DNA of 64,000 nt from Allobosea sp. UNC402CLCol (GTDB lineage: Bacteria > Pseudomonadota > Alphaproteobacteria > Rhizobiales > Beijerinckiaceae). The stretch is taken from the NCBI RefSeq assembly GCF_000745475.1, contig NZ_JQJJ01000013.1, positions 62,001-126,000 on the forward strand, in the 5' to 3' direction. Each line of letters begins with the position of its first letter. Within the stretch, counting starts at the first letter, position 1. Shown in pieces: positions 1-64,000 of this stretch. The notes beneath the pieces were generated by a model, which saw only the letters and a list, made by a program, of their open reading frames with translations, made no database searches and was not told the origin of the DNA. The position numbers were made by a program, and so were the translations under genes.

Positions 1-1648
1 AGCCACCCAATTCGGTGAACAGATCCCGGCGTATCATCAGAGAGGCGCCGGAACAGTAGTCGACCTCGCGCAGATAATTGAACTGCGGCAGGTTGGGATC
101 TTCGCCGCGCCCGTAATTCCAACCGGAAGCGTCGCTCCAGATGATGCCGCCGGCCTCCTGCAACTTTCCGTTCGGATAAACCAGTTTCGACCCGGCCATA
201 CCGATGTCGGGACGCGCATCAAGCAGGCGCACGAGCGCGTCGATCGCATCCGGCGCCAGCAGGGTGTCGTTGTTCAGCAGATAGATGTACCGACCTCTGG
301 CCAGAGAAGCGGCATGGTTGCAAGTGCGCAGGAAGCCCAAATTCGTTTCGTTCCGGATGAAGCGCACGCCAGGGATCTGCCCGAGCCGTCCCATCTCCTC
401 CTTTTTTGGATACGCATCATCGACGACCAGCACCTCGATCGCGCTCGCAGGGGCTGTTCGAACGATCGATCGCAGGCAATCCAAGGTCATATCGAGATTG
501 CCATAGGTGGCGATGATGACCGACACCGCAGGATCCGGGCTCTCTGGAACCGTGAATGAACCGATCCGCCTGCTGGACCTGTTGGCCAGCGCAGTTCGAA
601 GCTGACCGAGCCGAGACTTTGCGAGGCCGCGCAGCCGCTGTTCGCCGCGACGTGCAACCCTCAACGGAAGGGTAATGCGCCAACTGAGCGACTCGGTAAG
701 CACCTCGAGTCGGCTGTTGCGCTTCCGGACGGCGTCGATCTCCTGCCGCAGCAAGTCCGCCTCCGCCGCGGCTCCCCTAGCCTCATCCCAGAGCCGGCCG
801 CGAAGGGCGATGAAATCGCCGATCTCAGCATTCTGCTTCGTCATGGCGGCTGTCTGCTGAGTGACGACATCGAAAAGGTGGTCGTATTCCTGCTGGAGCC
901 GCGCGATGGCTCCATTCAGCATCAACTCAGTTCCCCGCCCGCTGCAGGCCAGACCGAGCCGTTCAAAAAAGAGTTCGATGTCACTCCAAGCGCTCTCGTC
1001 GGCATCGAAAAAGCTCTTCATACCCTCGGCCATCTCGGCGCCGTAAGCGAGCACGCCCAGACCATGGCCGTGACGGAATTCCTGTGTTGGATATTCCGCG
1101 CTCAGTTCCGCCCAATATTTCCAGACGCCGAAATCGCCCTCGCGGACCTGGGTGTCGTGGAACAGGACGACCGCCCGTTTGCTGAGCTTGCTCCTCCAGG
1201 TCTCGAAATCGTTCCGGACGGCCTCGTAGGTATGCAGGCCGTCGATATGCAGGAGGTCGATCGAGCCGTCGGCGAACTGCGTGACGGCGTCTTCGAACCG
1301 CGCTCGGACCAGTGTCGAGAAGGCGGCGAAATGCTCCTGATTGTAGCTCGACACCTCCTTGTAGATGGCATCGTCGTAATTGCCCGCGTGCTCGTCGCCC
1401 TGCCAAGTATCGACGGCGAAGCATCGCGTCGGAAGGCGAAGGCTCTTCACCGCCTGACAGAACGCGCTGTAGGAATCAGCCTTGTGTGTGCCCAGTTCGA
1501 CGAGAGCGGCCGGCTTCAGCGCCCCGATGAGGAAAAAGGCGAACGGGATATGCGACTGCCAGGAAGGCACATCGGTCACTCGTTCGGGCCGAGCGAAAAC
1601 ATGAGCGCCGATCAGGCCGTCGACGTTCGTCTTGAATGCATCCTGCAT
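1..1648 (-). CDS. Methyltransferase / glycosyltransferase family 2 fusion protein (3' end beyond window)
   Basis: One reading frame stays open from an ATG at 1648 to the window edge (549 codons, no stop), so the C-terminus is missing. The first ~225 residues look like a class I SAM-dependent methyltransferase of the Methyltransf_24 type: a VELGTHKADSY glycine-poor motif I sits at about residues 50-60, and LLHIDGLHTYEAV and VLFHDT follow. Residues ~240-310 are rich in charged heptads (LRQEIDAVRKRNSRLEVLTE) and probably form a coiled coil. From ~residue 375 a GT2 domain begins (VSVIIATYGN), with an NND metal/nucleotide motif near residue 459 and the ED-type acceptor region VDYCSGASLMIRRDLF. Such methyltransferase-glycosyltransferase fusions are common in O-antigen and capsule loci. 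An in-frame TGA just upstream and AGGA 6-9 nt before the ATG support the start. The next gene upstream is 258 bp away on the same strand. The sugar transferred cannot be told. Confidence 0.85.
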   Translation of the reverse strand, partial: MQDAFKTNVDGLIGAHVFARPERVTDVPSWQSHIPFAFFLIGALKPAALVELGTHKADSYSAFCQAVKSLRLPTRCFAVDTWQGDEHAGNYDDAIYKEVSSYNQEHFAAFSTLVRARFEDAVTQFADGSIDLLHIDGLHTYEAVRNDFETWRSKLSKRAVVLFHDTQVREGDFGVWKYWAELSAEYPTQEFRHGHGLGVLAYGAEMAEGMKSFFDADESAWSDIELFFERLGLACSGRGTELMLNGAIARLQQEYDHLFDVVTQQTAAMTKQNAEIGDFIALRGRLWDEARGAAAEADLLRQEIDAVRKRNSRLEVLTESLSWRITLPLRVARRGEQRLRGLAKSRLGQLRTALANRSSRRIGSFTVPESPDPAVSVIIATYGNLDMTLDCLRSIVRTAPASAIEVLVVDDAYPKKEEMGRLGQIPGVRFIRNETNLGFLRTCNHAASLARGRYIYLLNNDTLLAPDAIDALVRLLDARPDIGMAGSKLVYPNGKLQEAGGIIWSDASGWNYGRGEDPNLPQFNYLREVDYCSGASLMIRRDLFTELGG

Positions 1649-1906
1649 CGCTGGTCCTAGAAATCACCATCTCTACCGGCCGGAGCGATGCCCATTTAGC
1701 ACACCTCCCGGGTTTTATCGGGCGTTCATTGCGAAGGCAGCTGGCATGCCAGCGCCTCGCTGCCCACACAGTCAGAGCCCGACCGTTTTCCCGCGTCCGA
1801 TCTATCGGGGCCCGATTGCCGAGGAAAGGCCCTACTTGTCAACTTCGGCGAAGCCGACAGAAAGAGGACGTCAGCTGCCCCAGCTGTTCGGCACCGGTCG
1901 CCGTCG

Positions 1907-3964
1907 TCACGAGCCCCATATGAACCGATAGCCCGAACTCTTGAGACGATCGCCCCGGTAGACCCACGCCATGCCGTAGCCGCGATACCGGATCACAAAA
2001 TCCGGCGGGATTGTTGGAAGCGTCTTCAGCAATCCCCCGGCGACAAGTTGTCGGTTCAGGACATAATAGTTTCCGGGGTTGGGCGACCAGGCATCGTCCA
2101 TGAAGAAGCCTCCGCCGTCTTGCTTGACAAGCGAGCTCGAGCCGGCGAACCACCTGCTGTTATAGGCGGGCCGGACGACAATGTCCTTGCAGGCCACCCC
2201 GGCAAGCGAGCCCTGCCGCGCACATTCCTTCTCGATGAATTTGCCGGCAAGAATCGTCTCCTCTCCCCAGCCTGTCCAGGAAAAATTCAGATGGCCCGCC
2301 AGTGCCCGATCAGCGTCATGATAGTCGATCGTCACCGGCCTAAATGCAGCGTAGAGGGGCCGAAACGGAACGATTTCAGCGATGATCAGCGTGAGGCCAG
2401 CGGGAAGCGCAAGCGAGGTCCAGCGGTGCTTGTGTACCAGCGGTAACCAGACACCAACACCGCGCACCACGATCACGAGCGTGGCAAGGACGATGGGCAG
2501 ATTGAGATAGCGATTGAAAGTGGGAGTGTTCAGCAAAGCCAGCAGGCCAGGCGTCACGATGGCGATACCGAAGAGAAGATCGAAGAACGGCGCCGATCGC
2601 GGCCGCCATGCCAGCTTCAATGCCGTGACGCCCGCAACGACGACCAGGACCGTGGGGAACGCAGCGACAAAAACGCCGTAAGCGAAGCCGATCGCTGCGA
2701 CCCGATGCGCGGCCGTACTAAAAGTCGCGAAATGAAGCTGCACTCCGTTCATCACACCGATGCTCATCACCGATGGATCGAGGGGGACGAACGGCGCCCA
2801 GAACGGCGTGACGAAGGCCAGCCCCAGAGCGCCGCAGATCGCCACGAGGAGAACACCGACCGGAAACACCAAAGCCGATAACCGTGGGAGCCAATGCGGG
2901 AACACCATGCGCTGGCGCCACGCCGCGACGGTCAGGGCTGCCGCCAGCGGCAGCAAGGCGAAGGTCAGCGCCGCCGCGATCCAGGCATAGCGAAAGCGTG
3001 CGCCCGGAGCGGCCAGTTCATTGCCGATACCAAAGACGAAGCGCAGAGGCGCATAGATCCAGACTGTCAGCAGCTCCATGAAGAGCGGCACGGTATTGAG
3101 CAGCGACTGAAGCGCCGGGTCGCCCAGAAGGCTGATTGCGGCGATGGCGTAGGATGCCAGGCTGACGGCGAGCGCTAACGTCATGGCGTTGATCGTGGCT
3201 AGCGCGGCAGTCCCGACGGGACGGTGCTGGGCTACGCGGCCCTTCAGCACGCCGACGACGAAGCATAACACCAGCAGGATCAGCGACGCATTCAGCTTCT
3301 CCTGCGCAGCCAGCGCGGCGACCAGAAGCCCTGCACTAAACAGCCGCGAACGGCCCTCAAAGTGGGCGCGCGCGACAAGCAAAATGGCGGTGATGCTGCC
3401 GAACAACGAGATCGCATCGTAGTTCAGGGTCTTCAGGGCGAGATTGTCGACAGGCAGGAGAAGCAGCGTCCCTGCAAGCGCCAGAGCGAGCCAAAGACGA
3501 TCTCCGGGCGGCCATGGCACGAGTGCAACCAGATTTCTGATCAGGCAAGCGACGATGCCGATGCCCACCAACCAATGGAATGCCTTCAGCGAGGCATCAA
3601 TCGTGGCGGGAGCGGCCGAAAACGCCAGAAGAATCCGGGTCAGCGGAATCCAGATGAGATTGGCGGTGTGGGATGCGCCTTGGGACCAATTCGATACGAT
3701 GTTGCGGTCGGCCGGATTACGCAGCACATCGCCGAACGCCGCCTCATCCAGCGTCATGAACTGCGTCACCTCGCTGACCGACAGCAGCAGAGCCAACACG
3801 ACGACGACACAGGCCAGCACGATTTCTGACCGTGACCATGTGTATCCGCGATCGCGACCTGCGACATCGCCTGCGATGCGGGTGCGCGCCACGAACACGG
3901 CCAACGCCACGACGAGCAGCGCGAGCGCCGTTTCGAGCAGGTTGATTTCGGTCAGGAACTTCAA
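1907..3964 (-). CDS. Large multipass membrane protein, glycan-locus type
   Basis: The 685-residue product has about a dozen hydrophobic stretches, starting with LLETALALLVVALAVFVA near the N-terminus, and a hydrophilic C-terminal tail of ~130 residues (from about HDADRALAGHLNFSW onward) that would lie outside the membrane. The layout, many membrane helices with a soluble C-terminal part, resembles polytopic glycosyltransferases of the GT39/PMT class and uncharacterised membrane proteins found in polysaccharide loci. An acidic motif in the first loop (FMTLDEAAFGD) is compatible with the catalytic loop of GT-C enzymes but is not proof. It lies between the fused methyltransferase/GT2 gene and a divergent methyltransferase gene. 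I cannot assign a substrate or even confirm transferase activity; the alternative is a membrane protein of no known activity. Confidence 0.75.
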   Translation of the reverse strand: MKFLTEINLLETALALLVVALAVFVARTRIAGDVAGRDRGYTWSRSEIVLACVVVVLALLLSVSEVTQFMTLDEAAFGDVLRNPADRNIVSNWSQGASHTANLIWIPLTRILLAFSAAPATIDASLKAFHWLVGIGIVACLIRNLVALVPWPPGDRLWLALALAGTLLLLPVDNLALKTLNYDAISLFGSITAILLVARAHFEGRSRLFSAGLLVAALAAQEKLNASLILLVLCFVVGVLKGRVAQHRPVGTAALATINAMTLALAVSLASYAIAAISLLGDPALQSLLNTVPLFMELLTVWIYAPLRFVFGIGNELAAPGARFRYAWIAAALTFALLPLAAALTVAAWRQRMVFPHWLPRLSALVFPVGVLLVAICGALGLAFVTPFWAPFVPLDPSVMSIGVMNGVQLHFATFSTAAHRVAAIGFAYGVFVAAFPTVLVVVAGVTALKLAWRPRSAPFFDLLFGIAIVTPGLLALLNTPTFNRYLNLPIVLATLVIVVRGVGVWLPLVHKHRWTSLALPAGLTLIIAEIVPFRPLYAAFRPVTIDYHDADRALAGHLNFSWTGWGEETILAGKFIEKECARQGSLAGVACKDIVVRPAYNSRWFAGSSSLVKQDGGGFFMDDAWSPNPGNYYVLNRQLVAGGLLKTLPTIPPDFVIRYRGYGMAWVYRGDRLKSSGYRFIWGS

Positions 3965-4296
3965 CGTCTTCAGCCTATATCCATCGATCGCTCCTGTGTC
4001 GCACTCGACACATGAAGCTCTGCCAGCAAAAAAGACGTCCGCTGCGCGCCACGGCGAGACAGTTCCCGACCCATCGTCATAAGGTCCCTGCCGCCCCGAC
4101 CCTGCTCACAACGGCCTGATAGACATTCGGGCTTACCCTTGGCAATTCATCCCTCCTGCCAGCCGGCGTTCGCATCGAATGGGTCGGAGCTTGCGTTATC
4201 AACCTTGTCGAACCGCTTCGCCGCAGTTGAGACGAGACGCGTTCGGGGTTTCGCGCTAAAGGCTTCGGCAGGGCAATCGCAGGTGCGGGACGATCG
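3965..4296. other. Divergent intergenic region of 332 bp
   Basis: This stretch separates the membrane-protein gene (reading left) from the methyltransferase gene at 4297 (reading right). Short open frames on both strands show no family resemblance. It must contain promoters for both directions, but I see no convincing -35/-10 pair, operator or hairpin. Confidence 0.5.
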
Positions 4297-4995
4297 ATGA
4301 ACTTCAAAACCCGCTGGCACAAGGCATGCTCGGACACCATCGGTACCTCCATGTTCTGGCGGATCGCAGTGGACCATCGCTCACTGGCTGATGAGGTTCT
4401 GCCGCTGATAAAGATCTACACGAAAGGCATCGTGCTCGACGCAGGCGCAGGCCGCATGGCCTGGCGGTCAAGTTTGCAGCCGTTGGCGACCCGCTACCTC
4501 TCGACCGACTACGTCGTCGAACATTCGGAACTGTCGTTCTGTGCGGACCTTCAGGGCGGAGTGCCACTGGGCGATCAGACCGTCGACACGGTGTTCTGCT
4601 GCTCCGTCATGGAACATACTCCCGAACCGTGGCGGGTTCTCCCTGAATTGCACCGCATCCTGCGGCCCGGCGGGCACATTATCCTGTCGGTTCCCTTCAT
4701 GTATTACCTGCATGGTTGGCCGCATGATTATTTTCGCTTCACGCGTTTCGGCCTGACACGTCTCGCGGAACAGGCGGGACTGCGCGTCGTCACACAGGTC
4801 AATGGCGGAGGCTTTGTGCGCATGGCGTGCCAAACGATCTCGATGGCGATCACTGCGGTGGTGTGGACGCCGGCAGCGCCCTGGCTGTCGACGGTCCCGA
4901 CCAGCCTGCTCTATCGGATCGGACGGTTCTTCGATCGGTTCGACGGCAACGGCCTGTTTTCGCAGAACATCCATATCGTCATGACTCGCGATTGA
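4297..4995 (+). CDS. Class I SAM-dependent methyltransferase
   Basis: The 232-residue protein fits the Methyltransf_11 family. Motif I is GIVLDAGAG at residues 44-52; the DTVFCCSVMEH stretch near residues 100-110 is the usual motif IV region, and RILRPGGHIILSVPF is the post-motif strand. It transfers a methyl group from SAM to an unknown acceptor; in this setting a sugar or lipid-linked saccharide is likely. The stop codon is 11 bp before the formyltransferase ATG, so the two are probably cotranscribed. The ATG at 4297 follows a GGGACG sequence. A second, related methyltransferase gene lies at 9589. Confidence 0.85.
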   Translation: MNFKTRWHKACSDTIGTSMFWRIAVDHRSLADEVLPLIKIYTKGIVLDAGAGRMAWRSSLQPLATRYLSTDYVVEHSELSFCADLQGGVPLGDQTVDTVFCCSVMEHTPEPWRVLPELHRILRPGGHIILSVPFMYYLHGWPHDYFRFTRFGLTRLAEQAGLRVVTQVNGGGFVRMACQTISMAITAVVWTPAAPWLSTVPTSLLYRIGRFFDRFDGNGLFSQNIHIVMTRD

Positions 4996-5006
4996 ACAGG
5001 ACATCG

Positions 5007-5945
5007 ATGGCGGCGCTGAAGGGAGCGGTTACTGTGGCACTCGAACGCTCGGAACGGGACTCTTTGCCGCGAACGTCCCTTTTTGTTGCAGGTCTCAAAG
5101 GCCTTAACCTGCTTCGAAATCTGATCGTCGATGTGGAGATCGACCTCGTCTGTTCTTATGAAAGCAAGGGGACGCTCTGCGATTCATACGAAAAAATACA
5201 AGATCTCTGCAGGTCTCACGGTGCGCGGTTCGTCGCAAGGAGCGACCTCCAACCCTCTATGCTCGAAGGATCGGAGTTGATCTTTTGCGCGGGATGGCAG
5301 TTCCTGATGCTGGATCTCGATGATCGCTACATCGTCTTCCACGACTCCCTGCTACCACGATATCGGGGTTTTGCTCCGACTGTCGCTGCCCTGATCGCCG
5401 GCGACACACAACTCGGCGTATCTGCATTCCGGCCCGAGCCTGGTGTCGACACTGGCGCGATCCTCGGTCAGGAAGCGCTCCAGATCACGTATCCCGCGAC
5501 GATCCGCGATGTGTATCGTCGTCTGGGCGATGCCTACGGAGCCTTGGCGCGCCGGCTGGTCGCCACTGCGAAAACGGGCTCGCTTGCAGGCACCAAGCAG
5601 GTCGAGGCCGAGGCGACCTATTCGCTCTGGCGCGATGAGAGCGACTATGAGGTCGACTGGACCCAGTCCGCTGCGCAGATCCGCCGCCTCATCGATGCGG
5701 TCGGCTGGCCGTACATGGGCGCAAAAACACGCTATCTCGGCGAAGATATTCGGATCGAGCAGGCGGAGGAGCTGCCGGATCTCACGTTTGTCAACCGCCA
5801 GCCCGGCAAACTATGGGTGATCGGACCGACACGCGACACCGCCGACGTCGTCTGCGGCAGCGGTCTCCTTCGGATCACCAAAGCCACCTTCGCCGACGGC
5901 CGTCACGTCATCTTCTCGTCGTTGCGGCAACGGCTTGGACGATAG
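5007..5945 (+). CDS. Formyltransferase family protein (probable amino-sugar N-formyltransferase)
   Basis: The 312-residue protein belongs to the methionyl-tRNA formyltransferase/GART fold. The core signature FHDSLLPRYRG is at residues 111-121, with His112, and GVDTGAIL at 147-154 carries the conserved Asp (Asp148). The C-terminal ~100 residues resemble the Fmt C-terminal domain (YSLWRDESDYEVDW onward). In the best-known members the residue two before the active-site His is Asn; here it is Val110. Sugar formyltransferases use N10-formyl-tetrahydrofolate to formylate dTDP- or GDP-linked 4-amino sugars. The convergent neighbour, a WecE-like aminotransferase, would supply such an amino sugar. The ATG at 5007 is chosen because AGGA lies 8 nt upstream and because an upstream in-frame extension would overlap the methyltransferase gene by 169 bp. 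It is not the housekeeping fmt: length and context differ. Confidence 0.8.
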   Translation: MAALKGAVTVALERSERDSLPRTSLFVAGLKGLNLLRNLIVDVEIDLVCSYESKGTLCDSYEKIQDLCRSHGARFVARSDLQPSMLEGSELIFCAGWQFLMLDLDDRYIVFHDSLLPRYRGFAPTVAALIAGDTQLGVSAFRPEPGVDTGAILGQEALQITYPATIRDVYRRLGDAYGALARRLVATAKTGSLAGTKQVEAEATYSLWRDESDYEVDWTQSAAQIRRLIDAVGWPYMGAKTRYLGEDIRIEQAEELPDLTFVNRQPGKLWVIGPTRDTADVVCGSGLLRITKATFADGRHVIFSSLRQRLGR

Positions 5946-5953
5946 GTTGACGC

Positions 5954-7090
5954 TTACGATCTCAGGACGCGCTTGACGACGTCTGCGACCTCGTCGATGC
6001 CGTCACCCAGACCGACCCAGAGCGGCAGCCGCACGAGCCGCGCGCTGAGATCGTCCGTTCTAGCAAGGTCCCCGACAGCGCGGCCGAACCGTCTGCCGGC
6101 GGGAGCGCTGTGCAATGGGATGTAATGGAAAACGGCGTTGATCCCCTCGGCACGCAGCGCCGAGATCAAGGCGTCCCGCTTCGCCTGGTCCGGTAGTAGC
6201 AGATAGTAGATATGCCCATTGGCGGTGACGTTGTCGGGAACGACCGGCCGGCGCAGCAGACCATCCCGCTCCACTTCAACGAAATGCTCGTGATAGCGAT
6301 TCCACAGCGAAAGTCGTTGCGCAGTGAGATCGTCGGCGATCTCCAGCTGCGACCAGAGGAAGGCGCTGATGAGCTCGCTCGGGAGATAGCTCGAACCCAA
6401 ATCGACCCAAGTGTATTTCTGAATCTCGCCCCGAGCGAAGGCGGTCCTGTTTGTACCTTTCTCGCGGATGATTTCGGCCTTCTCGATGACGGCGGGATCG
6501 TTAATCAGTAGCGCCCCACCCTCGCCGGCGATGATATTCTTTGTCTCGTGGAAACTTAGCGCGGCGGTCTGTCCGATCGAGCCGAGAGGCCGACCCTTGT
6601 AACTTGATTGAATGGCCTGGGCCGCGTCCTCGATCACCGCGATTCCGTGTCGGTTGGCGATCGCCATGATCGCATCCATCTCGCAGGCGACGCCGGCGTA
6701 ATGCACGACCATGATCGCGCGGGTCTTCGGCGTGACCGCGGCCTCGATCAGGCGCTCGTCGATGTTTAGCGTGTCCTCGCGGATATCGACGAAAACCGGA
6801 ATAGCTCCCCGGAGCACCATCGCGTTCGCGGACGAGCTGAACGTGAAGGACGGCATGATGACCTCGTCGCCCGCCTTCAGCCCGGCGAGGATCGCCGCCA
6901 TGTCCAATGCAGAGGTACCCGACGTCGTCAGCAGCGCCTTGCCGACGCAGATCCGGCTTTCCAGCCATTCATGGCATTGCCTTGTGAAACGCCCGTCGCC
7001 CGAAAGATGTCCCTCTCCGCAGGCTTCGCTCAGGTACTTGACGGCCCGGGCGCCCGCCAGCGGACGATTGAACGGAATCCTGTATGCCAT
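5954..7090 (-). CDS. wecE: dTDP-4-amino-4,6-dideoxygalactose transaminase-like aminotransferase
   Basis: The 378-residue protein is a DegT/DnrJ/EryC1/StrS aminotransferase that recalls E. coli WecE along its whole length: FNRPLAG near the start, GDEVIMPSFTF at 74-84, VVHYAGVACEMD at 128-139, VIEDAAQ at 152-158, SFHETKN at 179-185 with the PLP-binding Lys184, and REKGTNR. WecE/RffA makes dTDP-4-amino-4,6-dideoxy-D-galactose (Fuc4N) from the 4-keto sugar with glutamate. The gene is convergent with the formyltransferase gene, only 8 bp between stops, so the pair may make a formylated amino sugar. No dTDP-glucose synthase or dehydratase (RmlA/RmlB) is in the window. The symbol follows family resemblance; the exact sugar isomer is unproven. 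Confidence 0.85.
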   Translation of the reverse strand: MAYRIPFNRPLAGARAVKYLSEACGEGHLSGDGRFTRQCHEWLESRICVGKALLTTSGTSALDMAAILAGLKAGDEVIMPSFTFSSSANAMVLRGAIPVFVDIREDTLNIDERLIEAAVTPKTRAIMVVHYAGVACEMDAIMAIANRHGIAVIEDAAQAIQSSYKGRPLGSIGQTAALSFHETKNIIAGEGGALLINDPAVIEKAEIIREKGTNRTAFARGEIQKYTWVDLGSSYLPSELISAFLWSQLEIADDLTAQRLSLWNRYHEHFVEVERDGLLRRPVVPDNVTANGHIYYLLLPDQAKRDALISALRAEGINAVFHYIPLHSAPAGRRFGRAVGDLARTDDLSARLVRLPLWVGLGDGIDEVADVVKRVLRS

Positions 7091-7323
7091 CGTCCTGTCA
7101 CCGTTGCCCTGAGGAGGTCGCAGAAATTAGACGCTGCGTCGGCCGAGATATCAGCTGCCGCGTCGCCTGTCGGATCCGGCCGGACAATGTCGCAAACACG
7201 GTCATAATGCCAGCGCGCAGGTCATGATCGGCGACCGTTTGCTTGCATGCATTGACACGGTTACGCCCGTTCTCCAGAAGATGCCGCCGTTCCTTCAGCC
7301 AACCACTCGAGAGCCTACGCCCG

Positions 7324-9339
7324 ATGGCCACCGAAGAGCCGACTTGGCGTCAGGATCGTTCGACAGCGAACCGCCGGCGCTTCGAGATCGGGTTTTTCAT
7401 CGCCGGGACGATCTTCGCGTTCTTTTATTATCGCGATGCATACCGGCTCGGCTTCGATTGGGGCGATATGGGCTCCTACGCCCTCTACGTCCACGAGTTG
7501 ATGCAGGGAGCCAAGTTCGGCGACGCCGTAGGCTATGGACCGCTCTGGTACTTTCTCGGCGTCGGCGTCTTCCGGATCTGGGGCGTCGATTTCGACGCGC
7601 TGCTGGCGGTGCTCCAAGTCATCATCTTTGCGTCCGCTGTCCTGATCTGGCTGGCCGTGCGGAAAGCGACCGGCAGCGTGACTGCCGCGACCGTCGTTTT
7701 CGGCTGCATCTTGTGCGTTCCGCCCTTCCACGCATCGACGATGCGGATGGTAAGCTTGGCTCTGTTCGCTTACCCGCTGATCTGCCTGGCGAAAGCCCGG
7801 CCCGGCCGAGAGCTGCGCCACCTGATCGCGACATCGGCAGCCATCGGCGTCAATTTCGCGATGCGGCCGGACTTCGGATATCTCTACAGTGCGGCGCTCG
7901 GCATCTTGTTGCTCTTGCGTGCCTGTCAGCAGCAGGACGAGCAAGCGCCGAAGCGGGGACAGGCTGGGCGCGTGGCCTCGCTGTCGCGGAACATCTTCAT
8001 CAGTGCGGCCACCATCCTGCTGACATTGACGCCGGTCATCATCCACGCCGCGATGACGGGATATCTCCCGGCGCTTCTGACGGATCTGCTGAGCTACCCC
8101 GCAAGGCTTCTGTTCTTCCTGCGCAAGGCCGGGGGCGTCGGAGACCTTGTCCAGCAGACGACGACCACGGCGTCGTTCCTTCGGATCCTGCCGGTCTCTG
8201 CTCTGGTGACTGGATCGGTCCCGGAAAAGGTCTTCGCATTCCTGATCCATTCGACCATCGTGGTCATGGCTCTTTATGGAATGGTCCTGCTCCACCGGCT
8301 CGTCTTTGTCCGCCCGTTTGCGGCCATGGAAACCCAGCTTGGTCTCGCCGTCCTGATGATCGCGGCCATTCAGTGGCCCGGCTTCGCCCTGTTCCGGCCG
8401 GACTGGATCCACTTCATCAGTTTCATGCATGGCTACCTCATTCTCGCTGGATGCCTCGTCGTTTGGCTGGCGCACGGATGGCGGGGGCGATCGATCATTG
8501 CGAAGGCGATCAGGACGGCCGGTCTCGCCGTGCTGGCGGCGCAGATGGGCCTCTTCGTCGGCTACGGCGTTTTTGTCGACCCCAATGGTTGGGGGGCCAA
8601 GCAGGCCAGGCGTGGCGCGGTTTTCTCAGCCCGCAACGGCATCGCGCAATTTGTCTCGCCGGACGAAAAGGAGCTGTTCGACAACATCGCGACGCTGATC
8701 GAGCATAGCTCGAAAGAGGGCGACCGGATCGTCTGCGTGCCCTATTGCGCTGGCTTCGCTTTCATGACGGGCCGTCGGATTCTGTTCAAGGAACACTACG
8801 TCGATGACGGCACTCCCCTGCTCTATCCGGGCTGGGTCGATCGAGCGGTTGCCCTCACGCGGGATGCCAAGCCTCCTGTCGTGATCGTGCTGGACTGGGC
8901 CCCGAACGGATCGCAGGCGTCGCGTTTCGACCACTGGGCATCCCGTTACATGGATTACATCCGTCAGACCTATCCGCGCTCTGTCCCAATTGGCATCGGC
9001 ACGGCTTGGCTTCGCGATCCGGGCCCAGTGATATCGAACCGTGTCGAGACGGTCTTGGCCTATGGCCCCGCGAGCACCCGCCAGGGCGCGCTTTTCAATG
9101 TCCAGGCCAGCGGTGAATCAGCCTTGTGGATGAAGCTTTCAGCAGCTGCTGGCGTCGGCGCATCCGTGATGCTGGACGACCAGCCGCTCAAAACGGTGGT
9201 GAATGGTGCGGTCGTGACCGCGTTGGTCCCTACCCATCAGCTCAGCAAGCCGGGACGCCGCTGGCTCAAAGTGACGAATCCAGCCACTGGTTTGACGACC
9301 ACGCCAGTGCCCTTCGATATCGTCGCCACTCTACCTTGA
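7324..9339 (+). CDS. Polytopic membrane protein of glycan locus
   Basis: The 671-residue product has a membrane half (residues ~25-430, roughly ten hydrophobic segments, starting with IGFFIAGTIFAFFYY) and a soluble half of ~240 residues. An acidic pair in the first extracytoplasmic loop (FDWGDMGSYALY, residues ~47-58) resembles the GT-C active-site loop. The soluble part ends with beta-rich sequence (KPGRRWLKVTNPATGLTT). It is organised like the 685-residue membrane protein at 1907-3964, and both may be GT-C-type transferases using polyprenyl-phosphate sugars; this is inference. A further in-frame ATG exists at 7243, but its Arg-rich extension is atypical, so the ATG at 7324 is preferred. The neighbour aminotransferase is divergent, 233 bp away. 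Confidence 0.72.
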   Translation: MATEEPTWRQDRSTANRRRFEIGFFIAGTIFAFFYYRDAYRLGFDWGDMGSYALYVHELMQGAKFGDAVGYGPLWYFLGVGVFRIWGVDFDALLAVLQVIIFASAVLIWLAVRKATGSVTAATVVFGCILCVPPFHASTMRMVSLALFAYPLICLAKARPGRELRHLIATSAAIGVNFAMRPDFGYLYSAALGILLLLRACQQQDEQAPKRGQAGRVASLSRNIFISAATILLTLTPVIIHAAMTGYLPALLTDLLSYPARLLFFLRKAGGVGDLVQQTTTTASFLRILPVSALVTGSVPEKVFAFLIHSTIVVMALYGMVLLHRLVFVRPFAAMETQLGLAVLMIAAIQWPGFALFRPDWIHFISFMHGYLILAGCLVVWLAHGWRGRSIIAKAIRTAGLAVLAAQMGLFVGYGVFVDPNGWGAKQARRGAVFSARNGIAQFVSPDEKELFDNIATLIEHSSKEGDRIVCVPYCAGFAFMTGRRILFKEHYVDDGTPLLYPGWVDRAVALTRDAKPPVVIVLDWAPNGSQASRFDHWASRYMDYIRQTYPRSVPIGIGTAWLRDPGPVISNRVETVLAYGPASTRQGALFNVQASGESALWMKLSAAAGVGASVMLDDQPLKTVVNGAVVTALVPTHQLSKPGRRWLKVTNPATGLTTTPVPFDIVATLP

Positions 9340-9588
9340 CGACAGGAGTTCGGTATCGCCAGCAATATCCTGGCCAGTGCGAACCGCGGCAAAAATCGAA
9401 GAGATGCATCGACAAGGCTCGCCGCTAGGATTACTGAGCGTCGCCCGGACCTATGGCAGCCAGGCCGGCGTCCGGCTGCCCGTGGCGGTCGACTGGCTTG
9501 GGTGACGCCTTCGGCCATCCGCGCTACTCCGGCGGAGTGCCAAGACTGCGATGGATGTCGCAGCGACCTAACGAATGAGGAAGCCTCG

Positions 9589-10464
9589 ATGGCCACTGCG
9601 GTTCCGGATGTCTTCGTAAAGGACATCGAGACGTTTCTCCACGAAACGCATGTCTCCAACTTCTGCAAGACCCCGATCGATCGCCTCGCCCGCGAATTCC
9701 TCTCCGTCGAGCGGAGCCAGGAACAGGTTCGCGAATTGAGTCGTTTCGCCCCGATCTCGTCCACTTCTCGCGTGCTTGAGGTAGGGTCTGGTTTCGGCAC
9801 CTTCGTGTATCATTGCCGCGTCAACGACATTTGCGATTGTCATGGCCTTGAGCCGGGTCTGCCGCCCTACGCGGCCACGCTGGACATCTCCCGCCGGCTG
9901 CTCGCCTCAGCCGGCGTTCCCGCCTCGGTAATCGAGGAGGGCATCGGCGAGTCGATGCCTTATGCCGACGCCAGCTTTGATGCGATCTATTCGGTCTCCT
10001 GCCTCGAACATACGCAGGACCCGAAGGCCGTCCTGTCGGAGATCGCGCGCGTCCTTAAGCCCGGCGGCGTCGCTGTGATCAATTTCCCGAACTACGGCTC
10101 CTGGTGGGAAGGCCACTACAACTTCTTCATGATCCCCCACACGCCGAAGTGGTTGTTCAAGATCATCGCGCGCCTTCGCGGCCGTTCGCCCGACTTCGCC
10201 GATACGCTTCAGTTCATCACTTATGGAAAATTGATGGGCTGGCTGGCGCCGCTCAGCGACAAGGTCGAAATCGTCTCAACCGGCCAGGAGATATTCAAGG
10301 AGCGCGTCACCGGGCTGCAGTTCTCAGAATGGAACGGGCTGGGAGCCGTCAAGCAGGGGGTTCGCCTGCTGAAGGCGATGCATCTCGATCAACTGTTGAT
10401 CAAGATCGGGACTGACCTGCACTGGGAAACGCCTTTCGTTCTCGTGCTAAGGCGCAAGGGCTGA
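9589..10464 (+). CDS. Class I SAM-dependent methyltransferase
   Basis: The 291-residue protein carries motif I RVLEVGSGFG at residues 61-70, the SFDAIYSVSCLEHTQDP motif IV region and RVLKPGGVAVINFPNY after it, all typical of Methyltransf_11/ubiE-like enzymes. The C-terminal ~120 residues (from WWEGHYNFFMIPHTPKW) are similar in style to methyltransferases of O-antigen loci. GAGGAAG sits 5-11 nt before the chosen ATG. The next gene starts 54 bp downstream on the same strand, suggesting an operon that continues to 15570. The acceptor is unknown; a sugar residue is a reasonable guess from context. Confidence 0.83.
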   Translation: MATAVPDVFVKDIETFLHETHVSNFCKTPIDRLAREFLSVERSQEQVRELSRFAPISSTSRVLEVGSGFGTFVYHCRVNDICDCHGLEPGLPPYAATLDISRRLLASAGVPASVIEEGIGESMPYADASFDAIYSVSCLEHTQDPKAVLSEIARVLKPGGVAVINFPNYGSWWEGHYNFFMIPHTPKWLFKIIARLRGRSPDFADTLQFITYGKLMGWLAPLSDKVEIVSTGQEIFKERVTGLQFSEWNGLGAVKQGVRLLKAMHLDQLLIKIGTDLHWETPFVLVLRRKG

Positions 10465-10518
10465 CCGCCAGCTCTCGTGTTTGCGCGCGCTCCCAAGGCG
10501 CCGGATCATCATAAGTCA

Positions 10519-11448
10519 ATGCGCCTGATACGAAGCCCTGCTTTCAAGATCGTCGTTACGCTCGCTCTCCTTGGGCTGATCGCCTTGAAGGTCGATGTGG
10601 CAGAGGCGGGACGGCGGCTGCTATCGCTCCCGCCCTCACTGGCGGTCGCAGTGACGAGCGTCTCGTTCTTCGCCTTGCTCGTCCAAGCCTGGAAGACCAA
10701 GATTCTCCTGCGGGAAAAGACCGTCGCCGCCATCCTGCGTGTGAGCATCATCTCGCAGGTCTACAGCGTGCTGTTCTTCGGACAGCTCGGCGGCGATATT
10801 GCGAAGGCGGGTCATCTCATTCGCACGGCGGGCGAATTGCACCGGATCGTGGCCGCCGTCCTGTTCGACCGCCTCACCGGGCTGTGCGGGCTGCTGCTGA
10901 TCGGGCTAGTCGGGTTTCTGGCCAACACGCAATATTTCGACCCCGCCATCGCCTCCTCGCTGGCCGTCATTATGGCAGCCTTGCTTGCGGCGCTGCTGGC
11001 CCTGTTCGCGCCGATCGATGCGCCTATCGCGCGTCTCATCTCGTGGCTCCCCAAGCGCGTCAGGCAGCACCTTCTCGACACGCTGCGGGCCACGCGCGTG
11101 TTTGCATCGGACCCGTGGACGTTGCTCGCCTCGATCGCGATGGGCGCAGTGTTCCAGGGCATCGTCGTGATCAATTGCGCATGGCTCGGCAGCGGACTGG
11201 GGATCGAATTGCCCTTGTCGACATGGGCGGTCGTCATCTGCGTGATGTCATTGGTCCTGCTCCTGCCTGTCTCGATAGGCGGCATCGGACTGCGCGACGT
11301 CACCCTGGTCGGTCTGATGGCCGGCTGCGGCGTCGCCGGAGATCTGGCTCTTGCGCTATCCCTCGCACTGCTGGGAATTCAGCTTGTCATGGTAGCGGTT
11401 GGCGGCATCCTGATGCTCCTGCCCCAGCCGGGCCCTCCGTCCGTGTAA
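10519..11448 (+). CDS. Lysylphosphatidylglycerol synthase TM-region / UPF0104 family membrane protein
   Basis: The 309-residue protein has eight or so hydrophobic helices and family hallmarks: VYSVLFFGQLGGDIAKAGHLIR, where the GGD and following basic residues are conserved in this family, then FDRLTGLCGLLL, and PVSIGGIGLRD near the C-terminus. It corresponds to the flippase-like integral membrane domain of MprF/AglD proteins without the catalytic domain. Members are frequent in glycan and lipid loci and are often paired with DPM-like glycosyltransferases, as here with the gene at 11534. A GTG at 10477 is in frame upstream, but the ATG at 10519 gives the usual start just ahead of the first helix. 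Function (lipid or lipid-linked sugar movement) is inferred. Confidence 0.8.
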   Translation: MRLIRSPAFKIVVTLALLGLIALKVDVAEAGRRLLSLPPSLAVAVTSVSFFALLVQAWKTKILLREKTVAAILRVSIISQVYSVLFFGQLGGDIAKAGHLIRTAGELHRIVAAVLFDRLTGLCGLLLIGLVGFLANTQYFDPAIASSLAVIMAALLAALLALFAPIDAPIARLISWLPKRVRQHLLDTLRATRVFASDPWTLLASIAMGAVFQGIVVINCAWLGSGLGIELPLSTWAVVICVMSLVLLLPVSIGGIGLRDVTLVGLMAGCGVAGDLALALSLALLGIQLVMVAVGGILMLLPQPGPPSV

Positions 11449-11533
11449 CAGGCCTCGATGCTCGGACCCTGGTATCGGCTCAAGCGGGCTGCTTCCTTGC
11501 AATGAACGGGCCTGTCCTCTACTAGCTCCCATT

Positions 11534-12598
11534 ATGCAGAAAGAGCCGATTTCCCATCAACTTGCCGCGTCCCAGGCAGGTTCTCCGCCAGCGCCCCGGG
11601 GCGAAACGACGCTGTCGACGATTTCTGTCGTGATCCCGATGTACAACGAGGCGGAAAGCGTGGACGCATTGTGCGACCAACTGCGCTCTGCTTTATCGTC
11701 GGCCCCGTGGAGCTGGGAGGTCGTCTTTGTCAACGACGGCAGCACCGACGAGACGGCCCTGCGGTTAATCGACCAGGTCAAGCGTTTCCCGGACAAGTTC
11801 CGCTTCGTCGATCTCCAACGCAATTTCGGCCAGACGGCCGCGTTGATGGCGGGCATCGACCATGCGCGCGGCGATATCATCGTTCCGATGGACGGCGATC
11901 TTCAGAACGATCCCAAGGATATCGCCCGCCTCGTCGCCAAGATCGGCGAAGGGTTCGACGTGGTATCGGGATGGCGCCGCGATCGTCAGGACGCCAATGT
12001 CCGCCGCGTCCTGCCGAGCCGGATCGCCAACAAGCTGATCTCGGTGATCTCCGGCGTGCATCTACATGACTATGGCTGCTCGCTGAAGGCCTATCGACGC
12101 GATGTGCTGGTGGGCTTCCGGCTCTATGGCGAAATGCACCGCTTCGTGCCGATCTTCGCGCGGTGGCAGGGTGCCAAGATCACGGAAATGGTGGTCGACC
12201 ACCACCCGCGTAAATTTGGTATCTCTAAATACGGCCTCGAGCGGATCTTCAAGGTCCTGCTGGACCTGCTGCTGGTCAAGTTCCTCACGCAATACGACAC
12301 CAAGCCCATCTACGTCTTCGGCGGCGTGGGAGCGATGTTCTTCGGTTTAAGCGGGATAGGCGCCATCTATGCGATCTGGCTGAAGCTGTTCAGCAACACG
12401 TCGTTCATCCAAACGCCGCTGCCGCTCATGGTCATGTTCGGCGCCATGACGGGAACCATGTGCATTCTGCTCGGCCTGCTGGCCGAGGTTCTCGTGCGAA
12501 TCTATTTCGAATCCCAGGGCAAGACGCAATATGCGGTGCGCAGCGTCATTGGCGGCGAGGAGGTGCCCCTCACCTCGGACGGTCAAAGGACGGCCTGA
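11534..12598 (+). CDS. Polyprenyl-phosphate glycosyltransferase, GT2 (DPM/ArnC-like)
   Basis: The 354-residue protein has a GT2 domain over residues ~28-255: ISVVIPMYNEAESV, VNDGSTDET, RNFGQTAALMAGIDHARGD, then MDGDLQNDP with the metal-binding DGD/DLQ residues, and HHPRKFGISKYG. This set is characteristic of dolichyl/undecaprenyl-phosphate sugar transferases (DPM1, ArnC, GtrB). Two membrane helices follow (IYVFGGVGAMFFGLSGIGAIYAI and MVMFGAMTGTMCILLGLLAEVLV), as in the GtrB/ArnC branch. It probably loads a sugar on undecaprenyl phosphate on the inner face of the membrane for use by GT-C transferases. Its TGA touches the asnB ATG directly (TGAATG), indicating tight translational linkage. The sugar is not predictable from sequence. 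Confidence 0.88.
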   Translation: MQKEPISHQLAASQAGSPPAPRGETTLSTISVVIPMYNEAESVDALCDQLRSALSSAPWSWEVVFVNDGSTDETALRLIDQVKRFPDKFRFVDLQRNFGQTAALMAGIDHARGDIIVPMDGDLQNDPKDIARLVAKIGEGFDVVSGWRRDRQDANVRRVLPSRIANKLISVISGVHLHDYGCSLKAYRRDVLVGFRLYGEMHRFVPIFARWQGAKITEMVVDHHPRKFGISKYGLERIFKVLLDLLLVKFLTQYDTKPIYVFGGVGAMFFGLSGIGAIYAIWLKLFSNTSFIQTPLPLMVMFGAMTGTMCILLGLLAEVLVRIYFESQGKTQYAVRSVIGGEEVPLTSDGQRTA

Positions 12599-14434
12599 AT
12601 GTGCGGCATCGCGGGCTTCGTGGGGCGCGGGGATGAGACTGTCCTGAAAGCGATGACCGACTGCCTGGCCCATCGGGGGCCAGACGGCGAAGGCCACTTC
12701 ATCGACTGGGACACAGCGGTTTTTCTCGGCCATCGCCGGCTTGCCGTCATCGACATCGCACTCGGCCAGCAGCCGATGTGGAACGAAGACGGTCAGGTCG
12801 GCATCGTCTTCAACGGCATGATCTACAATCACGCCGCTCTGCGAACGGAACTCATCGCCTGCGGGCACGTCTTCCGGAGCCATCACAGCGATACGGAAGT
12901 CCTGGTGCATGGCTGGGAGGAGTGGGGTCTCGGCCTGCTCGAACGGCTCAACGGCATGTTCGCCTTCGCCATCCTCGACCGGAGGCATGCGCGCTTGATC
13001 TTGGCTCGCGACCGGTTCGGCGAGAAGCCGCTATTCTATGCCGATGGCGCTGGCGGAACGGTCTTCGCATCCGAACTGTCCGCGATCCTGGAGCATCCGG
13101 ACTATGCCGGCGCGACGATGGATCCTTCGGCCATCCGCAAATATCTCGCCTATGGCTTCTTCCCCGCCCCGCTGACGCCCTATAGGGCGATCGCGAAGCT
13201 CCCTCAAGGCCATGCGCTCGAAATCGATCTCAAGACGAGCGAAACGCGGCTTCACTGCTACTGGCGCTTTGCCATCGAGACCGGTGCAGAACCCTCAGGA
13301 AGCCCTGAAAGCTGGGCTGAAGAGCTGGACAGCCTGTTGACCGAGGCCGTCTTTTTGAGGCTCGACAGCGACCGGCCCCTGGGCATCTTTCTGTCGGGGG
13401 GCCTCGATAGCAGCACCATTCTCAGTCACGCTGCACAGCTGCGACCACCCGAAAGCATCGAAAGCTTCGCTATCGGCTTCAATGAGGACAGCTTCGACGA
13501 ATCCGTTTACGCGACGCAGATGGCGTCCCATGTCGGCTCTCGCCATCGCATGGAAATGTGCGATCTCGACACAGTCCGCGCGCTTCTGAGCCAGCTTCCG
13601 GCGATCATCGACGAGCCCTTGGGGGATAGCTCGATCCTCCCGACCTATCTTCTGTGCAAATTTGCGAGAAGGCACGTCACGGTCGCCCTGTCGGGCGACG
13701 GCGGAGACGAGCTTTTCGCAGGCTACGACCCGTTCAAAGTCCTTGCCAAGGCGAAGCTCTACAACCAGTTCGTCCCGAAACCCGTCCATGGCGTCATTGC
13801 GGCTATCGCTGCGCGAATGCCGCCATCGGATAGGAACATGAGCTTCGATTTCAAGCTCAATCGCGGGCTGCGCGGTCTGGGGATGAGACCTGCCCTGTGG
13901 AATCCGATCTGGCTCGGCCCGGCTTCGCCGTCCGATATCGCCGCGCTGATGTCCGAGCCCGTCGACGTGGAAGACCTCTACAGCGAGGCCGTTACAGCGT
14001 GGGATTCCTCTGCAAGTACAGATATCGTCGACCGCACGCTCGAATTCTACACGAACTTCTATCTCGCCGACGATATCATGGTCAAAAGCGACAGAGCCGG
14101 GATGCGAAACGGCCTCGAAGTACGCGCTCCCTTTCTCGATAATCACGTCGTGGACTTCGCCCGGCGCCTGCCCGCTTCGGCCAAGCTGAGATCGGGCAAG
14201 ACGAAATGGGTCTTACGGCAATCGGCTGATCGTCGGCTTCCATCGGATCTTCTGAGGCGAAGGAAGAAGGGCTTCGGCATTCCCCTGTCCCGCTGGCTTC
14301 GCGAGATGCCCGAATCCGTGATCGGTAAACCGGCCATGCTCGATGCCGGCGCGCTCCACCGGTTCTGGCAAGAACATCATAACCGGAAGCGCGATCATCG
14401 CGGCGCGCTTTGGTGCGCGCTGACATTAAGCTGA
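12599..14434 (+). CDS. asnB: Asparagine synthase (glutamine-hydrolysing) family amidotransferase
   Basis: The 611-residue protein starts MCGIAGF, giving the Ntn nucleophile Cys2, and has the glutaminase signature AHRGPDGEG, the RLAVIDIALGQQPM loop, FNGMIYNH, then the ATP-pyrophosphatase loop SGGLDSS at residues 266-272 and SGDGGDELFAGY further on. Length matches AsnB. In glycan loci such paralogs often amidate sugar carboxylates or act on unknown acceptors rather than making bulk asparagine, so the role here may be a polymer modification. It is translationally coupled to the preceding GT2 gene. The C-terminus (about RFWQEHHNRKRDHRGALWCALTL) is normal for the family, so the gene seems intact. 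Confidence 0.88.
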   Translation: MCGIAGFVGRGDETVLKAMTDCLAHRGPDGEGHFIDWDTAVFLGHRRLAVIDIALGQQPMWNEDGQVGIVFNGMIYNHAALRTELIACGHVFRSHHSDTEVLVHGWEEWGLGLLERLNGMFAFAILDRRHARLILARDRFGEKPLFYADGAGGTVFASELSAILEHPDYAGATMDPSAIRKYLAYGFFPAPLTPYRAIAKLPQGHALEIDLKTSETRLHCYWRFAIETGAEPSGSPESWAEELDSLLTEAVFLRLDSDRPLGIFLSGGLDSSTILSHAAQLRPPESIESFAIGFNEDSFDESVYATQMASHVGSRHRMEMCDLDTVRALLSQLPAIIDEPLGDSSILPTYLLCKFARRHVTVALSGDGGDELFAGYDPFKVLAKAKLYNQFVPKPVHGVIAAIAARMPPSDRNMSFDFKLNRGLRGLGMRPALWNPIWLGPASPSDIAALMSEPVDVEDLYSEAVTAWDSSASTDIVDRTLEFYTNFYLADDIMVKSDRAGMRNGLEVRAPFLDNHVVDFARRLPASAKLRSGKTKWVLRQSADRRLPSDLLRRRKKGFGIPLSRWLREMPESVIGKPAMLDAGALHRFWQEHHNRKRDHRGALWCALTLS

Positions 14435-14502
14435 CCGACGCTCCGCCGCGCCGGAACGATGCGGTCCCGCCCGACGTCCACCCTTCACCAGAGCATTGAT
14501 CC

Positions 14503-15570
14503 TTGGAACCCAGTTCGGAAAAGAGCGTCTGCTTTATCCTCGACCATCTCGGAGTAGGCGGCGTGCAGGAGTTCATTCTGAACTTCTGCAAATTCATGCG
14601 TGGCAAAAACCGGGTGACGGTTGTGTCGATCTTCGGCAACGACATCTACTCCGACCGGCTCAGAGCCGCAGGCGCAGAGGTCGTCATGCTGACCGACCGC
14701 CGCTATAGCTACGCCGCCGTGCTCGACCCGCGGTCGTTCAGCGCCTTTTTCAGTTTCTATCGTGCGAATGCTTCGCGCTTCGATAGGATCCATCTCAAGC
14801 TTTTCGCGACCTTCGCCTACGCATCGCTGATGGGCGAATGGCGCTCGCCGAAAGTGAGCGCAGGGCTGGATTGCAATCGAAGCCAGCTTCCATTTCCGAT
14901 CCAGGCGCTCTTCTGGATATTTGGGCGCTTCTATCGGCGCTTTTATCTCAGCAAGCTTCTGTGGAGCGATTATTCCGCCTTTGGCCTCAGGCCCGATCAG
15001 CTGCTGGATCAGCAATACCCGGTCACGGAGCGCAGCAGTAACACACCTCGCCATTACCCGGCTTCGTTTGCTTTCCTCTCTGTCGGGCGCGGCATTCCGC
15101 AAAAAGGACATGCCGAAGCGGTCGCACTGTTCATGGAACTGAAGCGCCGGCTGAACGGAGACGTCAGCCTGACCATCATCGGCGAGGGCCCGGCCATAGA
15201 TGCGCTAAAGGAACGATATCCGCCGGGACAAGGCGAGATGATCAGCTTTCCCGGCTCCGTGGACGACTATGACGATTGGCTCATCGGCGCGACGGGGATC
15301 ATTCGCATGGCCTTCGGCGAAGATACAAACTCGGTCATTCGGGAAGGGGTTCTGGCGGGCAAGGTCGTAGCGACCACACTGGAAGGGCCCGGTTGCAGGG
15401 ACCTCGCCGAGAAGGGCCTCGTGATCGCGATCGATCGCGAAGACTTGGCCGGCAGCGCCGCTAGGCTGGCAGAGGCTGCAACCACCAGCACCGAAAGTAA
15501 ACGTGAATATCTGAAAAGATCAGCTCTGCTGATCTGGCATGATGATGAAGCCTATAAGATGTATGATTAA
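14503..15570 (+). CDS. GT4-like glycosyltransferase
   Basis: The 355-residue protein has a GT-B layout: LDHLGVGGVQEFILNFCKFM at the N-terminus (the G-G-X-Q/E motif of GT4 acceptor domains), then FLSVGRGIPQKGHAEAVALF and IIGEGP in the C-terminal donor domain. The usual GT4 EPFG motif is replaced by FGEDTNSVIREGVLAGK, which still keeps the E-x7-E spacing roughly. The start is a TTG with only a weak ribosome site; no ATG lies in a better position. Base composition of the last ~100 bp drifts to AT, and the gene ends directly at an AT-rich island. It is the last gene of the glycan cluster before the scar region. Confidence 0.7.
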   Translation: MEPSSEKSVCFILDHLGVGGVQEFILNFCKFMRGKNRVTVVSIFGNDIYSDRLRAAGAEVVMLTDRRYSYAAVLDPRSFSAFFSFYRANASRFDRIHLKLFATFAYASLMGEWRSPKVSAGLDCNRSQLPFPIQALFWIFGRFYRRFYLSKLLWSDYSAFGLRPDQLLDQQYPVTERSSNTPRHYPASFAFLSVGRGIPQKGHAEAVALFMELKRRLNGDVSLTIIGEGPAIDALKERYPPGQGEMISFPGSVDDYDDWLIGATGIIRMAFGEDTNSVIREGVLAGKVVATTLEGPGCRDLAEKGLVIAIDREDLAGSAARLAEAATTSTESKREYLKRSALLIWHDDEAYKMYD

Positions 15571-15704
15571 TTATTATTAAATACAAATTACTATAAAATT
15601 ATATTTTATTTGATTTAATTTGTAAATTTGATATACTTTGTGCGATTTTTAATTTCATTAAATCTGCATTCAATTTCAATGCCTGCGTCCGAAACCTTAG
15701 ATCG
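15571..15704. other. AT-rich island at the end of the glycan cluster
   Basis: About 100 bp directly after the GT4 stop codon are made of little but A and T (runs such as TTATTATTAAATAC and ATTATATTTTATTTG), in sharp contrast to the GC-rich flanks. No open frame of note and no clean hairpin is visible. It abuts the IS remnant, so it may be insertion-associated or foreign DNA. Confidence 0.7.
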
Positions 15705-16150
15705 CAGATCGAATAATTCCGATTTCTTTTGGGCGGGATGCTAGCCAGGCTGCGCGTTCACAGACCTGGACCGCGTAGGGCGTTGGCGTCGCAGGCTCTG
15801 CCGGCCATAAGCATCGCGCCGGGAGGGAGGTGGCCGATCAGCTCAGCAGCGCTGGCGATGTCGCTTGCTAGCCCCGCCGTCAACCTGAGATGGATTGGGC
15901 GCACTTGCTTATCGACGAGGGCATGGATTGAGGTGGTAAGCATGCCTCGCGAGCGACCGAGACAACGATCTCGACGCCACTTTTTCCGATCGCACCCTGT
16001 TAGTCGACATGCACGACCGAGGAATCGATCATCTGGACGTAGCCGTCGTAAATCTTTGTGATCACGTCAATAAGCCCAACCCAGACGCAAGCTTTGCGCC
16101 AGCGGTTGAGCGATTTTAGATCTTCGCCGGTGGGCCGTAGCCCGCAGAAA
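15705..16150 (-). pseudogene. Decayed IS5-family (IS427-like) transposase
   Basis: Reading leftward, pieces of an IS5-type DDE transposase follow in order: YGPPAKI near 16140, then after a frameshift LNRWRKACVWVGLIDVITKIYDGYVQMIDSSVVHV with the first catalytic Asp region, an in-frame TAA near 15998, GRSRGMLTTSIHALVDKQVRPIHLRL, LTAGLASDIASAAELI, DANALR, another stop, then ASIPPKRNRN near 15715. In intact members these are contiguous (the LTTKIHALVD, LTAGQAHD and DRGYDAD motifs). At least one frameshift and two stops make it dead. The N- and C-termini are missing and I see no terminal inverted repeats. Confidence 0.75.
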
Positions 16151-16284
16151 CATCCGCCAGATCTGAGACCCTGATGGAGGCCGGCATGCTCGACGCACAG
16201 CGCAACCAGGCGCTGCGCCAGATCATGGTCGGCTGCATGGCCGGTCGCGGCTACAGCATGACCCCGGTCACGGTTCAGCCGTAA
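16141..16284 (+). pseudogene. Fragment of a small phage- or lipoprotein-type gene
   Basis: An open frame runs from 16141 to a TAA at 16282, with an ATG at 16174 giving 36 residues. Its end, GCMAGRGYSMTPV, recalls the C-terminus of small alphaproteobacterial proteins with a CMxxRGY motif (often short lipoproteins). It begins where the IS remnant ends and stops 15 bp from the end of the terminase fragment on the other strand. It is best read as the tail of a gene whose front was lost at the IS junction. No ribosome site is evident. Low certainty that it is expressed. Confidence 0.3.
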
Positions 16285-16299
16285 GCGGGGTCATGCCCG

Positions 16300-17495
16300 T
16301 CACGGATCAAGGAGGGGACGGGATTTCGGGCGCACGATCCGCTGCTGCCGCTCCCGGATCACCGGGGTCTTCGCCGTCAGATATTTGAGCGCCTGGCTCG
16401 TCGCGTCCACCTGATCGTCATGGCGCGACAGCGGGAACGCCAGAAGCTCGGCGAGATAGTCGCTCTGCCACGTCGCTTCGCGCGGCAAGATCACCTGCCC
16501 CGCTTCGAAGCGGGCAGCCTGCGCCATCAGCCGAGCGGTCTTCTCGATCCGCGATTGCTGCAGGAGCGGGTAAAGCGCGCCGCTCTTGCGCTGATCCTGG
16601 GGGAGCGCCCGTCCAAGCTCTGTGTCCTCAATCAGGGTGGCATCGACCGCATGGGTCTTGGCGAGCCCGATCATCTTGCGCCGCAGCTCCGGCGCCTCCC
16701 AGCGCCCGCGATCCACATCTATCAGATAATAGCGCTGCCCCATCGCACCCCAGACCATCCCACCCGACCAGTCCGAATGCTCAGCATGGGTCGAGGCGGT
16801 ATCCCAGGATGCGATTGTGAGGTCGAAGGCGTCCGGGCACTCCTGCGCATAGCGCAACCCGTCGCGCTTGATGGTTTGCCCCTCGGCCGGCAACGGGTTC
16901 TGCTGATACTGAGCCGAGAAATTGAGCGAGCCGAGATTACGCTTGGCCGCCTCCAGCCATTCGATCGTATCGCGACCCGGGTGCAGCACCTCGCCGGCGG
17001 GGCGGTGGTACATAGCCTCGGCCCCATCCCCGATCCGGCAGCAGGCGTCGTCCGGTGCGATCGCTGGGATCGACAACACCTCCCACTCCTCCTTCTCCAA
17101 CACATGGCCGACGAGATCATCCTCATGCAGCCGCTGCATCACGATGATGATCGCTCCGTTCAGTTTGTCGTTCAGGCGCGAGTAGAGCGTGCTGTCATAG
17201 AACTCGTGCGCGCGCCTGCGTGCGACCGCCGAGGTTGCGCCTCCAGCCCATTGATCGGATCGTCGATGATGATGAGATCGGCGCCGCGGCCAAGCACCGA
17301 GCCGCCGACAGAAGAGGCGAAGCGACAGCCCTGAGCCATGGTCTTGATCTCATGGCCGCGATTGGCCGCGATCGCAAAGTGCGGGAACGCGCGGCGATAC
17401 CAGCCCGACAAGACCACGCTGCGGAACCCCGCAGCGCGAGTGAGCGACAACTCCTGCGCATAGCTGATTGCCATGATCCGCTTATGCGGATCGAT
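16300..17495 (-). pseudogene. Phage terminase large subunit, truncated and frameshifted
   Basis: The C-terminal two thirds of a TerL are present. First comes RIMAISYAQELS, GWYRRAFPHF, SVLGRGADLIIIDDPINGLEAQ (Walker B-like DDP), then a frameshift near 17225. In the next frame it continues EFYDSTLYSRLNDKLNGAIIIVMQRLHEDDLVGHV, SAQYQQNPLPAEG, IASWDTASTHAEHSDW (first nuclease Asp), TLIEDTELG and SRHDDQVDATSQAL (nuclease Asp-Asp). The Walker A half of the ATPase is missing: the upstream side is fused directly to a DNA methylase. This would package phage DNA in a live phage; here it is debris. The longest remaining uninterrupted frame is 16300-17142. Confidence 0.85.
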
Positions 17496-18640
17496 CTCCA
17501 TCAGGAAGCCGCGGCGCCTGGTCTTGTGCGCCGCAATCAGCGTCGTGCCCGAGCCACCGAAGGGGTCGAGGATGATCCCCTTCGGCTTCGAACAATCCTT
17601 GATCGCGTCCATCACCAGCGCGCAGGGCTTGACCGTCGGGTGGCTGGTCAGCTCCGTCATCCGCCCCTTCCGGAAGCCGTTGACGCCGGGATAGCTCCAC
17701 AGCGTCGTGCGGTAGCGGCCGTGACGGCCGAACTCGATGTTGTTGATGTGGGACGCCTTCCTCTTCTTCCACAACGGGATGAGCTCGGTCTGGCTGCGAT
17801 ACAGCGAGCCGAGCCCACCCATGGTCTTGTCCCAGGTGATCACGCCCTTAAGCTCGTCGAACACCGCAAAGCCGGCGTTGAGCATCTCATGCAGGTGCGG
17901 ACCGTCGATGCAGGCGAAGATTAACGCCCCATCCTGCGACGATGTCGCGATCGGGGTGAATATCTCCTGCAGGAAGGCGGTGAACTCCGCCTTGGTCATC
18001 TCGCCCGCCGCCATCGCGAACTCGCGGTGCTTGATCTTGCCGTGGCCGCTGATGGGGACGTTGTAGGGCGGGTCGGTGAAGACCATCTGGGCCTGCCCTT
18101 CCCCCATCAGCACGACATAGGCCTCCCGATGGCGGGCATCGCCGCACAGAATGCGATGCTCGCCGAGCAGCCACAGATCGCCTCGGCGGCCAACGGCCGT
18201 GGCCGCCAGCTCCGGCAGTGCGTCGGCCGGATCCGCCTTCGCCTGCGACGGCGCTCCACCATCCGGGATCACGTCGATCTGCCCGGTCTCGAAGCCGGTG
18301 AACTCCACCGCGGATTCGACTTCGATCAGCGCGCCCAGCTCGAGCTTCAGGATCTCCTCGTCCCAGCCGGAGAGCTCCGCCAGACGGTTGTCCGCCAGGC
18401 GCAGCGCTCGGATCTCGCTCAGGTCGAGGTGGTCCAGGCAAACGACCGGCGCCTGCTTGATTCCCAGGAGCTTGGCCGCCTCGTAGCGACCGTGGCCGGC
18501 GACGATCTCACCGGCCTTGCAATCATGACCGGCGTCACGAAACCGAACGCCTTGATGCTCTCCGCGACCATGTGGATCTGCTTGCGCGAATGCGTGCGCG
18601 CGTTGCGCGGCGACCGCGTCAGCTGCGCGAGCGCCTTCAT
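17496..18640 (-). pseudogene. ParB-domain DNA methyltransferase, frameshifted and fused to terminase
   Basis: From an ATG at 18640 the protein starts MKALAQLTRSPRNARTHSRKQI and runs to GFVTPVMIA. After a frameshift near 18520 it goes on in another frame with GEIVAGHGRYEAAKLLGI (the ParB/Srx GHGR motif) and LRLADNRLAELSGWDEE. The methylase follows: MVFTDPPYNVPISG (DPPY motif IV), SHPTVKPCALV and DPFGGSGTTLIAAHKTRRRGFLMEID (motif I). Such ParB-methylases are common phage genes next to terminases. The methylase stops after MEID, where PLYCDV-type sequence would be expected, and changes in frame into terminase. A 7-bp inverted repeat, GATCCGC-TTAT-GCGGATC, lies at the join (17474-17491). Confidence 0.85.
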
Positions 18641-19395
18641 CACGGTCTGCGGCGCGAAACACGCCGCTGCCTGTTCGAGGATCGGGGCGTCGGCAACGCT
18701 ACCGCGACGCTGGCGCGTCCGCACGCGCGGGTTGGGGATTCGGAGGACATTGCGATCGTTCCTTTTGCAAGGAGACGACCAGAGCAAGCGAGCACCCGCG
18801 GCAAAACGCGCGCCACCGCATCGCTGCCGAAGGAGCTGGTCTTACCTAACGAGGGCTGCTCACCTAAAGTGAAATGCCTCAATCTGGATGCCGGGACTCG
18901 AACTGATCGGTCTCGGCCAATGCCGACGATCATGCGCCAGCGCCAATCTCACAGCGCCTTCAGAGCGCAAATTCAAGGACTTAAGTCCTGAAAATCAGGA
19001 ACATATACTGCCCTTGTCCGCTCAAGGGCACTCTGCCGCCTGACTCGCACGCCCTTCTGCCCGCTCGGCACCGGCGCAACCTCCCTGCCGGTGTGAGAGA
19101 AATTCCCAGCCATCTCAAAAGCAGCTCCCAGCACCTCGTCAGCGGAAATCCCTGCTGCCACAAGCGTCCTATCGCCTACAGTACCTTGAAAATCCTCAGG
19201 TTTGGCCAACCCTGGACAACCGAAGAGCCAGTTCTTTTCACGGATTTCCCTGATAATTCCCTCATACAAGGGAATTCTGAAGTATCGAGCTTTAGCTAGA
19301 GGATATTCTTTATTCGCGGCGCCGCTAGTCCGTTCGCCAAGGCTTGTGTCGGTTCCGGAGATTTACTAGAGACCCGACAGCGGGCGCCATACGGC
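18641..19395. other. Stretch with no convincing gene; possible prophage edge
   Basis: No family resemblance is seen on either strand. A 98-codon frame (complement 18973-19269, ATG start) contains no recognisable motif and its base usage is less biased than the neighbours; I would not call it. Two small features stand out. On the minus strand, 18885-18904 reads AGTTCGAGTCCCGGCATCCA, similar to the 3' end of a tRNA T-arm, though the T-stem does not pair fully. And AATTCCC-TCATACAA-GGGAATT (19255-19276) is a perfect 7-bp inverted repeat. Confidence 0.45.
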
Positions 19396-20301
19396 CTATC
19401 CCATCCCCTCTGGCGCAGGACCAAGCCGCCCCTTTAGGCCGTCGCGCAGGCCGGCTTGGATAGGGCGCAGGGCACCCCGGGGGCCTTTCAGGGCGAGCAG
19501 GCCAACCTGCGCCGCCAGCCCGACGCAGGACTTGATCCGCCAGAACAGCGGCACATGCCGCAGCCTTGCCGTGGCGATCACATTGCGCGCGTAATAATAA
19601 TTCCGGATCGGAGCGTGGCGCAGGATCTGAGGCTTGCCGAGCTCGGCTTCGCTCACCGCCTCGCCCCAGCGATGCGGCATGGCGAGAGACGTGACGACAT
19701 AGGAGGCCCAGCCTTTGCTCCAGGCCCGGAAGCCCCATTCCACATCCAGACCCGCGATGAAGAAATCGTCCCTGAAAGGCCCGATCTCCCGGTAAGCGGC
19801 CAGATTCAGCAACGAGCCCGAGGTCGGGGCGAAATCCACCGTGGCCAGACCATCGGGCTGCGGCTCGCCGCGCCATTCATAGCGGATCGGCTTGTAGAAG
19901 CCCTCCTCCGGCGGCACCAGGCGCGGCGCGAGAATGGCGATCCTCTCCCCCGCCAACTCCAACGCCAGCGCGCGGCTGGCGAGCGCCGCGAGGATATCCG
20001 CCGTCGGCTCACTATCCTGATCGAGCAGGAGCACATGGGCGAAACCCGCCGCAGCCGCCGCATCGAGCACGGCATTGAGGCCGCGCCCGAGACCGACATT
20101 GTCGGGGCTCTCCATCAGGCGCAGGTCGGCCGGAGCGAGAGCGGCAAGGGCGTCGGCCTCGACCGGGCCATTGGCGAAAGCGAAGAGCGGGATGCCCCGC
20201 AGCCCTTCGGCCTGCCGCGCCAGCAATGCGGGATCCGGCCGGTACAGCACCACAGCCGCACAGGCTGCCTTGCTTGGCGTCTGTCCCTCCAGTGCCGTCA
20301 T
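19396..20301 (-). CDS. Glycosyltransferase family 2 (rhamnosyltransferase-like)
   Basis: The 301-residue protein fits the GT2 rhamnosyltransferase group: AACAAVVLYRPDP at the start of the fold, DNVGLGRGLNAVLDAA, then VLLLDQDSEPTADIL with the DQDS catalytic/metal motif, and FFIAGLDVEWGFRAWSKGW (D-x-E-W acceptor-side motif). The last ~60 residues (FWRIKSCVGLAAQVGLLALKG) are mildly hydrophobic, as in RfbF-like enzymes. It probably adds a deoxysugar to a cell-surface glycan. It lies just beyond the phage/IS scar, so it may once have been part of the glycan cluster; it stands alone today. GAGGA upstream of the ATG at 20301 supports the start. Confidence 0.82.
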   Translation of the reverse strand: MTALEGQTPSKAACAAVVLYRPDPALLARQAEGLRGIPLFAFANGPVEADALAALAPADLRLMESPDNVGLGRGLNAVLDAAAAAGFAHVLLLDQDSEPTADILAALASRALALELAGERIAILAPRLVPPEEGFYKPIRYEWRGEPQPDGLATVDFAPTSGSLLNLAAYREIGPFRDDFFIAGLDVEWGFRAWSKGWASYVVTSLAMPHRWGEAVSEAELGKPQILRHAPIRNYYYARNVIATARLRHVPLFWRIKSCVGLAAQVGLLALKGPRGALRPIQAGLRDGLKGRLGPAPEGMG

Positions 20302-20746
20302 GGCGCGCGCAATCCTCGTTGAATCGCGGACCTTTAAGCCTTGGCCTCCGCCCGATCAACTCTTGGCGCATACCATCTCCCGAAGCTGATTGCTCCGGCG
20401 TCTTGGCGCGTCAGGATCAAAGGTTTTTTGCCTTCGGACACGGAGCGCCAAGCCAACCCGACCATCTGCGGCGACCGCTTCGAGCAAATTTCCCTGCAAC
20501 TTCTCTGATCGCTGCGAATTTGGCGATCTGCCCCAGCCTCGCGCGCCAGCGACGCCTCGTGCCAGAACAACGGCCCTCCTGGACCTGGCCGCCGAAAGCC
20601 CCCACCACGATGAGACGCCGATCGAGCGCATCCTTATCCCCCGGCCGGTGTGCAGATCCGCGCACTGTCGCGCCAGTTTGACCTGTGCCAAGCTGCTCTT
20701 CTGCCAGGAAACTGGCCGCTTTCGTCGATCACGCCTTGGAAGCCCC
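20302..20746. other. Divergent intergenic region of 445 bp
   Basis: This lies between the GT2 gene (leftward) and the GMC oxidoreductase gene (rightward). The oxidoreductase frame is open back to 20390, but the extension is Arg/Ser-rich and unlike the family, so I treat it as untranslated. No repeat, hairpin or operator is apparent. Confidence 0.5.
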
Positions 20747-22411
20747 ATGCCCGATATGCCTTCCACCGATCGCCGCCTGATCGGCACTTTCGATTATGTC
20801 GTCATCGGTGCAGGCTCGGCCGGCTGCGTCGTCGCCAACCGGCTGGCGGCCGACCCGAAACAGAAAGTCATGGTGCTGGAGGCCGGCGGCAAGGATGACT
20901 GGATCTGGTTCCACATTCCGGTCGGCTATCTCTTCGCCATCGGCAATCCGCGCGCCGACTGGATGTTCCAGACCGAGCCGCAGGCCGGGCTCGGCGGCCG
21001 GGTGCTGGCCTATCCGCGCGGCAAGGTCGTCGGCGGCTCCTCCGCGATCAACGCCATGGTCTATATGCGCGGCCAGGCGGCCGATTACGATGGCTGGCGC
21101 CAGCGCGGCCTCTCCGGCTGGGGCTGGGACGATGTGCTGCCCTATTTCCTCAGACATGAGGACCATATCGCGCCGCCTCCCGGCGGGCTGCACAGGGCCG
21201 GCGGAGAATGGCGCGTCGAGCATCCGCGGGTGCGCTGGGCGATCCTCGACGCCATCCGCGACGCGGCCGAGGCGGCCGGCATCGCCAAGATCCCGGATTT
21301 CAACACCGGCGACAATGAAGGCTCCTCCTATTTCCAGGTGAACCAGCGGCGCGGGCGGCGCCTGAGCGCCTTCAACGCTTTCTTGAGGCCGCTGCTCGAC
21401 CAGCGCGACCGCAGCAATCTGCGGCTGGAGACGCGGGTGCATGTCGAGCGCATCGTCTTCGAGGAGGGCCGCGCGACCGCCGTCGAATTCACCCATGGCG
21501 CGGGCACGTCGAGCGCGGAGAAGCTCAGGGTGGAGGTGCGCGGCGAGGTGGTGCTGTCGGCCGGCGCCGTTGCCTCCCCGCTCCTGCTCGAACGCTCCGG
21601 CATCGGCGGCGGCGCCCATCTCCAGTCGCTCGGGATCGAGACGCTGGTCGACGCGCCCGGCGTCGGCACGAACCTGCAGGACCATCTGCAGATCCGGCCG
21701 GTCTACAAGGTCCATGGCGTCAAGACGTTGAACAGCGACTATGCGAGGCTCTGGCGCCGGCCGCTGATGGCGCTGGAATGGGCGGCGCTGCGCACCGGCC
21801 CCCTGACCATGGCGCCCTCGCAGGTCGGCGCCTTCGCCAAATCCTCGCCGGACTACGCGACGGCGAATCTGCAATATCATTTCCAGCCGCTGTCGCTGGA
21901 TAGCTGGGGATCGGGCCTGCATCCCTTCGACGCCTTCACGGCGAGCGTCTGCAATCTCAGGCCGTCGAGCCGGGGCAGCGTGCATCTGCGTTCGGCCGAT
22001 CCCTATGACGGACCGGTCATTTCCCCGAACTATCTCGATACGGAGGAGGATCGGCAGGTCGCGATCGATGCGCTGAAGCTGACGCGGCGGATCGTGGCGC
22101 AGGCGCCGCTCGCCCGCTTCCGGCCGGAGGAATATCTGCCGGGCGCGGCCGCCGATTCCGACGCGGCGCTGCTGGAGGCCGCCGGCAAGCTCGGCACGAC
22201 GATCTTCCATCCCGTCGGCACGGCGAAGATGGGCCGCGCCGACGATCCCCTCGCCGTGCTGGACGAAAGGCTCAAGGTGCGCGGCGTGAGCGGGCTGCGC
22301 GTCATCGATGCCTCGGTGATGCCGGCCATCACCTCGGGCAACACCGCCAACCCGACCATGATGATCGCCGAGAAGGGCGCGGCGATGCTCAAGGAGGATG
22401 CGCGCCGCTGA
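20747..22411 (+). CDS. GMC family oxidoreductase (choline/alcohol dehydrogenase-like)
   Basis: The 554-residue protein has the FAD dinucleotide motif FDYVVIGAGSAGCVVANRL near residues 15-33, the PRGKVVGGSSAINAMVYMRG signature (GMC signature 1), the LSAGAVASPLLLERSGIG signature (GMC signature 2), and the C-terminal HPVGTAKMG and NTANPTMMIAEKGA motifs with the catalytic His-Asn pair. It oxidises an alcohol to an aldehyde with FAD; the substrate class (choline, polyethylene glycol, aliphatic or aromatic alcohol) cannot be read from sequence, and no betaine aldehyde dehydrogenase or BetI regulator is nearby, which argues against a dedicated betaine role. GGAAG lies 4-8 nt before the chosen ATG. 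Next gene starts 59 bp later. Confidence 0.88.
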   Translation: MPDMPSTDRRLIGTFDYVVIGAGSAGCVVANRLAADPKQKVMVLEAGGKDDWIWFHIPVGYLFAIGNPRADWMFQTEPQAGLGGRVLAYPRGKVVGGSSAINAMVYMRGQAADYDGWRQRGLSGWGWDDVLPYFLRHEDHIAPPPGGLHRAGGEWRVEHPRVRWAILDAIRDAAEAAGIAKIPDFNTGDNEGSSYFQVNQRRGRRLSAFNAFLRPLLDQRDRSNLRLETRVHVERIVFEEGRATAVEFTHGAGTSSAEKLRVEVRGEVVLSAGAVASPLLLERSGIGGGAHLQSLGIETLVDAPGVGTNLQDHLQIRPVYKVHGVKTLNSDYARLWRRPLMALEWAALRTGPLTMAPSQVGAFAKSSPDYATANLQYHFQPLSLDSWGSGLHPFDAFTASVCNLRPSSRGSVHLRSADPYDGPVISPNYLDTEEDRQVAIDALKLTRRIVAQAPLARFRPEEYLPGAAADSDAALLEAAGKLGTTIFHPVGTAKMGRADDPLAVLDERLKVRGVSGLRVIDASVMPAITSGNTANPTMMIAEKGAAMLKEDARR

Positions 22412-22470
22412 GCGGGGCATGTCCTGGATGCGCCGCGCCGCAGGCTTTGAAACGCCATAAATTCAGGCTT

Positions 22471-23013
22471 ATGAATCCGGCTGCGATGTCCGATCCGTTT
22501 TCGCCTCCGCCCGCCCCGAAGCGCGGCCCGCTCAAGCGCGGGCTGCTCGCGGTGCTGCGCGCGATCCTCGTCGTCTTCATCGTCCTCGACGAGCTGCTGC
22601 GGCCGCTCTACCGACCACTGATCCGCCGGCTTGCCGATTTGCGCGTCGTGCAAAAGCTGGAGGAGAAAGTCGCCGCCCTGCCGCGCCCGCTCGTGCTGCT
22701 GGCGCTGGCGATCCCCTTCGCGATCGCCGAACCGCTGAAGATTTTCGGCCTGCTGCTGTTCGCGCGCGGACAGTTCTGGCCCGGGCTCGTCGTGACCGCC
22801 TTCGCGCATCTGATGAGCTTCGTCCTGGTCGAGCGCATCTATGAGGCCGGGCGCGAGAAGCTGCTGAGCTATCGCTGGTTCGCCTGGATCATGGCGCAGG
22901 TGGTGCGGGTGCGCGACACCGTGCTCGGCTGGGTCAGGGAGACCTCAGCCTATGGCTTCGCCATGCGGACGCGCGACGCCGCGCGCCGCTGGTGGCGCAC
23001 CATGCTGGCCTGA
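22471..23013 (+). CDS. Conserved small membrane protein, unknown function
   Basis: The 180-residue product starts with a Pro-rich cytoplasmic stretch (DPFSPPPAPKRGPLKRG), has a helix LLAVLRAILVVFIVLDELL, a second hydrophobic region LVLLALAIPFAIAEPLKIFGLLLFA and a third, GLVVTAFAHLMSFVLVERIY, and a basic C-terminal tail ending in RRWWRTML. Similar proteins of unknown role occur widely in Hyphomicrobiales. ATG choices at 22447, 22471 and 22486 are in frame; 22471 is a compromise and the start is uncertain. It is on the same strand as the GMC gene and convergent with the MFS gene, 4 bp apart. Confidence 0.65.
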   Translation: MNPAAMSDPFSPPPAPKRGPLKRGLLAVLRAILVVFIVLDELLRPLYRPLIRRLADLRVVQKLEEKVAALPRPLVLLALAIPFAIAEPLKIFGLLLFARGQFWPGLVVTAFAHLMSFVLVERIYEAGREKLLSYRWFAWIMAQVVRVRDTVLGWVRETSAYGFAMRTRDAARRWWRTMLA

Positions 23014-23017
23014 AGGT

Positions 23018-24232
23018 TTACGCCGCGCGGCTGCGGGCGAGCACGAAGAGGGCCGCCGCCGCCAGGGCGGACAGCACGATCAGCACCAGCGTCGAGACCG
23101 TGACGCCGCCGCGTTCCAGCGCGACGGCGAAGACGAGCGGCGCCGCCGCCTTGATGACGAGGCCGGGCGCCGCGAGCTTGCCCATCGTCGCACCGAAGCC
23201 GACCGGCCCGAAAAGCTGGAGCGGCACCGTGCCGCGCACGATCGAGCCCAGCCCCATGCTGATGCCGAAGGCGACCGCAAAGAGGCCGGCGACCACCGGC
23301 AATGCGCCCCCGATCAACAGGAGCGCGAGGCCGAGCGGCATCAGGCAGGCCGAGACCCAGGCCGTGGTCACCGGCGGCACGGCCTTCCCGAACAGCATCT
23401 CAACGAGGCGCCCCGCAACCTGGGACGGCCCGAGCATCGTGCCGATGCCCACCGCCACGGCCGCGCTGAGCCCGAAACCGCGCAGCAGCGCCAGCAGATG
23501 CACGGCCATGGCGGAGACGACGAAGCCCTGCAGCGAGAAGGCGAGCGCCAGCAGCAGGAAAGCGCGACGGCGCGCCTCGCCCCCGAGATAGGCCGGCGCC
23601 GCGATCGCGCCGGCATCGTCCGGGATCGCCGCAGGCTGGGTGGCCGCACGGCGGACCCGGCCGGGCAGGAAGGCGAGATGCAGCGGCGCGCAGATGACGA
23701 GCTGCGACAGGCCGTAGAGCCGGTAGACGCCGCGCCAGTCGAGGATGGCGAGCAGGGTGCTGGTCAGAGGCCAGAACAGGGTCGAGGCGAAGCCGGCGAT
23801 CAGGGTGAGCTGGCTGATCGCGCGGCGCGCCCGGTCGCCACGCGCCTGACTCAGCGCCGTGAAGGCGGCATCGTAGAACACCGCGGTCGTGACCGCCTGG
23901 AGCACCACCATCGCCGCGACATAGCTGACGATGCCGCGCACCTCGGCGAGCGCCATCAGAGAAAGCCCGGCCAGGACGGAGCCCAGCGTCATCACCAGCC
24001 GGGTGCCGTAGCGGTCGATCAGGCTCCCCGTCACCGGTGCGACCGCGCCGCCCAGCAGCAGGCCGACGGCGAAACCGCCGAAGGTCCATTCCGGCGCCCA
24101 GCCGAATTCGGCGGTGATACGCGGCGCGAGCACGGTGAAGGCGTAATAGAGCGCGCCATAGCCGAAGATCTGGGTGACGCCGAGCGCAGGGATCAGCGCC
24201 GGCCCGCCCGGCCGGAAGAGATGCGGCGGCAC
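23018..24232 (-). CDS. MFS transporter
   Basis: The 404-residue protein has twelve predicted helices with the MFS motif A region GSLIDRYGTRLVM after helix 2 and a central loop near residues 200-230. It is a single-substrate or broad carrier of the inner membrane; sequence alone does not tell the substrate. The start is a GTG at 24232, preceded by GGGAGG 8-13 nt upstream; the ribosome site overlaps the stop codon of the dehydrogenase gene (14 bp between), so the two form an operon. This suggests that the carrier handles the hydroxy acid, or a precursor, used by that enzyme. Upstream in-frame codons are open to 24322 but overlap the dehydrogenase and lack family sense. Confidence 0.82.
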   Translation of the reverse strand: MPPHLFRPGGPALIPALGVTQIFGYGALYYAFTVLAPRITAEFGWAPEWTFGGFAVGLLLGGAVAPVTGSLIDRYGTRLVMTLGSVLAGLSLMALAEVRGIVSYVAAMVVLQAVTTAVFYDAAFTALSQARGDRARRAISQLTLIAGFASTLFWPLTSTLLAILDWRGVYRLYGLSQLVICAPLHLAFLPGRVRRAATQPAAIPDDAGAIAAPAYLGGEARRRAFLLLALAFSLQGFVVSAMAVHLLALLRGFGLSAAVAVGIGTMLGPSQVAGRLVEMLFGKAVPPVTTAWVSACLMPLGLALLLIGGALPVVAGLFAVAFGISMGLGSIVRGTVPLQLFGPVGFGATMGKLAAPGLVIKAAAPLVFAVALERGGVTVSTLVLIVLSALAAAALFVLARSRAA

Positions 24233-24245
24233 GCCGCGATCCTCC

Positions 24246-25217
24246 CTAGACGACCTGGTTGCGCAGGCTCTGCTCGCCGCGCGCCAGCCTGTCGAGATTG
24301 TCGAGGAGCATGTCGACGACATTGCGCTCGTAGAGCCGCGTCTCGCCGGCGCTGTGCGGCGTGACGATCACCTGCGGCAGGCGCCAGAAGGGCGAGGCGG
24401 CCGGCAGGGGCTCCTCATGGAAGCAGTCGAGCCCAGCGCCGGCGATCTGGCCGCCCGCCAGCGCGCCGAGCAGGGCCGCCTCGTCGACGACCTTGCCGCG
24501 CGCGACATTGATGAGGAAGGCCGAAGGCTTCATCGCACCGAGGATGCGGGCGTCGATCAGCCCCTCGGTCTCGGGGGTGAGCGGGCAGGTCAGGGCGACG
24601 AAATCGGCCTCCGCCACGACCTCGGCGAGGCGGTCGGGCTTGACGATCGCATGGACATGCGGATGCGCCTCCGGATTGCGGCGCACGCCGATGACGCGCA
24701 TGTCGAAGGCGCAGGCCAGCTTCGCGAGTCTCAAGCCGATGCGGCCGAGGCCGACGATCACCAGCGTCTTGCCGCCGAGCTCGTCCTCGCGCCGGGCGCG
24801 GTCACCGATCATCGGGCGCCAACGCTGCGCCATCTGGTTGTCGCGGGCGAAATGGATCTGGCGCGCCAGAGCCAGGATCAGCGAGATCGCATGCTCGGCG
24901 ACGGCGCGCTCATTGCTGCCCTGGGCGCTCGCGAGCCGGACCCCGGCCGCCGCCAGCGCCGCCTTGTCGAACTGGTCGGTGCCGGCGCTGACCGACTGGA
25001 TGAAACGCAGTTTCGGCAGGCGCGGCAGGAGGTCGTTGCGCCAGAGGCCCGAGACGACCAGTACATCGGCTTCCGGCGCCCGCTCGCGCAGATCGTCGAG
25101 GGTGCGCACCTCGAAATGCTTTGCGTCGCGTCCGCGCGTCAGGAACTCGTCCTGCAACTGATAGGCGGCGTGGGCGAAGCCGATCGTCAGCTCGCTCTCC
25201 GCTGGCAACAACGTCAT
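24246..25217 (-). CDS. D-2-hydroxyacid dehydrogenase, NAD(P)-dependent
   Basis: The 323-residue protein has a Rossmann motif VIVGLGRIGLRLAKLA, the substrate-binding SAGTDQFD loop, FLINVARGKVVDEAALLGAL with the catalytic Arg, an Asp/Glu region GLDCFHEEPLP and TPHSAGET with the catalytic His. It reduces 2-keto acids to D-2-hydroxy acids or the reverse; glyoxylate/hydroxypyruvate reductase-like activity is possible. GGGAGGA is 9-15 nt before the ATG at 25217 and directly abuts the alternative ATG at 25226, so the inner start is chosen. It is the first gene of a two-gene operon with the MFS carrier. Confidence 0.85.
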   Translation of the reverse strand: MTLLPAESELTIGFAHAAYQLQDEFLTRGRDAKHFEVRTLDDLRERAPEADVLVVSGLWRNDLLPRLPKLRFIQSVSAGTDQFDKAALAAAGVRLASAQGSNERAVAEHAISLILALARQIHFARDNQMAQRWRPMIGDRARREDELGGKTLVIVGLGRIGLRLAKLACAFDMRVIGVRRNPEAHPHVHAIVKPDRLAEVVAEADFVALTCPLTPETEGLIDARILGAMKPSAFLINVARGKVVDEAALLGALAGGQIAGAGLDCFHEEPLPAASPFWRLPQVIVTPHSAGETRLYERNVVDMLLDNLDRLARGEQSLRNQVV

Positions 25218-25301
25218 CTGTTCCATTCCTCCCGAATCCGCATTTTGGGCGACGTTAGACGGCGCGCCGGCCGCTGTCCCCGCGCCCACCGCATGCAAGC
25301 T

Positions 25302-26345
25302 TCACGCTGACGGCGATGCCTGCCGGACATCGGCGGCCAGCGCCTGCTGCAAGCGCGACCAGGCAGCGTCATCGCCCGGCAGACCGAAGCGCAAACGATC
25401 CGGCGCATTCTGGAAGCGGCGAACATAGATTCCGTGGCGGCCGAGGCGGGCGAAGAGTGCTGGTGCTGCCGGCGTTTCGAGCAAACGGAACAGGCTCGTG
25501 CCGCCGACGATGCGGCCACGCGGCGCGAGCAGCGCATCGAGGCGCGCAGCGTCCCGCGCCCGCGCTTCACCGGCATCGGCGAGCCAGGCGGCATCCGCCA
25601 AGGCCCGCGCGCCGAGATGCAGAGCCGGGCCGGCGACCGACCAGGGTCCGAGCGCCGCCGCGAGCCGTGCCATCAGATCGGGCGCACCAATGGCGAAGCC
25701 GAGGCGCAGACCGGCCAAGCCATAGGTCTTGCCGAAGGAGCGCAGCACCACCACACCGGCCGGCAGATCCGGCACGATGCTCGTCTCCGGCGTGAAATCG
25801 GCGAAGGCTTCGTCGACGACGAGCAGGCCGCCGCGGGCAGCGCAGCGCGCCGCAAGCTCCGCGATTTCCGCCCGCGCGAGCAGCCGCCCGTCGGGGTTGT
25901 TGGGATTGACCACGACGAAGGTCGCCGCCGCCTCTTCGGGTCTCGCCGCTTCGGTGACGATATAGCCTGCCTTGCGCCAGGCATGGGCATGCTCCGCATA
26001 GGTCGGGCCGAGGATGGCGACGGGCCCTGCCGGCGCCAGACGAGGCAGCAACTCGATCAGGATCTGCGTGCCGGGCGCGGCGACGATGCCGGCATCGCCC
26101 GGCACCCGATAGGCGGCGCGGGCAGCGGCGAGGAGCGCGGCCTCGTCATCGGCGCCCGGCAGGCGCGTCCACAGGCTTAACGGCAGCTCCGGAAGCGGAT
26201 AGGGGATCGGATTGATCCCGGTGGAAAGATCGATCCAGGGCTGCGGCGCATCCGGAAAGAGCGCGCAGGCCGTGGCGAGATCGCCGCCATGCCAGATGCC
26301 GTCCTCAGCCAAGTCTCCAGCCCCAATCGCGCCCGCGCCCCGCAT
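25302..26345 (-). CDS. cobD: Threonine-phosphate decarboxylase (CobD; CobC in P. denitrificans naming)
   Basis: The 347-residue PLP enzyme follows the fold type I histidinol-phosphate aminotransferase pattern: DLSTGINPIPYPLPE near residues 39-53 is typical of CobD/CobC, then VVVNPNNPDGRLL, LVVDEAFADF and SFGKTYGLAGLRLGF with the PLP Lys. It makes (R)-1-amino-2-propanol phosphate, the arm linking the corrin ring to the lower ligand. The ATG at 26345 overlaps the cbiB ATG on the other strand by two bases (CATG). A TTG start at 26312 is an alternative that would sit closer to the conserved HGGDL motif. The partner gene cbiB uses its product, so the divergent pair makes metabolic sense. Confidence 0.87.
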   Translation of the reverse strand: MRGAGAIGAGDLAEDGIWHGGDLATACALFPDAPQPWIDLSTGINPIPYPLPELPLSLWTRLPGADDEAALLAAARAAYRVPGDAGIVAAPGTQILIELLPRLAPAGPVAILGPTYAEHAHAWRKAGYIVTEAARPEEAAATFVVVNPNNPDGRLLARAEIAELAARCAARGGLLVVDEAFADFTPETSIVPDLPAGVVVLRSFGKTYGLAGLRLGFAIGAPDLMARLAAALGPWSVAGPALHLGARALADAAWLADAGEARARDAARLDALLAPRGRIVGGTSLFRLLETPAAPALFARLGRHGIYVRRFQNAPDRLRFGLPGDDAAWSRLQQALAADVRQASPSA

Positions 26346-27321
26346 GAACCTCTCCGCCAGCCTGCCGCTGCTCGTGCTTGCCCTCGCGATCGAGGCGGCC
26401 TTCGGCTATCCCTCGCGCTTCTATGCCGCAATCGGCCATCCCGTCACCTGGATCGGACGATGGATCGGCATGCTTGATCGAGTGCTGAATCGCGAGGCCG
26501 CCTCCTTCGTCACACGCAAGGCCATGGGCGCGCTGGCGCTGGCCCTGCTTCTCGCCGTCATCATCGCCTTGTCCGCACTGGCCCAGCGCCTGTGCCTCTC
26601 CTTCGGACTGCTCGGCCTGATCCCGCTCGCGCTCCTCGCCTCGACGCTCATCGCCCAGCGCAGCCTCCACGAACATGTCGCTCGTGTTGCCGAAGGGCTG
26701 GAGCGCGAGGGGCTGGACGGCGGCCGTCGAGCCGTCGCGATGATCGTCGGGCGCAATCCGCAGACGCTGGACGAGGCAGGCGTGGCGCGCGCGGCGATCG
26801 AGAGCCTCGCCGAGAATTTTTCCGACGGCATCGTCGCGCCGGCCTTCTGGCTCGGCGCGGGCGGATTGCCGGGCATCGCCGCCTACAAGGCGATCAACAC
26901 CGCCGATTCGATGATCGGCCATCGCACACCGCGCCATCTCGCCTTCGGTTGGGCGGCGGCCCGGCTCGACGACCTCGTCAACCTGCCGGCCTCGCGATTG
27001 ACCGCAGTGCTGCTGATCGCCTCCGCCGCTCTCGACCGGACAGCCGATGCCCGCAATGCCTGGCGGGCCGTGCGGCGCGACGCGGGCAAGCACCGCTCGC
27101 CCAATGCCGGCTGGCCGGAGGCGGCCATGGCGGGAGCGCTGGGCCTGCGCCTCGCCGGGCCGCGCGTCTATGGCGAGACCCGCGTCGAGGATCACTGGAT
27201 GGCCGATGGCCGGGCCGAAGCGAATGCGGCCGATATCAGGCGAGCGCTTACACTCTACCGGCGCTCCTGCGGCCTGCTCTGGGTGTTTGCAGCGCTGCTC
27301 GCGGCAACAGCCATCCTGTGA
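26344..27321 (+). CDS. cbiB: Adenosylcobinamide-phosphate synthase CbiB (CobD in P. denitrificans naming)
   Basis: The 325-residue integral membrane protein shows CbiB hallmarks: ALAIEAAFGYPSRFYAAIGHPVTWIGRWI at the N-terminus, RDPQTLD-like RNPQTLDEAGVARAAIESLAENFSDGIVAPAFW, AYKAINTADSMIGH and FGWAAARLDDLVN. It joins adenosylcobyric acid with aminopropanol (phosphate) at the membrane. Frame is open upstream to 26212, but that sequence overlaps cobD and is unlike the family, so the start is the ATG at 26344. The gene runs to within 4 bp of the convergent aidB stop. With its start codon overlapping that of cobD, promoters must lie inside one another's coding sequence. Confidence 0.9.
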   Translation: MNLSASLPLLVLALAIEAAFGYPSRFYAAIGHPVTWIGRWIGMLDRVLNREAASFVTRKAMGALALALLLAVIIALSALAQRLCLSFGLLGLIPLALLASTLIAQRSLHEHVARVAEGLEREGLDGGRRAVAMIVGRNPQTLDEAGVARAAIESLAENFSDGIVAPAFWLGAGGLPGIAAYKAINTADSMIGHRTPRHLAFGWAAARLDDLVNLPASRLTAVLLIASAALDRTADARNAWRAVRRDAGKHRSPNAGWPEAAMAGALGLRLAGPRVYGETRVEDHWMADGRAEANAADIRRALTLYRRSCGLLWVFAALLAATAIL

Positions 27322-27325
27322 CCGC

Positions 27326-28981
27326 CTAGTTGGGAACGGGCACGGCTCTCCCTGCGATCGCCTGCAGAGCGGCGCCCTGCGGCAGCGAGCCGAAATGTCC
27401 CGACCAGCCGCCGGCCAGCCGCGAGGCAACGAAGGCGTCGGCGACCGCATGCGGCGCGTGGCGGATCAAGAGCGAGGCCGACAGGGCCAGCGCCATCCGC
27501 TCGACGAAGCGTCGCGCCAGATGCTCGTGCCTGAGCACATCGACGAGATCGGTCTCCAGCTCGGTCAGGAAGGCGTCGTAGCGCGGATCGTTGCCGCGGG
27601 CGGCGCGCAATTCGTCGAGCAGGGCCGGCACGCAATCGGGATAGCGGCGGATCGAGCGGAGCACGTCGAGGCAGACGACATTGCCCGTGCCTTCCCAGAT
27701 GCCGTTGAGCGGCGCCTCGCGATAGAGCCGCGCCATCAGATGGTCCTCGATGAAGCCGTTGCCGCCATGACATTCCAGCGCCTCGGCGACGACCGGCGTG
27801 ACGCGCCTGCAATTCCAGTATTTCGCGATCGGCGCGCCGATGCGGCCGAGCAGCTTCTCAGCCTCGCTCTCACCTTCGCGATCGAGCGCATGGACGAAGC
27901 GGAAGGCGAGCCAGGCGGAGGCCTCGGCCTCCAGAGCGAGATCGGCGATGACATTCGCCATGATCGGCTGGTCGATCAGTGCCTTCTGGAAGGCGCGGCG
28001 ATGGGCCGTGTGATGCGCGGCTTGCGCCACCGCATGGCGCATCAACCCGGCCGAGCCGACGGCGAAATCGAGGCGGGTATAGTGGTTCATCTCCAGCCCG
28101 GCGCGGATGCCGTGACCGGGCTCCCCGATGAGATGGGCGATCACGCCGCGGAACTCGACCTCGGAGGAGGCATTCGACTTGTTGCCGCACTTGTCCTTGA
28201 GCCGCTGGATCTGCAGGCGGTTGCGCGAGCCATCCGGCAGCCAGCCCGGCACGACGAAGCAGGAGACGCCCTCCTCCGTCCGCGCGAGCGTCAGGAACAC
28301 GTCGGAATGCGGGACGGAGAAGAACCATTTATGGCCGGTGAGGGAATACGTTCCATCGGCATTGCGCGTCGCCACGGTTTGGGTCTGGCGGAGATCCGAG
28401 CCGCCCTGCTTCTCGGTCATCGCCATGCCGACCGTGCCGCCGCGCTTCTGCGTGGCCGGCAGGGGGCGCGGGTCGTACTCCGACGAGGTGACCAGCCGGC
28501 CGAACTCGGCCCAGCGCGCGGAATCGCGCCGCAGGACGGGGATCGCCGAGTAGGTCATGCCGAGCGGGCAGCAGATGCCGTTCTCGCCCTGGTTCCAGAG
28601 ATAGGACACCGCCGCGCGCGCCACCTGCGCGCCAGGGCGCGGCTTCGTCCAGCACAGCGCATGGAACTCGTCGCGCATGGCGAGCCCCATCAATTCGTGC
28701 CAGGCCGGATGGAACTCGATCTGATCCACGCGGCGGCCCCAGCGATCATGCGTGCGCAATTCCGGCAGGCTGCGATTGGCCTGCCGCGCCAGGTCCTGCA
28801 CCGCTTGCGACCCGACATGGCCACCGACCACGCCCGCCTGCTCGCGGAACCAGCCCGCGCCGAAGGCATCGAGGATGCGCCCAAGCGCCGGGTCGGCGGC
28901 ATAGGCGTCATAATCCGCCAGCGCGGGTGCCTGGTTCAGCACCTCATGGGTGTCGTAGCCGTAAGCATCGAGCGTGGTCAT
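27326..28981 (-). CDS. aidB: AidB-type acyl-CoA dehydrogenase family flavoprotein
   Basis: The 551-residue length matches AidB (541 in E. coli). It begins THEVLNQAPALADYDAY, carries the FAD-binding MTEKQGGSDLRQT and GHKWFFSVPHSD motifs, the FVVPGWLPDGSRN region, and HGGNGFIEDHLMARLYREAPLNGIWEGTGNVV, which is the AidB version of the acyl-CoA dehydrogenase C-terminal motif. E. coli AidB binds DNA and is induced by alkylation stress, but in many alphaproteobacteria homologs are run by TetR regulators and may act in isovaleryl- or acyl-CoA metabolism. Its ATG overlaps the tetR stop by 4 bp (ATGA), a coupled two-gene operon. Confidence 0.87.
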   Translation of the reverse strand: MTTLDAYGYDTHEVLNQAPALADYDAYAADPALGRILDAFGAGWFREQAGVVGGHVGSQAVQDLARQANRSLPELRTHDRWGRRVDQIEFHPAWHELMGLAMRDEFHALCWTKPRPGAQVARAAVSYLWNQGENGICCPLGMTYSAIPVLRRDSARWAEFGRLVTSSEYDPRPLPATQKRGGTVGMAMTEKQGGSDLRQTQTVATRNADGTYSLTGHKWFFSVPHSDVFLTLARTEEGVSCFVVPGWLPDGSRNRLQIQRLKDKCGNKSNASSEVEFRGVIAHLIGEPGHGIRAGLEMNHYTRLDFAVGSAGLMRHAVAQAAHHTAHRRAFQKALIDQPIMANVIADLALEAEASAWLAFRFVHALDREGESEAEKLLGRIGAPIAKYWNCRRVTPVVAEALECHGGNGFIEDHLMARLYREAPLNGIWEGTGNVVCLDVLRSIRRYPDCVPALLDELRAARGNDPRYDAFLTELETDLVDVLRHEHLARRFVERMALALSASLLIRHAPHAVADAFVASRLAGGWSGHFGSLPQGAALQAIAGRAVPVPN

Positions 28982-29598
28982 GCGGCCTGTCCTTCACGGG
29001 AGATCAGCGCGGCGAGGGAAAGATCGGCGAGCGCAGCGGCAATCTCGCGGCCACGCTCGGGACTGATCGAGCGTTCCGGCGAGAGCGGGCCGATCAGCGC
29101 CTCCATGAAGCCGCCGACGATCATCGCGGCGGCGGCATCCGAATCGACGGTACGGAAGACGGCCTGTCTCCCGCCTTCGACGACGAGCGCGCGAAAAATG
29201 CCGGCGATCTCGCGGCGATAGTCAAGCCGTGTCGCGTCGACCGCTGGGTCGGCGGGCTCGGCGATCATCGACCAGGCGAGGCGGCGATTGGCGAAGGCGC
29301 GCCGGGCGAAAGCCTCGACCGCGGCGGTCAGGCGCTCGGTGACGGGAGCATCGCTCGCGGCGATCTCGCGCAGCACGGCGAGCTCGCGCGTCGAGACGAT
29401 AGCGACGATCTCGGCCATCAGCTCGGCCTTGGAGGAGAAATAGGAATAGACGCTGCCGGTCGAGACGCCGCTGGCGGAGGCCACCGCGGCGATCGAGGTC
29501 TCGTGGAAGCCGATTTCGGAGACGATCCCGCGCGCGGCAGAGAGAATCGCCTCCCGCTTCCCGGCCTTGCGCGGTTGCTTTGGCGTTCCGTCGGCCAT
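28978..29598 (-). CDS. TetR family transcriptional regulator
   Basis: The 206-residue protein has an N-terminal helix-turn-helix: KREAILSAARGIVSEIGFHETSIAAVASASGVSTGSVYSYFSSKAELMAEIV, the standard TetR_N layout at residues ~13-64, followed by an alpha-helical ligand domain. A 24-bp near-palindrome lies 11-35 bp upstream of its ATG, so it most likely represses its own operon with aidB. Ligand is unknown; acyl-CoA or fatty acids are plausible given the partner enzyme. A basic N-terminus (KQPRKAGKREA) is usual for this family. Confidence 0.88.
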   Translation of the reverse strand: MADGTPKQPRKAGKREAILSAARGIVSEIGFHETSIAAVASASGVSTGSVYSYFSSKAELMAEIVAIVSTRELAVLREIAASDAPVTERLTAAVEAFARRAFANRRLAWSMIAEPADPAVDATRLDYRREIAGIFRALVVEGGRQAVFRTVDSDAAAAMIVGGFMEALIGPLSPERSISPERGREIAAALADLSLAALISREGQAA

Positions 29599-29609
29599 GC
29601 GGGCTCCGA

Positions 29610-29633
29610 ATTGAACTTGAATTCAGATTCAAT
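29610..29633. promoter_or_regulatory. Probable TetR operator
   Basis: A near-perfect dyad centred on GAATTC: outer arms ATTGAA and TTCAAT, inner CTTGAATTCAG. It lies 11 bp before the tetR ATG, where a repressor would block transcription of tetR-aidB. TTGAA-type arms are typical of TetR regulators of acyl-CoA genes. Confidence 0.65.
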
Positions 29634-29670
29634 TTGAGAGCGAATGCCGCCCTCGTCAAGGGGCTCGGGA

Positions 29671-29809
29671 ACTCCTCTCCCGGAAAGGAGAGGAGTAGGG
29701 GTAAGGTGTTCCGAGCGAAAACGTCGGCTTGAACCCGACCCGCCGGGAGCCCTCAAGGAACTGGTCCGACCGCTCACACCTCGCCCTGCCCTCTCCTTCC
29801 AGGAGAGGG
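29671..29809. repeat. Pair of small hairpin repeats between tetR and cobO
   Basis: Two perfect stems lie in this gap: ACTCCTCTCC-CGGAAA-GGAGAGGAGT (29671-29696) and CCCTCTCCT-TCC-AGGAGAGGG (29789-29809). They share the CTCTCC core and look like the two ends of one palindromic repetitive element. The surrounding 29599-29894 interval holds no gene. They might also slow transcription leaving cobO (leftward genes end on the far side, so a terminator role is unlikely). Confidence 0.6.
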
Positions 29810-29894
29810 ATCCTCGCGCCTCGACCGGGGCCTCCGAAGTCACGTCCCAGAAAGACGACGCTTCCGGCTTCCCGTGCCAACCTGCGAGGCAACC

Positions 29895-30503
29895 TTAGAA
29901 CTCGATGCCTTCCTGCGCCTTCACCCCGGCGGCGAAGTGGTGCTTCACCAGCGTCATCTCGGTGACGAGATCGGCGGCCTCGATCAGTTCAGGCTTGGCG
30001 TTGCGGCCGGTGACGACGATGTGCAGGTCGGGGCGGCGGGAGCGGAGCACCTCGACCACCTCGGCGAGCGGCAGATAGTCGTAACGCAGGGCGATGTTGA
30101 GCTCGTCGAGCACCAGCAATCTGATCTCGGGATCGGCCATCAACTCCCTGGCCTTGACGAAGGCGCGCTCGGCGGCGGCGATGTCGCGGGCTTTGTCCTG
30201 CGTCTCCCAGGTGAAGCCCTCGCCCATGCTGTGCCAGCTCACCTGATCGCCGAAGGCTTCGAGCGCCCGGCGCTCGCCGGTCGACCAGGCGCCCTTGATG
30301 AACTGCACCACGCCGATGCGCCAGCCATGGCCGAGCGCGCGCAGGATCAGGCCGAAAGCCGCCGTCGACTTGCCCTTGCCGGGGCCGGTGTTGACGATCA
30401 GGAGCCCCTTCTCGAGCGTCTTGGAGGCGACCTCGGCGTCCTGCACCGCCTTGCGCTTCTCCATCTTCGCCTTGTGGCGGGCGGCGTCTTCGCTGTCGGT
30501 CAT
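29895..30503 (-). CDS. cobO: Cob(I)yrinic acid a,c-diamide adenosyltransferase
   Basis: The 202-residue protein is a CobO/BtuR enzyme: GLLIVNTGPGKGKSTAAFGL (P-loop GPGKGKS at residues 40-46), GHGWRIGVVQFIKGAWSTGE, DEIRLLVLDELNIALRYDYL-like LLVLDELNIALRYDYLPL and HIVVTGRNAKPELIEAADLVTEM. It attaches the 5'-deoxyadenosyl group to cob(I)yrinic acid diamide or cobinamide. It lies 14 bp after the cobU/P stop on the same strand, in a two-gene operon that reads away from the main riboswitch-controlled cluster. No separate riboswitch precedes this pair. Confidence 0.93.
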   Translation of the reverse strand: MTDSEDAARHKAKMEKRKAVQDAEVASKTLEKGLLIVNTGPGKGKSTAAFGLILRALGHGWRIGVVQFIKGAWSTGERRALEAFGDQVSWHSMGEGFTWETQDKARDIAAAERAFVKARELMADPEIRLLVLDELNIALRYDYLPLAEVVEVLRSRRPDLHIVVTGRNAKPELIEAADLVTEMTLVKHHFAAGVKAQEGIEF

Positions 30504-30516
30504 CTTTTCATCCGCA

Positions 30517-31035
30517 TCATTTCACGCGCATCGGCAATCCGGCGACCATGAAGACCACGCTGGCAGCGCGCGCCGCAAGCGCCTGATGCAGCCGCCCGGC
30601 CTCGTCGCGGAAGCGGCGGGCGAGCGCGTTCTCCGGCACGATGCCGAGGCCGACCTCGTTGCCGACCAGCACGAGCGGGGCGGAGGCGCGCTCGCAGGCA
30701 GCGATGAGGGCTTCGCGGGCGGCGGCCGTGTCACGCTCGGCGAGGATGAGGTTGGTCAGCCACAGCGTCAGGCAATCGACCAGGATCGGACGGCCCGCCG
30801 GCTGGGCGGCGATGGCCTCGGCCAGATCGAGCGGTGCATCGACCGTCTGCCAGCCGGCGGGCCGGCGGGCGCGATGCTCGGCGATCCGATCGCGCATCTC
30901 GTCGTCATAGGCCTGCGCGGTGGCGATATAGGTCCAGGGCGCGGGCAACGCCTCGATCAGCGACTCGGCATGGCGGCTCTTGCCGGAGCGGGCGCCGCCG
31001 AGGACGAGGGTGAGATGGGGGATTTCTTTCTGCAT
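30517..31035 (-). CDS. cobU: Adenosylcobinamide kinase / guanylyltransferase (CobU, also called CobP)
   Basis: The ~172-residue protein starts MQKEIPHLTLVLGGARSGKS with the P-loop GGARSGKS at residues 13-20, then WTYIATAQAYDDEMRDRI with the guanylyl-acceptor region HRARRPAGWQ, VDCLTLWLTN and VLVGNEVGLGIVP. It phosphorylates adenosylcobinamide and transfers GMP from GTP. An alternative GTG start at 31056 adds seven residues and lies one base from a palindromic repeat; the ATG at 31035 gives the more usual N-terminus. Neither start has a good ribosome site. The repeat separates this gene from the riboswitch reading the other way. Confidence 0.88.
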   Translation of the reverse strand: MQKEIPHLTLVLGGARSGKSRHAESLIEALPAPWTYIATAQAYDDEMRDRIAEHRARRPAGWQTVDAPLDLAEAIAAQPAGRPILVDCLTLWLTNLILAERDTAAAREALIAACERASAPLVLVGNEVGLGIVPENALARRFRDEAGRLHQALAARAASVVFMVAGLPMRVK

Positions 31036-31056
31036 CGCATCGGCCGCTGGTTTCAC

Positions 31057-31173
31057 GAGCCCTCATCCTGAGGAGCCGCGTGAGCGGCGTCTCGAAGGAT
31101 GTTCCAGAAAGCTCCGGAACCATCTGGAGCATCCTTCGAGACGCGCCTGCGGCGCTGCTCAGGATGAGGGCTC
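31057..31173. repeat. Double-palindrome intergenic repeat
   Basis: Outer arms GAGCCCTCATCCTGAG / CTCAGGATGAGGGCTC (16 bp, perfect) enclose inner arms GCGTCTCGAAGGATG / CATCCTTCGAGACGC (15 bp, perfect). The element can fold as one long cruciform or two hairpins. Closely similar repeats are widespread between genes in Hyphomicrobiales. It fills nearly all the space between cobU/P and the riboswitch leader, and ends one base from the alternative GTG of cobU/P. Confidence 0.9.
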
Positions 31174-31228
31174 GCGGATGACACGTCCTTTGCATTGCAC
31201 AGCGTCACCGCGAAGGCTAATGATCGTC

Positions 31229-31392
31229 GCTGACGGTGCCTCCGCGAGGAGGTGAAAAGGGAACGCGGTGCGAGACCGCGGCTGCCCCCGCAACTGTAAG
31301 CGGATGTCCTTCGCCATCGGCCACTGGAGCGCACGCTCCGGGAAGGCGGCACAAGGGCGCCAAATCCGCGAGCCAGGAGACCTGCCGTCGAC
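31229..31392 (+). ncRNA. Cobalamin riboswitch
   Basis: The canonical order is present: P1 arm TGACGG near 31231, GGTGCC, AAAAGGGAACGCGGTG, CCCCCGCAACTGTAAGCGG (the L4/J region), CGGGAAGGCGGCACAAGGG, then the B12 box GCCAGGAGACCTGCC at 31372-31386 and the closing P1 strand CCGTCG. It is followed by ~48 nt with a GC-rich helix candidate (GGCTGCCGGCGGGGCGGC) and GGAG 6-9 nt before the cbtB ATG, so control is probably at translation initiation. Coenzyme B12 binding would turn down the cbt-cob operon. Confidence 0.95.
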
Positions 31393-31440
31393 CCGCAACG
31401 ATCCAACCGGCTGCCGGCGGGGCGGCTACGGAGAACAGTC

Positions 31441-31617
31441 ATGAATACCGTTTCGGTTTCCACCTCGCAGATCAGCGTCTCGGAGCGGGTGAAGGCAGTC
31501 GCCGCCGCCCTCATCGTCGGAATCGCATTGGTCTATACGACCGGTTTCGCGGCCTCGACGAATGTCCACAACGCCGCGCACGACACCCGCCACGGCCTCG
31601 CCTTTCCCTGCCACTGA
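31441..31617 (+). CDS. cbtB: Cobalt transporter subunit CbtB
   Basis: A 58-residue protein with one transmembrane helix (VAAALIVGIALVYTTGFA) and the family C-terminus HNAAHDTRHGLAFPCH, where the His-rich end is thought to bind cobalt. It is the small partner of CbtA. The gene is too short to stand out as an open frame, but it sits directly under the riboswitch with GGAG 6-9 nt before the ATG, and 12 bp before cbtA. CbtAB is the B12-regulated cobalt uptake system typical of proteobacteria that lack CbiMNQO. Confidence 0.93.
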   Translation: MNTVSVSTSQISVSERVKAVAAALIVGIALVYTTGFAASTNVHNAAHDTRHGLAFPCH

Positions 31618-31629
31618 GGGAAAGCCATC

Positions 31630-32373
31630 ATGGTCACGCGTGTTCTCACGGTCAGCATTCTGGCCGGGCTCCTGGCTGGCTTGATCGTCGCCGCCCTGCA
31701 GCATGTCACCACCACCCCGCTGATCCTCAAGGCGGAAACCTATGAAAACGCCATGCGCGACGGAGCGGGAGCGCATCTCGCCTTCGCGCAGGGCGAAGCT
31801 CGCATCATTCTCGCCCATGGCGGCGCCGATCACGCCGAAGGGGCGGAGCATGACGAATGGAAGCCGCAAGACGGCACTCAGCGCATGCTCTTCACCAGCG
31901 TCACCACCATCGGCACCGCGATCGGCTTCGCGGCGCTGCTGCTGGCCGGCATGCTCGCGGCGGGCGACAGCATCGACCCGCGCCGCGCGCTGATCTGGGG
32001 CGCCTGCGGCTTCCTCGCTTTCGGCCTCGCGCCGGGAATGGGGCTCGCTCCGGAACTGCCGGGAGCCGCCTCGGCCGCCCTGCAGGCGCGCCAGCTCTGG
32101 TGGCTCGCGACCGCCATCTCCACCGCGATCGGGCTGTTCCTGTTCCTGCGCTACGAGGCGCCCTGGCTCAAGCTCCTGGCCGTCGTCGTGATCCTGCTGC
32201 CGCATCTCGTCGGGGCGCCGCATGCGCCGACGCCGGAGAGCAAGGTGCCGGCCGAGCTCGCGGCGCATTTCACCTCGCTCTCGCTCGGCATCCAGGCCGC
32301 GCTCTGGCTGGTCACCGCCTTCATGGTCGGCACGCTCTGGCCCTGGATGAGCCGCCGCGCGGCTGCGGCCTGA
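31630..32373 (+). CDS. cbtA: Cobalt transporter subunit CbtA
   Basis: The 247-residue membrane protein has five or so helices: RVLTVSILAGLLAGLIVAALQ at the start, MLFTSVTTIGTAIGFAALLLAGMLA in the middle, ALIWGACGFLAFGLAPGMGLAPELPG (the CbtA signature region), then two more. A His/Asp-rich loop HGGADHAEGAEHDEW between helices 1 and 2 could take part in metal handling. It is the predicted channel subunit of cobalt uptake, supplying metal for the CobN chelatase encoded downstream. It is preceded by CbtB and followed by an intercistronic hairpin. Confidence 0.92.
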   Translation: MVTRVLTVSILAGLLAGLIVAALQHVTTTPLILKAETYENAMRDGAGAHLAFAQGEARIILAHGGADHAEGAEHDEWKPQDGTQRMLFTSVTTIGTAIGFAALLLAGMLAAGDSIDPRRALIWGACGFLAFGLAPGMGLAPELPGAASAALQARQLWWLATAISTAIGLFLFLRYEAPWLKLLAVVVILLPHLVGAPHAPTPESKVPAELAAHFTSLSLGIQAALWLVTAFMVGTLWPWMSRRAAAA

Positions 32374-32378
32374 GGATA

Positions 32379-32398
32379 GCGGCGCCTTCGGGCGCCGC
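32379..32398 (+). promoter_or_regulatory. Intercistronic UUCG hairpin
   Basis: GCGGCGCC-TTCG-GGCGCCGC is a perfect 8-bp stem closed by a TTCG tetraloop, 6 bp after the cbtA stop. There is no U tract, so it is more likely an RNA-stability or processing element that sets the ratio of cbtBA to the downstream cob genes than a terminator. Confidence 0.6.
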
Positions 32399-32414
32399 GC
32401 GAAAGGCAAACCAG

Positions 32415-32804
32415 ATGTCCGAGGGTGACCTCACCATCCATGTCTGCACGGCCTGCCGACGGGCTCGCGCCGACCTCCCCGATGGTTACGACCAGCCGGG
32501 ACTGGCGCTGGCCCAGCGCCTCGCCGCGCAGCTTGCAGCCAAGGGCAGCACGATCCCCGTGCTGCCCGTCGAATGCCTCGCCGTCTGCAAGCGGCCCTGC
32601 ACCATCGCGCTCAGCGCCGACGGCAAATGGACCTATCTGATCGGCGACCTCGACACCGACACCCATCTCGACGAGATCGTCGGCGCGGCGGAGGCCTATG
32701 CCGCCAGCGCCAACGGCATCGTTCCCTGGAAAGAACGACCGCAGTCCTTCCGCAAGGGCGTGGTCGCGCGCGTGCCGCCTTTGCCGGCGCGCCAGCAAGG
32801 ATGA
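32415..32804 (+). CDS. DUF1636 thioredoxin-like [2Fe-2S] ferredoxin-type protein
   Basis: The 129-residue protein has a Cys set of CTAC near residues 11-14 and CLAVCKRPC near residues 55-63, as in DUF1636 (ferredoxin-like, thioredoxin fold) proteins that are nearly always found between cbtA and cobW. Role is unknown; a metal-binding or redox function in cobalt delivery is a fair inference from constant neighbourhood. The ATG at 32415 lacks a strong ribosome site but the frame upstream is antisense to sense. Its stop is 4 bp before the cobW ATG. Confidence 0.85.
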   Translation: MSEGDLTIHVCTACRRARADLPDGYDQPGLALAQRLAAQLAAKGSTIPVLPVECLAVCKRPCTIALSADGKWTYLIGDLDTDTHLDEIVGAAEAYAASANGIVPWKERPQSFRKGVVARVPPLPARQQG

Positions 32805-32808
32805 CATC

Positions 32809-33864
32809 ATGAACGCTCCGCAGAATACGAACCTGGGCAAGGTCCCTTGCACCATCATCACCGGCTTCCTCGGCGCCGGGAAGACGACGCTGGTGCGCCA
32901 CCTCCTCGAAAACGCGCAGGGCAAGAAGCTCGCCGTGCTCGTCAACGAATTCGGCGATCTCGGCTTCGACGGCGAATTCCTGAAGGGCTGCGGCATCGCC
33001 GGCTGCAGCGACGAGGACGTGGTCGAGCTGCCCAATGGCTGCATCTGCTGCACCGTCGCCGACGATTTCGTGCCGGCGCTGGAGAAGCTGCTGAATCGGC
33101 CGAACCCGCCCGAGCATATCCTGATCGAGACCTCCGGCCTCGCCCTGCCGAAGCCGCTCGTCACCGCCTTCAACTGGCCGGCGATCCGCTCGCGCGTCAC
33201 GGTCGACGGCGTCATCGCCGTGGTCGACGGGCCGGCGGTGGCCGAGGGCCAGTTCGCCGATGATCCGGAGGCGCTCGCGGCGCAGAAGGCCGCCGATGCG
33301 TCGGTCGAGCACGACAACCCGCTGGAAGAGGTGTTCGAGGACCAGATCCTCTGCGCGGATCTCATCCTGCTCAACAAGAGCGACCTCGTCGACGAGGCCG
33401 GCCGCGCGCGCGTTAAGGCCGAGATCGCCGAGCATCTGCCCAAGGCAATCAAGATCGTCGAGACCTCCCATGGCAAGGTCGAGCCGGCGCTGATCGTCGG
33501 CCTCGGTGCCGCGGCCGAAAGCGACCTCGCCGCCCGCCCCTCGCATCATGGCGAGGGCGAGCACGATCACGACCATGACGATTTCGACTCGGTCGCCGTG
33601 CCGCTGCCGGCCGGCTTGTCCCCCGAGGAGCTCACGGCGCGCGTCGCCAGGGCCGCCGAGGCCGAGGGCGTGCTGCGGCTCAAGGGCTTCACCGCCGTGC
33701 CGGGCAAGCCGATGCGGCTCGTCGTGCAGGGCGTCGGCCGCCGCGTCGGCCATCATTTCGACCGGCCCTGGGCAACGAGCGAAGCCCGCGACGGGCGCCT
33801 CACCGTGATCGGGCTCAAGGGCTTCGATCTCAAGGCCGTGGAAGCGGCTCTCGCGGGGGCGTAA
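32809..33864 (+). CDS. cobW: CobW GTPase
   Basis: The 351-residue G3E GTPase has the Walker A ITGFLGAGKTT (GFLGAGKT at residues 19-26), the metal-binding CICC at residues 78-81, the LIETSGLALPKPL switch region and NKSD guanine-specificity motif. A His/Asp-rich loop HHGEGEHDHDHDD near residue 230 separates it from the CobW C-terminal domain. CobW is a metallochaperone that loads cobalt for CobN. The ATG at 32809 overlaps no upstream gene. The upstream frame is open but non-family. Confidence 0.93.
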   Translation: MNAPQNTNLGKVPCTIITGFLGAGKTTLVRHLLENAQGKKLAVLVNEFGDLGFDGEFLKGCGIAGCSDEDVVELPNGCICCTVADDFVPALEKLLNRPNPPEHILIETSGLALPKPLVTAFNWPAIRSRVTVDGVIAVVDGPAVAEGQFADDPEALAAQKAADASVEHDNPLEEVFEDQILCADLILLNKSDLVDEAGRARVKAEIAEHLPKAIKIVETSHGKVEPALIVGLGAAAESDLAARPSHHGEGEHDHDHDDFDSVAVPLPAGLSPEELTARVARAAEAEGVLRLKGFTAVPGKPMRLVVQGVGRRVGHHFDRPWATSEARDGRLTVIGLKGFDLKAVEAALAGA

Positions 33865-33873
33865 CATCGGCCG

Positions 33874-36800
33874 ATGCATCTTCTCCCGACCAGCGAGATC
33901 CGGCTCGACGACGGCGAAGACGCCGTCGATCTCGCCCTGCCGCCGGGAGATGTGCTCGTCCTGTCCTTCACCGACAGCGACCTCTCGGCGCTGGCGGCGG
34001 CGGCGGGTGGCAGCAGCCTGTTGGTGCGCCTCGCGCCGCTTCGGCGCTTGAAGCATCCGCTTTCGGTGGACTTCCTGATCGAGAAGACGGCGCAGCAGTG
34101 TCGCTTCGTGCTGCTGCGCTGCCTCGGCGGCCTCGACTACTGGCGCTACGGCATCGAGCAGTTCGGCATCGCCTGCCGCGAACGGGGCATTCCGCTCGCG
34201 ATCCTGCCCGGCGACGAGCGCGACGATCCGAGGCTCGGCGAACATGCGACGGTGCCGGCGGAGCTTGCGGCGGAACTGCTGGCCTATTTCCAGGCGGGCG
34301 GCGGCGCCGAGAACATGCGGCGGATGCTGGCGCGGATTTCCGCATATGTGACAGAGGTTCAACCCTCATCCGGCCCGGCTTCGCCGGGCCACCTTCTCCC
34401 CCGAGCGGAGAAGGACGAGACGGATATCACCGCATCCTTCTCCGCTCGGGGGAGAAGGTGCCGGCAGGCGGATGAGGGCCGGCGCGACGCGACCGATCTT
34501 GCGCCTTTTCCTCTCCCAGCTTTCTTCGCGCTCGATGGCGACGGCCTTCCTCTGCCCTGGCGAGACGCCCTTACCGCCCTGCCGGCAGACAAGCCGCTCG
34601 TCCCGATCCTGCTCTACCGCTCCGGCGTCGCGGCCGGCGACACGGCCATGGCCGAGGCGATGACCGCCGCCCTCGCCGCCCGCGGCCTCGCGCCCCTGCC
34701 CCTGGCCCTGACCAGCCTGAAGGACCCGGCTGTCACGGCGGAGCTCGCAGCGCTGATCGCGACCCGCAGACCCGAACTGATCGTCACCACCACCGCCTTC
34801 TCTGCTCGCGAAGGCACCGATTTCGTGCTCGACGCCGCCAATTGCCCGATCCTGCAGGCCATGCCCGTCGGCAGTCCGCGCGAGGCCTGGGACGCCTCGC
34901 CGCGCGGCCTTTCCGCCGCCGATCTCGCCATGCAGGTGGCGCTGCCGGAATTCGACGGACGCATCGGCGCCATTCCGGTCGCCTTCAAGGCGGAGGAGAA
35001 TGACCCGGCGACCGGACTTACCATCCGCCGGCTGGTGCCGGATGCCGAGGGCATCGCCGCGCTGGCCGATCTCGCGGCCGGCTGGATCGCTCTCGCACTG
35101 AAGCCTGCAGCGGAGCGCCGGCTGGCGCTGGTGATGTCGGACTATCCCGCGCGCGGCGGCCGGGCCGGCTTCGCCGTCGGGCTCGACACGCCGGCGAGCG
35201 TGACGGCGATCCGGGAATTGCTGGCCGAGGCGGGATATGAGGTTGGACCGTTATCCTCCACCGTCATCCCGGGCGACCAAACGGAAACCCGGGATCCATG
35301 CCTGAACCTTTCCGAGCGACGTTCCGGCATGGATCCCGGATCGACGCCGCTGACGCGTCTTGTCCGGGATGACAGCGCAGATATGAATGAGGGGGCTAGC
35401 TTGATGGCAGCCCTCACCACCGGGGCTGCCGAGCTGAGCATTCCGCTCACAGCCTATAGCGACTGGCTCGCCGCGATCCCTGCCCCCGCCCGCGAAACAC
35501 TCCTCGCCGCCCATGGCGCGCCTGAGGCCGATCCAGCCTGCCGCGACGGCGCCTTCCATTTCCGCGCCGTCCGCCATGGCAACCTCATCGTCGCCCTGCA
35601 ACCGGCTCGCGATGCGACGCCCGACCGCAAGGCTGTTTATCACGACCCCGACGCGCCGCCCGGTCACGGCTATCTCGCCTTCTACCTTGCGTTGCGCCAG
35701 TCCGAAGCCATCGACGCGCTGATCCATCTCGGCACGCACGGCACGACGGAATGGCTACCGGGCAAGGCGGTGGCGCTCTCGGCCGGCTGCTGGCCACGCC
35801 TCGCTGTCGGCGGGCTGCCGGTGATCTACCCTTATGTTGTCGACGATCCCGGCGAAGCAGCGCCCGCCAAGCGGCGGCTCTCAGCCCTTACGCTCGGCCA
35901 TCTGCCGCCGCCGCTGGCCGAGACGGAAGCCGCCGGCGAAACCGCACTGCTGCGCGACCTCGTCGAGGAGTTCTCGCAGGCGCAGGTGCTGGATCCGCGC
36001 CGCGCCGACGTCGTCGCCGCGGAAATCCGGGCGCGGGCCGAAGCGAGTGGGCTCGCGGCCTCCTGCGGCGTCGCGCCGGACATGTCGATGAGCGAGGCGT
36101 TGACGCGGCTCGACGCGCATCTCTGTGACATCGCCGAACTGCCCTTCCGCGATGGCCTGCATATCTTCGGCCATTCCGACGCCGACCCGGCCTCCGCCCG
36201 CAACGAGCGCGAAAACCTGCTCGCCGCGCTCGACGGCCGCTTCGTCCCGCCCGGCCCAGCCGGCTCGCCGCATCGCGGACGTCCGGACGTGCTGCCGACC
36301 GGGCGCAATCTCTCGACGCTCGACCCCCGCGCGATCCCGACGCGGGCGGCGGCCCGACTGGGCCAGCTCGCGGCGCAAGCGGTGGTGTCGCGCCACCTGC
36401 AGGATCACGGCGACTATCCCCGCCGGATCGTCATGGACCTTTGGGCCTCGCCGACGCTGCGCTCGGGCGGCGAGGACATCGCCCATGCGCTGGCGCTGAT
36501 GGGCGTCGAGCCCCTCTGGGACTCGGCCTCGTCCCGCGTCACCGGCTTCAGCATCATCCCGCAGCCGAAGCTGGCCTTCCCGCGCCTCGACGTGACCGTA
36601 CGGATTTCCGGCACCTTCCGCGACACCTTTCCGGGGCAGATCGCGCTGATCGACCAGGCGGCGCACGCAGTCGCGGCGCTCGACGAGCCGAATGACTGGA
36701 ACGAGCCCGCCGCGGCCCGTCGTCGCGGCGAGCATGGCGGCCGCATCTTCGGCGCCGCGCCCGGCCGCTATGGCGCGGCCATGGCCGACCGCGCACTCGA

Positions 36801-37431
36801 CGGCGACTGGACCGAGCGAGCAGAGCTCGGCGCCGCCTATCTCGCCGCTTCCGACCATGCCTATGGCGGCCCGGAAGGCGCGGCCACAGCCGATGCCGGC
36901 TTTGCCGGGCGCATCAAGGCTTCCGACGCGTTCATCCATGTCAGCGACACCGCCGGACGCGACATCCTCGAAGCCAGCAGCGCGGCCGACGTGATCGGCG
37001 GGCTCGCGGCGGCGGCGAAGGCGCTCGGCGCCGATCCGGCGCTCTACAGCCTCGACAGTTCCAACCCGGAAGCGCCGAAGGCACGCACATTGGCCGAGGA
37101 TATCGGCCGCATCGTCCATGGCCGCCTGACCCATCCGCGCTGGATCGCCGGGCAGCTCGCCCATGGCTGGCGCGGCGCGGCAGAACTCGCGGAGGCTGTC
37201 GATACGCTCTTCGTCTTCGCGGCGAGCACCGATGCTGTCGCGGATGGGCTATTCGATGCGGTGTTCCAGGCCTATTGCGCCGATCCACAGGTCTGGGCGG
37301 CGCTCGAAGCCAACAATGCGCCGGCTGCCGCCTCGATCCGGTCCCGGCTCGCCGATGCCGCACGGCGCGGACTCTGGACGAGCCGGCGCAACTCGGTCGG
37401 CGCCTTCCTGGCGCGGGAGGCCGCAGAATGA
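33874..37431 (+). CDS. cobN: Cobaltochelatase subunit CobN
   Basis: The 1185-residue protein is the large subunit of the aerobic, ATP-dependent cobalt chelatase that inserts Co2+ into hydrogenobyrinic acid a,c-diamide with CobS and CobT (not in this window). Recognisable CobN stretches include FVLLRCLGGLDYWRYGIEQ, the LPADKPLVPILLYRS segment, LGTHGTTEWLPGKAVALS, YPYVVDDPGEA, and RIVMDLWASPTLRSGGEDIAHALALMGV. Two stretches, residues ~164-202 and ~463-501, have no counterpart that I know in the family and coincide exactly with palindromic repeat elements. Without them the length (~1107) is that of short alphaproteobacterial CobN. The frame is intact through both. The stop overlaps the cobG ATG (ATGA). 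Confidence 0.93.
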   Translation: MHLLPTSEIRLDDGEDAVDLALPPGDVLVLSFTDSDLSALAAAAGGSSLLVRLAPLRRLKHPLSVDFLIEKTAQQCRFVLLRCLGGLDYWRYGIEQFGIACRERGIPLAILPGDERDDPRLGEHATVPAELAAELLAYFQAGGGAENMRRMLARISAYVTEVQPSSGPASPGHLLPRAEKDETDITASFSARGRRCRQADEGRRDATDLAPFPLPAFFALDGDGLPLPWRDALTALPADKPLVPILLYRSGVAAGDTAMAEAMTAALAARGLAPLPLALTSLKDPAVTAELAALIATRRPELIVTTTAFSAREGTDFVLDAANCPILQAMPVGSPREAWDASPRGLSAADLAMQVALPEFDGRIGAIPVAFKAEENDPATGLTIRRLVPDAEGIAALADLAAGWIALALKPAAERRLALVMSDYPARGGRAGFAVGLDTPASVTAIRELLAEAGYEVGPLSSTVIPGDQTETRDPCLNLSERRSGMDPGSTPLTRLVRDDSADMNEGASLMAALTTGAAELSIPLTAYSDWLAAIPAPARETLLAAHGAPEADPACRDGAFHFRAVRHGNLIVALQPARDATPDRKAVYHDPDAPPGHGYLAFYLALRQSEAIDALIHLGTHGTTEWLPGKAVALSAGCWPRLAVGGLPVIYPYVVDDPGEAAPAKRRLSALTLGHLPPPLAETEAAGETALLRDLVEEFSQAQVLDPRRADVVAAEIRARAEASGLAASCGVAPDMSMSEALTRLDAHLCDIAELPFRDGLHIFGHSDADPASARNERENLLAALDGRFVPPGPAGSPHRGRPDVLPTGRNLSTLDPRAIPTRAAARLGQLAAQAVVSRHLQDHGDYPRRIVMDLWASPTLRSGGEDIAHALALMGVEPLWDSASSRVTGFSIIPQPKLAFPRLDVTVRISGTFRDTFPGQIALIDQAAHAVAALDEPNDWNEPAAARRRGEHGGRIFGAAPGRYGAAMADRALDGDWTERAELGAAYLAASDHAYGGPEGAATADAGFAGRIKASDAFIHVSDTAGRDILEASSAADVIGGLAAAAKALGADPALYSLDSSNPEAPKARTLAEDIGRIVHGRLTHPRWIAGQLAHGWRGAAELAEAVDTLFVFAASTDAVADGLFDAVFQAYCADPQVWAALEANNAPAAASIRSRLADAARRGLWTSRRNSVGAFLAREAAE
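34363..34478. repeat. Palindromic element inserted in frame in cobN (copy 1)
   Basis: Outer arms CCCTCATCCG / CGGATGAGGG (perfect) and inner arms ACCTTCTCCCCCGAGC... / ...GCTCGGGGGAGAAGGT (25 bp, perfect inverted repeat, 34390-34414 and 34436-34460). The element encodes about 39 residues (PSSGPASPGHLLPRAE..., ending ...RQADEG) of cobN without a stop. It sits between the N-terminal domain (ending RRMLARISAYV) and the next conserved block (PLPAFFALDGDGLP), a linker in this family. Confidence 0.85.
35262..35374. repeat. Palindromic element inserted in frame in cobN (copy 2)
   Basis: Ends are GTCATCCCGG / CCGGGATGAC (perfect 10-bp arms) and inner arms CCGGGATCCATGCC / GGCATGGATCCCGG (perfect 14 bp). 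It encodes VIPGDQTETRDP... to ...RLVRDDS, ~38 residues, in frame between AGYEVGPL and GASLMAAL, which are adjacent (through a short loop) in CobN proteins as I know them. The same terminal arms mark intergenic copies at 42962 and 51199. Confidence 0.87.
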
Positions 37432-38819
37432 GCGCGCTGTCCCGAAAGGAATCGCTGGCGTCGGCGGAAGCGCTGAGGCGCGGCTGGTGCCCGAGCACGT
37501 TGAAGCCGATGGAGACCGGCGATGGCTGGCTGGTGCGCCTGCATCCGCCTGGGGCAAGGCTGACTCCCATGCAATTGCGACAGATTGCGGCTCTGGCCGG
37601 CGAGCATGGCAATGGGCTGATCGAGATCTCGGCGCGCGCCAATCTGCAGATCCGCGGCGTGAAGCCCGAGAGACACCCGGCGCTGGTCGAGCGACTGCTG
37701 GCGGAGCGTCTCGTCGATGAACATGACGGCGACGGGCCGCAGCGGCTGACACTGGTTTCGCCGCTGGCGGGATTCAACGAGGCCGTCCTGCTCGGGCTCG
37801 ACCCGAGCATCTCTTCGACGCGTTTCTCGGCTCGGCGCCACGCGCCGCCCGAGAATGACGGCCGGGGCTTGGTCGATGCCTTCGCGCTGGCCGAGCAGAT
37901 CGAAGGGCAGGCCCGCGCGATTCCAGGCCTGCCGGCCAAGCTCTGCGTCATCGTCGACGATGGCGGCCCCCAAGCGCTGGATGGGTTCGCTTGTGATATC
38001 CGGCTCGTCGGCATCGGAGCCGGGCGTGTGGCGCTGGGCCTTGCCGATCGTCTCTGGCGCGGCCCGATCCCCGGCGATGACGCTGCCGCAGCGGTTGAAA
38101 CCATCCTGGACCGCTTTGCGAAGCTGCGAAGCGCGGCGCCCGACCGCGTCCGCCGCCTGCGCGATCTGTTGCCTGAAGCCCTGGCCGGCCTCACCGCCTT
38201 GCCCGACATCACCGCGCCGATGCGACGCCCTCCGCCCCGGCGCGCCGGGCTGTTCAAGCTGGCGGAGAAGCGTTTCGCGGCGCTCATCGGCCTGCCCTTC
38301 GGCCGCTGCGATGCGGCGGCGCTCGACAAGCTCGGCGCGGGCACCGAGGCGAGCCTGGCCGATATCCGGCTTTCGCCCTGGCGGGGGCTCGCCTTCCGCA
38401 ATCTCGACCGCAGGGAAGCCGTGAACCTGCTCGCACTGGCAGGTGATCTCGGGCTGATCACGCGCGACGACGATCCGCGCCTCTCGGTGCAGGCCTGCGC
38501 CGGCAGCCCCGCCTGCTCGCGTGCAGAGGCACCGACCATGGCGGATGCGGCCGTTCTCGCCGACGCGGCCGCCGGCCTCCTTGCGCAGGGCGTGACCCTG
38601 CATGTCTCCGGCTGCGTCAAGGCCTGCGCCCATCCCGCTGCCGCCGACCTCACGCTGGTCGGGCGACGGGGCGAATATGATGTCGTGCTCGGCGGCACGA
38701 CGCGGGACAAGCCGCTTGCGACGCTTGACCTTTCGGCGCTGCTCACGCGATTGCAGCCGGGACAAGAGATTCACGCGCGCCTGACCGAGGCCGCGCGTTC
38801 AACAGGACCGCGCGGTTGA
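37428..38819 (+). CDS. cobG: Precorrin-3B synthase CobG
   Basis: The 463-residue protein has the sulfite/nitrite reductase ferredoxin-like half domains (GWLVRLHPPGARLTPMQLRQIAALA, NGLIEISARANLQIRG) and the [4Fe-4S]/siroheme-type Cys set CAGSPACSRAEA ... VSGCVKACAHP. CobG is the O2-dependent mono-oxygenase that oxidises precorrin-3A, and marks the aerobic cobalamin route. Residues ~119-145 (VLLGLDPSISSTRFSARR...) are a palindromic repeat element translated in frame; the family normally goes from PLAGFN/D directly to DAFALAEQ-like sequence. The ATG overlaps the cobN stop and the TGA overlaps the cobH TTG, so translation is coupled. Confidence 0.9.
   Translation: MSALSRKESLASAEALRRGWCPSTLKPMETGDGWLVRLHPPGARLTPMQLRQIAALAGEHGNGLIEISARANLQIRGVKPERHPALVERLLAERLVDEHDGDGPQRLTLVSPLAGFNEAVLLGLDPSISSTRFSARRHAPPENDGRGLVDAFALAEQIEGQARAIPGLPAKLCVIVDDGGPQALDGFACDIRLVGIGAGRVALGLADRLWRGPIPGDDAAAAVETILDRFAKLRSAAPDRVRRLRDLLPEALAGLTALPDITAPMRRPPPRRAGLFKLAEKRFAALIGLPFGRCDAAALDKLGAGTEASLADIRLSPWRGLAFRNLDRREAVNLLALAGDLGLITRDDDPRLSVQACAGSPACSRAEAPTMADAAVLADAAAGLLAQGVTLHVSGCVKACAHPAAADLTLVGRRGEYDVVLGGTTRDKPLATLDLSALLTRLQPGQEIHARLTEAARSTGPRG
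37784..37861. repeat. Palindromic element inserted in frame in cobG
   Basis: The 78-bp stretch CGTCCTGCTCGGG ... CCCGAGAATGACGG matches the intergenic copy at 57044-57122 almost end to end: both have GCTCGGGCTCGACCCGAGCA with its internal CTCGGG-CTCGA-CCCGAG hairpin, a variable middle and the CGCCCGAGAATGACGG end. Here it encodes VLLGLDPSISST... to ...PPENDG of CobG with no stop. Confidence 0.88.
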
Positions 38820-39448
38820 GCAGGGCATACGATTATATTCAGGACGGGGCGGCGATCTACGAACGCTCCTTCGCCATCATCCGCGCCGAGGCTGATCTCG
38901 CCCGCTTCGGCGGAGCGGCCGAGCGCGTCGTGGTGCGCATGATCCATGCCTGCGGCATGACCGATCTGCCTGATGACGTCGAGATGTCGGCGGATTTCGC
39001 CGCGGCTGCGCAAAGCGCTCTCAGGGCCGGCGCGCCGATCCTTTGCGACGCGAAGATGGTCGCCAATGGCGTGACGCGCGCGCGGCTGCCGGCTGGCAAC
39101 GAAGTGCTCTGCACGCTTGACGATCCGCAGGTTCCGGCTCTTGCCGCCGGGATGGGCACGACCCGCTCCGCCGCCGCGATGGAGCTGTGGAAGCCCCGGC
39201 TCGCCGGCTCGATCGTCGTGATCGGCAATGCGCCGACCTCGCTGTTCCGCCTTCTGGAAATGCTCGATGCCGGTGCGCCGAGGCCTGCGGCCGTGATCGG
39301 CATTCCTGTCGGCTTTGTCGGCGCGGCGGAATCGAAGGAAGCGCTGGCCAAGGACGGCCGCGTGCCCTTCGTCGTGGTGCATGGGCGGCGCGGCGGCTCG
39401 GCGATGGCGGCGGCAGCCGTCAATGCGCTGGCGCAGGACAAGGAATAG
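38816..39448 (+). CDS. cobH: Precorrin-8X methylmutase CobH
   Basis: The 210-residue protein has the CobH/CbiC features: RSFAIIRAEADLARF, VVRMIHACGMTDL with the catalytic His, ILCDAKMVANGV, and SIVVIGNAPTSLFRLLEM, IGIPVGFVGAAESKEAL. It moves the C11 methyl group to C12 to give hydrogenobyrinic acid. The start codon TTG overlaps the cobG stop (TTGA). The next gene begins 4 bp after its TAG. All surrounding steps of ring synthesis are in the same operon. Confidence 0.93.
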   Translation: MSRAYDYIQDGAAIYERSFAIIRAEADLARFGGAAERVVVRMIHACGMTDLPDDVEMSADFAAAAQSALRAGAPILCDAKMVANGVTRARLPAGNEVLCTLDDPQVPALAAGMGTTRSAAAMELWKPRLAGSIVVIGNAPTSLFRLLEMLDAGAPRPAAVIGIPVGFVGAAESKEALAKDGRVPFVVVHGRRGGSAMAAAAVNALAQDKE

Positions 39449-39452
39449 CCAG

Positions 39453-40193
39453 GTGAGCGGGACAGTGAAGAGCCTGCTCTACGGCGTCGGCCTCGGGCCG
39501 GGCGCACCGGATCTGATGACGGTCAGGGCCCGCGAGATCATCCTCTCGGCCGACCGGCTCGTGCATTTCTGCAAGCGCGGCCGGCGCGGCAATGCCCGCG
39601 GCACGGCCGACGCGATCATCGCGCCCGATCCGGCCCGCGAGATCGAGCTCGCCTTTCCGGTGACGATCGAGGCCAATGTCGGCGAGCCCGATTATGACGG
39701 ACCGATCGCCGCCTTCTACGAGGAGGCGGCCGAGCGCCTCGCGGCGGAGCTGCAGGCCGGGCGGACGCTCGCCGTGCTCTGCGACGGCGACCCGTTCTTC
39801 TACGGCTCCTTCATGCATCTGTGGCGGCGGCTCTCCCCGCGCTTCCCGACCGAGATCGTGCCCGGCGTCACCGGCATGACCGGCGCCTGGGGCGAGGCCG
39901 GTGCGCCGATCACCTGGGGCGACGACGTCATGACCGTGCTGCCCGGCACGCTGCCGGAGGCGGAGCTGGCGCGCCGCCTCGCCGATACCGACGCCGCCGT
40001 GATCATGAAGCTCGGCCGCAACCTGCCGAAGGTGCGCCGGGCGCTTGTGGCCGCCGGGCTGGAAGGGCGCGCGATCTATGTCGAGCGCGCGACCATGGCG
40101 CGGCAGGTGGTGGCGCGGCTTACCGACAAGGTCGATGACGAGGCTCCCTATTTCGCGATGGTGCTGGTGCCCGGCGAAGGGCGACGCCTGTGA
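39453..40193 (+). CDS. cobI: Precorrin-2 C20-methyltransferase CobI
   Basis: The 246-residue tetrapyrrole (corrin/porphyrin) methylase starts with LLYGVGLGPGAPDLMTVRA, the N-terminal G-x-G-P-G-x-P-D/E-L motif, and has AVLCDGDPFFYGSFMHLW (family signature), EIVPGVTGMTGAWGEAG and AVIMKLGRNLPKVRRAL. It uses SAM to methylate C20 of precorrin-2. GTG at 39453 follows AGGA 8-11 nt upstream; a second GTG at 39465 is possible. The TGA overlaps the cobJ GTG (GTGA). Confidence 0.92.
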   Translation: MSGTVKSLLYGVGLGPGAPDLMTVRAREIILSADRLVHFCKRGRRGNARGTADAIIAPDPAREIELAFPVTIEANVGEPDYDGPIAAFYEEAAERLAAELQAGRTLAVLCDGDPFFYGSFMHLWRRLSPRFPTEIVPGVTGMTGAWGEAGAPITWGDDVMTVLPGTLPEAELARRLADTDAAVIMKLGRNLPKVRRALVAAGLEGRAIYVERATMARQVVARLTDKVDDEAPYFAMVLVPGEGRRL

Positions 40194-40981
40194 CCGGCTC
40201 CCTCACCATCGTCGGCCTCGGCCCGGGCACGGCGGAGTGGATCACGCCGGCCGCGCAGGCGGCGCTCGATGCCGCGACCGACATCGTCGGCTACGGCCCC
40301 TATGTCGACCGGGTGCCGGAGCGGGAGGGACTGACCAAGCACGCCTCCGACAACCGCGTCGAGGTCGAACGGGCCTCCCATGCGCTGCGGCTGGCGGCGG
40401 AGGGCCGCAAGGTCGCAGTCGTCTCAGGCGGCGATCCCGGCGTCTTCGCCATGGCGGCGGCAGTGTTCGAGGCGCTTGAGGCCGGCCCCGCCGAATGGCG
40501 TGCACTTCCGATCACGGTGGAACCCGGCATCACCGCGATGCTGGCAGCGGCTGCGAAGGTCGGGGCCCCGCTCGGCGGCGATTTCTGCGCTATCTCGCTC
40601 TCGGACAATCTCAAGCCCTGGGACGTCGTGACGGCACGGCTCGGAGCCGCACTCGCGGCCGATTTCGTGATCTGCCTCTACAATCCGATCTCGAAGGCGC
40701 GGCCCTGGCAGCTCGGCAAGGCGCTGGAGCTGGCGGCAACGCATCGCGACGCGGCGACGCCGGTGCTCTTCGCCCGCGCGGTCGGGCGGCCGGACGAGAG
40801 CCTGCGCATCTTGACGCTGGCCGAAGCTATCGCGGCCGCGGGCACGGCCGATATGGCGACCCTGGTGATGATCGGCGCGTCCAGCACGCGGTTGATCGCG
40901 CGCGAGGGCGGAGCCCCTTACGTCTACACGCCGCGCTCGGTGACGAAGAGCCCCTGCGTCACTAGCCAGGGCAGGACCTGA
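40190..40981 (+). CDS. cobJ: Precorrin-3B C17-methyltransferase CobJ
   Basis: The 263-residue methylase has SLTIVGLGPGTAEWITPAAQAAL, VAVVSGGDPGVFAMAAAV, VEPGITAMLAAAAKVGAPLGGDFCAISLSDNLKPW and ICLYNPISKARPWQL. It performs C17 methylation coupled to ring contraction, making precorrin-4. The GTG start overlaps the cobI stop. The last ~19 residues, after YVYTPRSV, extend into the 3' end of cobK on the other strand: the two convergent genes overlap by 58 bp. The tail has no family counterpart that I recall and may be tolerated read-through into antisense sequence. Confidence 0.92.
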   Translation: MTGSLTIVGLGPGTAEWITPAAQAALDAATDIVGYGPYVDRVPEREGLTKHASDNRVEVERASHALRLAAEGRKVAVVSGGDPGVFAMAAAVFEALEAGPAEWRALPITVEPGITAMLAAAAKVGAPLGGDFCAISLSDNLKPWDVVTARLGAALAADFVICLYNPISKARPWQLGKALELAATHRDAATPVLFARAVGRPDESLRILTLAEAIAAAGTADMATLVMIGASSTRLIAREGGAPYVYTPRSVTKSPCVTSQGRT

Positions 40982-41688
40982 TCGATATGATCGACGGTCT
41001 CGACATCGGGCTTGGGTGGGCGCTCAACCATCACCACCGGCAGGGAGAGCCGGCGCGCGGCCGTGAGCTTGCCGACGGTCGCCGGCCCGCCCGAATTCTT
41101 GCTGACCAGGACCTCGACGCCTTCGCGGCGCATCAGATCCTCCTCGTCGTCGGCATCGAAGGGACCGCGCTGCTGGATGACGTCGACATGTGGCACCGGC
41201 AAGCGGTCGCCGATCGGCTCGATGGCGCGCACCAGATAGCGATGCTGCGGCGCATCGGCGAAGGCTGGCAATTCGAGGCGGCCGACGGTCAGGAAGACCC
41301 GCCGGGGTTCACGTCCCAGCGCCTGGACCGCCGCCTCGATGTCCGGCACGGACTTCCAGCGGTCGCCGTCGCGCGGTTTCCAGGAATCGCGCCGGATCGC
41401 CAGCAGCGGCACGCCTTCCGCCTTGCAGGCATGCTCGGCATGGAAGGGCATGATCGCAGCGAAGGGATGGGTCGCATCGACGACGGCGACGATGCCCTCC
41501 TCGACGAGGTAGCGCCTGAGACCCTCGATGCCGCCGAAGCCGCCGATCCGCACCGGCAGATTCGTCGGCCGGGGATCGACGGTATGCCCCGCCAGCGAGA
41601 TAATGGCACGAATTTCGGGAGCCTGATCAGCCAGAAGCTGGTCAAGCGCAGCAGCTTCGCTCGTTCCGCCAAGGATGAGGACGGTCAT
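40924..41688 (-). CDS. cobK: Precorrin-6A reductase CobK
   Basis: The 254-residue protein starts MTVLILGGTSEAAALDQLL, typical of CobK/CbiJ, with AVVDATHPFAAIMPFHAEHACKAEGVPLLAIRRDSW, VFLTVGRLELPAFA and LVSKNSGGPATVGKLTAARRLSLPVVMVERP. It reduces precorrin-6A with NADPH. It is the only ring-synthesis gene of this block on the minus strand. Its ATG shares two bases with the ATG of cobL on the other strand (CATG) and its 3' end lies inside the cobJ 3' end, so it is embedded antisense between plus-strand operon genes, and its promoter must be inside cobL. Confidence 0.92.
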   Translation of the reverse strand: MTVLILGGTSEAAALDQLLADQAPEIRAIISLAGHTVDPRPTNLPVRIGGFGGIEGLRRYLVEEGIVAVVDATHPFAAIMPFHAEHACKAEGVPLLAIRRDSWKPRDGDRWKSVPDIEAAVQALGREPRRVFLTVGRLELPAFADAPQHRYLVRAIEPIGDRLPVPHVDVIQQRGPFDADDEEDLMRREGVEVLVSKNSGGPATVGKLTAARRLSLPVVMVERPPKPDVETVDHIDQVLPWLVTQGLFVTERGV

Positions 41689-42934
41689 GCCGGCAGTCTT
41701 ACGTGAATCGGTTATTCTGTCGAGCCGCCCGGCTTCGCCCTGGCTCTCGCTGATCGGCCTCGGGGAAGATGGCGCCGCCGGACTCTGCCGAGAAGCGCTC
41801 GCGGCGCTGAACGAAGCCGAGATCGTCTTCGGCGGCGAGCGGCATATCGCGCTGGTCGGCTCCGTCCCCGGCGAGCTTCGCTCCTGGCCGCAGCCCTTCC
41901 GCAACGCCCTGCCGCAGATTCTGAAGGAGCGCGGCCGCAAGGTCTGCGTGCTCGCGACGAGCGACCCGTTCCATTACGGCATCGGCAACAGCCTGAGCCG
42001 GGCGATCCCGCCCGAGGAGATACGGATCATCCCGCAGCTCTCCTCCTTCTCGATGGCCTGCACGCGGATGCGCTGGCCGCAGGAGGAATGCGCGCTGGTC
42101 TCGCTGCATGGCCGCACGCTCTACCGGATCGTGCCGCATCTGCAGCCTGATGCCCGCATCCTCGCTTTGTCCTGGGACGAGACGACGCCGCGCGCCGTCG
42201 CCGAACTGATGACCGCGCGCGGCATGGGCGCAAGCCGTATCGTGGTAATGGAATCGCTCGGCGGCCCGCAGGAGCGCATCCGCGAATGCCGCGCCGATGC
42301 TTTCGCGCTCGACGATATCGTGCCGCTCAACCTGATCGCGGTCGAGGTCGCGGCCACCCGTGACTCGCGCATCCTCCCGCTGACGCCGGGGCTCGACGAG
42401 GAATGGTTCGCCCATGACGGGCAGATCACCAAATCGGAGATTCGCGCCATCACGCTGTCGGCACTGGCGCCGCGCGCGGGCGAATTGCTCTGGGATGTCG
42501 GGGCCGGGTCGGGCTCGGTCGCCGTCGAATGGTGCCAGCGCCACACCCGCAACCGGGCCATCGCCTTCGAGGCCCGCAGCGAGCGGGCCGAGCGGATCGC
42601 CCGCAACCGGCTCGAGCTCGGCGGGCTTACCGTCGAAGTGGTGGGTGCGGCGCCGGCCGGCTTCGTCGGACAGGAGGCGCCGGACGCCGTCTTCATCGGC
42701 GGCGGCCTGACGGAGGAGGGGTTGTTCGAGGCCGCCTGGGCGGCGCTCAAGCCGGGCGGCCGGCTCGTCGCCAATGTCGTCACCCTCGAGGGCGAGGCGA
42801 AGCTCGCCGCGCTCCATGCCGAACATGGCGGCTCGCTCAGGCGCATCTCGATCGACCGGCTGGCGCCGGTCGGCGGCAAGCATGGCTGGCGCCCGGCGAT
42901 GCCGGTGACGCAGTGGCGGATCGAGAAGCCTTGA
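41687..42934 (+). CDS. cobL: Precorrin-6Y C5,15-methyltransferase (decarboxylating) CobL
   Basis: The 415-residue protein is a CbiE-CbiT fusion. The N-terminal half has PWLSLIGLGEDGAAGL, VFGGERHIAL and VLATSDPFHYGIG; the C-terminal half is a class I methyltransferase with ITKSEIRAITLSALAPRAGELLWDVGAGSGSVAVEW and VFIGGGLTEEG. It methylates C5 and C15 and removes the C12 acetate carboxyl. Of the ATGs at 41675 and 41687, the second has GAGG 6-9 nt upstream and is chosen. Its start overlaps that of cobK. A palindromic repeat follows before cobE. Confidence 0.92.
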   Translation: MPAVLRESVILSSRPASPWLSLIGLGEDGAAGLCREALAALNEAEIVFGGERHIALVGSVPGELRSWPQPFRNALPQILKERGRKVCVLATSDPFHYGIGNSLSRAIPPEEIRIIPQLSSFSMACTRMRWPQEECALVSLHGRTLYRIVPHLQPDARILALSWDETTPRAVAELMTARGMGASRIVVMESLGGPQERIRECRADAFALDDIVPLNLIAVEVAATRDSRILPLTPGLDEEWFAHDGQITKSEIRAITLSALAPRAGELLWDVGAGSGSVAVEWCQRHTRNRAIAFEARSERAERIARNRLELGGLTVEVVGAAPAGFVGQEAPDAVFIGGGLTEEGLFEAAWAALKPGGRLVANVVTLEGEAKLAALHAEHGGSLRRISIDRLAPVGGKHGWRPAMPVTQWRIEKP

Positions 42935-42961
42935 AGGCCGCTTCGCGTTCCCCCTCCTCCA

Positions 42962-43069
42962 TCGTCATTCCGGACAAGCCGCAAAGCGGCGCCGATCCGG
43001 AATCCATCGGAGGGCTCGGCGTTCTACGATGGATTCCAGGTCTCCGCTTCGCTGCGCCCGGAATGACGG
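42962..43069. repeat. Palindromic repeat between cobL and cobE
   Basis: Ends are GTCATTCCGG / CCGGAATGAC (perfect 10-bp arms); inner arms include GATCCGGAATCCATCG and CGATGGATTCC. It belongs to the same family as the cobN copy 2 and the copy at 51199 (ends GTCATxCCGG). It fills most of the 160 bp between the cobL stop and the cobE ATG. No stops-free frame is needed here. Confidence 0.88.
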
Positions 43070-43094
43070 CGCGGGTCGAACGGAGTGCGCAACC

Positions 43095-43484
43095 ATGACC
43101 GCCCGCCTCGTCGCCGGCATCGGCATCAGGCCCGGCACGGAGGCTGCCGACATCCTCGCCTGCCTCGACGAGGCTCTGGCGATCGCCGGGCTTTCCGGCG
43201 TGGCGACGCCGCGCTTCGCCACGCTGGCGAGCCGCGCCGCTGAGGCCGGCATGGTCGCGGCCGCCGCCGATCGTTCGGCCGAGCTCGTCGCCATCCCCGA
43301 CGAGGCGCTGAAGGGATACGAAGCCGCCTGCGCCACGCGCTCGACCCGCATCGCCTCGCTCTACGGCGTCGGCTCGGTGGCGGAGGCCGCCGCGCTCGCC
43401 GGCGCCGGGCCGGGCGGCACGCTGGTGCAGCCGCGCATCGCGACCGGGCGCGTCACCTGCGCGCTCGCCAGGACAGCACCATGA
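43095..43484 (+). CDS. cobE: Cobalamin biosynthesis protein CobE (CbiG C-terminal-like)
   Basis: The 129-residue protein matches CobE / the C-terminal domain of Cbi[30 protein letters not shown], the regularly seen [16 protein letters not shown] and [32 protein letters not shown]. CobE is needed in the aerobic pathway and binds precorrin-type intermediates, but it has no proven enzymatic step. The ATG at 43095 is the one that gives the family N-terminus; the frame upstream runs into the palindromic repeat. Its stop overlaps the ATG of a six-codon frame that leads to cobM. Confidence 0.9.
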
Positions 43485-43501
43485 AACCGCTCCGCGCATG
43501 A
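43481..43501 (+). other. Six-codon bridging mini-ORF between cobE and cobM
   Basis: ATGAAACCGCTCCGCGCATGA encodes a hexapeptide (MKPLRA). Its ATG overlaps the cobE stop (ATGA) and its TGA overlaps the cobM start (ATGA). Such a step-stone could allow ribosomes ending cobE to re-initiate and reach cobM, whose ATG has no good ribosome site of its own. This may be chance. Confidence 0.35.
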
Positions 43502-44262
43502 CCATCCATTTCATCGGTGCCGGCCCCGGCGCGCCCGACCTCATCACCTTGCGCGGGCGCGATCTCATCGCGGCTGCACCCGTCTGCCTCTATGCGGGCT
43601 CGCTGATCCCGCAGGCCATGCTCGGCTGGTGCCCGCCCGGTGCGCGCATCATCGACACCGCCCCGCTCGATCTCGACGCCATCATTGCCGAGATGGAAGC
43701 TGCGCATCAGGCCGGGCAGGACGTCGCGCGCCTGCATTCCGGCGATCTCTCGATCTGGAGTGCCTGCGGCGAGCAGATGCGCCGGCTCGATGCGCTGGGG
43801 ATTCCCTATACGGTGACGCCGGGCGTGCCGGCCTTCGCTGCCGCGGCCGCCGCGCTGAAACGCGAATTGACGCTGCCGGGCGTGGCACAATCGCTGGTGC
43901 TGACGCGCACCTCCGGCCGCGCCTCTTCCATGCCGGAAAAGGAGACGCTCGCGACCTTCGCGGCTTCGGGCGCGACGCTCGCCATCCATCTCTCGATCCA
44001 TGTGATCGAGCAGGTCGTGGCGGAGCTGACGCCCTTCTATGGCTCGGATTGCCCCGTCGCCGTGGTGTTCCGGGCGACATGGCCGGACGAGACGGTGCTC
44101 AGCGGCTCGCTTGCGACCATCGCCGCGCAGGTGAGGGCGGGCGCGCTGGAGCGCACGGCGCTGATCCTGGTCGGGCCGGCGCTGGCCGCCGACGATTTCG
44201 CCGAGAGCGCGCTTTATTCAGCCGGCTACGATCGCCGCTTCCGGCCGGGGGGTGGCACGTGA
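43498..44262 (+). CDS. cobM: Precorrin-4 C11-methyltransferase CobM
   Basis: The 254-residue methylase has [54 protein letters not shown] and [35 protein letters not shown], all standard for CobM/CbiF. It methylates C11 of precorrin-4. Its stop TGA overlaps the GTG of cobB (GTGA). The reading frame is complete and family length is normal. Confidence 0.93.
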
Positions 44263-45584
44263 TCGCGCGCGGGCTTCTCATCGCCGCGCCGCGCTCCGGC
44301 TCCGGCAAGACGACGATCACGCTCGGGCTGCAACGCGCGCTCGTGCGGCGCGGACTCACGGTACGCGGGCTGAAATGCGGGCCGGATTATATCGATCCCG
44401 CCTTCCACGCCGCGGCGACGGGCGCAGCGAGCGCCAATCTCGACAGCTACGCGATGTCGGACGGGCTGCTCGGGCACATAGCGGGCGAGGCGGCGGATGG
44501 CGCCGACATCGTCATCGCCGAAGGCTCGATGGGGCTGTTCGACGCCGTGCCGGGCGCGGCCGGCCATACCGGCGCCAGCGCCGACATCGCCGCGCTGCTG
44601 GGCTGGCCGGTCGTGCTCGTCATCGACGTCTCCGGGCAGGCGCAATCGGCGGCGGCCGTCGCGCTCGGCTGCAAGGTTTACGACCCCCGCATCCGTGTCG
44701 CCGGCGTCATCCTCAACAAGGTCGCGAGCGCCCGGCACGAGCGATTGGTGCGGCAGGGTATGGAGCTGATCGGCCTGCCCGTGCTGGGCGCGCTGCCGCG
44801 CGAGGCGAGCCTGATCCTGCCCGAGCGCCATCTCGGGCTGGTGCAGGCCGGCGAGACGGCCGATCTGCATGCCAGGCTCGACGCCCTGGCCGAAGCCGTG
44901 TCCGCCGCCGTCGATCTCGAGGCCGTCATCGCGGCCGCCGGTGAAACGCGGCTGCCTTCGACGGAGACGGCGACACCGCCGCTGCCTCCGCCCGGCCGAC
45001 GCATCGCGATCGCGCGCGATGCCGCCTTCTCCTTCGTCTATCCGCATGTCGAGGCGGGCTGGCGCGCGGCGGGCGCCGAGATCGTTCCCTTCTCGCCGCT
45101 GAGAGACGAGCCGCCGCCGGAGGATTGCGATGCCTGCTGGCTGCCGGGCGGCTATCCCGAACTCCATGCCGGCACGCTCGCTGCCGCCGGCCGCTTCCTC
45201 GGAGGCTTGCGCCGCTTCGCCGAAACCCGCCCGGTCCATGGCGAATGCGGCGGCTACATGGTGCTGGGACGCAAGCTCACCGACGCCGACGGGGTGACGC
45301 ACGCCATGGCGGGGCTGCTCTCGGTCGAGACCTCCTTCGCGAAGCGGAAGATGAATCTCGGCTATCGCCGCGCGGTGCTGGAGGCGGATGGTCGGCTCGG
45401 CCCGGCCGGCACGGCGCTGACGGGGCACGAATTCCACTATGCAAGCATCGTCACGCAAGGCGAGGACCGGCCCTTCGCCACCGTCCGCGACCCGCACGGC
45501 TCGCCTCCCGCCGTCGCGGGAAGCCGCCGTGGCCTGGTGACGGGTTCGTTCTTTCACGCCATCGCGACGGCGGAATCGGCGTGA
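44259..45584 (+). CDS. cobB: Hydrogenobyrinic acid a,c-diamide synthase CobB
   Basis: The 441-residue protein has a P-loop RSGSGKTTI near residues 12-20, [16 protein letters not shown], the [10 protein letters not shown] segment, then [16 protein letters not shown], and a C-terminal class I glutaminase-like triad domain with [12 protein letters not shown] (Cys330) and GHEFHYAS. It amidates the a and c carboxylates using glutamine and ATP, giving the CobN substrate. Start is GTG overlapping the cobM stop; an in-frame extension upstream overlaps cobM and is not used. Stop overlaps the bluB GTG. Confidence 0.93.
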
Positions 45585-46195
45585 GCGGCCCCCCAGCCTT
45601 CGACACGGGCTTCGCGCAGCAATTTGCGGAGCTGCTGCGCTGGCGGCGCGATGTGCGACGGTTCAGACGGGACCCGGTTCCCGCCGGGCTGATCGACGAT
45701 CTGCTCGCGCAGACGCAGCTTTCGCCCTCGGTCGGGCATTCGCAGCCCTGGCGCTGGCTCGCCGTCACGGGGGCAGCCCAACGCGAGGCGGTGCAGGCGA
45801 GCTTCCGCCGCTGCAACGCCGAGGCGCTGGCCGCCTATGAAGGCGAGCGGGCCGCTCTCTATGCCCGGCTCAAGCTCGAGGGTCTGCGCGAGGCCCCCGT
45901 GCAGTTCGCCGTGTTCTGCGACCACGGCACGCAACGCGGCCACGGCCTCGGCCGGCAGACCATGCCGGAAATGCTGGATTATTCGGTCGTCGCGGCGATC
46001 ACGCAGTTCTGGCTGGCGGCGCGCATCCACGGCCTCGGCGTCGGCTGGGTCTCGATCCTCGAACCCGCCGAGATCGCTGCCTCGCTGGGCGCGCCGCCGG
46101 AGTGGAAGCTGATCGCCTATCTCTGCATCGGCTGGCCGGAAGAGGAATGCGCCGTGCCGGAACTGGTCAAGGCGGGCTGGGAAACCGGGCGATAA
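45581..46195 (+). CDS. bluB: 5,6-dimethylbenzimidazole synthase BluB
   Basis: The 204-residue nitroreductase-fold protein has RRDVRRFRRDPVPAGLIDDLL, LSPSVGHSQPWRWLAV, and near the end LGVGWVSILEPAEIAASLGAPPEWKLIAYLCIGWP, matching BluB. It uses O2 and reduced flavin to cleave FMN into 5,6-dimethylbenzimidazole, the lower ligand of B12, so the organism is an aerobic B12 maker. Start GTG overlaps the cobB stop (GTGA). It is the last gene of the plus-strand cob block, before a bidirectional hairpin. Confidence 0.93.
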   Translation: MSGPPAFDTGFAQQFAELLRWRRDVRRFRRDPVPAGLIDDLLAQTQLSPSVGHSQPWRWLAVTGAAQREAVQASFRRCNAEALAAYEGERAALYARLKLEGLREAPVQFAVFCDHGTQRGHGLGRQTMPEMLDYSVVAAITQFWLAARIHGLGVGWVSILEPAEIAASLGAPPEWKLIAYLCIGWPEEECAVPELVKAGWETGR

Positions 46196-46283
46196 GCCAG
46201 GACCACACGGGCGGAGCCCGAGGCGATCGGCGCGCGTCCCGAACCCGTCGATAAAGCGTCGCCCCCGGCCGGCCTACATAACA

Positions 46284-46309
46284 AAGAGCCGGCCCAAGGG
46301 CCGGCTCTT
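46284..46309. terminator. Bidirectional terminator between bluB and the caspase-like gene
   Basis: AAGAGCCGGCCC-AA-GGGCCGGCTCTT is a perfect 12-bp dyad. Read on the minus strand, it is followed by CTCTTTGTTATG, a short U-rich run suited to intrinsic termination of the leftward caspase gene. On the plus strand the tail is CTCTTCATG, weaker. It lies 89 bp after bluB. Confidence 0.8.
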
Positions 46310-46332
46310 CATGTCCTGCTCAATCCCGTGCC

Positions 46333-47997
46333 TCAGCGGCCGCGCAGGATGCCGCCCATGATGGCGCCGCCGAGGATCGAGCCGAAGGCGGCCGCACCAG
46401 CTGAATCGCCCGTCGCGTCGCCGCGCTGCCGCACCCGGCCCTGATAGCCAGTACTGGTGGTGCCGGCGCGCGGGGTGCCGGAGCTGGCAACGCCGCGCTC
46501 GCGAGCGAGGTCGCGCTGATACATCTCGTCACCTTCATAGGTGATCTTGCGGGTGGCCGCCGTGCCGCCCTTGCGCTCGACCGTCCTGCTCTTCTTCTCG
46601 GTGGCAGCCTTCGCTTCATCCGCGAGCAGGCGCTGGTAGGCGGGCTCGCTCTGCGCGCGCAGCGCCGTCGCCTGCAAGGCCGTGAGGAAGCCGGTCTCCG
46701 GCACGCTGCGCGACTTCTGCCAGTCCTGGATCGCCTTGCGCTGGCCCGGCCCGAAATTCGCGGCGAGCTTGCCGGGCTGGAAGCCGGCGACGCGCAGGCG
46801 GGTCTGCAGCTCGCGCCGGCCCTTCGCGTCGAGCTTCATCGCAGCCTCGGTCTGGGCAGTGCCGATCTCCTTCTTCAGCGCCTCATCGGTCACGGCGGGA
46901 GCAGCAGCAGCGGCGGCCGTCGCGGCATTGGCCGGCGGCGTCGCCGCCTCCAGGCTCGCGAGCCGGTTGCGCGCGAAGGTGGCGAACTGGCCGGAGGGGA
47001 AGGCGTCGAGATAGGCGCGATAGTCGGCCGCGGAATTGCCGCGCTCCGCCACTTCCCAAGTCTTGATATCGATCTGGCCGCGGTCGAAGACCGGTGCCGC
47101 CGGCATGGTCGGCGCGGGCACCGCCGCATTGATCGCCTTGGCCGCGTCGGCGCTGCCGCCGGCCACGTCGGTCGCGGAGGCCGCGGCCAGCTTCAGCGTC
47201 GGGTTCAGCTTGAACTCACCGATGATCGAGGAATTGGTCCAGGGCTTCTGCTTCTTGCCCGTCGATTCCCAGACATCCGCGCGGACGCGGTCCATCACCG
47301 TGGTGATCGACACTTCGGGCGTCTCGATATGCTTCAGCAGCGCATCGGTGAAGGGGCTGTGCCCGTCCTTCTCACCGTCGAGCGCGGTCGCGCGCGGATC
47401 GGTGGCGAAGGCGATCAGGATGCCGGAGGCGGACTGCGTCTCGATCGGCGTCAGGCCACGGGTCACGGCGCGCGACCTGGCGGCAAGCTGGGACGCGAAA
47501 GGATTGTCGCGGCAGGCATCGAGGATGACGATGTTGACCCGCTCGTCACGCTGCATCTGGCGCAGGATGAGCTGGATATTGACGGCACGGAAATCGAGAT
47601 CGGCCTCCGAACGCAGCGAGGCATCGACCGGAATGAGGTAGTTCTCATCGCCCACGGCGATGCCGTGACCGGCATAATAGACCAGCCCGGCCTTGGCGCC
47701 GTCGAGCCTCTGGGCGAACTGACGCACCAGATTGGTCATGTCGTCCATCTTGAGGTCGTAGCCCTCGACCACCTCGAAGCCGAGACGCTTGAGCGCCGCC
47801 GAGACGCCCTTGGCATCGCGCATCGGGTTGGCCAGCGGCGGCACCGCCGAATAGGCGCTGTTGCCGATGACGAGCGCGACGCGGCGCTCGGGAACGGCGG
47901 CATGGGCTGCCGGGGCAAGCGCCACAGCACAGAGCACCAGCGCAAAGGCCACGGCCATTCGGGCACGGAACACCGAAATGCGAGTCGCGACGCTCAC
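46333..47997 (-). CDS. Secreted caspase-like (peptidase C14) protein with peptidoglycan-binding-like repeat
   Basis: The 554-residue protein starts with a signal peptide (ARMAVAFALVLCAVALAPAAHA). The caspase domain follows: RVALVIGNSAYSAVPPLANPMRDAKGV, LVYYAGHGIAVGDENYLIPVDA with His111, and VNIVILDACRDNPF with Cys162, the catalytic dyad of clan CD. After an Ala/Pro-rich linker there is a short TPR-like piece (YLDAFPSGQFATFARNRLASLE) and a PG-binding-like module (RRELQTRLRVAGFQPGKLAANFGPGQRKAIQDWQ), then a basic linker and Gly/Ala tail (FGSILGGAIMGGIL). The start is GTG at 47997 with GGGAGG 5-10 nt before it; a TTG upstream is unlikely. Substrate unknown; alphaproteobacterial orthocaspase-type proteins are common. 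Confidence 0.85.
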   Translation of the reverse strand: MSVATRISVFRARMAVAFALVLCAVALAPAAHAAVPERRVALVIGNSAYSAVPPLANPMRDAKGVSAALKRLGFEVVEGYDLKMDDMTNLVRQFAQRLDGAKAGLVYYAGHGIAVGDENYLIPVDASLRSEADLDFRAVNIQLILRQMQRDERVNIVILDACRDNPFASQLAARSRAVTRGLTPIETQSASGILIAFATDPRATALDGEKDGHSPFTDALLKHIETPEVSITTVMDRVRADVWESTGKKQKPWTNSSIIGEFKLNPTLKLAAASATDVAGGSADAAKAINAAVPAPTMPAAPVFDRGQIDIKTWEVAERGNSAADYRAYLDAFPSGQFATFARNRLASLEAATPPANAATAAAAAAPAVTDEALKKEIGTAQTEAAMKLDAKGRRELQTRLRVAGFQPGKLAANFGPGQRKAIQDWQKSRSVPETGFLTALQATALRAQSEPAYQRLLADEAKAATEKKSRTVERKGGTAATRKITYEGDEMYQRDLARERGVASSGTPRAGTTSTGYQGRVRQRGDATGDSAGAAAFGSILGGAIMGGILRGR

Positions 47998-48407
47998 GAC
48001 AACCTCCCAGCTCAATCATGCGCGCATCGCGGCCATCTGTGGCCATTCGCGCGACGGGACACGCCTAAAATATCAAAATAGCGGTGATCGAAGGCAGCCA
48101 CATTTCTACCGCAATCACCCCGACCGGTAAACCAGCTTTCCCTTGGTCGCAGCCCATCCGCGATGGGTTCAAAGCGATGCCGGCCAACCACCCGGGAAAT
48201 CGCGCGCAGCCTGCGCGTGCGGGCGCGCACCGCGCATCCTTCATTCGCATGACAAGGGCGGCATAAGACAAAGGGATGAGATCAGGCGCCAGACGGCGTC
48301 CAGGGCGGGAGCGAACGTTGACTTATGCCTGGAGCGCGGTGCAGCATGACATGCAAGGGGAAACGATAAACCAAGAAAGACAAAGCTGATGAAGGTCAGT
48401 ATTCCGC
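47998..48407. other. Divergent intergenic region with possible leader peptide
   Basis: This 410-bp gap lies between the caspase-like gene and the ABC transporter operon. Near its right end an ATG at 48389 opens an 8-codon frame (MKVSIPHA) that ends in TGA at 48413-48415, overlapping the transporter start by two codons, so translational coupling or attenuation is possible. A TTGACT hexamer at 48318 could be a -35 box, but no clear -10 follows at the right distance. Confidence 0.45.
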
Positions 48408-49175
48408 ATGCCTGAAGATATTATTTTGTCGACTTCAGGTTTGACCAAGGAATTCGCCGGCTTTACGGCGGTCAGCGGCGTCGACCTCAAGGTCAAGCGC
48501 GGCTCGATTCATGCGCTGATCGGGCCGAACGGAGCGGGCAAGACGACCTGTTTCAACCTGCTGACCAAGTTCCTCCCGCCGACGCGCGGGACGATCGTCT
48601 ATAACGGTCGCGACATCACCGGCGAGAAGCCGGCCGAGATCGCCCGGCTTGGCCTCGTTCGCTCCTTCCAGATCTCGGCCGTTTTTCCGCAGCTCTCCGT
48701 CCTGACCAATGTCCGCATCGCGCTGCAGCGCAAGCGCGGCGACTCCTTCGATTTCTGGCGCTCGGAGCGCAGCCTGAAGAACCTCGACGCCGAGGCGCGA
48801 CGGCTGGTCGAGGCGGTCGGCCTCTCCCCCTTCCTCGAACTGACCGCAGGCGAACTCTCCTATGGGCGCAAGCGGGCGCTGGAGATCGCGACGACGCTGG
48901 CGCTCGAACCCGAGATGCTGCTGCTCGACGAGCCGATGGCCGGCATGGGACGCGAGGACATCGAGCGGATCGAGGCGCTGATCCGCAAGGTCTCGGCCGA
49001 GCGCACCATTCTGATGGTCGAGCACAATCTCTCGGTCGTCGCCTCGCTCTGCGACCGCATCACCGTGCTGGCGCGCGGGCAGGTTCTGGCCGAGGGCGAC
49101 TACGCCACCGTCTCGAAGGATCCGCGCGTGGTCGAGGCCTATATCGGCTCGGGAGGCGGACATGGCCATCACTGA
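48408..49175 (+). CDS. livG: Branched-chain amino acid-type ABC transporter ATP-binding protein (LivG-like)
   Basis: The 255-residue ATPase has Walker A GPNGAGKTT, the Q-loop region FQISAVFPQLSVLTN, the signature LSYGRKRALEIA and Walker B LLLDEPMAGMG with a His switch VEHNL. The LivG subfamily is marked by the short C-terminal domain with ARGQVLAEGDYATV. It powers uptake of amino acids or related small acids or amides. The start may be coupled to an 8-codon frame upstream, as its own ribosome site is weak. Its last 14 bp overlap livF. Confidence 0.88.
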   Translation: MPEDIILSTSGLTKEFAGFTAVSGVDLKVKRGSIHALIGPNGAGKTTCFNLLTKFLPPTRGTIVYNGRDITGEKPAEIARLGLVRSFQISAVFPQLSVLTNVRIALQRKRGDSFDFWRSERSLKNLDAEARRLVEAVGLSPFLELTAGELSYGRKRALEIATTLALEPEMLLLDEPMAGMGREDIERIEALIRKVSAERTILMVEHNLSVVASLCDRITVLARGQVLAEGDYATVSKDPRVVEAYIGSGGGHGHH

Positions 49176-49908
49176 AGCCGCCCGTGCTCCGGCCGCCACG
49201 GCCGGCACCGCGCCCTTGCTGAAGGTGCGCGGGCTCGAGGCCTGGTACGGCGAATCCCATGTGCTGCATGGCATCGACCTCGACGTCGCGCCGGGCGAGG
49301 TGGTGACGCTGCTCGGCCGCAACGGCGCCGGCAAGACCACGACGCTGAAATCGATCATGGGCGTCATCGGCAAGCGCAAGGGCTCGGTCGTGCTGGAGGG
49401 CAAGGAGACGATCGACCTGCCCTCGCGCGCCATCGCCCGGCTCGGCATCGGCTTCGTGCCGGAGGAGCGCGGCATCTATGCCTCGCTCTCGGTCGAGGAG
49501 AACCTGATGCTGCCGCCGCAGGTGCGCCCCGGCGGGCTGTCGCTGGAGCGCATCTTCACGCTGTTCCCCAACATCAAGGAGCGGCTGAAGAGCCAGGGCA
49601 CCAAGCTCTCGGGCGGCGAACAGCAGATGCTGGCGATCGGGCGCATCCTGCGCACCGGCGCCCATCTCCTCCTGCTCGACGAGCCGACCGAGGGCCTCGC
49701 GCCGGTGATCATCGAGCAGATCGGCCGCACCATCGCGGAGCTGAAGCAGGAAGGCTTCACCATCATCCTGGTCGAGCAGAATTTCCGCTTCGCCCAGACG
49801 GTCGCAGACCGGCACTATGTCGTCGAGCAGGGCAAGGTCATCGACATGATCCCCAATGCCGAGCTCGACGCCAATATCGACAAGCTCCACCGCTATCTCG
49901 GGGTCTGA
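49162..49908 (+). CDS. livF: Branched-chain amino acid-type ABC transporter ATP-binding protein (LivF-like)
   Basis: The 248-residue ATPase has VTLLGRNGAGKTTTLKSIMG (Walker A), FVPEERGIYASLSVEENL, the signature KLSGGEQQMLAIGRIL and LLLDEPTEGLAPVIIEQI (Walker B), with LVEQNFRFA as switch. FVPEERGIY is typical of LivF. It pairs with livG as the ATPase dimer. The ATG at 49162 overlaps livG by 14 bp, so the two are translated together. It is 64 bp from the binding-protein gene. Confidence 0.9.
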   Translation: MAITEAARAPAATAGTAPLLKVRGLEAWYGESHVLHGIDLDVAPGEVVTLLGRNGAGKTTTLKSIMGVIGKRKGSVVLEGKETIDLPSRAIARLGIGFVPEERGIYASLSVEENLMLPPQVRPGGLSLERIFTLFPNIKERLKSQGTKLSGGEQQMLAIGRILRTGAHLLLLDEPTEGLAPVIIEQIGRTIAELKQEGFTIILVEQNFRFAQTVADRHYVVEQGKVIDMIPNAELDANIDKLHRYLGV

Positions 49909-49972
49909 CCCGCTCAGCGCCCCGCAATCAGAAAAGCGCCGGGAAACGCCGGCATCCACCTCAGGGAGAACG

Positions 49973-51178
49973 ATGATGAAGCTGAAGACCTTCCTCGCGA
50001 CGAGCGCGCTCGCGGTCCTATTGGCAAGCCCGGCCTTCGCCCAGCAGATCTCGGTCAAGGCCGGCGTGCTGAACGACCGCTCGGGCCTCTATGCCGACCT
50101 CGCCGGCGAGGGCTCCGTCGTCGCCGCCCGCATGGCGGTCGAGGACTTCAAGGCGGCCGAGAAGGGCATCAAGGTCGAGATCGTCTCGGCCGACCACCAG
50201 AACAAGCCGGATGTCGGCTCGACCATCGCGCGGCAATGGTACGATCAGGACGGCGTCGACCTGATCCTCGACGTGCCGACCTCCTCGGTCGCGCTCGCCG
50301 TCAGCCAGATCACCAAGGAAAAGAACAAGATCAACATCAACTCCGGCGCCGGCTCCTCGGACCTGACCGGCAAGGCCTGCAACGCCAACACCATCCACTG
50401 GACCTATGACACCTACGCGCTGGCGCAGGGCACCGGCGGCGCCATGGTGAAGGCCGGTGGCGACAGCTGGTTCTTCCTGACCGCCGACTACGCCTTCGGC
50501 CATGCGCTGGAGCGCGACGCGACCGCGACCATCACCAAGGCCGGCGGCAAGGTGCTGGGCTCGGTCAAGACGCCGTTCCCGGGCACCGACTTCTCGTCCT
50601 TCCTGCTGCAGGCGCAGGCCTCGAAGGCCAAGGTGATCGGGCTCGCCAATGCCGGCAGCGACACCACCAACGCGATCAAGCAGGCGGGCGAGTTCGGCAT
50701 CGTCGCCGGCGGCCAGAAGCTCGCAGGGCTCCTCGTCTTCATCAGCGACGTCCATGCGCTCGGCCTGCAGGCGGCGCAGGGGCTGGTCCTGACCGAATCC
50801 TTCTACTGGGACCGCGACGACCAGACCCGCGCCTGGTCGCAGCGCTTCGCCAAGCTCAATGGCGGCAAGATGCCGACCATGGTGCAGGCGGGCGTCTATG
50901 CCGGCCTGCTGCACTATCTCAAGGCGGTCGAGGCCACCAAGAGCAAGGACACGGCGACCCTCATGGCCAAGATGAAGGAAATGCCGACGGACGACCCGCT
51001 CTTCGGCAAGGGTTCGATCCGCCCGAACGGCCGCAAGATGCACGACATGTATCTCTACGAGGTCAAGAAGCCGTCCGAGTCGAAGGGCCCGTGGGACTAC
51101 TACAAGCAGATCTCCGTGCTGCCAGCCGAGCAGGCCTTCCAGCCGCTGGCCGAGACCGGCTGCTCGCTCATCAAGTAA
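49973..51178 (+). CDS. ABC transporter substrate-binding protein (Peripla_BP_6, LivK-like)
   Basis: The 401-residue protein has a signal peptide (KLKTFLATSALAVLLASPAFA, cleavage before QQ) and a type 1 periplasmic-binding fold: VKAGVLNDRSGLYADLAGEGSVVAARMAVEDF, DGVDLILDVPTSSVALAV, FFLTADYAFGHALERDA. AGGGAG 6-11 nt before a tandem ATG-ATG supports the start. The ligand is not told by sequence; binding proteins in this branch take amino acids, urea, amides or aromatic acids. The full transporter, five genes in order ATPase-ATPase-binding protein-permease-permease, is in one run. Confidence 0.88.
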   Translation: MMKLKTFLATSALAVLLASPAFAQQISVKAGVLNDRSGLYADLAGEGSVVAARMAVEDFKAAEKGIKVEIVSADHQNKPDVGSTIARQWYDQDGVDLILDVPTSSVALAVSQITKEKNKININSGAGSSDLTGKACNANTIHWTYDTYALAQGTGGAMVKAGGDSWFFLTADYAFGHALERDATATITKAGGKVLGSVKTPFPGTDFSSFLLQAQASKAKVIGLANAGSDTTNAIKQAGEFGIVAGGQKLAGLLVFISDVHALGLQAAQGLVLTESFYWDRDDQTRAWSQRFAKLNGGKMPTMVQAGVYAGLLHYLKAVEATKSKDTATLMAKMKEMPTDDPLFGKGSIRPNGRKMHDMYLYEVKKPSESKGPWDYYKQISVLPAEQAFQPLAETGCSLIK

Positions 51179-51198
51179 CACGCGCTTCCGGTCCCTCC

Positions 51199-51298
51199 AC
51201 CGTCATCCCGGGCGCCCGCAGGGCGACCCGGATTCATCGGAAGGCTCCGGAACTCGACGATGGATCCCGGCTCTGCGCTTCGCTTGGCCGGGATCACG
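51199..51298. repeat. Palindromic repeat between binding protein and permease genes
   Basis: Ends are CGTCATCCCGGG and CCGGGATCACG, with the inner GACCCGGATTCATCGG / CGATGGATCCCGG pair. It is the same family as the cobN copy 2 and the copy at 42962. It sits inside the liv operon, where it might affect the mRNA ratio of binding protein to permeases, as REP elements do. Confidence 0.87.
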
Positions 51299-51340
51299 AA
51301 GAGGTTCGAGAGCCCACCCACAAGATGATCTGAGCCACGC

Positions 51341-52228
51341 ATGTTCGAGCTTCTCGGAATCCCGCCACAAGCCTTGTTCGGCCAGGTCCTGCTCGGCCTG
51401 ATCAACGGCTCGTTCTATGCGATCCTCAGCCTCGGGCTCGCGGTGATCTTCGGGCTGCTCAACATCATCAACTTCACCCATGGCGCGCAGTACATGATGG
51501 GCGCCTTCGTGGCTTGGATGGCGCTGAACTATCTCGGGCTGAACTACTGGGTCGCGCTGCTGCTGGCGCCGATCGTGGTCGGCGCCATCGGGGTCCTGAT
51601 CGAGCGGCTGCTGCTCAAACGCATCGCCCATCTCGACCATCTCTATGGGCTCCTGCTCACCTTCGGCCTGGCGCTGATCATCCAGGGCCTGTTCCGCAAT
51701 TATTACGGCTCGTCCGGACTGCCCTATGGCATCCCGCCGCAGCTTTCGGGCGGTCAGAATCTCGGCTTCATGTTCCTGCCGAACTACCGGGCCTGGGTGA
51801 TCGTCGCCTCGCTCACCGTCTGCATCGGCACCTGGTTCCTGATCGAGAAGACCAAGCTCGGCGCCTATTTGCGCGCCGCAACCGAGAACCCGACCCTGAC
51901 CCAGGCCTTCGGCATCAACGTGCCGCTGCTGGTGACGCTGACCTACGGGTTCGGCGTCGCGCTCGCGGCCTTCGCCGGCGTGCTCGCCGCGCCGATCTAC
52001 TCGGTCAATCCGAATATGGGCGGCGACCTGATCATCGTCGTCTTCGCGGTGGTGGTGATCGGCGGCATGGGCTCGATCATGGGCGCCATCGTCACCGGCT
52101 TCTCGCTCGGCCTGATCGAGGGCCTGACCAAGGTGTTCTATCCGGAGGGCGCCGCGACCGTGATCTTCGTCATCATGGTGCTGGTGCTGCTGGTGAAGCC
52201 CGCCGGCCTGTTCGGCCGCCCGGCCTGA
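51341..52228 (+). CDS. livH: ABC transporter permease (LivH-like)
   Basis: The 295-residue protein has eight hydrophobic segments and LivH motifs: LLGLINGSFYAILSLGLAVIFGLLNIINFTHGAQYMMGAF, with the N-F-A/T-H-G stretch, and the coupling helix region GAYLRAATENPTLTQAFGIN, then VVVIGGMGSIMGAIVTGFSLGLIEGLT. It forms half of the membrane channel. The stop is 18 bp before the livM ATG. Confidence 0.9.
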   Translation: MFELLGIPPQALFGQVLLGLINGSFYAILSLGLAVIFGLLNIINFTHGAQYMMGAFVAWMALNYLGLNYWVALLLAPIVVGAIGVLIERLLLKRIAHLDHLYGLLLTFGLALIIQGLFRNYYGSSGLPYGIPPQLSGGQNLGFMFLPNYRAWVIVASLTVCIGTWFLIEKTKLGAYLRAATENPTLTQAFGINVPLLVTLTYGFGVALAAFAGVLAAPIYSVNPNMGGDLIIVVFAVVVIGGMGSIMGAIVTGFSLGLIEGLTKVFYPEGAATVIFVIMVLVLLVKPAGLFGRPA

Positions 52229-52246
52229 CGCGAGAAGGACAACGAC

Positions 52247-53236
52247 ATGACCGATCTCGCCACCACCGAAGCTGCCAGCGGCGTCGCGCTCGCCGAGACC
52301 GACGACAGCACCGCGAAGCTGCACCGCAACCTGTTCATCGCCATCGCGGCGCTGCTCGTGGTCGCGCCCTTCGTCGCCTATCCCGTCTTCGTGATGAAGG
52401 TGCTCTGCTTCGCGCTGTTCGCACTCGCCTTCAACCTGCTGCTCGGCTATGGCGGCCTGCTTTCCTTCGGCCACGCCGCCTATTTCGGCATGGCGAGCTA
52501 TGTCTGCGCCTACACCGCCAAGAACTGGGGCCTCACGCCGGAGCTCGCGATCCTGCTCGGCACGGCGGTCGCGGCCGTGCTCGGGACCGTCTTCGGGGCG
52601 CTCGCCATCCGCCGCCAGGGCATCTATTTCGCGATGATCACGCTGGCGCTGGCGCAGATGGTGTTCTTCTTCTCGCTGCAGACGCCGCGCTTCACCGGCG
52701 GCGAGGACGGTATCCAGGCCGTGCCGCGCGGCAAGTTCCTCGGGCTGATCAGCCTGGAGGACGACCGCGCGCTCTACTGGCTGGTGGCAGCGATCTTCCT
52801 TGGCGGGGTGCTGATGATCTACCGCATCATCCACTCGCCCTTCGGCCAGGTCTGCAAGGCGATCCGCGACAACGAGCCCCGCGCCATCTCGCTCGGCTAC
52901 CGCGCCAACCAGTACAAGCTGATGGTCTTCGTGCTCTCGGCCACGCTCGCGGGGCTTGCCGGCGCGACCAAGGCGATCGTCTTCCAGCTGGCGTCGCTCA
53001 CCGACGTCTACTGGACGATGTCCGGCGAGGTCGTGCTGATGACGCTGGTCGGGGGGCTCGGTACCGTCTTCGGCCCGATCGCCGGCGCGGTCGTCATCGT
53101 CGCCATGCAGAACTACCTCGCCAGCCTCGGCTCCTGGGTTCTCGTGGTCCAGGGCGGCATCTTCGTGCTCTGCGTCCTGCTCTTCCGCGAGGGCATCGTC
53201 GGCCTCGTCGCGAAATGGATCAAGAAGCCGCTGTGA
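52247..53236 (+). CDS. livM: ABC transporter permease (LivM-like)
   Basis: The 329-residue protein has a short hydrophilic N-terminus and nine hydrophobic segments: VMKVLCFALFALAFNLLLGYGGLLSFGHAAYFG, IRRQGIYFAMITLALAQMVFFF, the coupling region VCKAIRDNEPRAISLGYRANQYK, and GEVVLMTLVGGLGTVFGPIAGAVV. These are the LivM family blocks. It pairs with LivH. GAAGGA lies 8-13 nt before the ATG at 52247. It is the last gene of the transporter operon; the convergent hydrolase gene ends 18 bp further on. Confidence 0.9.
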   Translation: MTDLATTEAASGVALAETDDSTAKLHRNLFIAIAALLVVAPFVAYPVFVMKVLCFALFALAFNLLLGYGGLLSFGHAAYFGMASYVCAYTAKNWGLTPELAILLGTAVAAVLGTVFGALAIRRQGIYFAMITLALAQMVFFFSLQTPRFTGGEDGIQAVPRGKFLGLISLEDDRALYWLVAAIFLGGVLMIYRIIHSPFGQVCKAIRDNEPRAISLGYRANQYKLMVFVLSATLAGLAGATKAIVFQLASLTDVYWTMSGEVVLMTLVGGLGTVFGPIAGAVVIVAMQNYLASLGSWVLVVQGGIFVLCVLLFREGIVGLVAKWIKKPL

Positions 53237-53254
53237 CGCTCGAGAGCGGCGGGA

Positions 53255-53815
53255 TCAGCGGATCAGCTGCGAGATCGCCCTGAACTGCGGATGCTCGGCG
53301 CTCCGCAGCCATTCGAACAGCACCATCTCGGTGGTGACGATCTCCGCCCCATGCGCCGCGAGGCGGCGGATCGCGACAGCATGCGAGTCCGGCGCGCGGG
53401 AGCCGACGGCATCCTCCACCACCACGACGCGGCGACGATGCTCGAGCAGGGTGATGGCCGTCTGGGCGACGCAGACATGCGCCTCGCAGCCGCAGATGAG
53501 GATGTCCCTGTCGCCGCCCAGGACTTCGAGAACGGCGGGCTCGGCGCAGGCGTCGAAGCTCGTCTTGGCGATGGCAGGGGCGGCTCCGGCGAGTTCCGGA
53601 ACGGTCGGGCCGAGCTTGGACGGGCTCTGTTCCGTGACGATCACGGGAATGTCGAGCAGGCGTGTCGCTTCGACGAGGCGGACCGCATTGGCCAGGACCC
53701 GTCCTCCGTCATGGATCGCCGGCACCAGCCGGGCCTGCAGATCGATGACCAGCAGCACGGCGTTCCCTGCATTCATGAGCGGCATCGGTCCGGTTCCCTG
53801 CGACAAGTGCGCCAT
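53255..53815 (-). CDS. Isochorismatase-family cysteine hydrolase
   Basis: The ~186-residue protein has the triad of this family: NAVLLVIDLQARLVPAI (Asp), APAIAKTSFDAC (Lys) and ILICGCEAHVCVAQTAITLLE (Cys), with a cis-peptide-type GCEAHVCV motif. Members hydrolyse isochorismate, nicotinamide or other amides, or N-carbamoyl compounds. Starts at 53833 (TTG), 53821, 53815 and 53776 are in frame; 53815 has GGTGAG 5-10 nt upstream. It is divergent from a MarR gene and probably under its control. Confidence 0.82.
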   Translation of the reverse strand: MAHLSQGTGPMPLMNAGNAVLLVIDLQARLVPAIHDGGRVLANAVRLVEATRLLDIPVIVTEQSPSKLGPTVPELAGAAPAIAKTSFDACAEPAVLEVLGGDRDILICGCEAHVCVAQTAITLLEHRRRVVVVEDAVGSRAPDSHAVAIRRLAAHGAEIVTTEMVLFEWLRSAEHPQFRAISQLIR

Positions 53816-53840
53816 AGGCATCTCACCCGGCAACGACCGT

Positions 53841-53869
53841 CAAGCCGGCAGAGCGTCGCTTCCGGCTTG
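53841..53869. promoter_or_regulatory. Inverted repeat in the hydrolase-marR gap
   Basis: CAAGCCGG and CCGGCTTG (8 bp, perfect) are separated by 13 bp. Together with the palindrome at 53879 it lies in the 86 bp between the two divergent start codons, where a regulator may bind or a hairpin may form in either transcript. Confidence 0.45.
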
Positions 53870-53878
53870 ACAGGAATC

Positions 53879-53890
53879 GTTGATATCAAC
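53879..53890. promoter_or_regulatory. Probable MarR operator
   Basis: GTTGATATCAAC is a perfect 12-bp palindrome 12 bp before the marR ATG. MarR-type regulators bind short dyads of this sort in the gap between their own gene and a divergent target. Confidence 0.6.
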
Positions 53891-53901
53891 AGAAAAGGAT
53901 C

Positions 53902-54342
53902 ATGACCGAACCACGAAGCGTCCCCTTCGAGACGACCCTGCTTGTCCGCGACTGTTGCCTGTGCCTGCATGTGCAGCGTGCGGCCCGCGCATTGGCGCGC
54001 CGCTTCGACGAGGCGCTGCGGCCGCTCGGGCTGACAAACGGGCAATTCTCGCTGCTGATGTCGCTGAACCGGCCCGAACCGCCCTCGCTCAAGCCGGTGG
54101 CGGAACTGCTGGCCATGGATCGCACCACGCTCACCGCAGCCCTGAAGCCGCTGGAGCGGCGCGGGCTCGTCAGCATCGCGGCCGATCCGCGTGACCGGCG
54201 CAGCCGGCGGCTCTCGCTGACCCCGGCGGGCCTCGCGCTGCTGTCCGAGGCGGTGCCGATCTGGCAGCGGACCCATGAGATCGTCGATGCCCAGCTCAAC
54301 GACCCGCCTCGTCTCCGGCGGGAACTCGGCCGCATCGTCTGA
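53902..54342 (+). CDS. MarR family transcriptional regulator
   Basis: The 146-residue protein has the MarR winged helix: LRPLGLTNGQFSLLMSLNR, VAELLAMDRTTLTAALKPLERRGLVSI (recognition helix) and the wing DPRDRRSRRLSLTPAG. The N-terminus holds a cluster of cysteines, DCCLCLHVQ, just before the first long helix, which suggests redox or electrophile sensing, as in OhrR-like proteins; this is an inference. AGGA lies 4-7 nt before the ATG. The downstream gene for a VOC protein is 34 bp away, so the two may be cotranscribed. Confidence 0.88.
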   Translation: MTEPRSVPFETTLLVRDCCLCLHVQRAARALARRFDEALRPLGLTNGQFSLLMSLNRPEPPSLKPVAELLAMDRTTLTAALKPLERRGLVSIAADPRDRRSRRLSLTPAGLALLSEAVPIWQRTHEIVDAQLNDPPRLRRELGRIV

Positions 54343-54376
54343 CGTCAACCCCGTCGCTTTCACCGAAGGAACACCC

Positions 54377-54781
54377 ATGGCCCAAATGATCTTCGTCAAC
54401 CTGCCGGTGAAGGACCTGCCCCGGTCGATCGCCTTCTTCGAGGCGCTCGGCTTCTCCTTCAATCCGCAATTCACCGACGATACCGCCGCATGCATGGTGA
54501 TCAGCGACACCATCTTCGCGATGCTGCTGACCCACGCGAAATTCGAAAGCTTCTCGCCGAAGCCCATCGCCGACACCAATGAGAGCATCGAGGTCTTGAC
54601 CTGCCTGTCGCGGGAGAGCCGGACGGATGTTGACGCGATCGTGAAGGCCGCCGTCGCCGCCGGTGGCTCGACCTACAACGCGCCGCAGGACCATGGCTTC
54701 ATGTATGGTCACGGCTTCCGCGACCTCGACGGCCATGTCTGGGAAGTGATGTGGATGGACCCGGCTGCCGTCCAGGGTTGA
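54377..54781 (+). CDS. VOC family protein (glyoxalase/bleomycin-resistance fold)
   Basis: The 134-residue protein has the paired beta-alpha-beta-beta-beta layout: IFVNLPVKDLPRSIAFFEALGFSFNPQFTDD at the start and FRDLDGHVWEVMWMDPAA at the end, with GHVWEVMW as the metal-binding strand. The VLT/L-to-glyoxalase active-site residues are not all seen, so it is best called a general VOC member. It follows the MarR gene and may be one of its targets, acting on an electrophile or antibiotic. An extension upstream in frame overlaps marR and is not supported. GAAGGA is present before the ATG. Confidence 0.8.
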   Translation: MAQMIFVNLPVKDLPRSIAFFEALGFSFNPQFTDDTAACMVISDTIFAMLLTHAKFESFSPKPIADTNESIEVLTCLSRESRTDVDAIVKAAVAAGGSTYNAPQDHGFMYGHGFRDLDGHVWEVMWMDPAAVQG

Positions 54782-54891
54782 GCCGACCCGTCTCCACCGC
54801 AGAGCCGACCCCACGCCCCGCTCCTAGCGCATGATGCGTCGTGGAATTAACCTGTGGCCATTCCCCAGATGCAAGTTTGGCTGCAGGCTCC

Positions 54892-56388
54892 ATGGACAAG
54901 CGGGTCGAGACACAGGCGCATGCCGCGCCGCTGACGCATGCGGATATCCGCTCGATCCTGATCGGCGTCATGGTTGCGATGTTCCTGGCCGCGCTCGACC
55001 AGACCATCGTCGCGACCGCGCTGCCGACGATCGGGCGCGAGCTCGGCGACGTCACCCATCTGCCCTGGATCGTCACCGCCTATCTCCTGGCCTCGACCGC
55101 GGTCACGCCGCTCTACGGCAAGCTCGCCGACATCCATGGGCGGCGCGTCGTGCTGCTCTCCGGCATCGTCGTCTTCGTGATCGGCTCGGTCGCCTGCGCG
55201 CTGGCGCCCAATCTCTGGCTGCTGATCGTCGCCCGTTTCGTACAAGGGCTGGGCGGCGGCGGCCTGATCGCGCTGGCGCAGACCATCGTCGGCGACATGG
55301 TGCCGCCACGGGAGCGGGGCCGCTATCAGGTCTATTTCGCCAGCGTCTTCCTGTCCTCCTCGCTGATCGGCCCGGTGCTGGGTGGTGTGCTGGCCGAGAA
55401 GCTGCACTGGTCCGTGATCTTCTGGATCAACGTTCCGCTCGGCTTCGGCGCCTATTGGATGTCGAGCGCGGCGCTGAAGCGCCTGCCGCGGCATGAAAGG
55501 CCGCACAAGCTCGACGTTCTCGGCGCCATGCTGATGACGGCGGGAACGCTCTCGCTGCTGCTGGCCCTGTCCTCCGGCGGCACGGCCTATCCGTGGCGCT
55601 CGGCGCCGATCGCGGGGCTCATCGCGGCCACGCTGGTGTTGTGGAGCCTGTTCGCCTGGCGCCAGCGCACGGCCAGCGAGCCCCTGATCCCGCTCGACAT
55701 CATGACCAACCGGGTGGTGCGCGCCGGCACGGTCGCTGCCGGCTTCGGCATGGGCACCTTCATCGGCCTGACCATCTATCTGCCGCTCTATTTCGAGACG
55801 GTGATGGGGCTGAGCGCGACCTATTCCGGGCTCGGCCTGTTGCCGCTGACCTGCGGCACGGTGATCGGCGCCACCGCCTCCGGGCGCGCGATGACGAAGC
55901 TCACCCACTACAAGCGCGTGCCCATGGTCGGGCTCGCCGTCGCGGCCGTGGGGACCGCGGTGATGGCCGTGTTTTCCGGCCGGATCCCGCTGGTGCCGTT
56001 CTGCATGATCCTGGCGATCGTCAGCCTCGGGCTCGGCACGCTGCTGCCCGTCGCGACGGTCTCGATCCAGAACGCCGTCAGGCCGCATCAGCTCGGCACG
56101 GTGACGGGCGTGGCGAATTTCTTCCGGCAGATCGGCGGCGCGCTGATCGTCGCCGCCCTGGGCGCCATCGTACTCGGCGGCGTCGGCGGCGAGACGGCCC
56201 AGCTCTCGCCCGAAGCGCTGAAACTCGGCACCGTCGATCGCGACATGATGGTGACGCTGTTCCGCTACGTCTTCGGCGCGGCCTTCCTCGGCTTCGCGCT
56301 GGCCTTCGCTTTCATCACCTGGATGGAGGAATTGCCGCTGCGCGGCGGGGCGGCCGAGGCTGCGACGGCCGCCGCGGCGATGGAGTGA
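54892..56388 (+). CDS. MFS exporter, DHA2 (EmrB/QacA) type with 14 helices
   Basis: The 498-residue protein carries DHA2 motifs: FLAALDQTIVATALPTIGREL (motif D1), WIVTAYLLASTAVTPLYGKLADIHGRRVVLL (motif A), and RFVQGLGGGGLIALAQTIVGDMV with the motif C-like region later. Fourteen predicted helices fit the drug:H+ antiporter DHA2 class. It likely exports toxic organics, consistent with neighbouring MarR and VOC genes. The ATG at 54892 is chosen because it precedes a typical soluble N-terminus before helix 1; the frame upstream is non-family. The gene ends 85 bp before the DUF1269 gene. Confidence 0.88.
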   Translation: MDKRVETQAHAAPLTHADIRSILIGVMVAMFLAALDQTIVATALPTIGRELGDVTHLPWIVTAYLLASTAVTPLYGKLADIHGRRVVLLSGIVVFVIGSVACALAPNLWLLIVARFVQGLGGGGLIALAQTIVGDMVPPRERGRYQVYFASVFLSSSLIGPVLGGVLAEKLHWSVIFWINVPLGFGAYWMSSAALKRLPRHERPHKLDVLGAMLMTAGTLSLLLALSSGGTAYPWRSAPIAGLIAATLVLWSLFAWRQRTASEPLIPLDIMTNRVVRAGTVAAGFGMGTFIGLTIYLPLYFETVMGLSATYSGLGLLPLTCGTVIGATASGRAMTKLTHYKRVPMVGLAVAAVGTAVMAVFSGRIPLVPFCMILAIVSLGLGTLLPVATVSIQNAVRPHQLGTVTGVANFFRQIGGALIVAALGAIVLGGVGGETAQLSPEALKLGTVDRDMMVTLFRYVFGAAFLGFALAFAFITWMEELPLRGGAAEAATAAAAME

Positions 56389-56473
56389 CGGAACCGGGCC
56401 GGCGGCGGCGCGTTTCCATCTGCCTGTCATCTGCCCGAGGCAGGCTCACCGCCTTTGCAGCAGGAGCGCCGCC

Positions 56474-57031
56474 ATGTCCGATCTCGTCGTCATCGTCTAT
56501 CCGACCGAGGCCCGCGCCGAGGAGATGCGCCAGAAGCTCATCGGCCTGCAGAAGGAATATCTGATCGAGATCGGCGACGCCGCCATCGCGGTGATGCATG
56601 AAGACGGCAAGGTGAAGCTCAACCAGCTGCTCAACACCACGGCGCTCGGCGCGGTCTCCGGCTCGTTCTGGGGGCTGCTGATCGGTGCGATCTTCCTGAT
56701 GCCGCTCTTCGGCGCCGCGCTCGGCGCGGCCTCCGGCGCACTCGGCGGCGCGCTGACCGATTACGGCATCGACGACAAGTTCATGAAGGACCTCGCCGGC
56801 AGCCTGCAGCCCGGCAATGCGGCGCTGTTCGTGCTGGTCAAGAAGGTGACCGGCGACAAGGTGCTGGAGGCGATCCGCGGCACCGGCGGCACCGTGCTCA
56901 AGACCTCGCTCGACCGCTCGCAGGAGCAGAAGCTGCGCGACGCGCTGGCCGATGCCCACGCGACCATGCCGCCGGCAGCCGACGCCGCGCCGGCGCCGCA
57001 GGGAACCGGCGCTCCCTCGCCCGTGGGCTGA
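56474..57031 (+). CDS. DUF1269 family membrane-associated protein
   Basis: The 185-residue protein starts SDLVVIVYPTEARAEEMRQKL, has AAIAVMHEDGKVKLNQL, then a Gly/Ala-rich hydrophobic hairpin (GAVSGSFWGLLIGAIFLMPLFGAALGAASGALGGALTDYGI) and a soluble domain FMKDLAGSLQPGNAALFVLVKKV. This is DUF1269, of unknown role, common near stress genes. The C-terminus is Pro/Ala-rich and disordered. GCAGGAGCG lies before the ATG. No direct tie to the neighbours is evident. Confidence 0.82.
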   Translation: MSDLVVIVYPTEARAEEMRQKLIGLQKEYLIEIGDAAIAVMHEDGKVKLNQLLNTTALGAVSGSFWGLLIGAIFLMPLFGAALGAASGALGGALTDYGIDDKFMKDLAGSLQPGNAALFVLVKKVTGDKVLEAIRGTGGTVLKTSLDRSQEQKLRDALADAHATMPPAADAAPAPQGTGAPSPVG

Positions 57032-57043
57032 GCGATCACCTTC

Positions 57044-57122
57044 CCGTCATGCTCGGGCTCGACCCGAGCAACTCCTGCCGGAGATTCCCGGGTCGAAGCT
57101 GCGCTTCGCCCGAGAATGACGG
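57044..57122. repeat. Palindromic repeat between DUF1269 gene and dapD
   Basis: CCGTCATGCTCGGG and CCCGAGAATGACGG end a 79-bp element with the internal hairpin CTCGGG-CTCGA-CCCGAG. It is the intergenic counterpart of the copy inside cobG (37784-37861). It fills the gap between two convergent genes and could serve as a termination region. Confidence 0.88.
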
Positions 57123-57131
57123 TACGCGTTC

Positions 57132-57974
<843 letters not shown>

Positions 57975-58033
57975 GGGACACGGCTCCGGCGCTTGAAGGA
58001 CGGCCGGAGCGATGGCGGATGAGCGCGCGTCCG

Positions 58034-58795
58034 TCAAGCCGCAGCGCGACGGCGCAGCAGATAGGTGTCCATGATCCAGCCATGGCGGGCGCGGGCCTCG
58101 GCCCTGACACGGGTGATTTCGGCGAGGGTCTCCCCAAGCGGCCCGGCGAGCAGGATCTCGTCGGCCGTGCCGAGATAGGCCCCCCAGAAGATGTCGAGCC
58201 CGTCGGGAGCGATCTTGGCGAAGGCCTGTTCCCCGTCGAGCATCACCACGACGCTGTCCTGATCGACGGGGAAGCCCACTGCCAGCCGCCGGCCGGTCGT
58301 GATCAGGATCGGCGCGCCGATGGTGTTCAACGGAATGCGGTGGCGGGCGGCCAGCACCTGGACGCTGCTGATGCCGGGATAGACCTGCCAGTCGAGATCG
58401 AGGCCGGAAGCCGCGACCCGCTCCATGATGCGCAGCGTCGAGTCGTAGAGCGCCGGATCGCCCCAGACGAGCAGTGCGCCGGTCTCGCCCTCGGCCAGTT
58501 CGCTCTCGAACAAGCCCCGGTAGCTGGCCGCGATGCGCGCATGCCAATCGTCGACCACGCCCTGGTAGTCGTCGCCGGCTTCGGCCCGCCTTGGAATGGT
58601 AACCGGCACGCTGCGATAGCCGGGCTTGCGGATGAAACGCGCGCAAATGGCCTCGCGCAGGTGGCGCAGCGCCGCCTTCTCCTCGCCCTTGTCGGGAATG
58701 AACAGCACATCGGCGCGGTTGAGCGCTTCGATCGCCTCGATCGTGACGTGGTCGGGATTGCCGGCTCCGATGCCGATGACGAGGATGTTGCGCAT
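58034..58795 (-). CDS. cobF: Precorrin-6A synthase (deacetylating) CobF
   Basis: The 253-residue methylase begins [23 protein letters not shown], has [37 protein letters not shown] and [19 protein letters not shown], fitting CobF rather than CobI/J/L/M. It methylates C1 and removes the two-carbon fragment, a step only in the aerobic pathway. It is 12 kb from the main cob block and not under its riboswitch in cis; no second riboswitch is seen nearby. It reads the same way as dapD. The start ATG follows GCAGCATG; no strong ribosome site. Confidence 0.9.
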
Positions 58796-58848
58796 GCTGC
58801 TCCGAAGGCTCGCAGCGACTTACCATGAGCCCGGCCCGAAATGCGAGA

Positions 58849-59166
58849 TCAGGCCCGGCCGGCCACCGCCATCCGCGCGAGGTCCGGATGCCGCGACAGC
58901 GCCGCGCCGCGCTTCAGCGCCCCCTCAAGCGCCTCCAGATCCGCCGCAGGACATGGCTGCCAGCCACAAGGGCACGGCCGATTGCCGCAATGAGCATCCG
59001 CCACCTCCCTGTAGATCGATCCCAGCGCCTCCGCCGTCAGTTCGACCAGCGCCAGAGGCGGCAGCCGGGTCCCCTGCAGCGCGGCGCAGAACGCCGCCAT
59101 CATCGCCTCGCGGATGTCGCGCCCTGCCGCTTCGAGCATCTCGCCGTCCGACAGATCAGGCGGCAC
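58849..59166 (-). CDS. Small Cys-rich protein, unknown function
   Basis: From a GTG at 59166 the 105-residue frame reads [63 protein letters not shown], and [14 protein letters not shown]. The C-x4-C-x-C-x4-C cluster looks like a metal-binding or disulfide site. GTG overlaps the end of the next upstream gene by 11 bp, indicating coupling. I do not recognise a family with certainty; it lies beside cobF in the same direction but a functional link is a guess. Confidence 0.6.
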
Positions 59167-59425
59167 GGTCGATGCCCCGCATCGCCGCGGGACGATGGGG
59201 CGGCGGCGGCCCCTGCTCGGGCAAGGCGACAGCGAGCAGGTCGACAAGGCGCCGCATGCGCGCCGGCAAGGCGGTATGGGTGGAGAAATCGGCCGGCCCT
59301 TTGGCCAGGGCGAATGCGCGGCGCAGTTCCGGCCGGCTCGCGCCGGTGCGGACCACCTCCCGCATGATGATCTCGTCGATTCGGCCGATGACGGCCGCGA
59401 CATCTGCTTCGGTGATGCCGGTCAT
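59156..59425 (-). CDS. Small protein, unknown function
   Basis: The 89-residue product reads TGITEADVAAVIGRIDEIIMREVVRTGASRPELRRAFALAKG, a predicted helical protein with no cysteine and a Pro-rich end. GGAGGG sits 11-16 nt before the ATG, a good ribosome site. It overlaps the Cys-rich gene by 11 bp, so the two form a pair. I do not recognise a family. Upstream lies an AT-rich stretch that may carry the promoter. Confidence 0.6.
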   Translation of the reverse strand: MTGITEADVAAVIGRIDEIIMREVVRTGASRPELRRAFALAKGPADFSTHTALPARMRRLVDLLAVALPEQGPPPPHRPAAMRGIDRAA

Positions 59426-59565
59426 GCTGGCACTTCCCTCCGTCGATTCCTTCAGCGGAAGGAGACATAGGTGAGCAGCGCGATTCGTTCAAGTCGTTGT
59501 TTTTATTGAATAAATATAATGATTCGAATGTAAACGCACCCTTGTCGCCGATGCGCGTGACCAGA
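59426..59565. other. AT-rich intergenic segment
   Basis: The core 59489-59534 is very AT-rich (GTTGTTTTTATTG, AATAAATATAATG) between the small protein pair and a VOC gene, both leftward. It is the likely promoter region of the small pair, although I cannot fix -35 and -10 boxes. The downstream part contains nothing else. Confidence 0.5.
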
Positions 59566-60348
59566 TCATGACCGCCGGCGCCGCACGATCTCCAGCGGCG
59601 CGCCATGGCTCGCCCGCCGGTCGAGAGCGATGTCCTCGGCCCCGAAGAAGGACAGCGCGCAGATGCCCTGGCCGCGCGCCGCCAGATGCGACGAAGGCGC
59701 CTGGCCTCCGTCGCGGGGCGCGACGATGGACAATATCTGCTCGCCGATGCGGAACTGCGCGAGGCCGAAGCCGAGCCCCGGCACGGTGCCGACCGCGACA
59801 GGCTCTTGCCTGAGCAAGGCGCGGTAGCGCGCCGTCGCGGCAGCCAAATCGCGCACGGCCACAGTTACGGCCGCCACGCCGGTCACACCGTTGGCATGGA
59901 TGCGCGGCGCCCCTTCCGGCACACGCAGATGGCGCGGGGTGGTGTCCTCGACCAGAAACGGGATATCCGGCTCCAGCGGGCGCGCCGAACGCCAGGCGAT
60001 GCGGCTGCCGTCGGGCTGGAGCCGGCTGCCGTCGATCGGGCCCTCCAGCTCGATGCCGGCGGCACGCTGGCGCGCGATGTCCGCTTCGAAATCATCCGGA
60101 AGCAAGGCGTAATCGACGAAGCCGGGGCCGGCCGCCCGGAACACCTCCCACCAACGGAAATCCGGAACCGGGGTCGGGAAGGCGATGATCTCGAGATAGG
60201 CGCCATCCGCCAGCACCACGAGCGCATTGCGCGAGCCGCGCGGATGCTCGCCGCCGGGAAGAACCGTGAAGCCCAGCGCTTCATAATCCCGCGTCGCCTG
60301 GTCGAGATCGGCGACGGCGATGACGATATGGTCGATGGTGAAGGGCAT
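59566..60348 (-). CDS. VOC family protein, two-domain glyoxalase-like
   Basis: The 260-residue protein has a first VOC module, FTIDHIVIAVADLDQATRDYEALGFTVLPGGEHPRGSRNALVVLADG, with a His near the start, and a second, VTGVAAVTVAVRDLAAATARYRALL, as in the Glyoxalase_3 (PF13468) group. Such proteins have no agreed role. The ATG at 60348 matches the family start. It reads leftward; the epimerase gene is divergent, 193 bp away. Function is not assigned. Confidence 0.8.
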   Translation of the reverse strand: MPFTIDHIVIAVADLDQATRDYEALGFTVLPGGEHPRGSRNALVVLADGAYLEIIAFPTPVPDFRWWEVFRAAGPGFVDYALLPDDFEADIARQRAAGIELEGPIDGSRLQPDGSRIAWRSARPLEPDIPFLVEDTTPRHLRVPEGAPRIHANGVTGVAAVTVAVRDLAAATARYRALLRQEPVAVGTVPGLGFGLAQFRIGEQILSIVAPRDGGQAPSSHLAARGQGICALSFFGAEDIALDRRASHGAPLEIVRRRRS

Positions 60349-60541
60349 GGCCGGTCCTGCTCAGGCATGGCTCGCGATGGCTTCGACGGCCCCCGCGCCG
60401 CCAGATCGCCCGAAAGGGCCGGCTTCGGCAAGCGGCCTGCCGGCAAGGCTGGGCCTCGCGCAGCGCCTGTGCGGCCATACGGATTCCCAGCGGCCGGCGA
60501 TTGCCTTATCGACAGGGACAGGCCGCCGGCGGAGAAGAACC

Positions 60542-61444
60542 ATGAGCGACACCCACGAGATTGCCTCCGGCGGCCTGAAGGCGACGATCCGCGCGCAAGG
60601 CGGTGAAGTCATCGCGTTTTCGGATGCGGATGGCCCGCTGCTCTGGCATGGCGGGCCGGAATGGCCGCGCCATGCGCCGGTGCTCTTTCCCATCGTCGGA
60701 CGATTGGCGGAGGACACGCTGATCCATCAGGGCCGCGCCTACCACCTGACTCAGCACGGCTTCGCCCGCGACAGCCTGTTCGCATGGGTCGAGCGCAGCG
60801 AAAGCCGCGCCGTGCTGGAATTGCGGGAGAGCGAGGCGACGCTCGCAATCTATCCGTTCCGCTTCGTGCTGCGGATGACCTACGAGATCGCGGATGGCGC
60901 GCTGTCGGTGACGACGCATGTCACAAATCCAGCGCAGACCGCATTGATCTGCGGCGTCGGCGCCCACCCGGCTTTCCTCTGGCCCCTGGCCGGGGGCGTT
61001 CCGAAGGAGCGGCACAGGCTGAGTTTCCCGCAAGCCGAACCCGGCCCCGGCTTCGGCGTCGCGGGTGGATTGCTCGGCCCGGCGCTGCCGCTGCCTTTCG
61101 CCGGGCGGGAGCTCGAACTGACCGAGGGGCTTTTCGCCAATGACGCCATCGTCATTGCGGATGTCGCCAATCACGCCGTACGTTTCGCCGCTCTCGACGA
61201 AGCCGGGCGCGAGGTCCGGGCACTGAGCGTGAGCTGGGAAGGCTACAAGGACCTCGGCATCTGGTCGAAGCCGACGGGCGCGCCCTTCCTTTGCATCGAG
61301 CCCTGGTTCAGCATGGCGAGCCCAATCGGCTGGCAGGGCGAATTCGCGGACAAGCCGGGCGTGCTCAAGCTCGCACCCGGCGAAAGCCGCGATTTCGTCT
61401 GGCGGGCCGAGCCGCATTTCATTCCGACGCGCTCGCCAAGATAG
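60542..61444 (+). CDS. Aldose 1-epimerase family protein
   Basis: The 300-residue protein begins HEIASGGLKATIRAQGGEVIAFSDADGPLLWHGGPEWPRHAPVLFPIVGRL, typical of the galactose mutarotase-like LacX/YeaD group, and has LICGVGAHPAFLWPL with a His and CIEPWFSMASPIGW near the end. It interconverts anomers of a sugar or sugar phosphate. GGAGAAG precedes the ATG at 60542. The convergent ABC-type binding-protein gene ends 9 bp away. The substrate is not told. Confidence 0.85.
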   Translation: MSDTHEIASGGLKATIRAQGGEVIAFSDADGPLLWHGGPEWPRHAPVLFPIVGRLAEDTLIHQGRAYHLTQHGFARDSLFAWVERSESRAVLELRESEATLAIYPFRFVLRMTYEIADGALSVTTHVTNPAQTALICGVGAHPAFLWPLAGGVPKERHRLSFPQAEPGPGFGVAGGLLGPALPLPFAGRELELTEGLFANDAIVIADVANHAVRFAALDEAGREVRALSVSWEGYKDLGIWSKPTGAPFLCIEPWFSMASPIGWQGEFADKPGVLKLAPGESRDFVWRAEPHFIPTRSPR

Positions 61445-61453
61445 AGCGCGGCC

Positions 61454-63043
61454 TCACTTCTTCTCGATGTTCCAGAACAGCATGACCGGCGCCGCCAGCA
61501 CACCGCTGATATTGCTGCGGCGGGCATAGGGCTGATCGAACTGCCCGAGCACGCGGTAAGGCTGCACCTCCGCCAGCCGCTTGTGCAGCGCCTCGAGCGC
61601 AAGCTGCCGGCTGGCATCGTCGGGCGCATCGACGAAGGCGCCGCGCAGCTTCTCGGCCTCGGCATCGCAAGGCCAGCCGGCCCAGGCGCGCTCGCAGGCC
61701 ATGTTGGTGCCGATATTGGTCAGCGGCGACTGCATGGTCGCGCCGGAGGCATAGGTGACGAAGAGGTTCCAGCCGCCCTGATCCGGCGGGCTCTTGTTCT
61801 GCTGGCGGGTGGTGACGGCGCCCCAATCGGCGAACTGGACCTCGACATTGAAGCCGACCTTCTTCAGCGAATCGGCCGCGACCTCGGCCATGCGGCCGAT
61901 CGGCGCGATGTCATTGCTGGTCGAGAGCACCAGCTTCTCGCCCTTGTAGCCGCTTTCCTTCAGGAGCTGGCGCGCCTTCTCGAGATCGGGCTTGGCATAG
62001 GCTTCAGTCCCGATTTCGGTGCCGTTCGGGCTGCCGCAGACGAAATAGGCGTTGCAGCGCTTCCACCATTCCTCATCCCCGAAGCCGGCGGCAAGGAAAT
62101 CGGCCTGGTCCGTGGCATAGGCGAGCGCGAGCCGGGCCTTGGGATTGTCGAAGGGCGGATAGAGATGGTTCGGCCGCAGCATCACCTGATTGGCGAGGTT
62201 GGAATAGCGCTCGACCTTAACGTCGCGATTGGAAGTGATCGTCGGGATCAGGTCCTGGCTCGGCTGCTCCCAGATGTCGATCTCGCCGGTCTGGAGTGCG
62301 GCCGCAGCGGTCGCGGCATCCGGCATGATCAGCCATTCGACGCGATCGACCTTGACGACCCGCCCGCCCGCGAGCCCGTCGGCCGGCTCGGAGCGCGGCA
62401 CGTAATCGGAGTTGCGGTCGTAGACGATCTTCGAGCCGCTGCGCCATTCCGCGCGATTGAAGGTGAAGGGGCCTGAGCCGATCGCCTCGGTGATCGGTTT
62501 CATCGGGTCGCTCTTGGCATCGGCCTCGCGCATGATCACCGGGATCTGGCCGACAGCGGAGCCGAGCGCGAAGGGCACCAGCGCGAGCGGGCGCTTGAGC
62601 TTCAGCTTGAAGGTCCTGGCGTCGACCGCCTCCATGCCTTCGGTATATTCGGCGAGCTTGCCGCCGATGGTGTCGCGCTTCATCCAGCGCGCGAGCGAGG
62701 CGATGACGTCCTTCGTCGTCACCGGCTGGCCGTCATGGAATTTGAGGCCGGGCCGCAGGGTGAACGACCAGGTCAGCTTGTCCGGCGAGGTCTCGAAGCT
62801 CTCGACCATCTGCGGCTTGGGCTGGAGGTTCGAATCCCAGGCGAAGAGCGTCTCGTAGATCATCAGCCCGTGCATGCGGGTGATGACGATCGAGGCTGCG
62901 ACCGGATCGAGCGTCTTGAGGTCGGCATGGGGCGCGACGCGCAGCACGCGGTTCGGCGCCGGCTGCGTCTGTGCCCGGGCGGCTAGGGGCAGCAGGGCCG
63001 TCGCCGCCAGGGCAAGAGCCGTTGCAAGGCGGGTTAGACGCAT
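61454..63043 (-). CDS. ABC transporter substrate-binding protein, peptide/nickel (SBP_bac_5) type
   Basis: The 529-residue lipoprotein-like or periplasmic protein has a signal peptide (LTRLATALALAATALLPLAARAQ) and SBP_bac_5 markers: VLRVAPHADLKTLDPVAASIVITRMHGLMIYETLFAWD, WSFTLRPGLKFHDGQPVTTKDVIASLARW, and VQFADWGAVTTRQQ. It would bind di/oligopeptides, opines, or similar solutes. GGAGGAGG 7-14 nt before the ATG is a strong ribosome site. No permease or ATPase genes for it lie in the window; the serine hydrolase upstream is on the same strand, 51 bp away, so an operon continues past the window edge. Confidence 0.85.
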   Translation of the reverse strand: MRLTRLATALALAATALLPLAARAQTQPAPNRVLRVAPHADLKTLDPVAASIVITRMHGLMIYETLFAWDSNLQPKPQMVESFETSPDKLTWSFTLRPGLKFHDGQPVTTKDVIASLARWMKRDTIGGKLAEYTEGMEAVDARTFKLKLKRPLALVPFALGSAVGQIPVIMREADAKSDPMKPITEAIGSGPFTFNRAEWRSGSKIVYDRNSDYVPRSEPADGLAGGRVVKVDRVEWLIMPDAATAAAALQTGEIDIWEQPSQDLIPTITSNRDVKVERYSNLANQVMLRPNHLYPPFDNPKARLALAYATDQADFLAAGFGDEEWWKRCNAYFVCGSPNGTEIGTEAYAKPDLEKARQLLKESGYKGEKLVLSTSNDIAPIGRMAEVAADSLKKVGFNVEVQFADWGAVTTRQQNKSPPDQGGWNLFVTYASGATMQSPLTNIGTNMACERAWAGWPCDAEAEKLRGAFVDAPDDASRQLALEALHKRLAEVQPYRVLGQFDQPYARRSNISGVLAAPVMLFWNIEKK

Positions 63044-63094
63044 CGGAAACCTCCTCCAGTCTTCGTCAGGCCGGCGCCTCCCCCTCAGGAGCGC

Positions 63095-64000
63095 CTAGCC
63101 GACACGCTCCATCTGCAAGATCCTCGCCCGGTGGCCGGCGACCCGCAAACCGCCGGTACTGTCGAGCCAGAGGCAAGGTCGCGCCCGCCAGGGTCCGTGC
63201 GCGAGATCGGCCAGCGCCCGGCCGTTGGGCAGCGGCGTCAGCCGGGTCGCGGTGCCGCCGGCCGGCCAGGGCCATAGCGCGGTGCCATCTGGCCGGATCG
63301 CGATCTCCGTGCCGAAATGCGGATCGCGCCAGCGGCCGATCAATCGCGCGTCGAACGGCGTGTCGGCGGGCACGCGTCGCAGCGAACGCCGGACGCCGCC
63401 GATCAGGCCGGCGAGGCCGTCCGCCCCCTCCCGCCGCAGGCGGATGTCGAGATAGGCCGGCAGGCTGCGCAGGCCGCCCTCGCCATCGGCGACGAGACGC
63501 TCATAACCGCCCATGAAGCTGATCGAATCGGCGGTCAGCTCGGCCCAGAACGGGCCCTCCTCGCTGGCGAAGAGCCCCACAGGAGCCTCTGCCGCAGCCG
63601 GCAGCGGCTCTCCCAGCAAGGCCGCCAGCACCGTCAGCGCCGGCCAGAGCGCCTCCTCCTCGCGATTGGTCAGCACGACCACGCCGACGCCGAGCGCGAG
63701 CGCCATCAGGGCGTGGTTGCGATAGCCCGGCAGGGAGCCGCCATGGCCGACAACGTCGATGCCGCCGAGACGGCTGCAGACCAGCCCGAGCCGGTAGACG
63801 CTCTCGCTGCCATCCCCGAAATGGCGCGGCGCCGTCAGCCGCTCCCGCATGCCGGCGAGCGGACCGCGGCCGGCGAGCAAAGCCGAAAACCAGCCGGCGA
63901 GGTCGGCGGCCGAGCCGGCGATGCCGCCGGAGGCGGAGAAATGGAAGCCGTAATGGCCACGCCGCCAGGCCGCGCCATCGCGCCAATAGCCGGTGGCGAG
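63095..64000 (-). CDS. Serine hydrolase (beta-lactamase class C family), 5' end beyond window
   Basis: The frame is open from the window edge to a stop at 63095, so only the last ~300 residues are seen. It has YGFHFSASGGIAGSAADLAGWFSALL and VVGHGGSLPGYRNHALMALALGVGVVVLTNREE (the H/K-T/S-G-like GHGG box of class C relatives), followed by a C-terminal lipocalin-like domain (FASEEGPFWAELTADSISFMGG) as in D-aminopeptidase or esterase-type members. With the downstream peptide-binding protein it may be part of a peptide or amide uptake system. Catalytic SxxK and YxN lie beyond the edge. Confidence 0.8.
   Translation of the reverse strand, partial: LATGYWRDGAAWRRGHYGFHFSASGGIAGSAADLAGWFSALLAGRGPLAGMRERLTAPRHFGDGSESVYRLGLVCSRLGGIDVVGHGGSLPGYRNHALMALALGVGVVVLTNREEEALWPALTVLAALLGEPLPAAAEAPVGLFASEEGPFWAELTADSISFMGGYERLVADGEGGLRSLPAYLDIRLRREGADGLAGLIGGVRRSLRRVPADTPFDARLIGRWRDPHFGTEIAIRPDGTALWPWPAGGTATRLTPLPNGRALADLAHGPWRARPCLWLDSTGGLRVAGHRARILQMERVG

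Follow-up and report, generated by a model that had tools for sequence, protein, structure and literature searches.

Palindromic repeats of several families within the cobN and cobG genes of Bosea

Repeats at the cobN–cobG locus

The stretch of DNA analysed here (the window, 64 kb) comes from a Bosea genome of 5.6 Mb in 16 contigs, labelled G000, and contains a group of cob genes. A cobalamin riboswitch was found upstream of these genes at 31218..31403 on the forward strand; it scored 131 bits with Rfam model RF00174 (gathering score 31.5) and was the sole Rfam match at gathering score in the window. A copy of a further repeat, referred to below as family C, adjoins the riboswitch at 31056-31172 (G000:C12:93056-93172). 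The genes and repeats considered are the following:

33874..37431, + strand: cobN, encoding a cobaltochelatase subunit (PF02514, E 1.8e-259)
34390..34460, + strand: repeat of the 'LLPxGEK' type at CobN site 2, of a family other than A; two 26-nt arms, 100% complementary; fold z -11.0
35262..35374, + strand: CGTC repeat pair at CobN site 3, of a third family; fold z -6.75
37428..38819, + strand: cobG, presumed to start at the earliest ATG in the frame that can be aligned; nitrite/sulfite reductase fold
37783..37861, + strand: CGTC-tagged palindromic repeat pair of family A within cobG, at about residues 120-146 of CobG (464-residue translation from 37425)
57044..57122, + strand: intergenic copy of family A, flanked by called genes at 56474-57031 (+) and 57132-57974 (-)

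The product of cobG, which we take to be precorrin-3B synthase, includes a PF03460 domain at residues 28-93, and its best Foldseek match is NirA (1zj8_A, E 9e-20). Cysteines 358, 364, 397 and 401 (numbering from 37425) are invariant in 57 Bosea sequences.

The first-pass annotation proposed that a piece of cobG matches the repeat at 57044-57122, and this was borne out. The two copies are 78% identical over 79 nt in an ungapped alignment, with the closest likeness at the two ends and over the first hairpin, and the left edge of the cobG repeat falls at 37783, one base upstream of the start given before. Family A recurs far more often than chance would allow. Scoring 40 of 183 first-look candidates in the same genome gave at least 57 matches at E ≤ 1, and 62 of the 67 Bosea genomes have matches at E ≤ 0.001. 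Full copies of family A consist of paired hairpin units that carry CGTC at both outer ends, the tags facing outward. The cobG copy has an 8-bp stem; the loop of its first unit is 5 nt, while that of the second unit is long and has a hairpin of its own inside. The tails of family A are CTC, and those of families B and F, described below, are CCA. As RNA, the cobG copy folds with a z of -4.0 and the 57044-57122 copy with a z of -5.4, both beating 200 of 200 shuffles.

It was also claimed that the repeat is read through in the CobG frame, and indeed the frame runs on through it, for about 26 residues, without a stop codon. This says little by itself, because in 30 such repeat pairs sampled from the same genome a mean of 2.77 of the six frames were open, against 2.54 after base shuffling.

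Coding and non-coding copies in the genome

The first 400 kb each of contigs C8, C9 and C10 (1.2 Mb, 21% of the genome) were sampled, and genes were called with a home-made caller that gave coding fractions of 0.82-0.86 (84% overall). Scanning for repeat units as a CGTC pattern with a 9-bp stem and at most one mismatch yielded 34, 37, 46 and 4 matches in C8, C9, C10 and the window respectively, as opposed to 0, 1, 2 and 1 in the reversed sequence, and a chance likeness of GC-rich coding DNA was rejected on these counts. Ninety-nine of the 117 matches in the 1.2-Mb sample lie outside called genes and 18 inside. The 18 were judged, by reading the listing, to be ordinary codons, with stems unlike those of the repeat families and lying in well-known proteins without a gap; the reversed control (3 matches) does not explain their number. 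The 99 outside matches form 64 clusters, which were built after the 18 in-gene matches had been removed, and none of the 64 has coding context on both sides. The codon-context test detected the cobN pair and the cobG copy of the window but has limited sensitivity: of 33 clusters that lie inside cobN and cobG, 21 passed. The case for depletion from genes therefore comes chiefly from the gene calls.

When the inserts of all four sites were used as blastn queries, 110 clusters were obtained in the 1.2-Mb sample. Four of these lie in genes and measure 19-24 nt each (E 0.002-0.005); none of the other 106 was found within a called gene or with coding context. Of the 30 best family A loci of the genome, a few of them two halves of a single copy, none but that in cobG passed the context test. 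No further true repeat within a gene was found in the 1.2 Mb. An excess of copies in coding DNA over random expectation, which the first-pass annotation had put forward, is therefore rejected. The opposite was seen: coding copies are strongly depleted, an outcome that the annotation itself had named as one that would refute it, and the cobN–cobG pair stands out in a sample that covers 21% of the genome, elsewhere in which other hospitable genes may exist.

The same two genes stand out across the genus. Eleven cob genes were aligned from 51-58 Bosea genomes, with protein ends ignored and with the CobG of G021, the CobN of G066 and the CobL of G019, which are not in a single frame, left out. No internal insert of at least 14 residues was seen in cobW, H, I, J, K, L, E, M or B. 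In CobN such inserts occur at three sites, in 11, 23 and 20 of 54 aligned Bosea sequences at sites 1, 2 and 3, and G025 has an additional 14-residue insert adjoining site 3. The earlier suspicion that the three inserts of the window cluster in cobN and cobG beyond chance thus holds, but they are not copies of one element, as they belong to three repeat families. Eleven repeat matches in genes other than cobN and cobG (seven in cobK and one each in cobE, cobB, cobW and another gene) were judged to be chance, and a few matches inside cobN and cobG also look like chance.

Probable turnover of repeats across the genus

CobG is present in 58 of the 67 Bosea genomes, G000 included. The linker that holds the insert, from 'SPLA' to 'LIDAAALA', is 3-13 residues long where a long insert is absent and 25-60 residues in 12 of the 57 aligned Bosea sequences, against an overall median of 5. 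Among all 58, the site is occupied in 14, of which G021 and G009 were identified by hand, scarred in three (scar-like remnants in G048 and G050, and a doubtful one in G035) and without a recognisable repeat in 41. In G021 the repeat is read in frame across the site and the frame shifts downstream, near a run of N. The assembly of G009 (L180) breaks inside the cobG repeat, the contig ending within it at the linker site; draft genomes can therefore hide such inserts.

Outside the genus, no repeat was found at the CobG linker in 45 loci of 36 non-Bosea genomes (our count), which comprise best matches and chosen places rather than a random sample, and the linker is short in all of them. The alignment of CobG proteins that had been proposed as a check thus shows the expected gap, with the insert missing from most Bosea sequences and from all 45 other loci, and the cobG piece is confirmed as an insertion. 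Another genus within the family (e.g. G166, G292 and G350) has long CobG inserts at other loops, and by eye several peptides among the CobG inserts of L258, L261, L262, L268 and L269 resemble translated palindromic repeats.

The occupants of the CobG site, assigned by eye, fall into five mutually unrelated families:

Family A: G000, G029 and G059
Family B: G015, G019 and G021
Family F: G040, G047 and G014, with scars in G048 and G050
Family P: G020, G032, G064 and G009
Family C: G003

These families are repeated in their own hosts. Family F has 64, 60, 56 and 45 matches in G040, G047, G014 and G048 compared with 6 in G000, and family P has 90, 34, 21 and 33 in G064, G020, G032 and G003 compared with 1 in G000. 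Family C gave 45-80 matches in each of the five genomes searched, with 55 in G000, and family B was matched in 64 of 67 Bosea genomes. Match counts are not copy counts here, since both strands of one palindrome can give a match.

One tight group of genomes carries family B in G019 and G015, family F in G047 and a family F scar in G048 and G050. By parsimony the states of the CobG site require 13 changes on the CobG tree and 14 on a tree of nine proteins, and shuffled labels gave a mean of 13.8 (a test done before G009, G021 and G050 were added); the states are scattered, without clustering on the tree. If losses are free, at least nine insertions, the doubtful G035 among them, are needed on the CobG tree and at least ten on the nine-protein tree. 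Allele exchange between species would cut these numbers, though never below the number of families. The three family A inserts may be a single event, because they begin at a common offset and two of them have a nearly identical spacer. Different families probably entered the CobG site, decayed to scars, were lost and were replaced within one genus.

In CobN the states of site 2 group together on the gene's own tree (14 changes against a shuffled mean of 20.1), those of site 1 are near the shuffled value (10 against 10.5), and those of site 3 require only slightly fewer changes than expected (17 against 18.9). Inheritance rather than fresh insertion explains much of the occupancy of sites 2 and 3, as these counts indicate, and this weighs against serial turnover there.

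Proposed permissive loops and competing explanations

In the CobG model (mean pLDDT 89) the ferredoxin-like half domain (Pfam 28-93) precedes the insert, and a helix that begins at residue 152 follows it. Internally, pLDDT drops below 50 only at residues 127-139 and 141-144, both within the insert, which is predicted to be disordered. The CobN model is weak, with a mean pLDDT of 69 and 14 low stretches, of which the two longest, 164-205 and 461-504 (below 50), cover the occupied sites. The alignment of CobN to its nearest solved structure, 9uk9, is broken around both of these sites, between query residues 163 and 240 and between 461 and 523. Site 1, which is not of low confidence, sits in a short loop that joins a helix (34-44) to a strand (51-55). 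The dN/dS of CobG is 0.21-0.31 in eight pairs in which at least one member has an insert or scar, and 0.21-0.26 in three pairs without; that of CobN is 0.11-0.21. No frame shift or stop was seen in 53 of 55 CobN and 57 of 58 CobG sequences, the CobG exception being G021. The rest of cobN and cobG is under continued purifying selection.

We consider it highly probable that these observations reflect a serial and nearly neutral turnover, in which selfish palindromic repeats succeed one another at permissive loops, as a strong variant of the in-frame repeats of Rickettsia. A mobile palindromic repeat that encodes nothing itself, here a CGTC-tagged REP pair, would have inserted into cobG and been read through. 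Several such families would be scattered through each Bosea genome, and selection would purge the copies within genes unless they are in frame, free of stops and within a flexible loop. The permissive places would be three loops of CobN and, in CobG, the linker that follows the ferredoxin-like half domain; different families could enter them, decay to scars there, be lost and replace one another, all inside one genus. The CobG enzyme would be made with the inserted residues, which are presumably harmless, and the elements were presumably moved by an enzyme.

Such an enzyme was sought as PF01797. It gave no match in G000, whereas the same search was positive in 5 of 14 control genomes, and mobilisation by RAYT in G000 was accordingly rejected; six of the 67 Bosea genomes have matches.

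Plain tolerance does not predict that elements of two families should begin at almost the same base, as F and B do, and a further case weighs against the preferred reading: in G066, a two-contig genome, the insert at CobN site 1 (L228) is out of frame with the remaining gene, which is either a disrupted gene or a sequencing error. The starting points raise the alternative of a targeted landing pad, at which a resident palindrome or scar attracts further repeats, so that DNA targeting matters more than protein tolerance. Families F and B start within one base of each other, at +9 or +10, in G040, G047, G015 and G019. In four genomes (G006, G049, G052 and G063; L177, L212, L215 and L226) the hairpin arms of the repeat at CobN site 2 have other repeats nested within them, and in G063 one of two nested repeats differs in kind at the same nested place. 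The nested repeat is abundant in its hosts, with 41 matches in G049 and 70 in G063 versus 1, 3 and 0 in G000, G014 and G034; the copies nearest to transposase genes, among the matches listed, are about 15 kb away in G049 and about 25 kb in G063. That four of the six PF01797 genomes are those with nested repeats is suggestive, but the four form one clade, and the tie was not retained. On the other side, other elements of the CobG site start elsewhere: family A at +14 in three genomes, family F in G014 at +18, family C at +27 and family P in G032 at +4, while the start in G064 is ambiguous and none was placed for G020. Predicted low confidence also marks the stretches that hold the insert of CobG and sites 2 and 3 of CobN, and a search for target-site duplications of 2-9 nt in 30 pairs gave no consistent positive signal. 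A landing pad is a much less likely account; were it true, a linker in a protein, once it held a repeat or its scar, would draw further repeats of unrelated families to the same nucleotides or into the hairpin arms, and would so renew itself as a point of entry for new coding sequence.

The inserts might instead be kept for a function, for example as an mRNA hairpin at a domain boundary that tunes translation, or as a peptide that alters the enzyme. Repeats that are unrelated in sequence but alike in being palindromic are found again and again at loops in two genes of the same pathway. At CobN site 2, where states cluster on the tree, a hairpin stem is present in 16 of the 17 'L'-type inserts, with 378 of 384 cells paired. 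Retained pairing can, however, stem from recent insertion or from arm-to-arm correction. The majority of CobG sequences lack a recognisable repeat, some carry scars, and CobG states are unclustered on the tree, which makes a retained function improbable. In the repeat at 34390-34460, one stem pair is C-G in G000 and G-C in 14 of 15 other genomes, the fifteenth being altered on one side only; arm-to-arm correction would produce such a swap.

Descent of all families from a single element, as diverged copies of it, would account for orthologues being hit at one locus and for the shared offset and spacers of the family A inserts, but it is already contradicted by families that are unlike in sequence, each repeated in its own host, and by the short linker of near relatives, and we regard it as very improbable. 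Decay of cobG and cobN with an accumulation of insertions could draw on the frequency of inserts in the two genes, on the frame-shifted CobN of G066 and on an in-frame stop in the CobN of G033, but is scarcely credible and already contradicted for most genomes by the low dN/dS, the largely intact frames and the invariant cysteines of CobG.

The preferred reading, serial turnover at permissive loops, can be set beside three known systems. RAYT (Y1)-mobilised REPs are palindromic and encode nothing themselves, and family A resembles these REPtrons in both respects; Bosea differs in that PF01797 has no match in 61 of the 67 genomes, G000 among them. The CGTC REPs are closer. In the parts of their description considered here, they have a CGTC tag, a stem of 8-9 bp, a loop of 4-5 nt and a 3-nt tail that is mostly CCA, are paired and mostly intergenic, and are mostly known from alpha-Proteobacteria; Table 1 gives no association with transposase genes, and intragenic copies are known, for which flexible linkers and loops were proposed as neutral places (PMC3733652). 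Family A shares with them, so far as that account goes, the CGTC tag, the 8-bp stem, the 5-nt first loop, the paired units and the mostly intergenic location, and differs in its CTC tail and in the long, hairpin-bearing loop of its second unit. Beyond what those parts describe, Bosea shows several families turning over at one orthologous site across the genus. A literature search, mostly of titles and abstract openings, returned no description of such turnover for Bosea or for cobN and cobG.

Palindromic repeats read in frame are best known from Rickettsia. The RPEs lie in frame within conserved genes, at solvent-exposed parts of proteins, and carry an ATGAC signature, according to the portion of the report consulted; all aligned Rickettsia orthologues have the insert at the same sites, and hot spots for different elements were weighed there against one diverged insertion, with a common origin favoured (PMC3767692). 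Measured against that portion, the Bosea inserts are alike in being in-frame palindromes in a conserved gene, a likeness of behaviour, and unlike in that the aligned Rickettsia orthologues are all occupied, whereas in Bosea the CobG site is mostly empty and, where it is filled, is taken by families unrelated to each other. Because unrelated families, empty relatives and scars are found at one site within a genus, the CobG linker is a clear case for the hot-spot alternative in a genus other than Rickettsia. It amounts to a natural experiment in insertion tolerance, and suggests selfish DNA as a source of new protein sequence in a genus that does not belong to the obligate intracellular bacteria.
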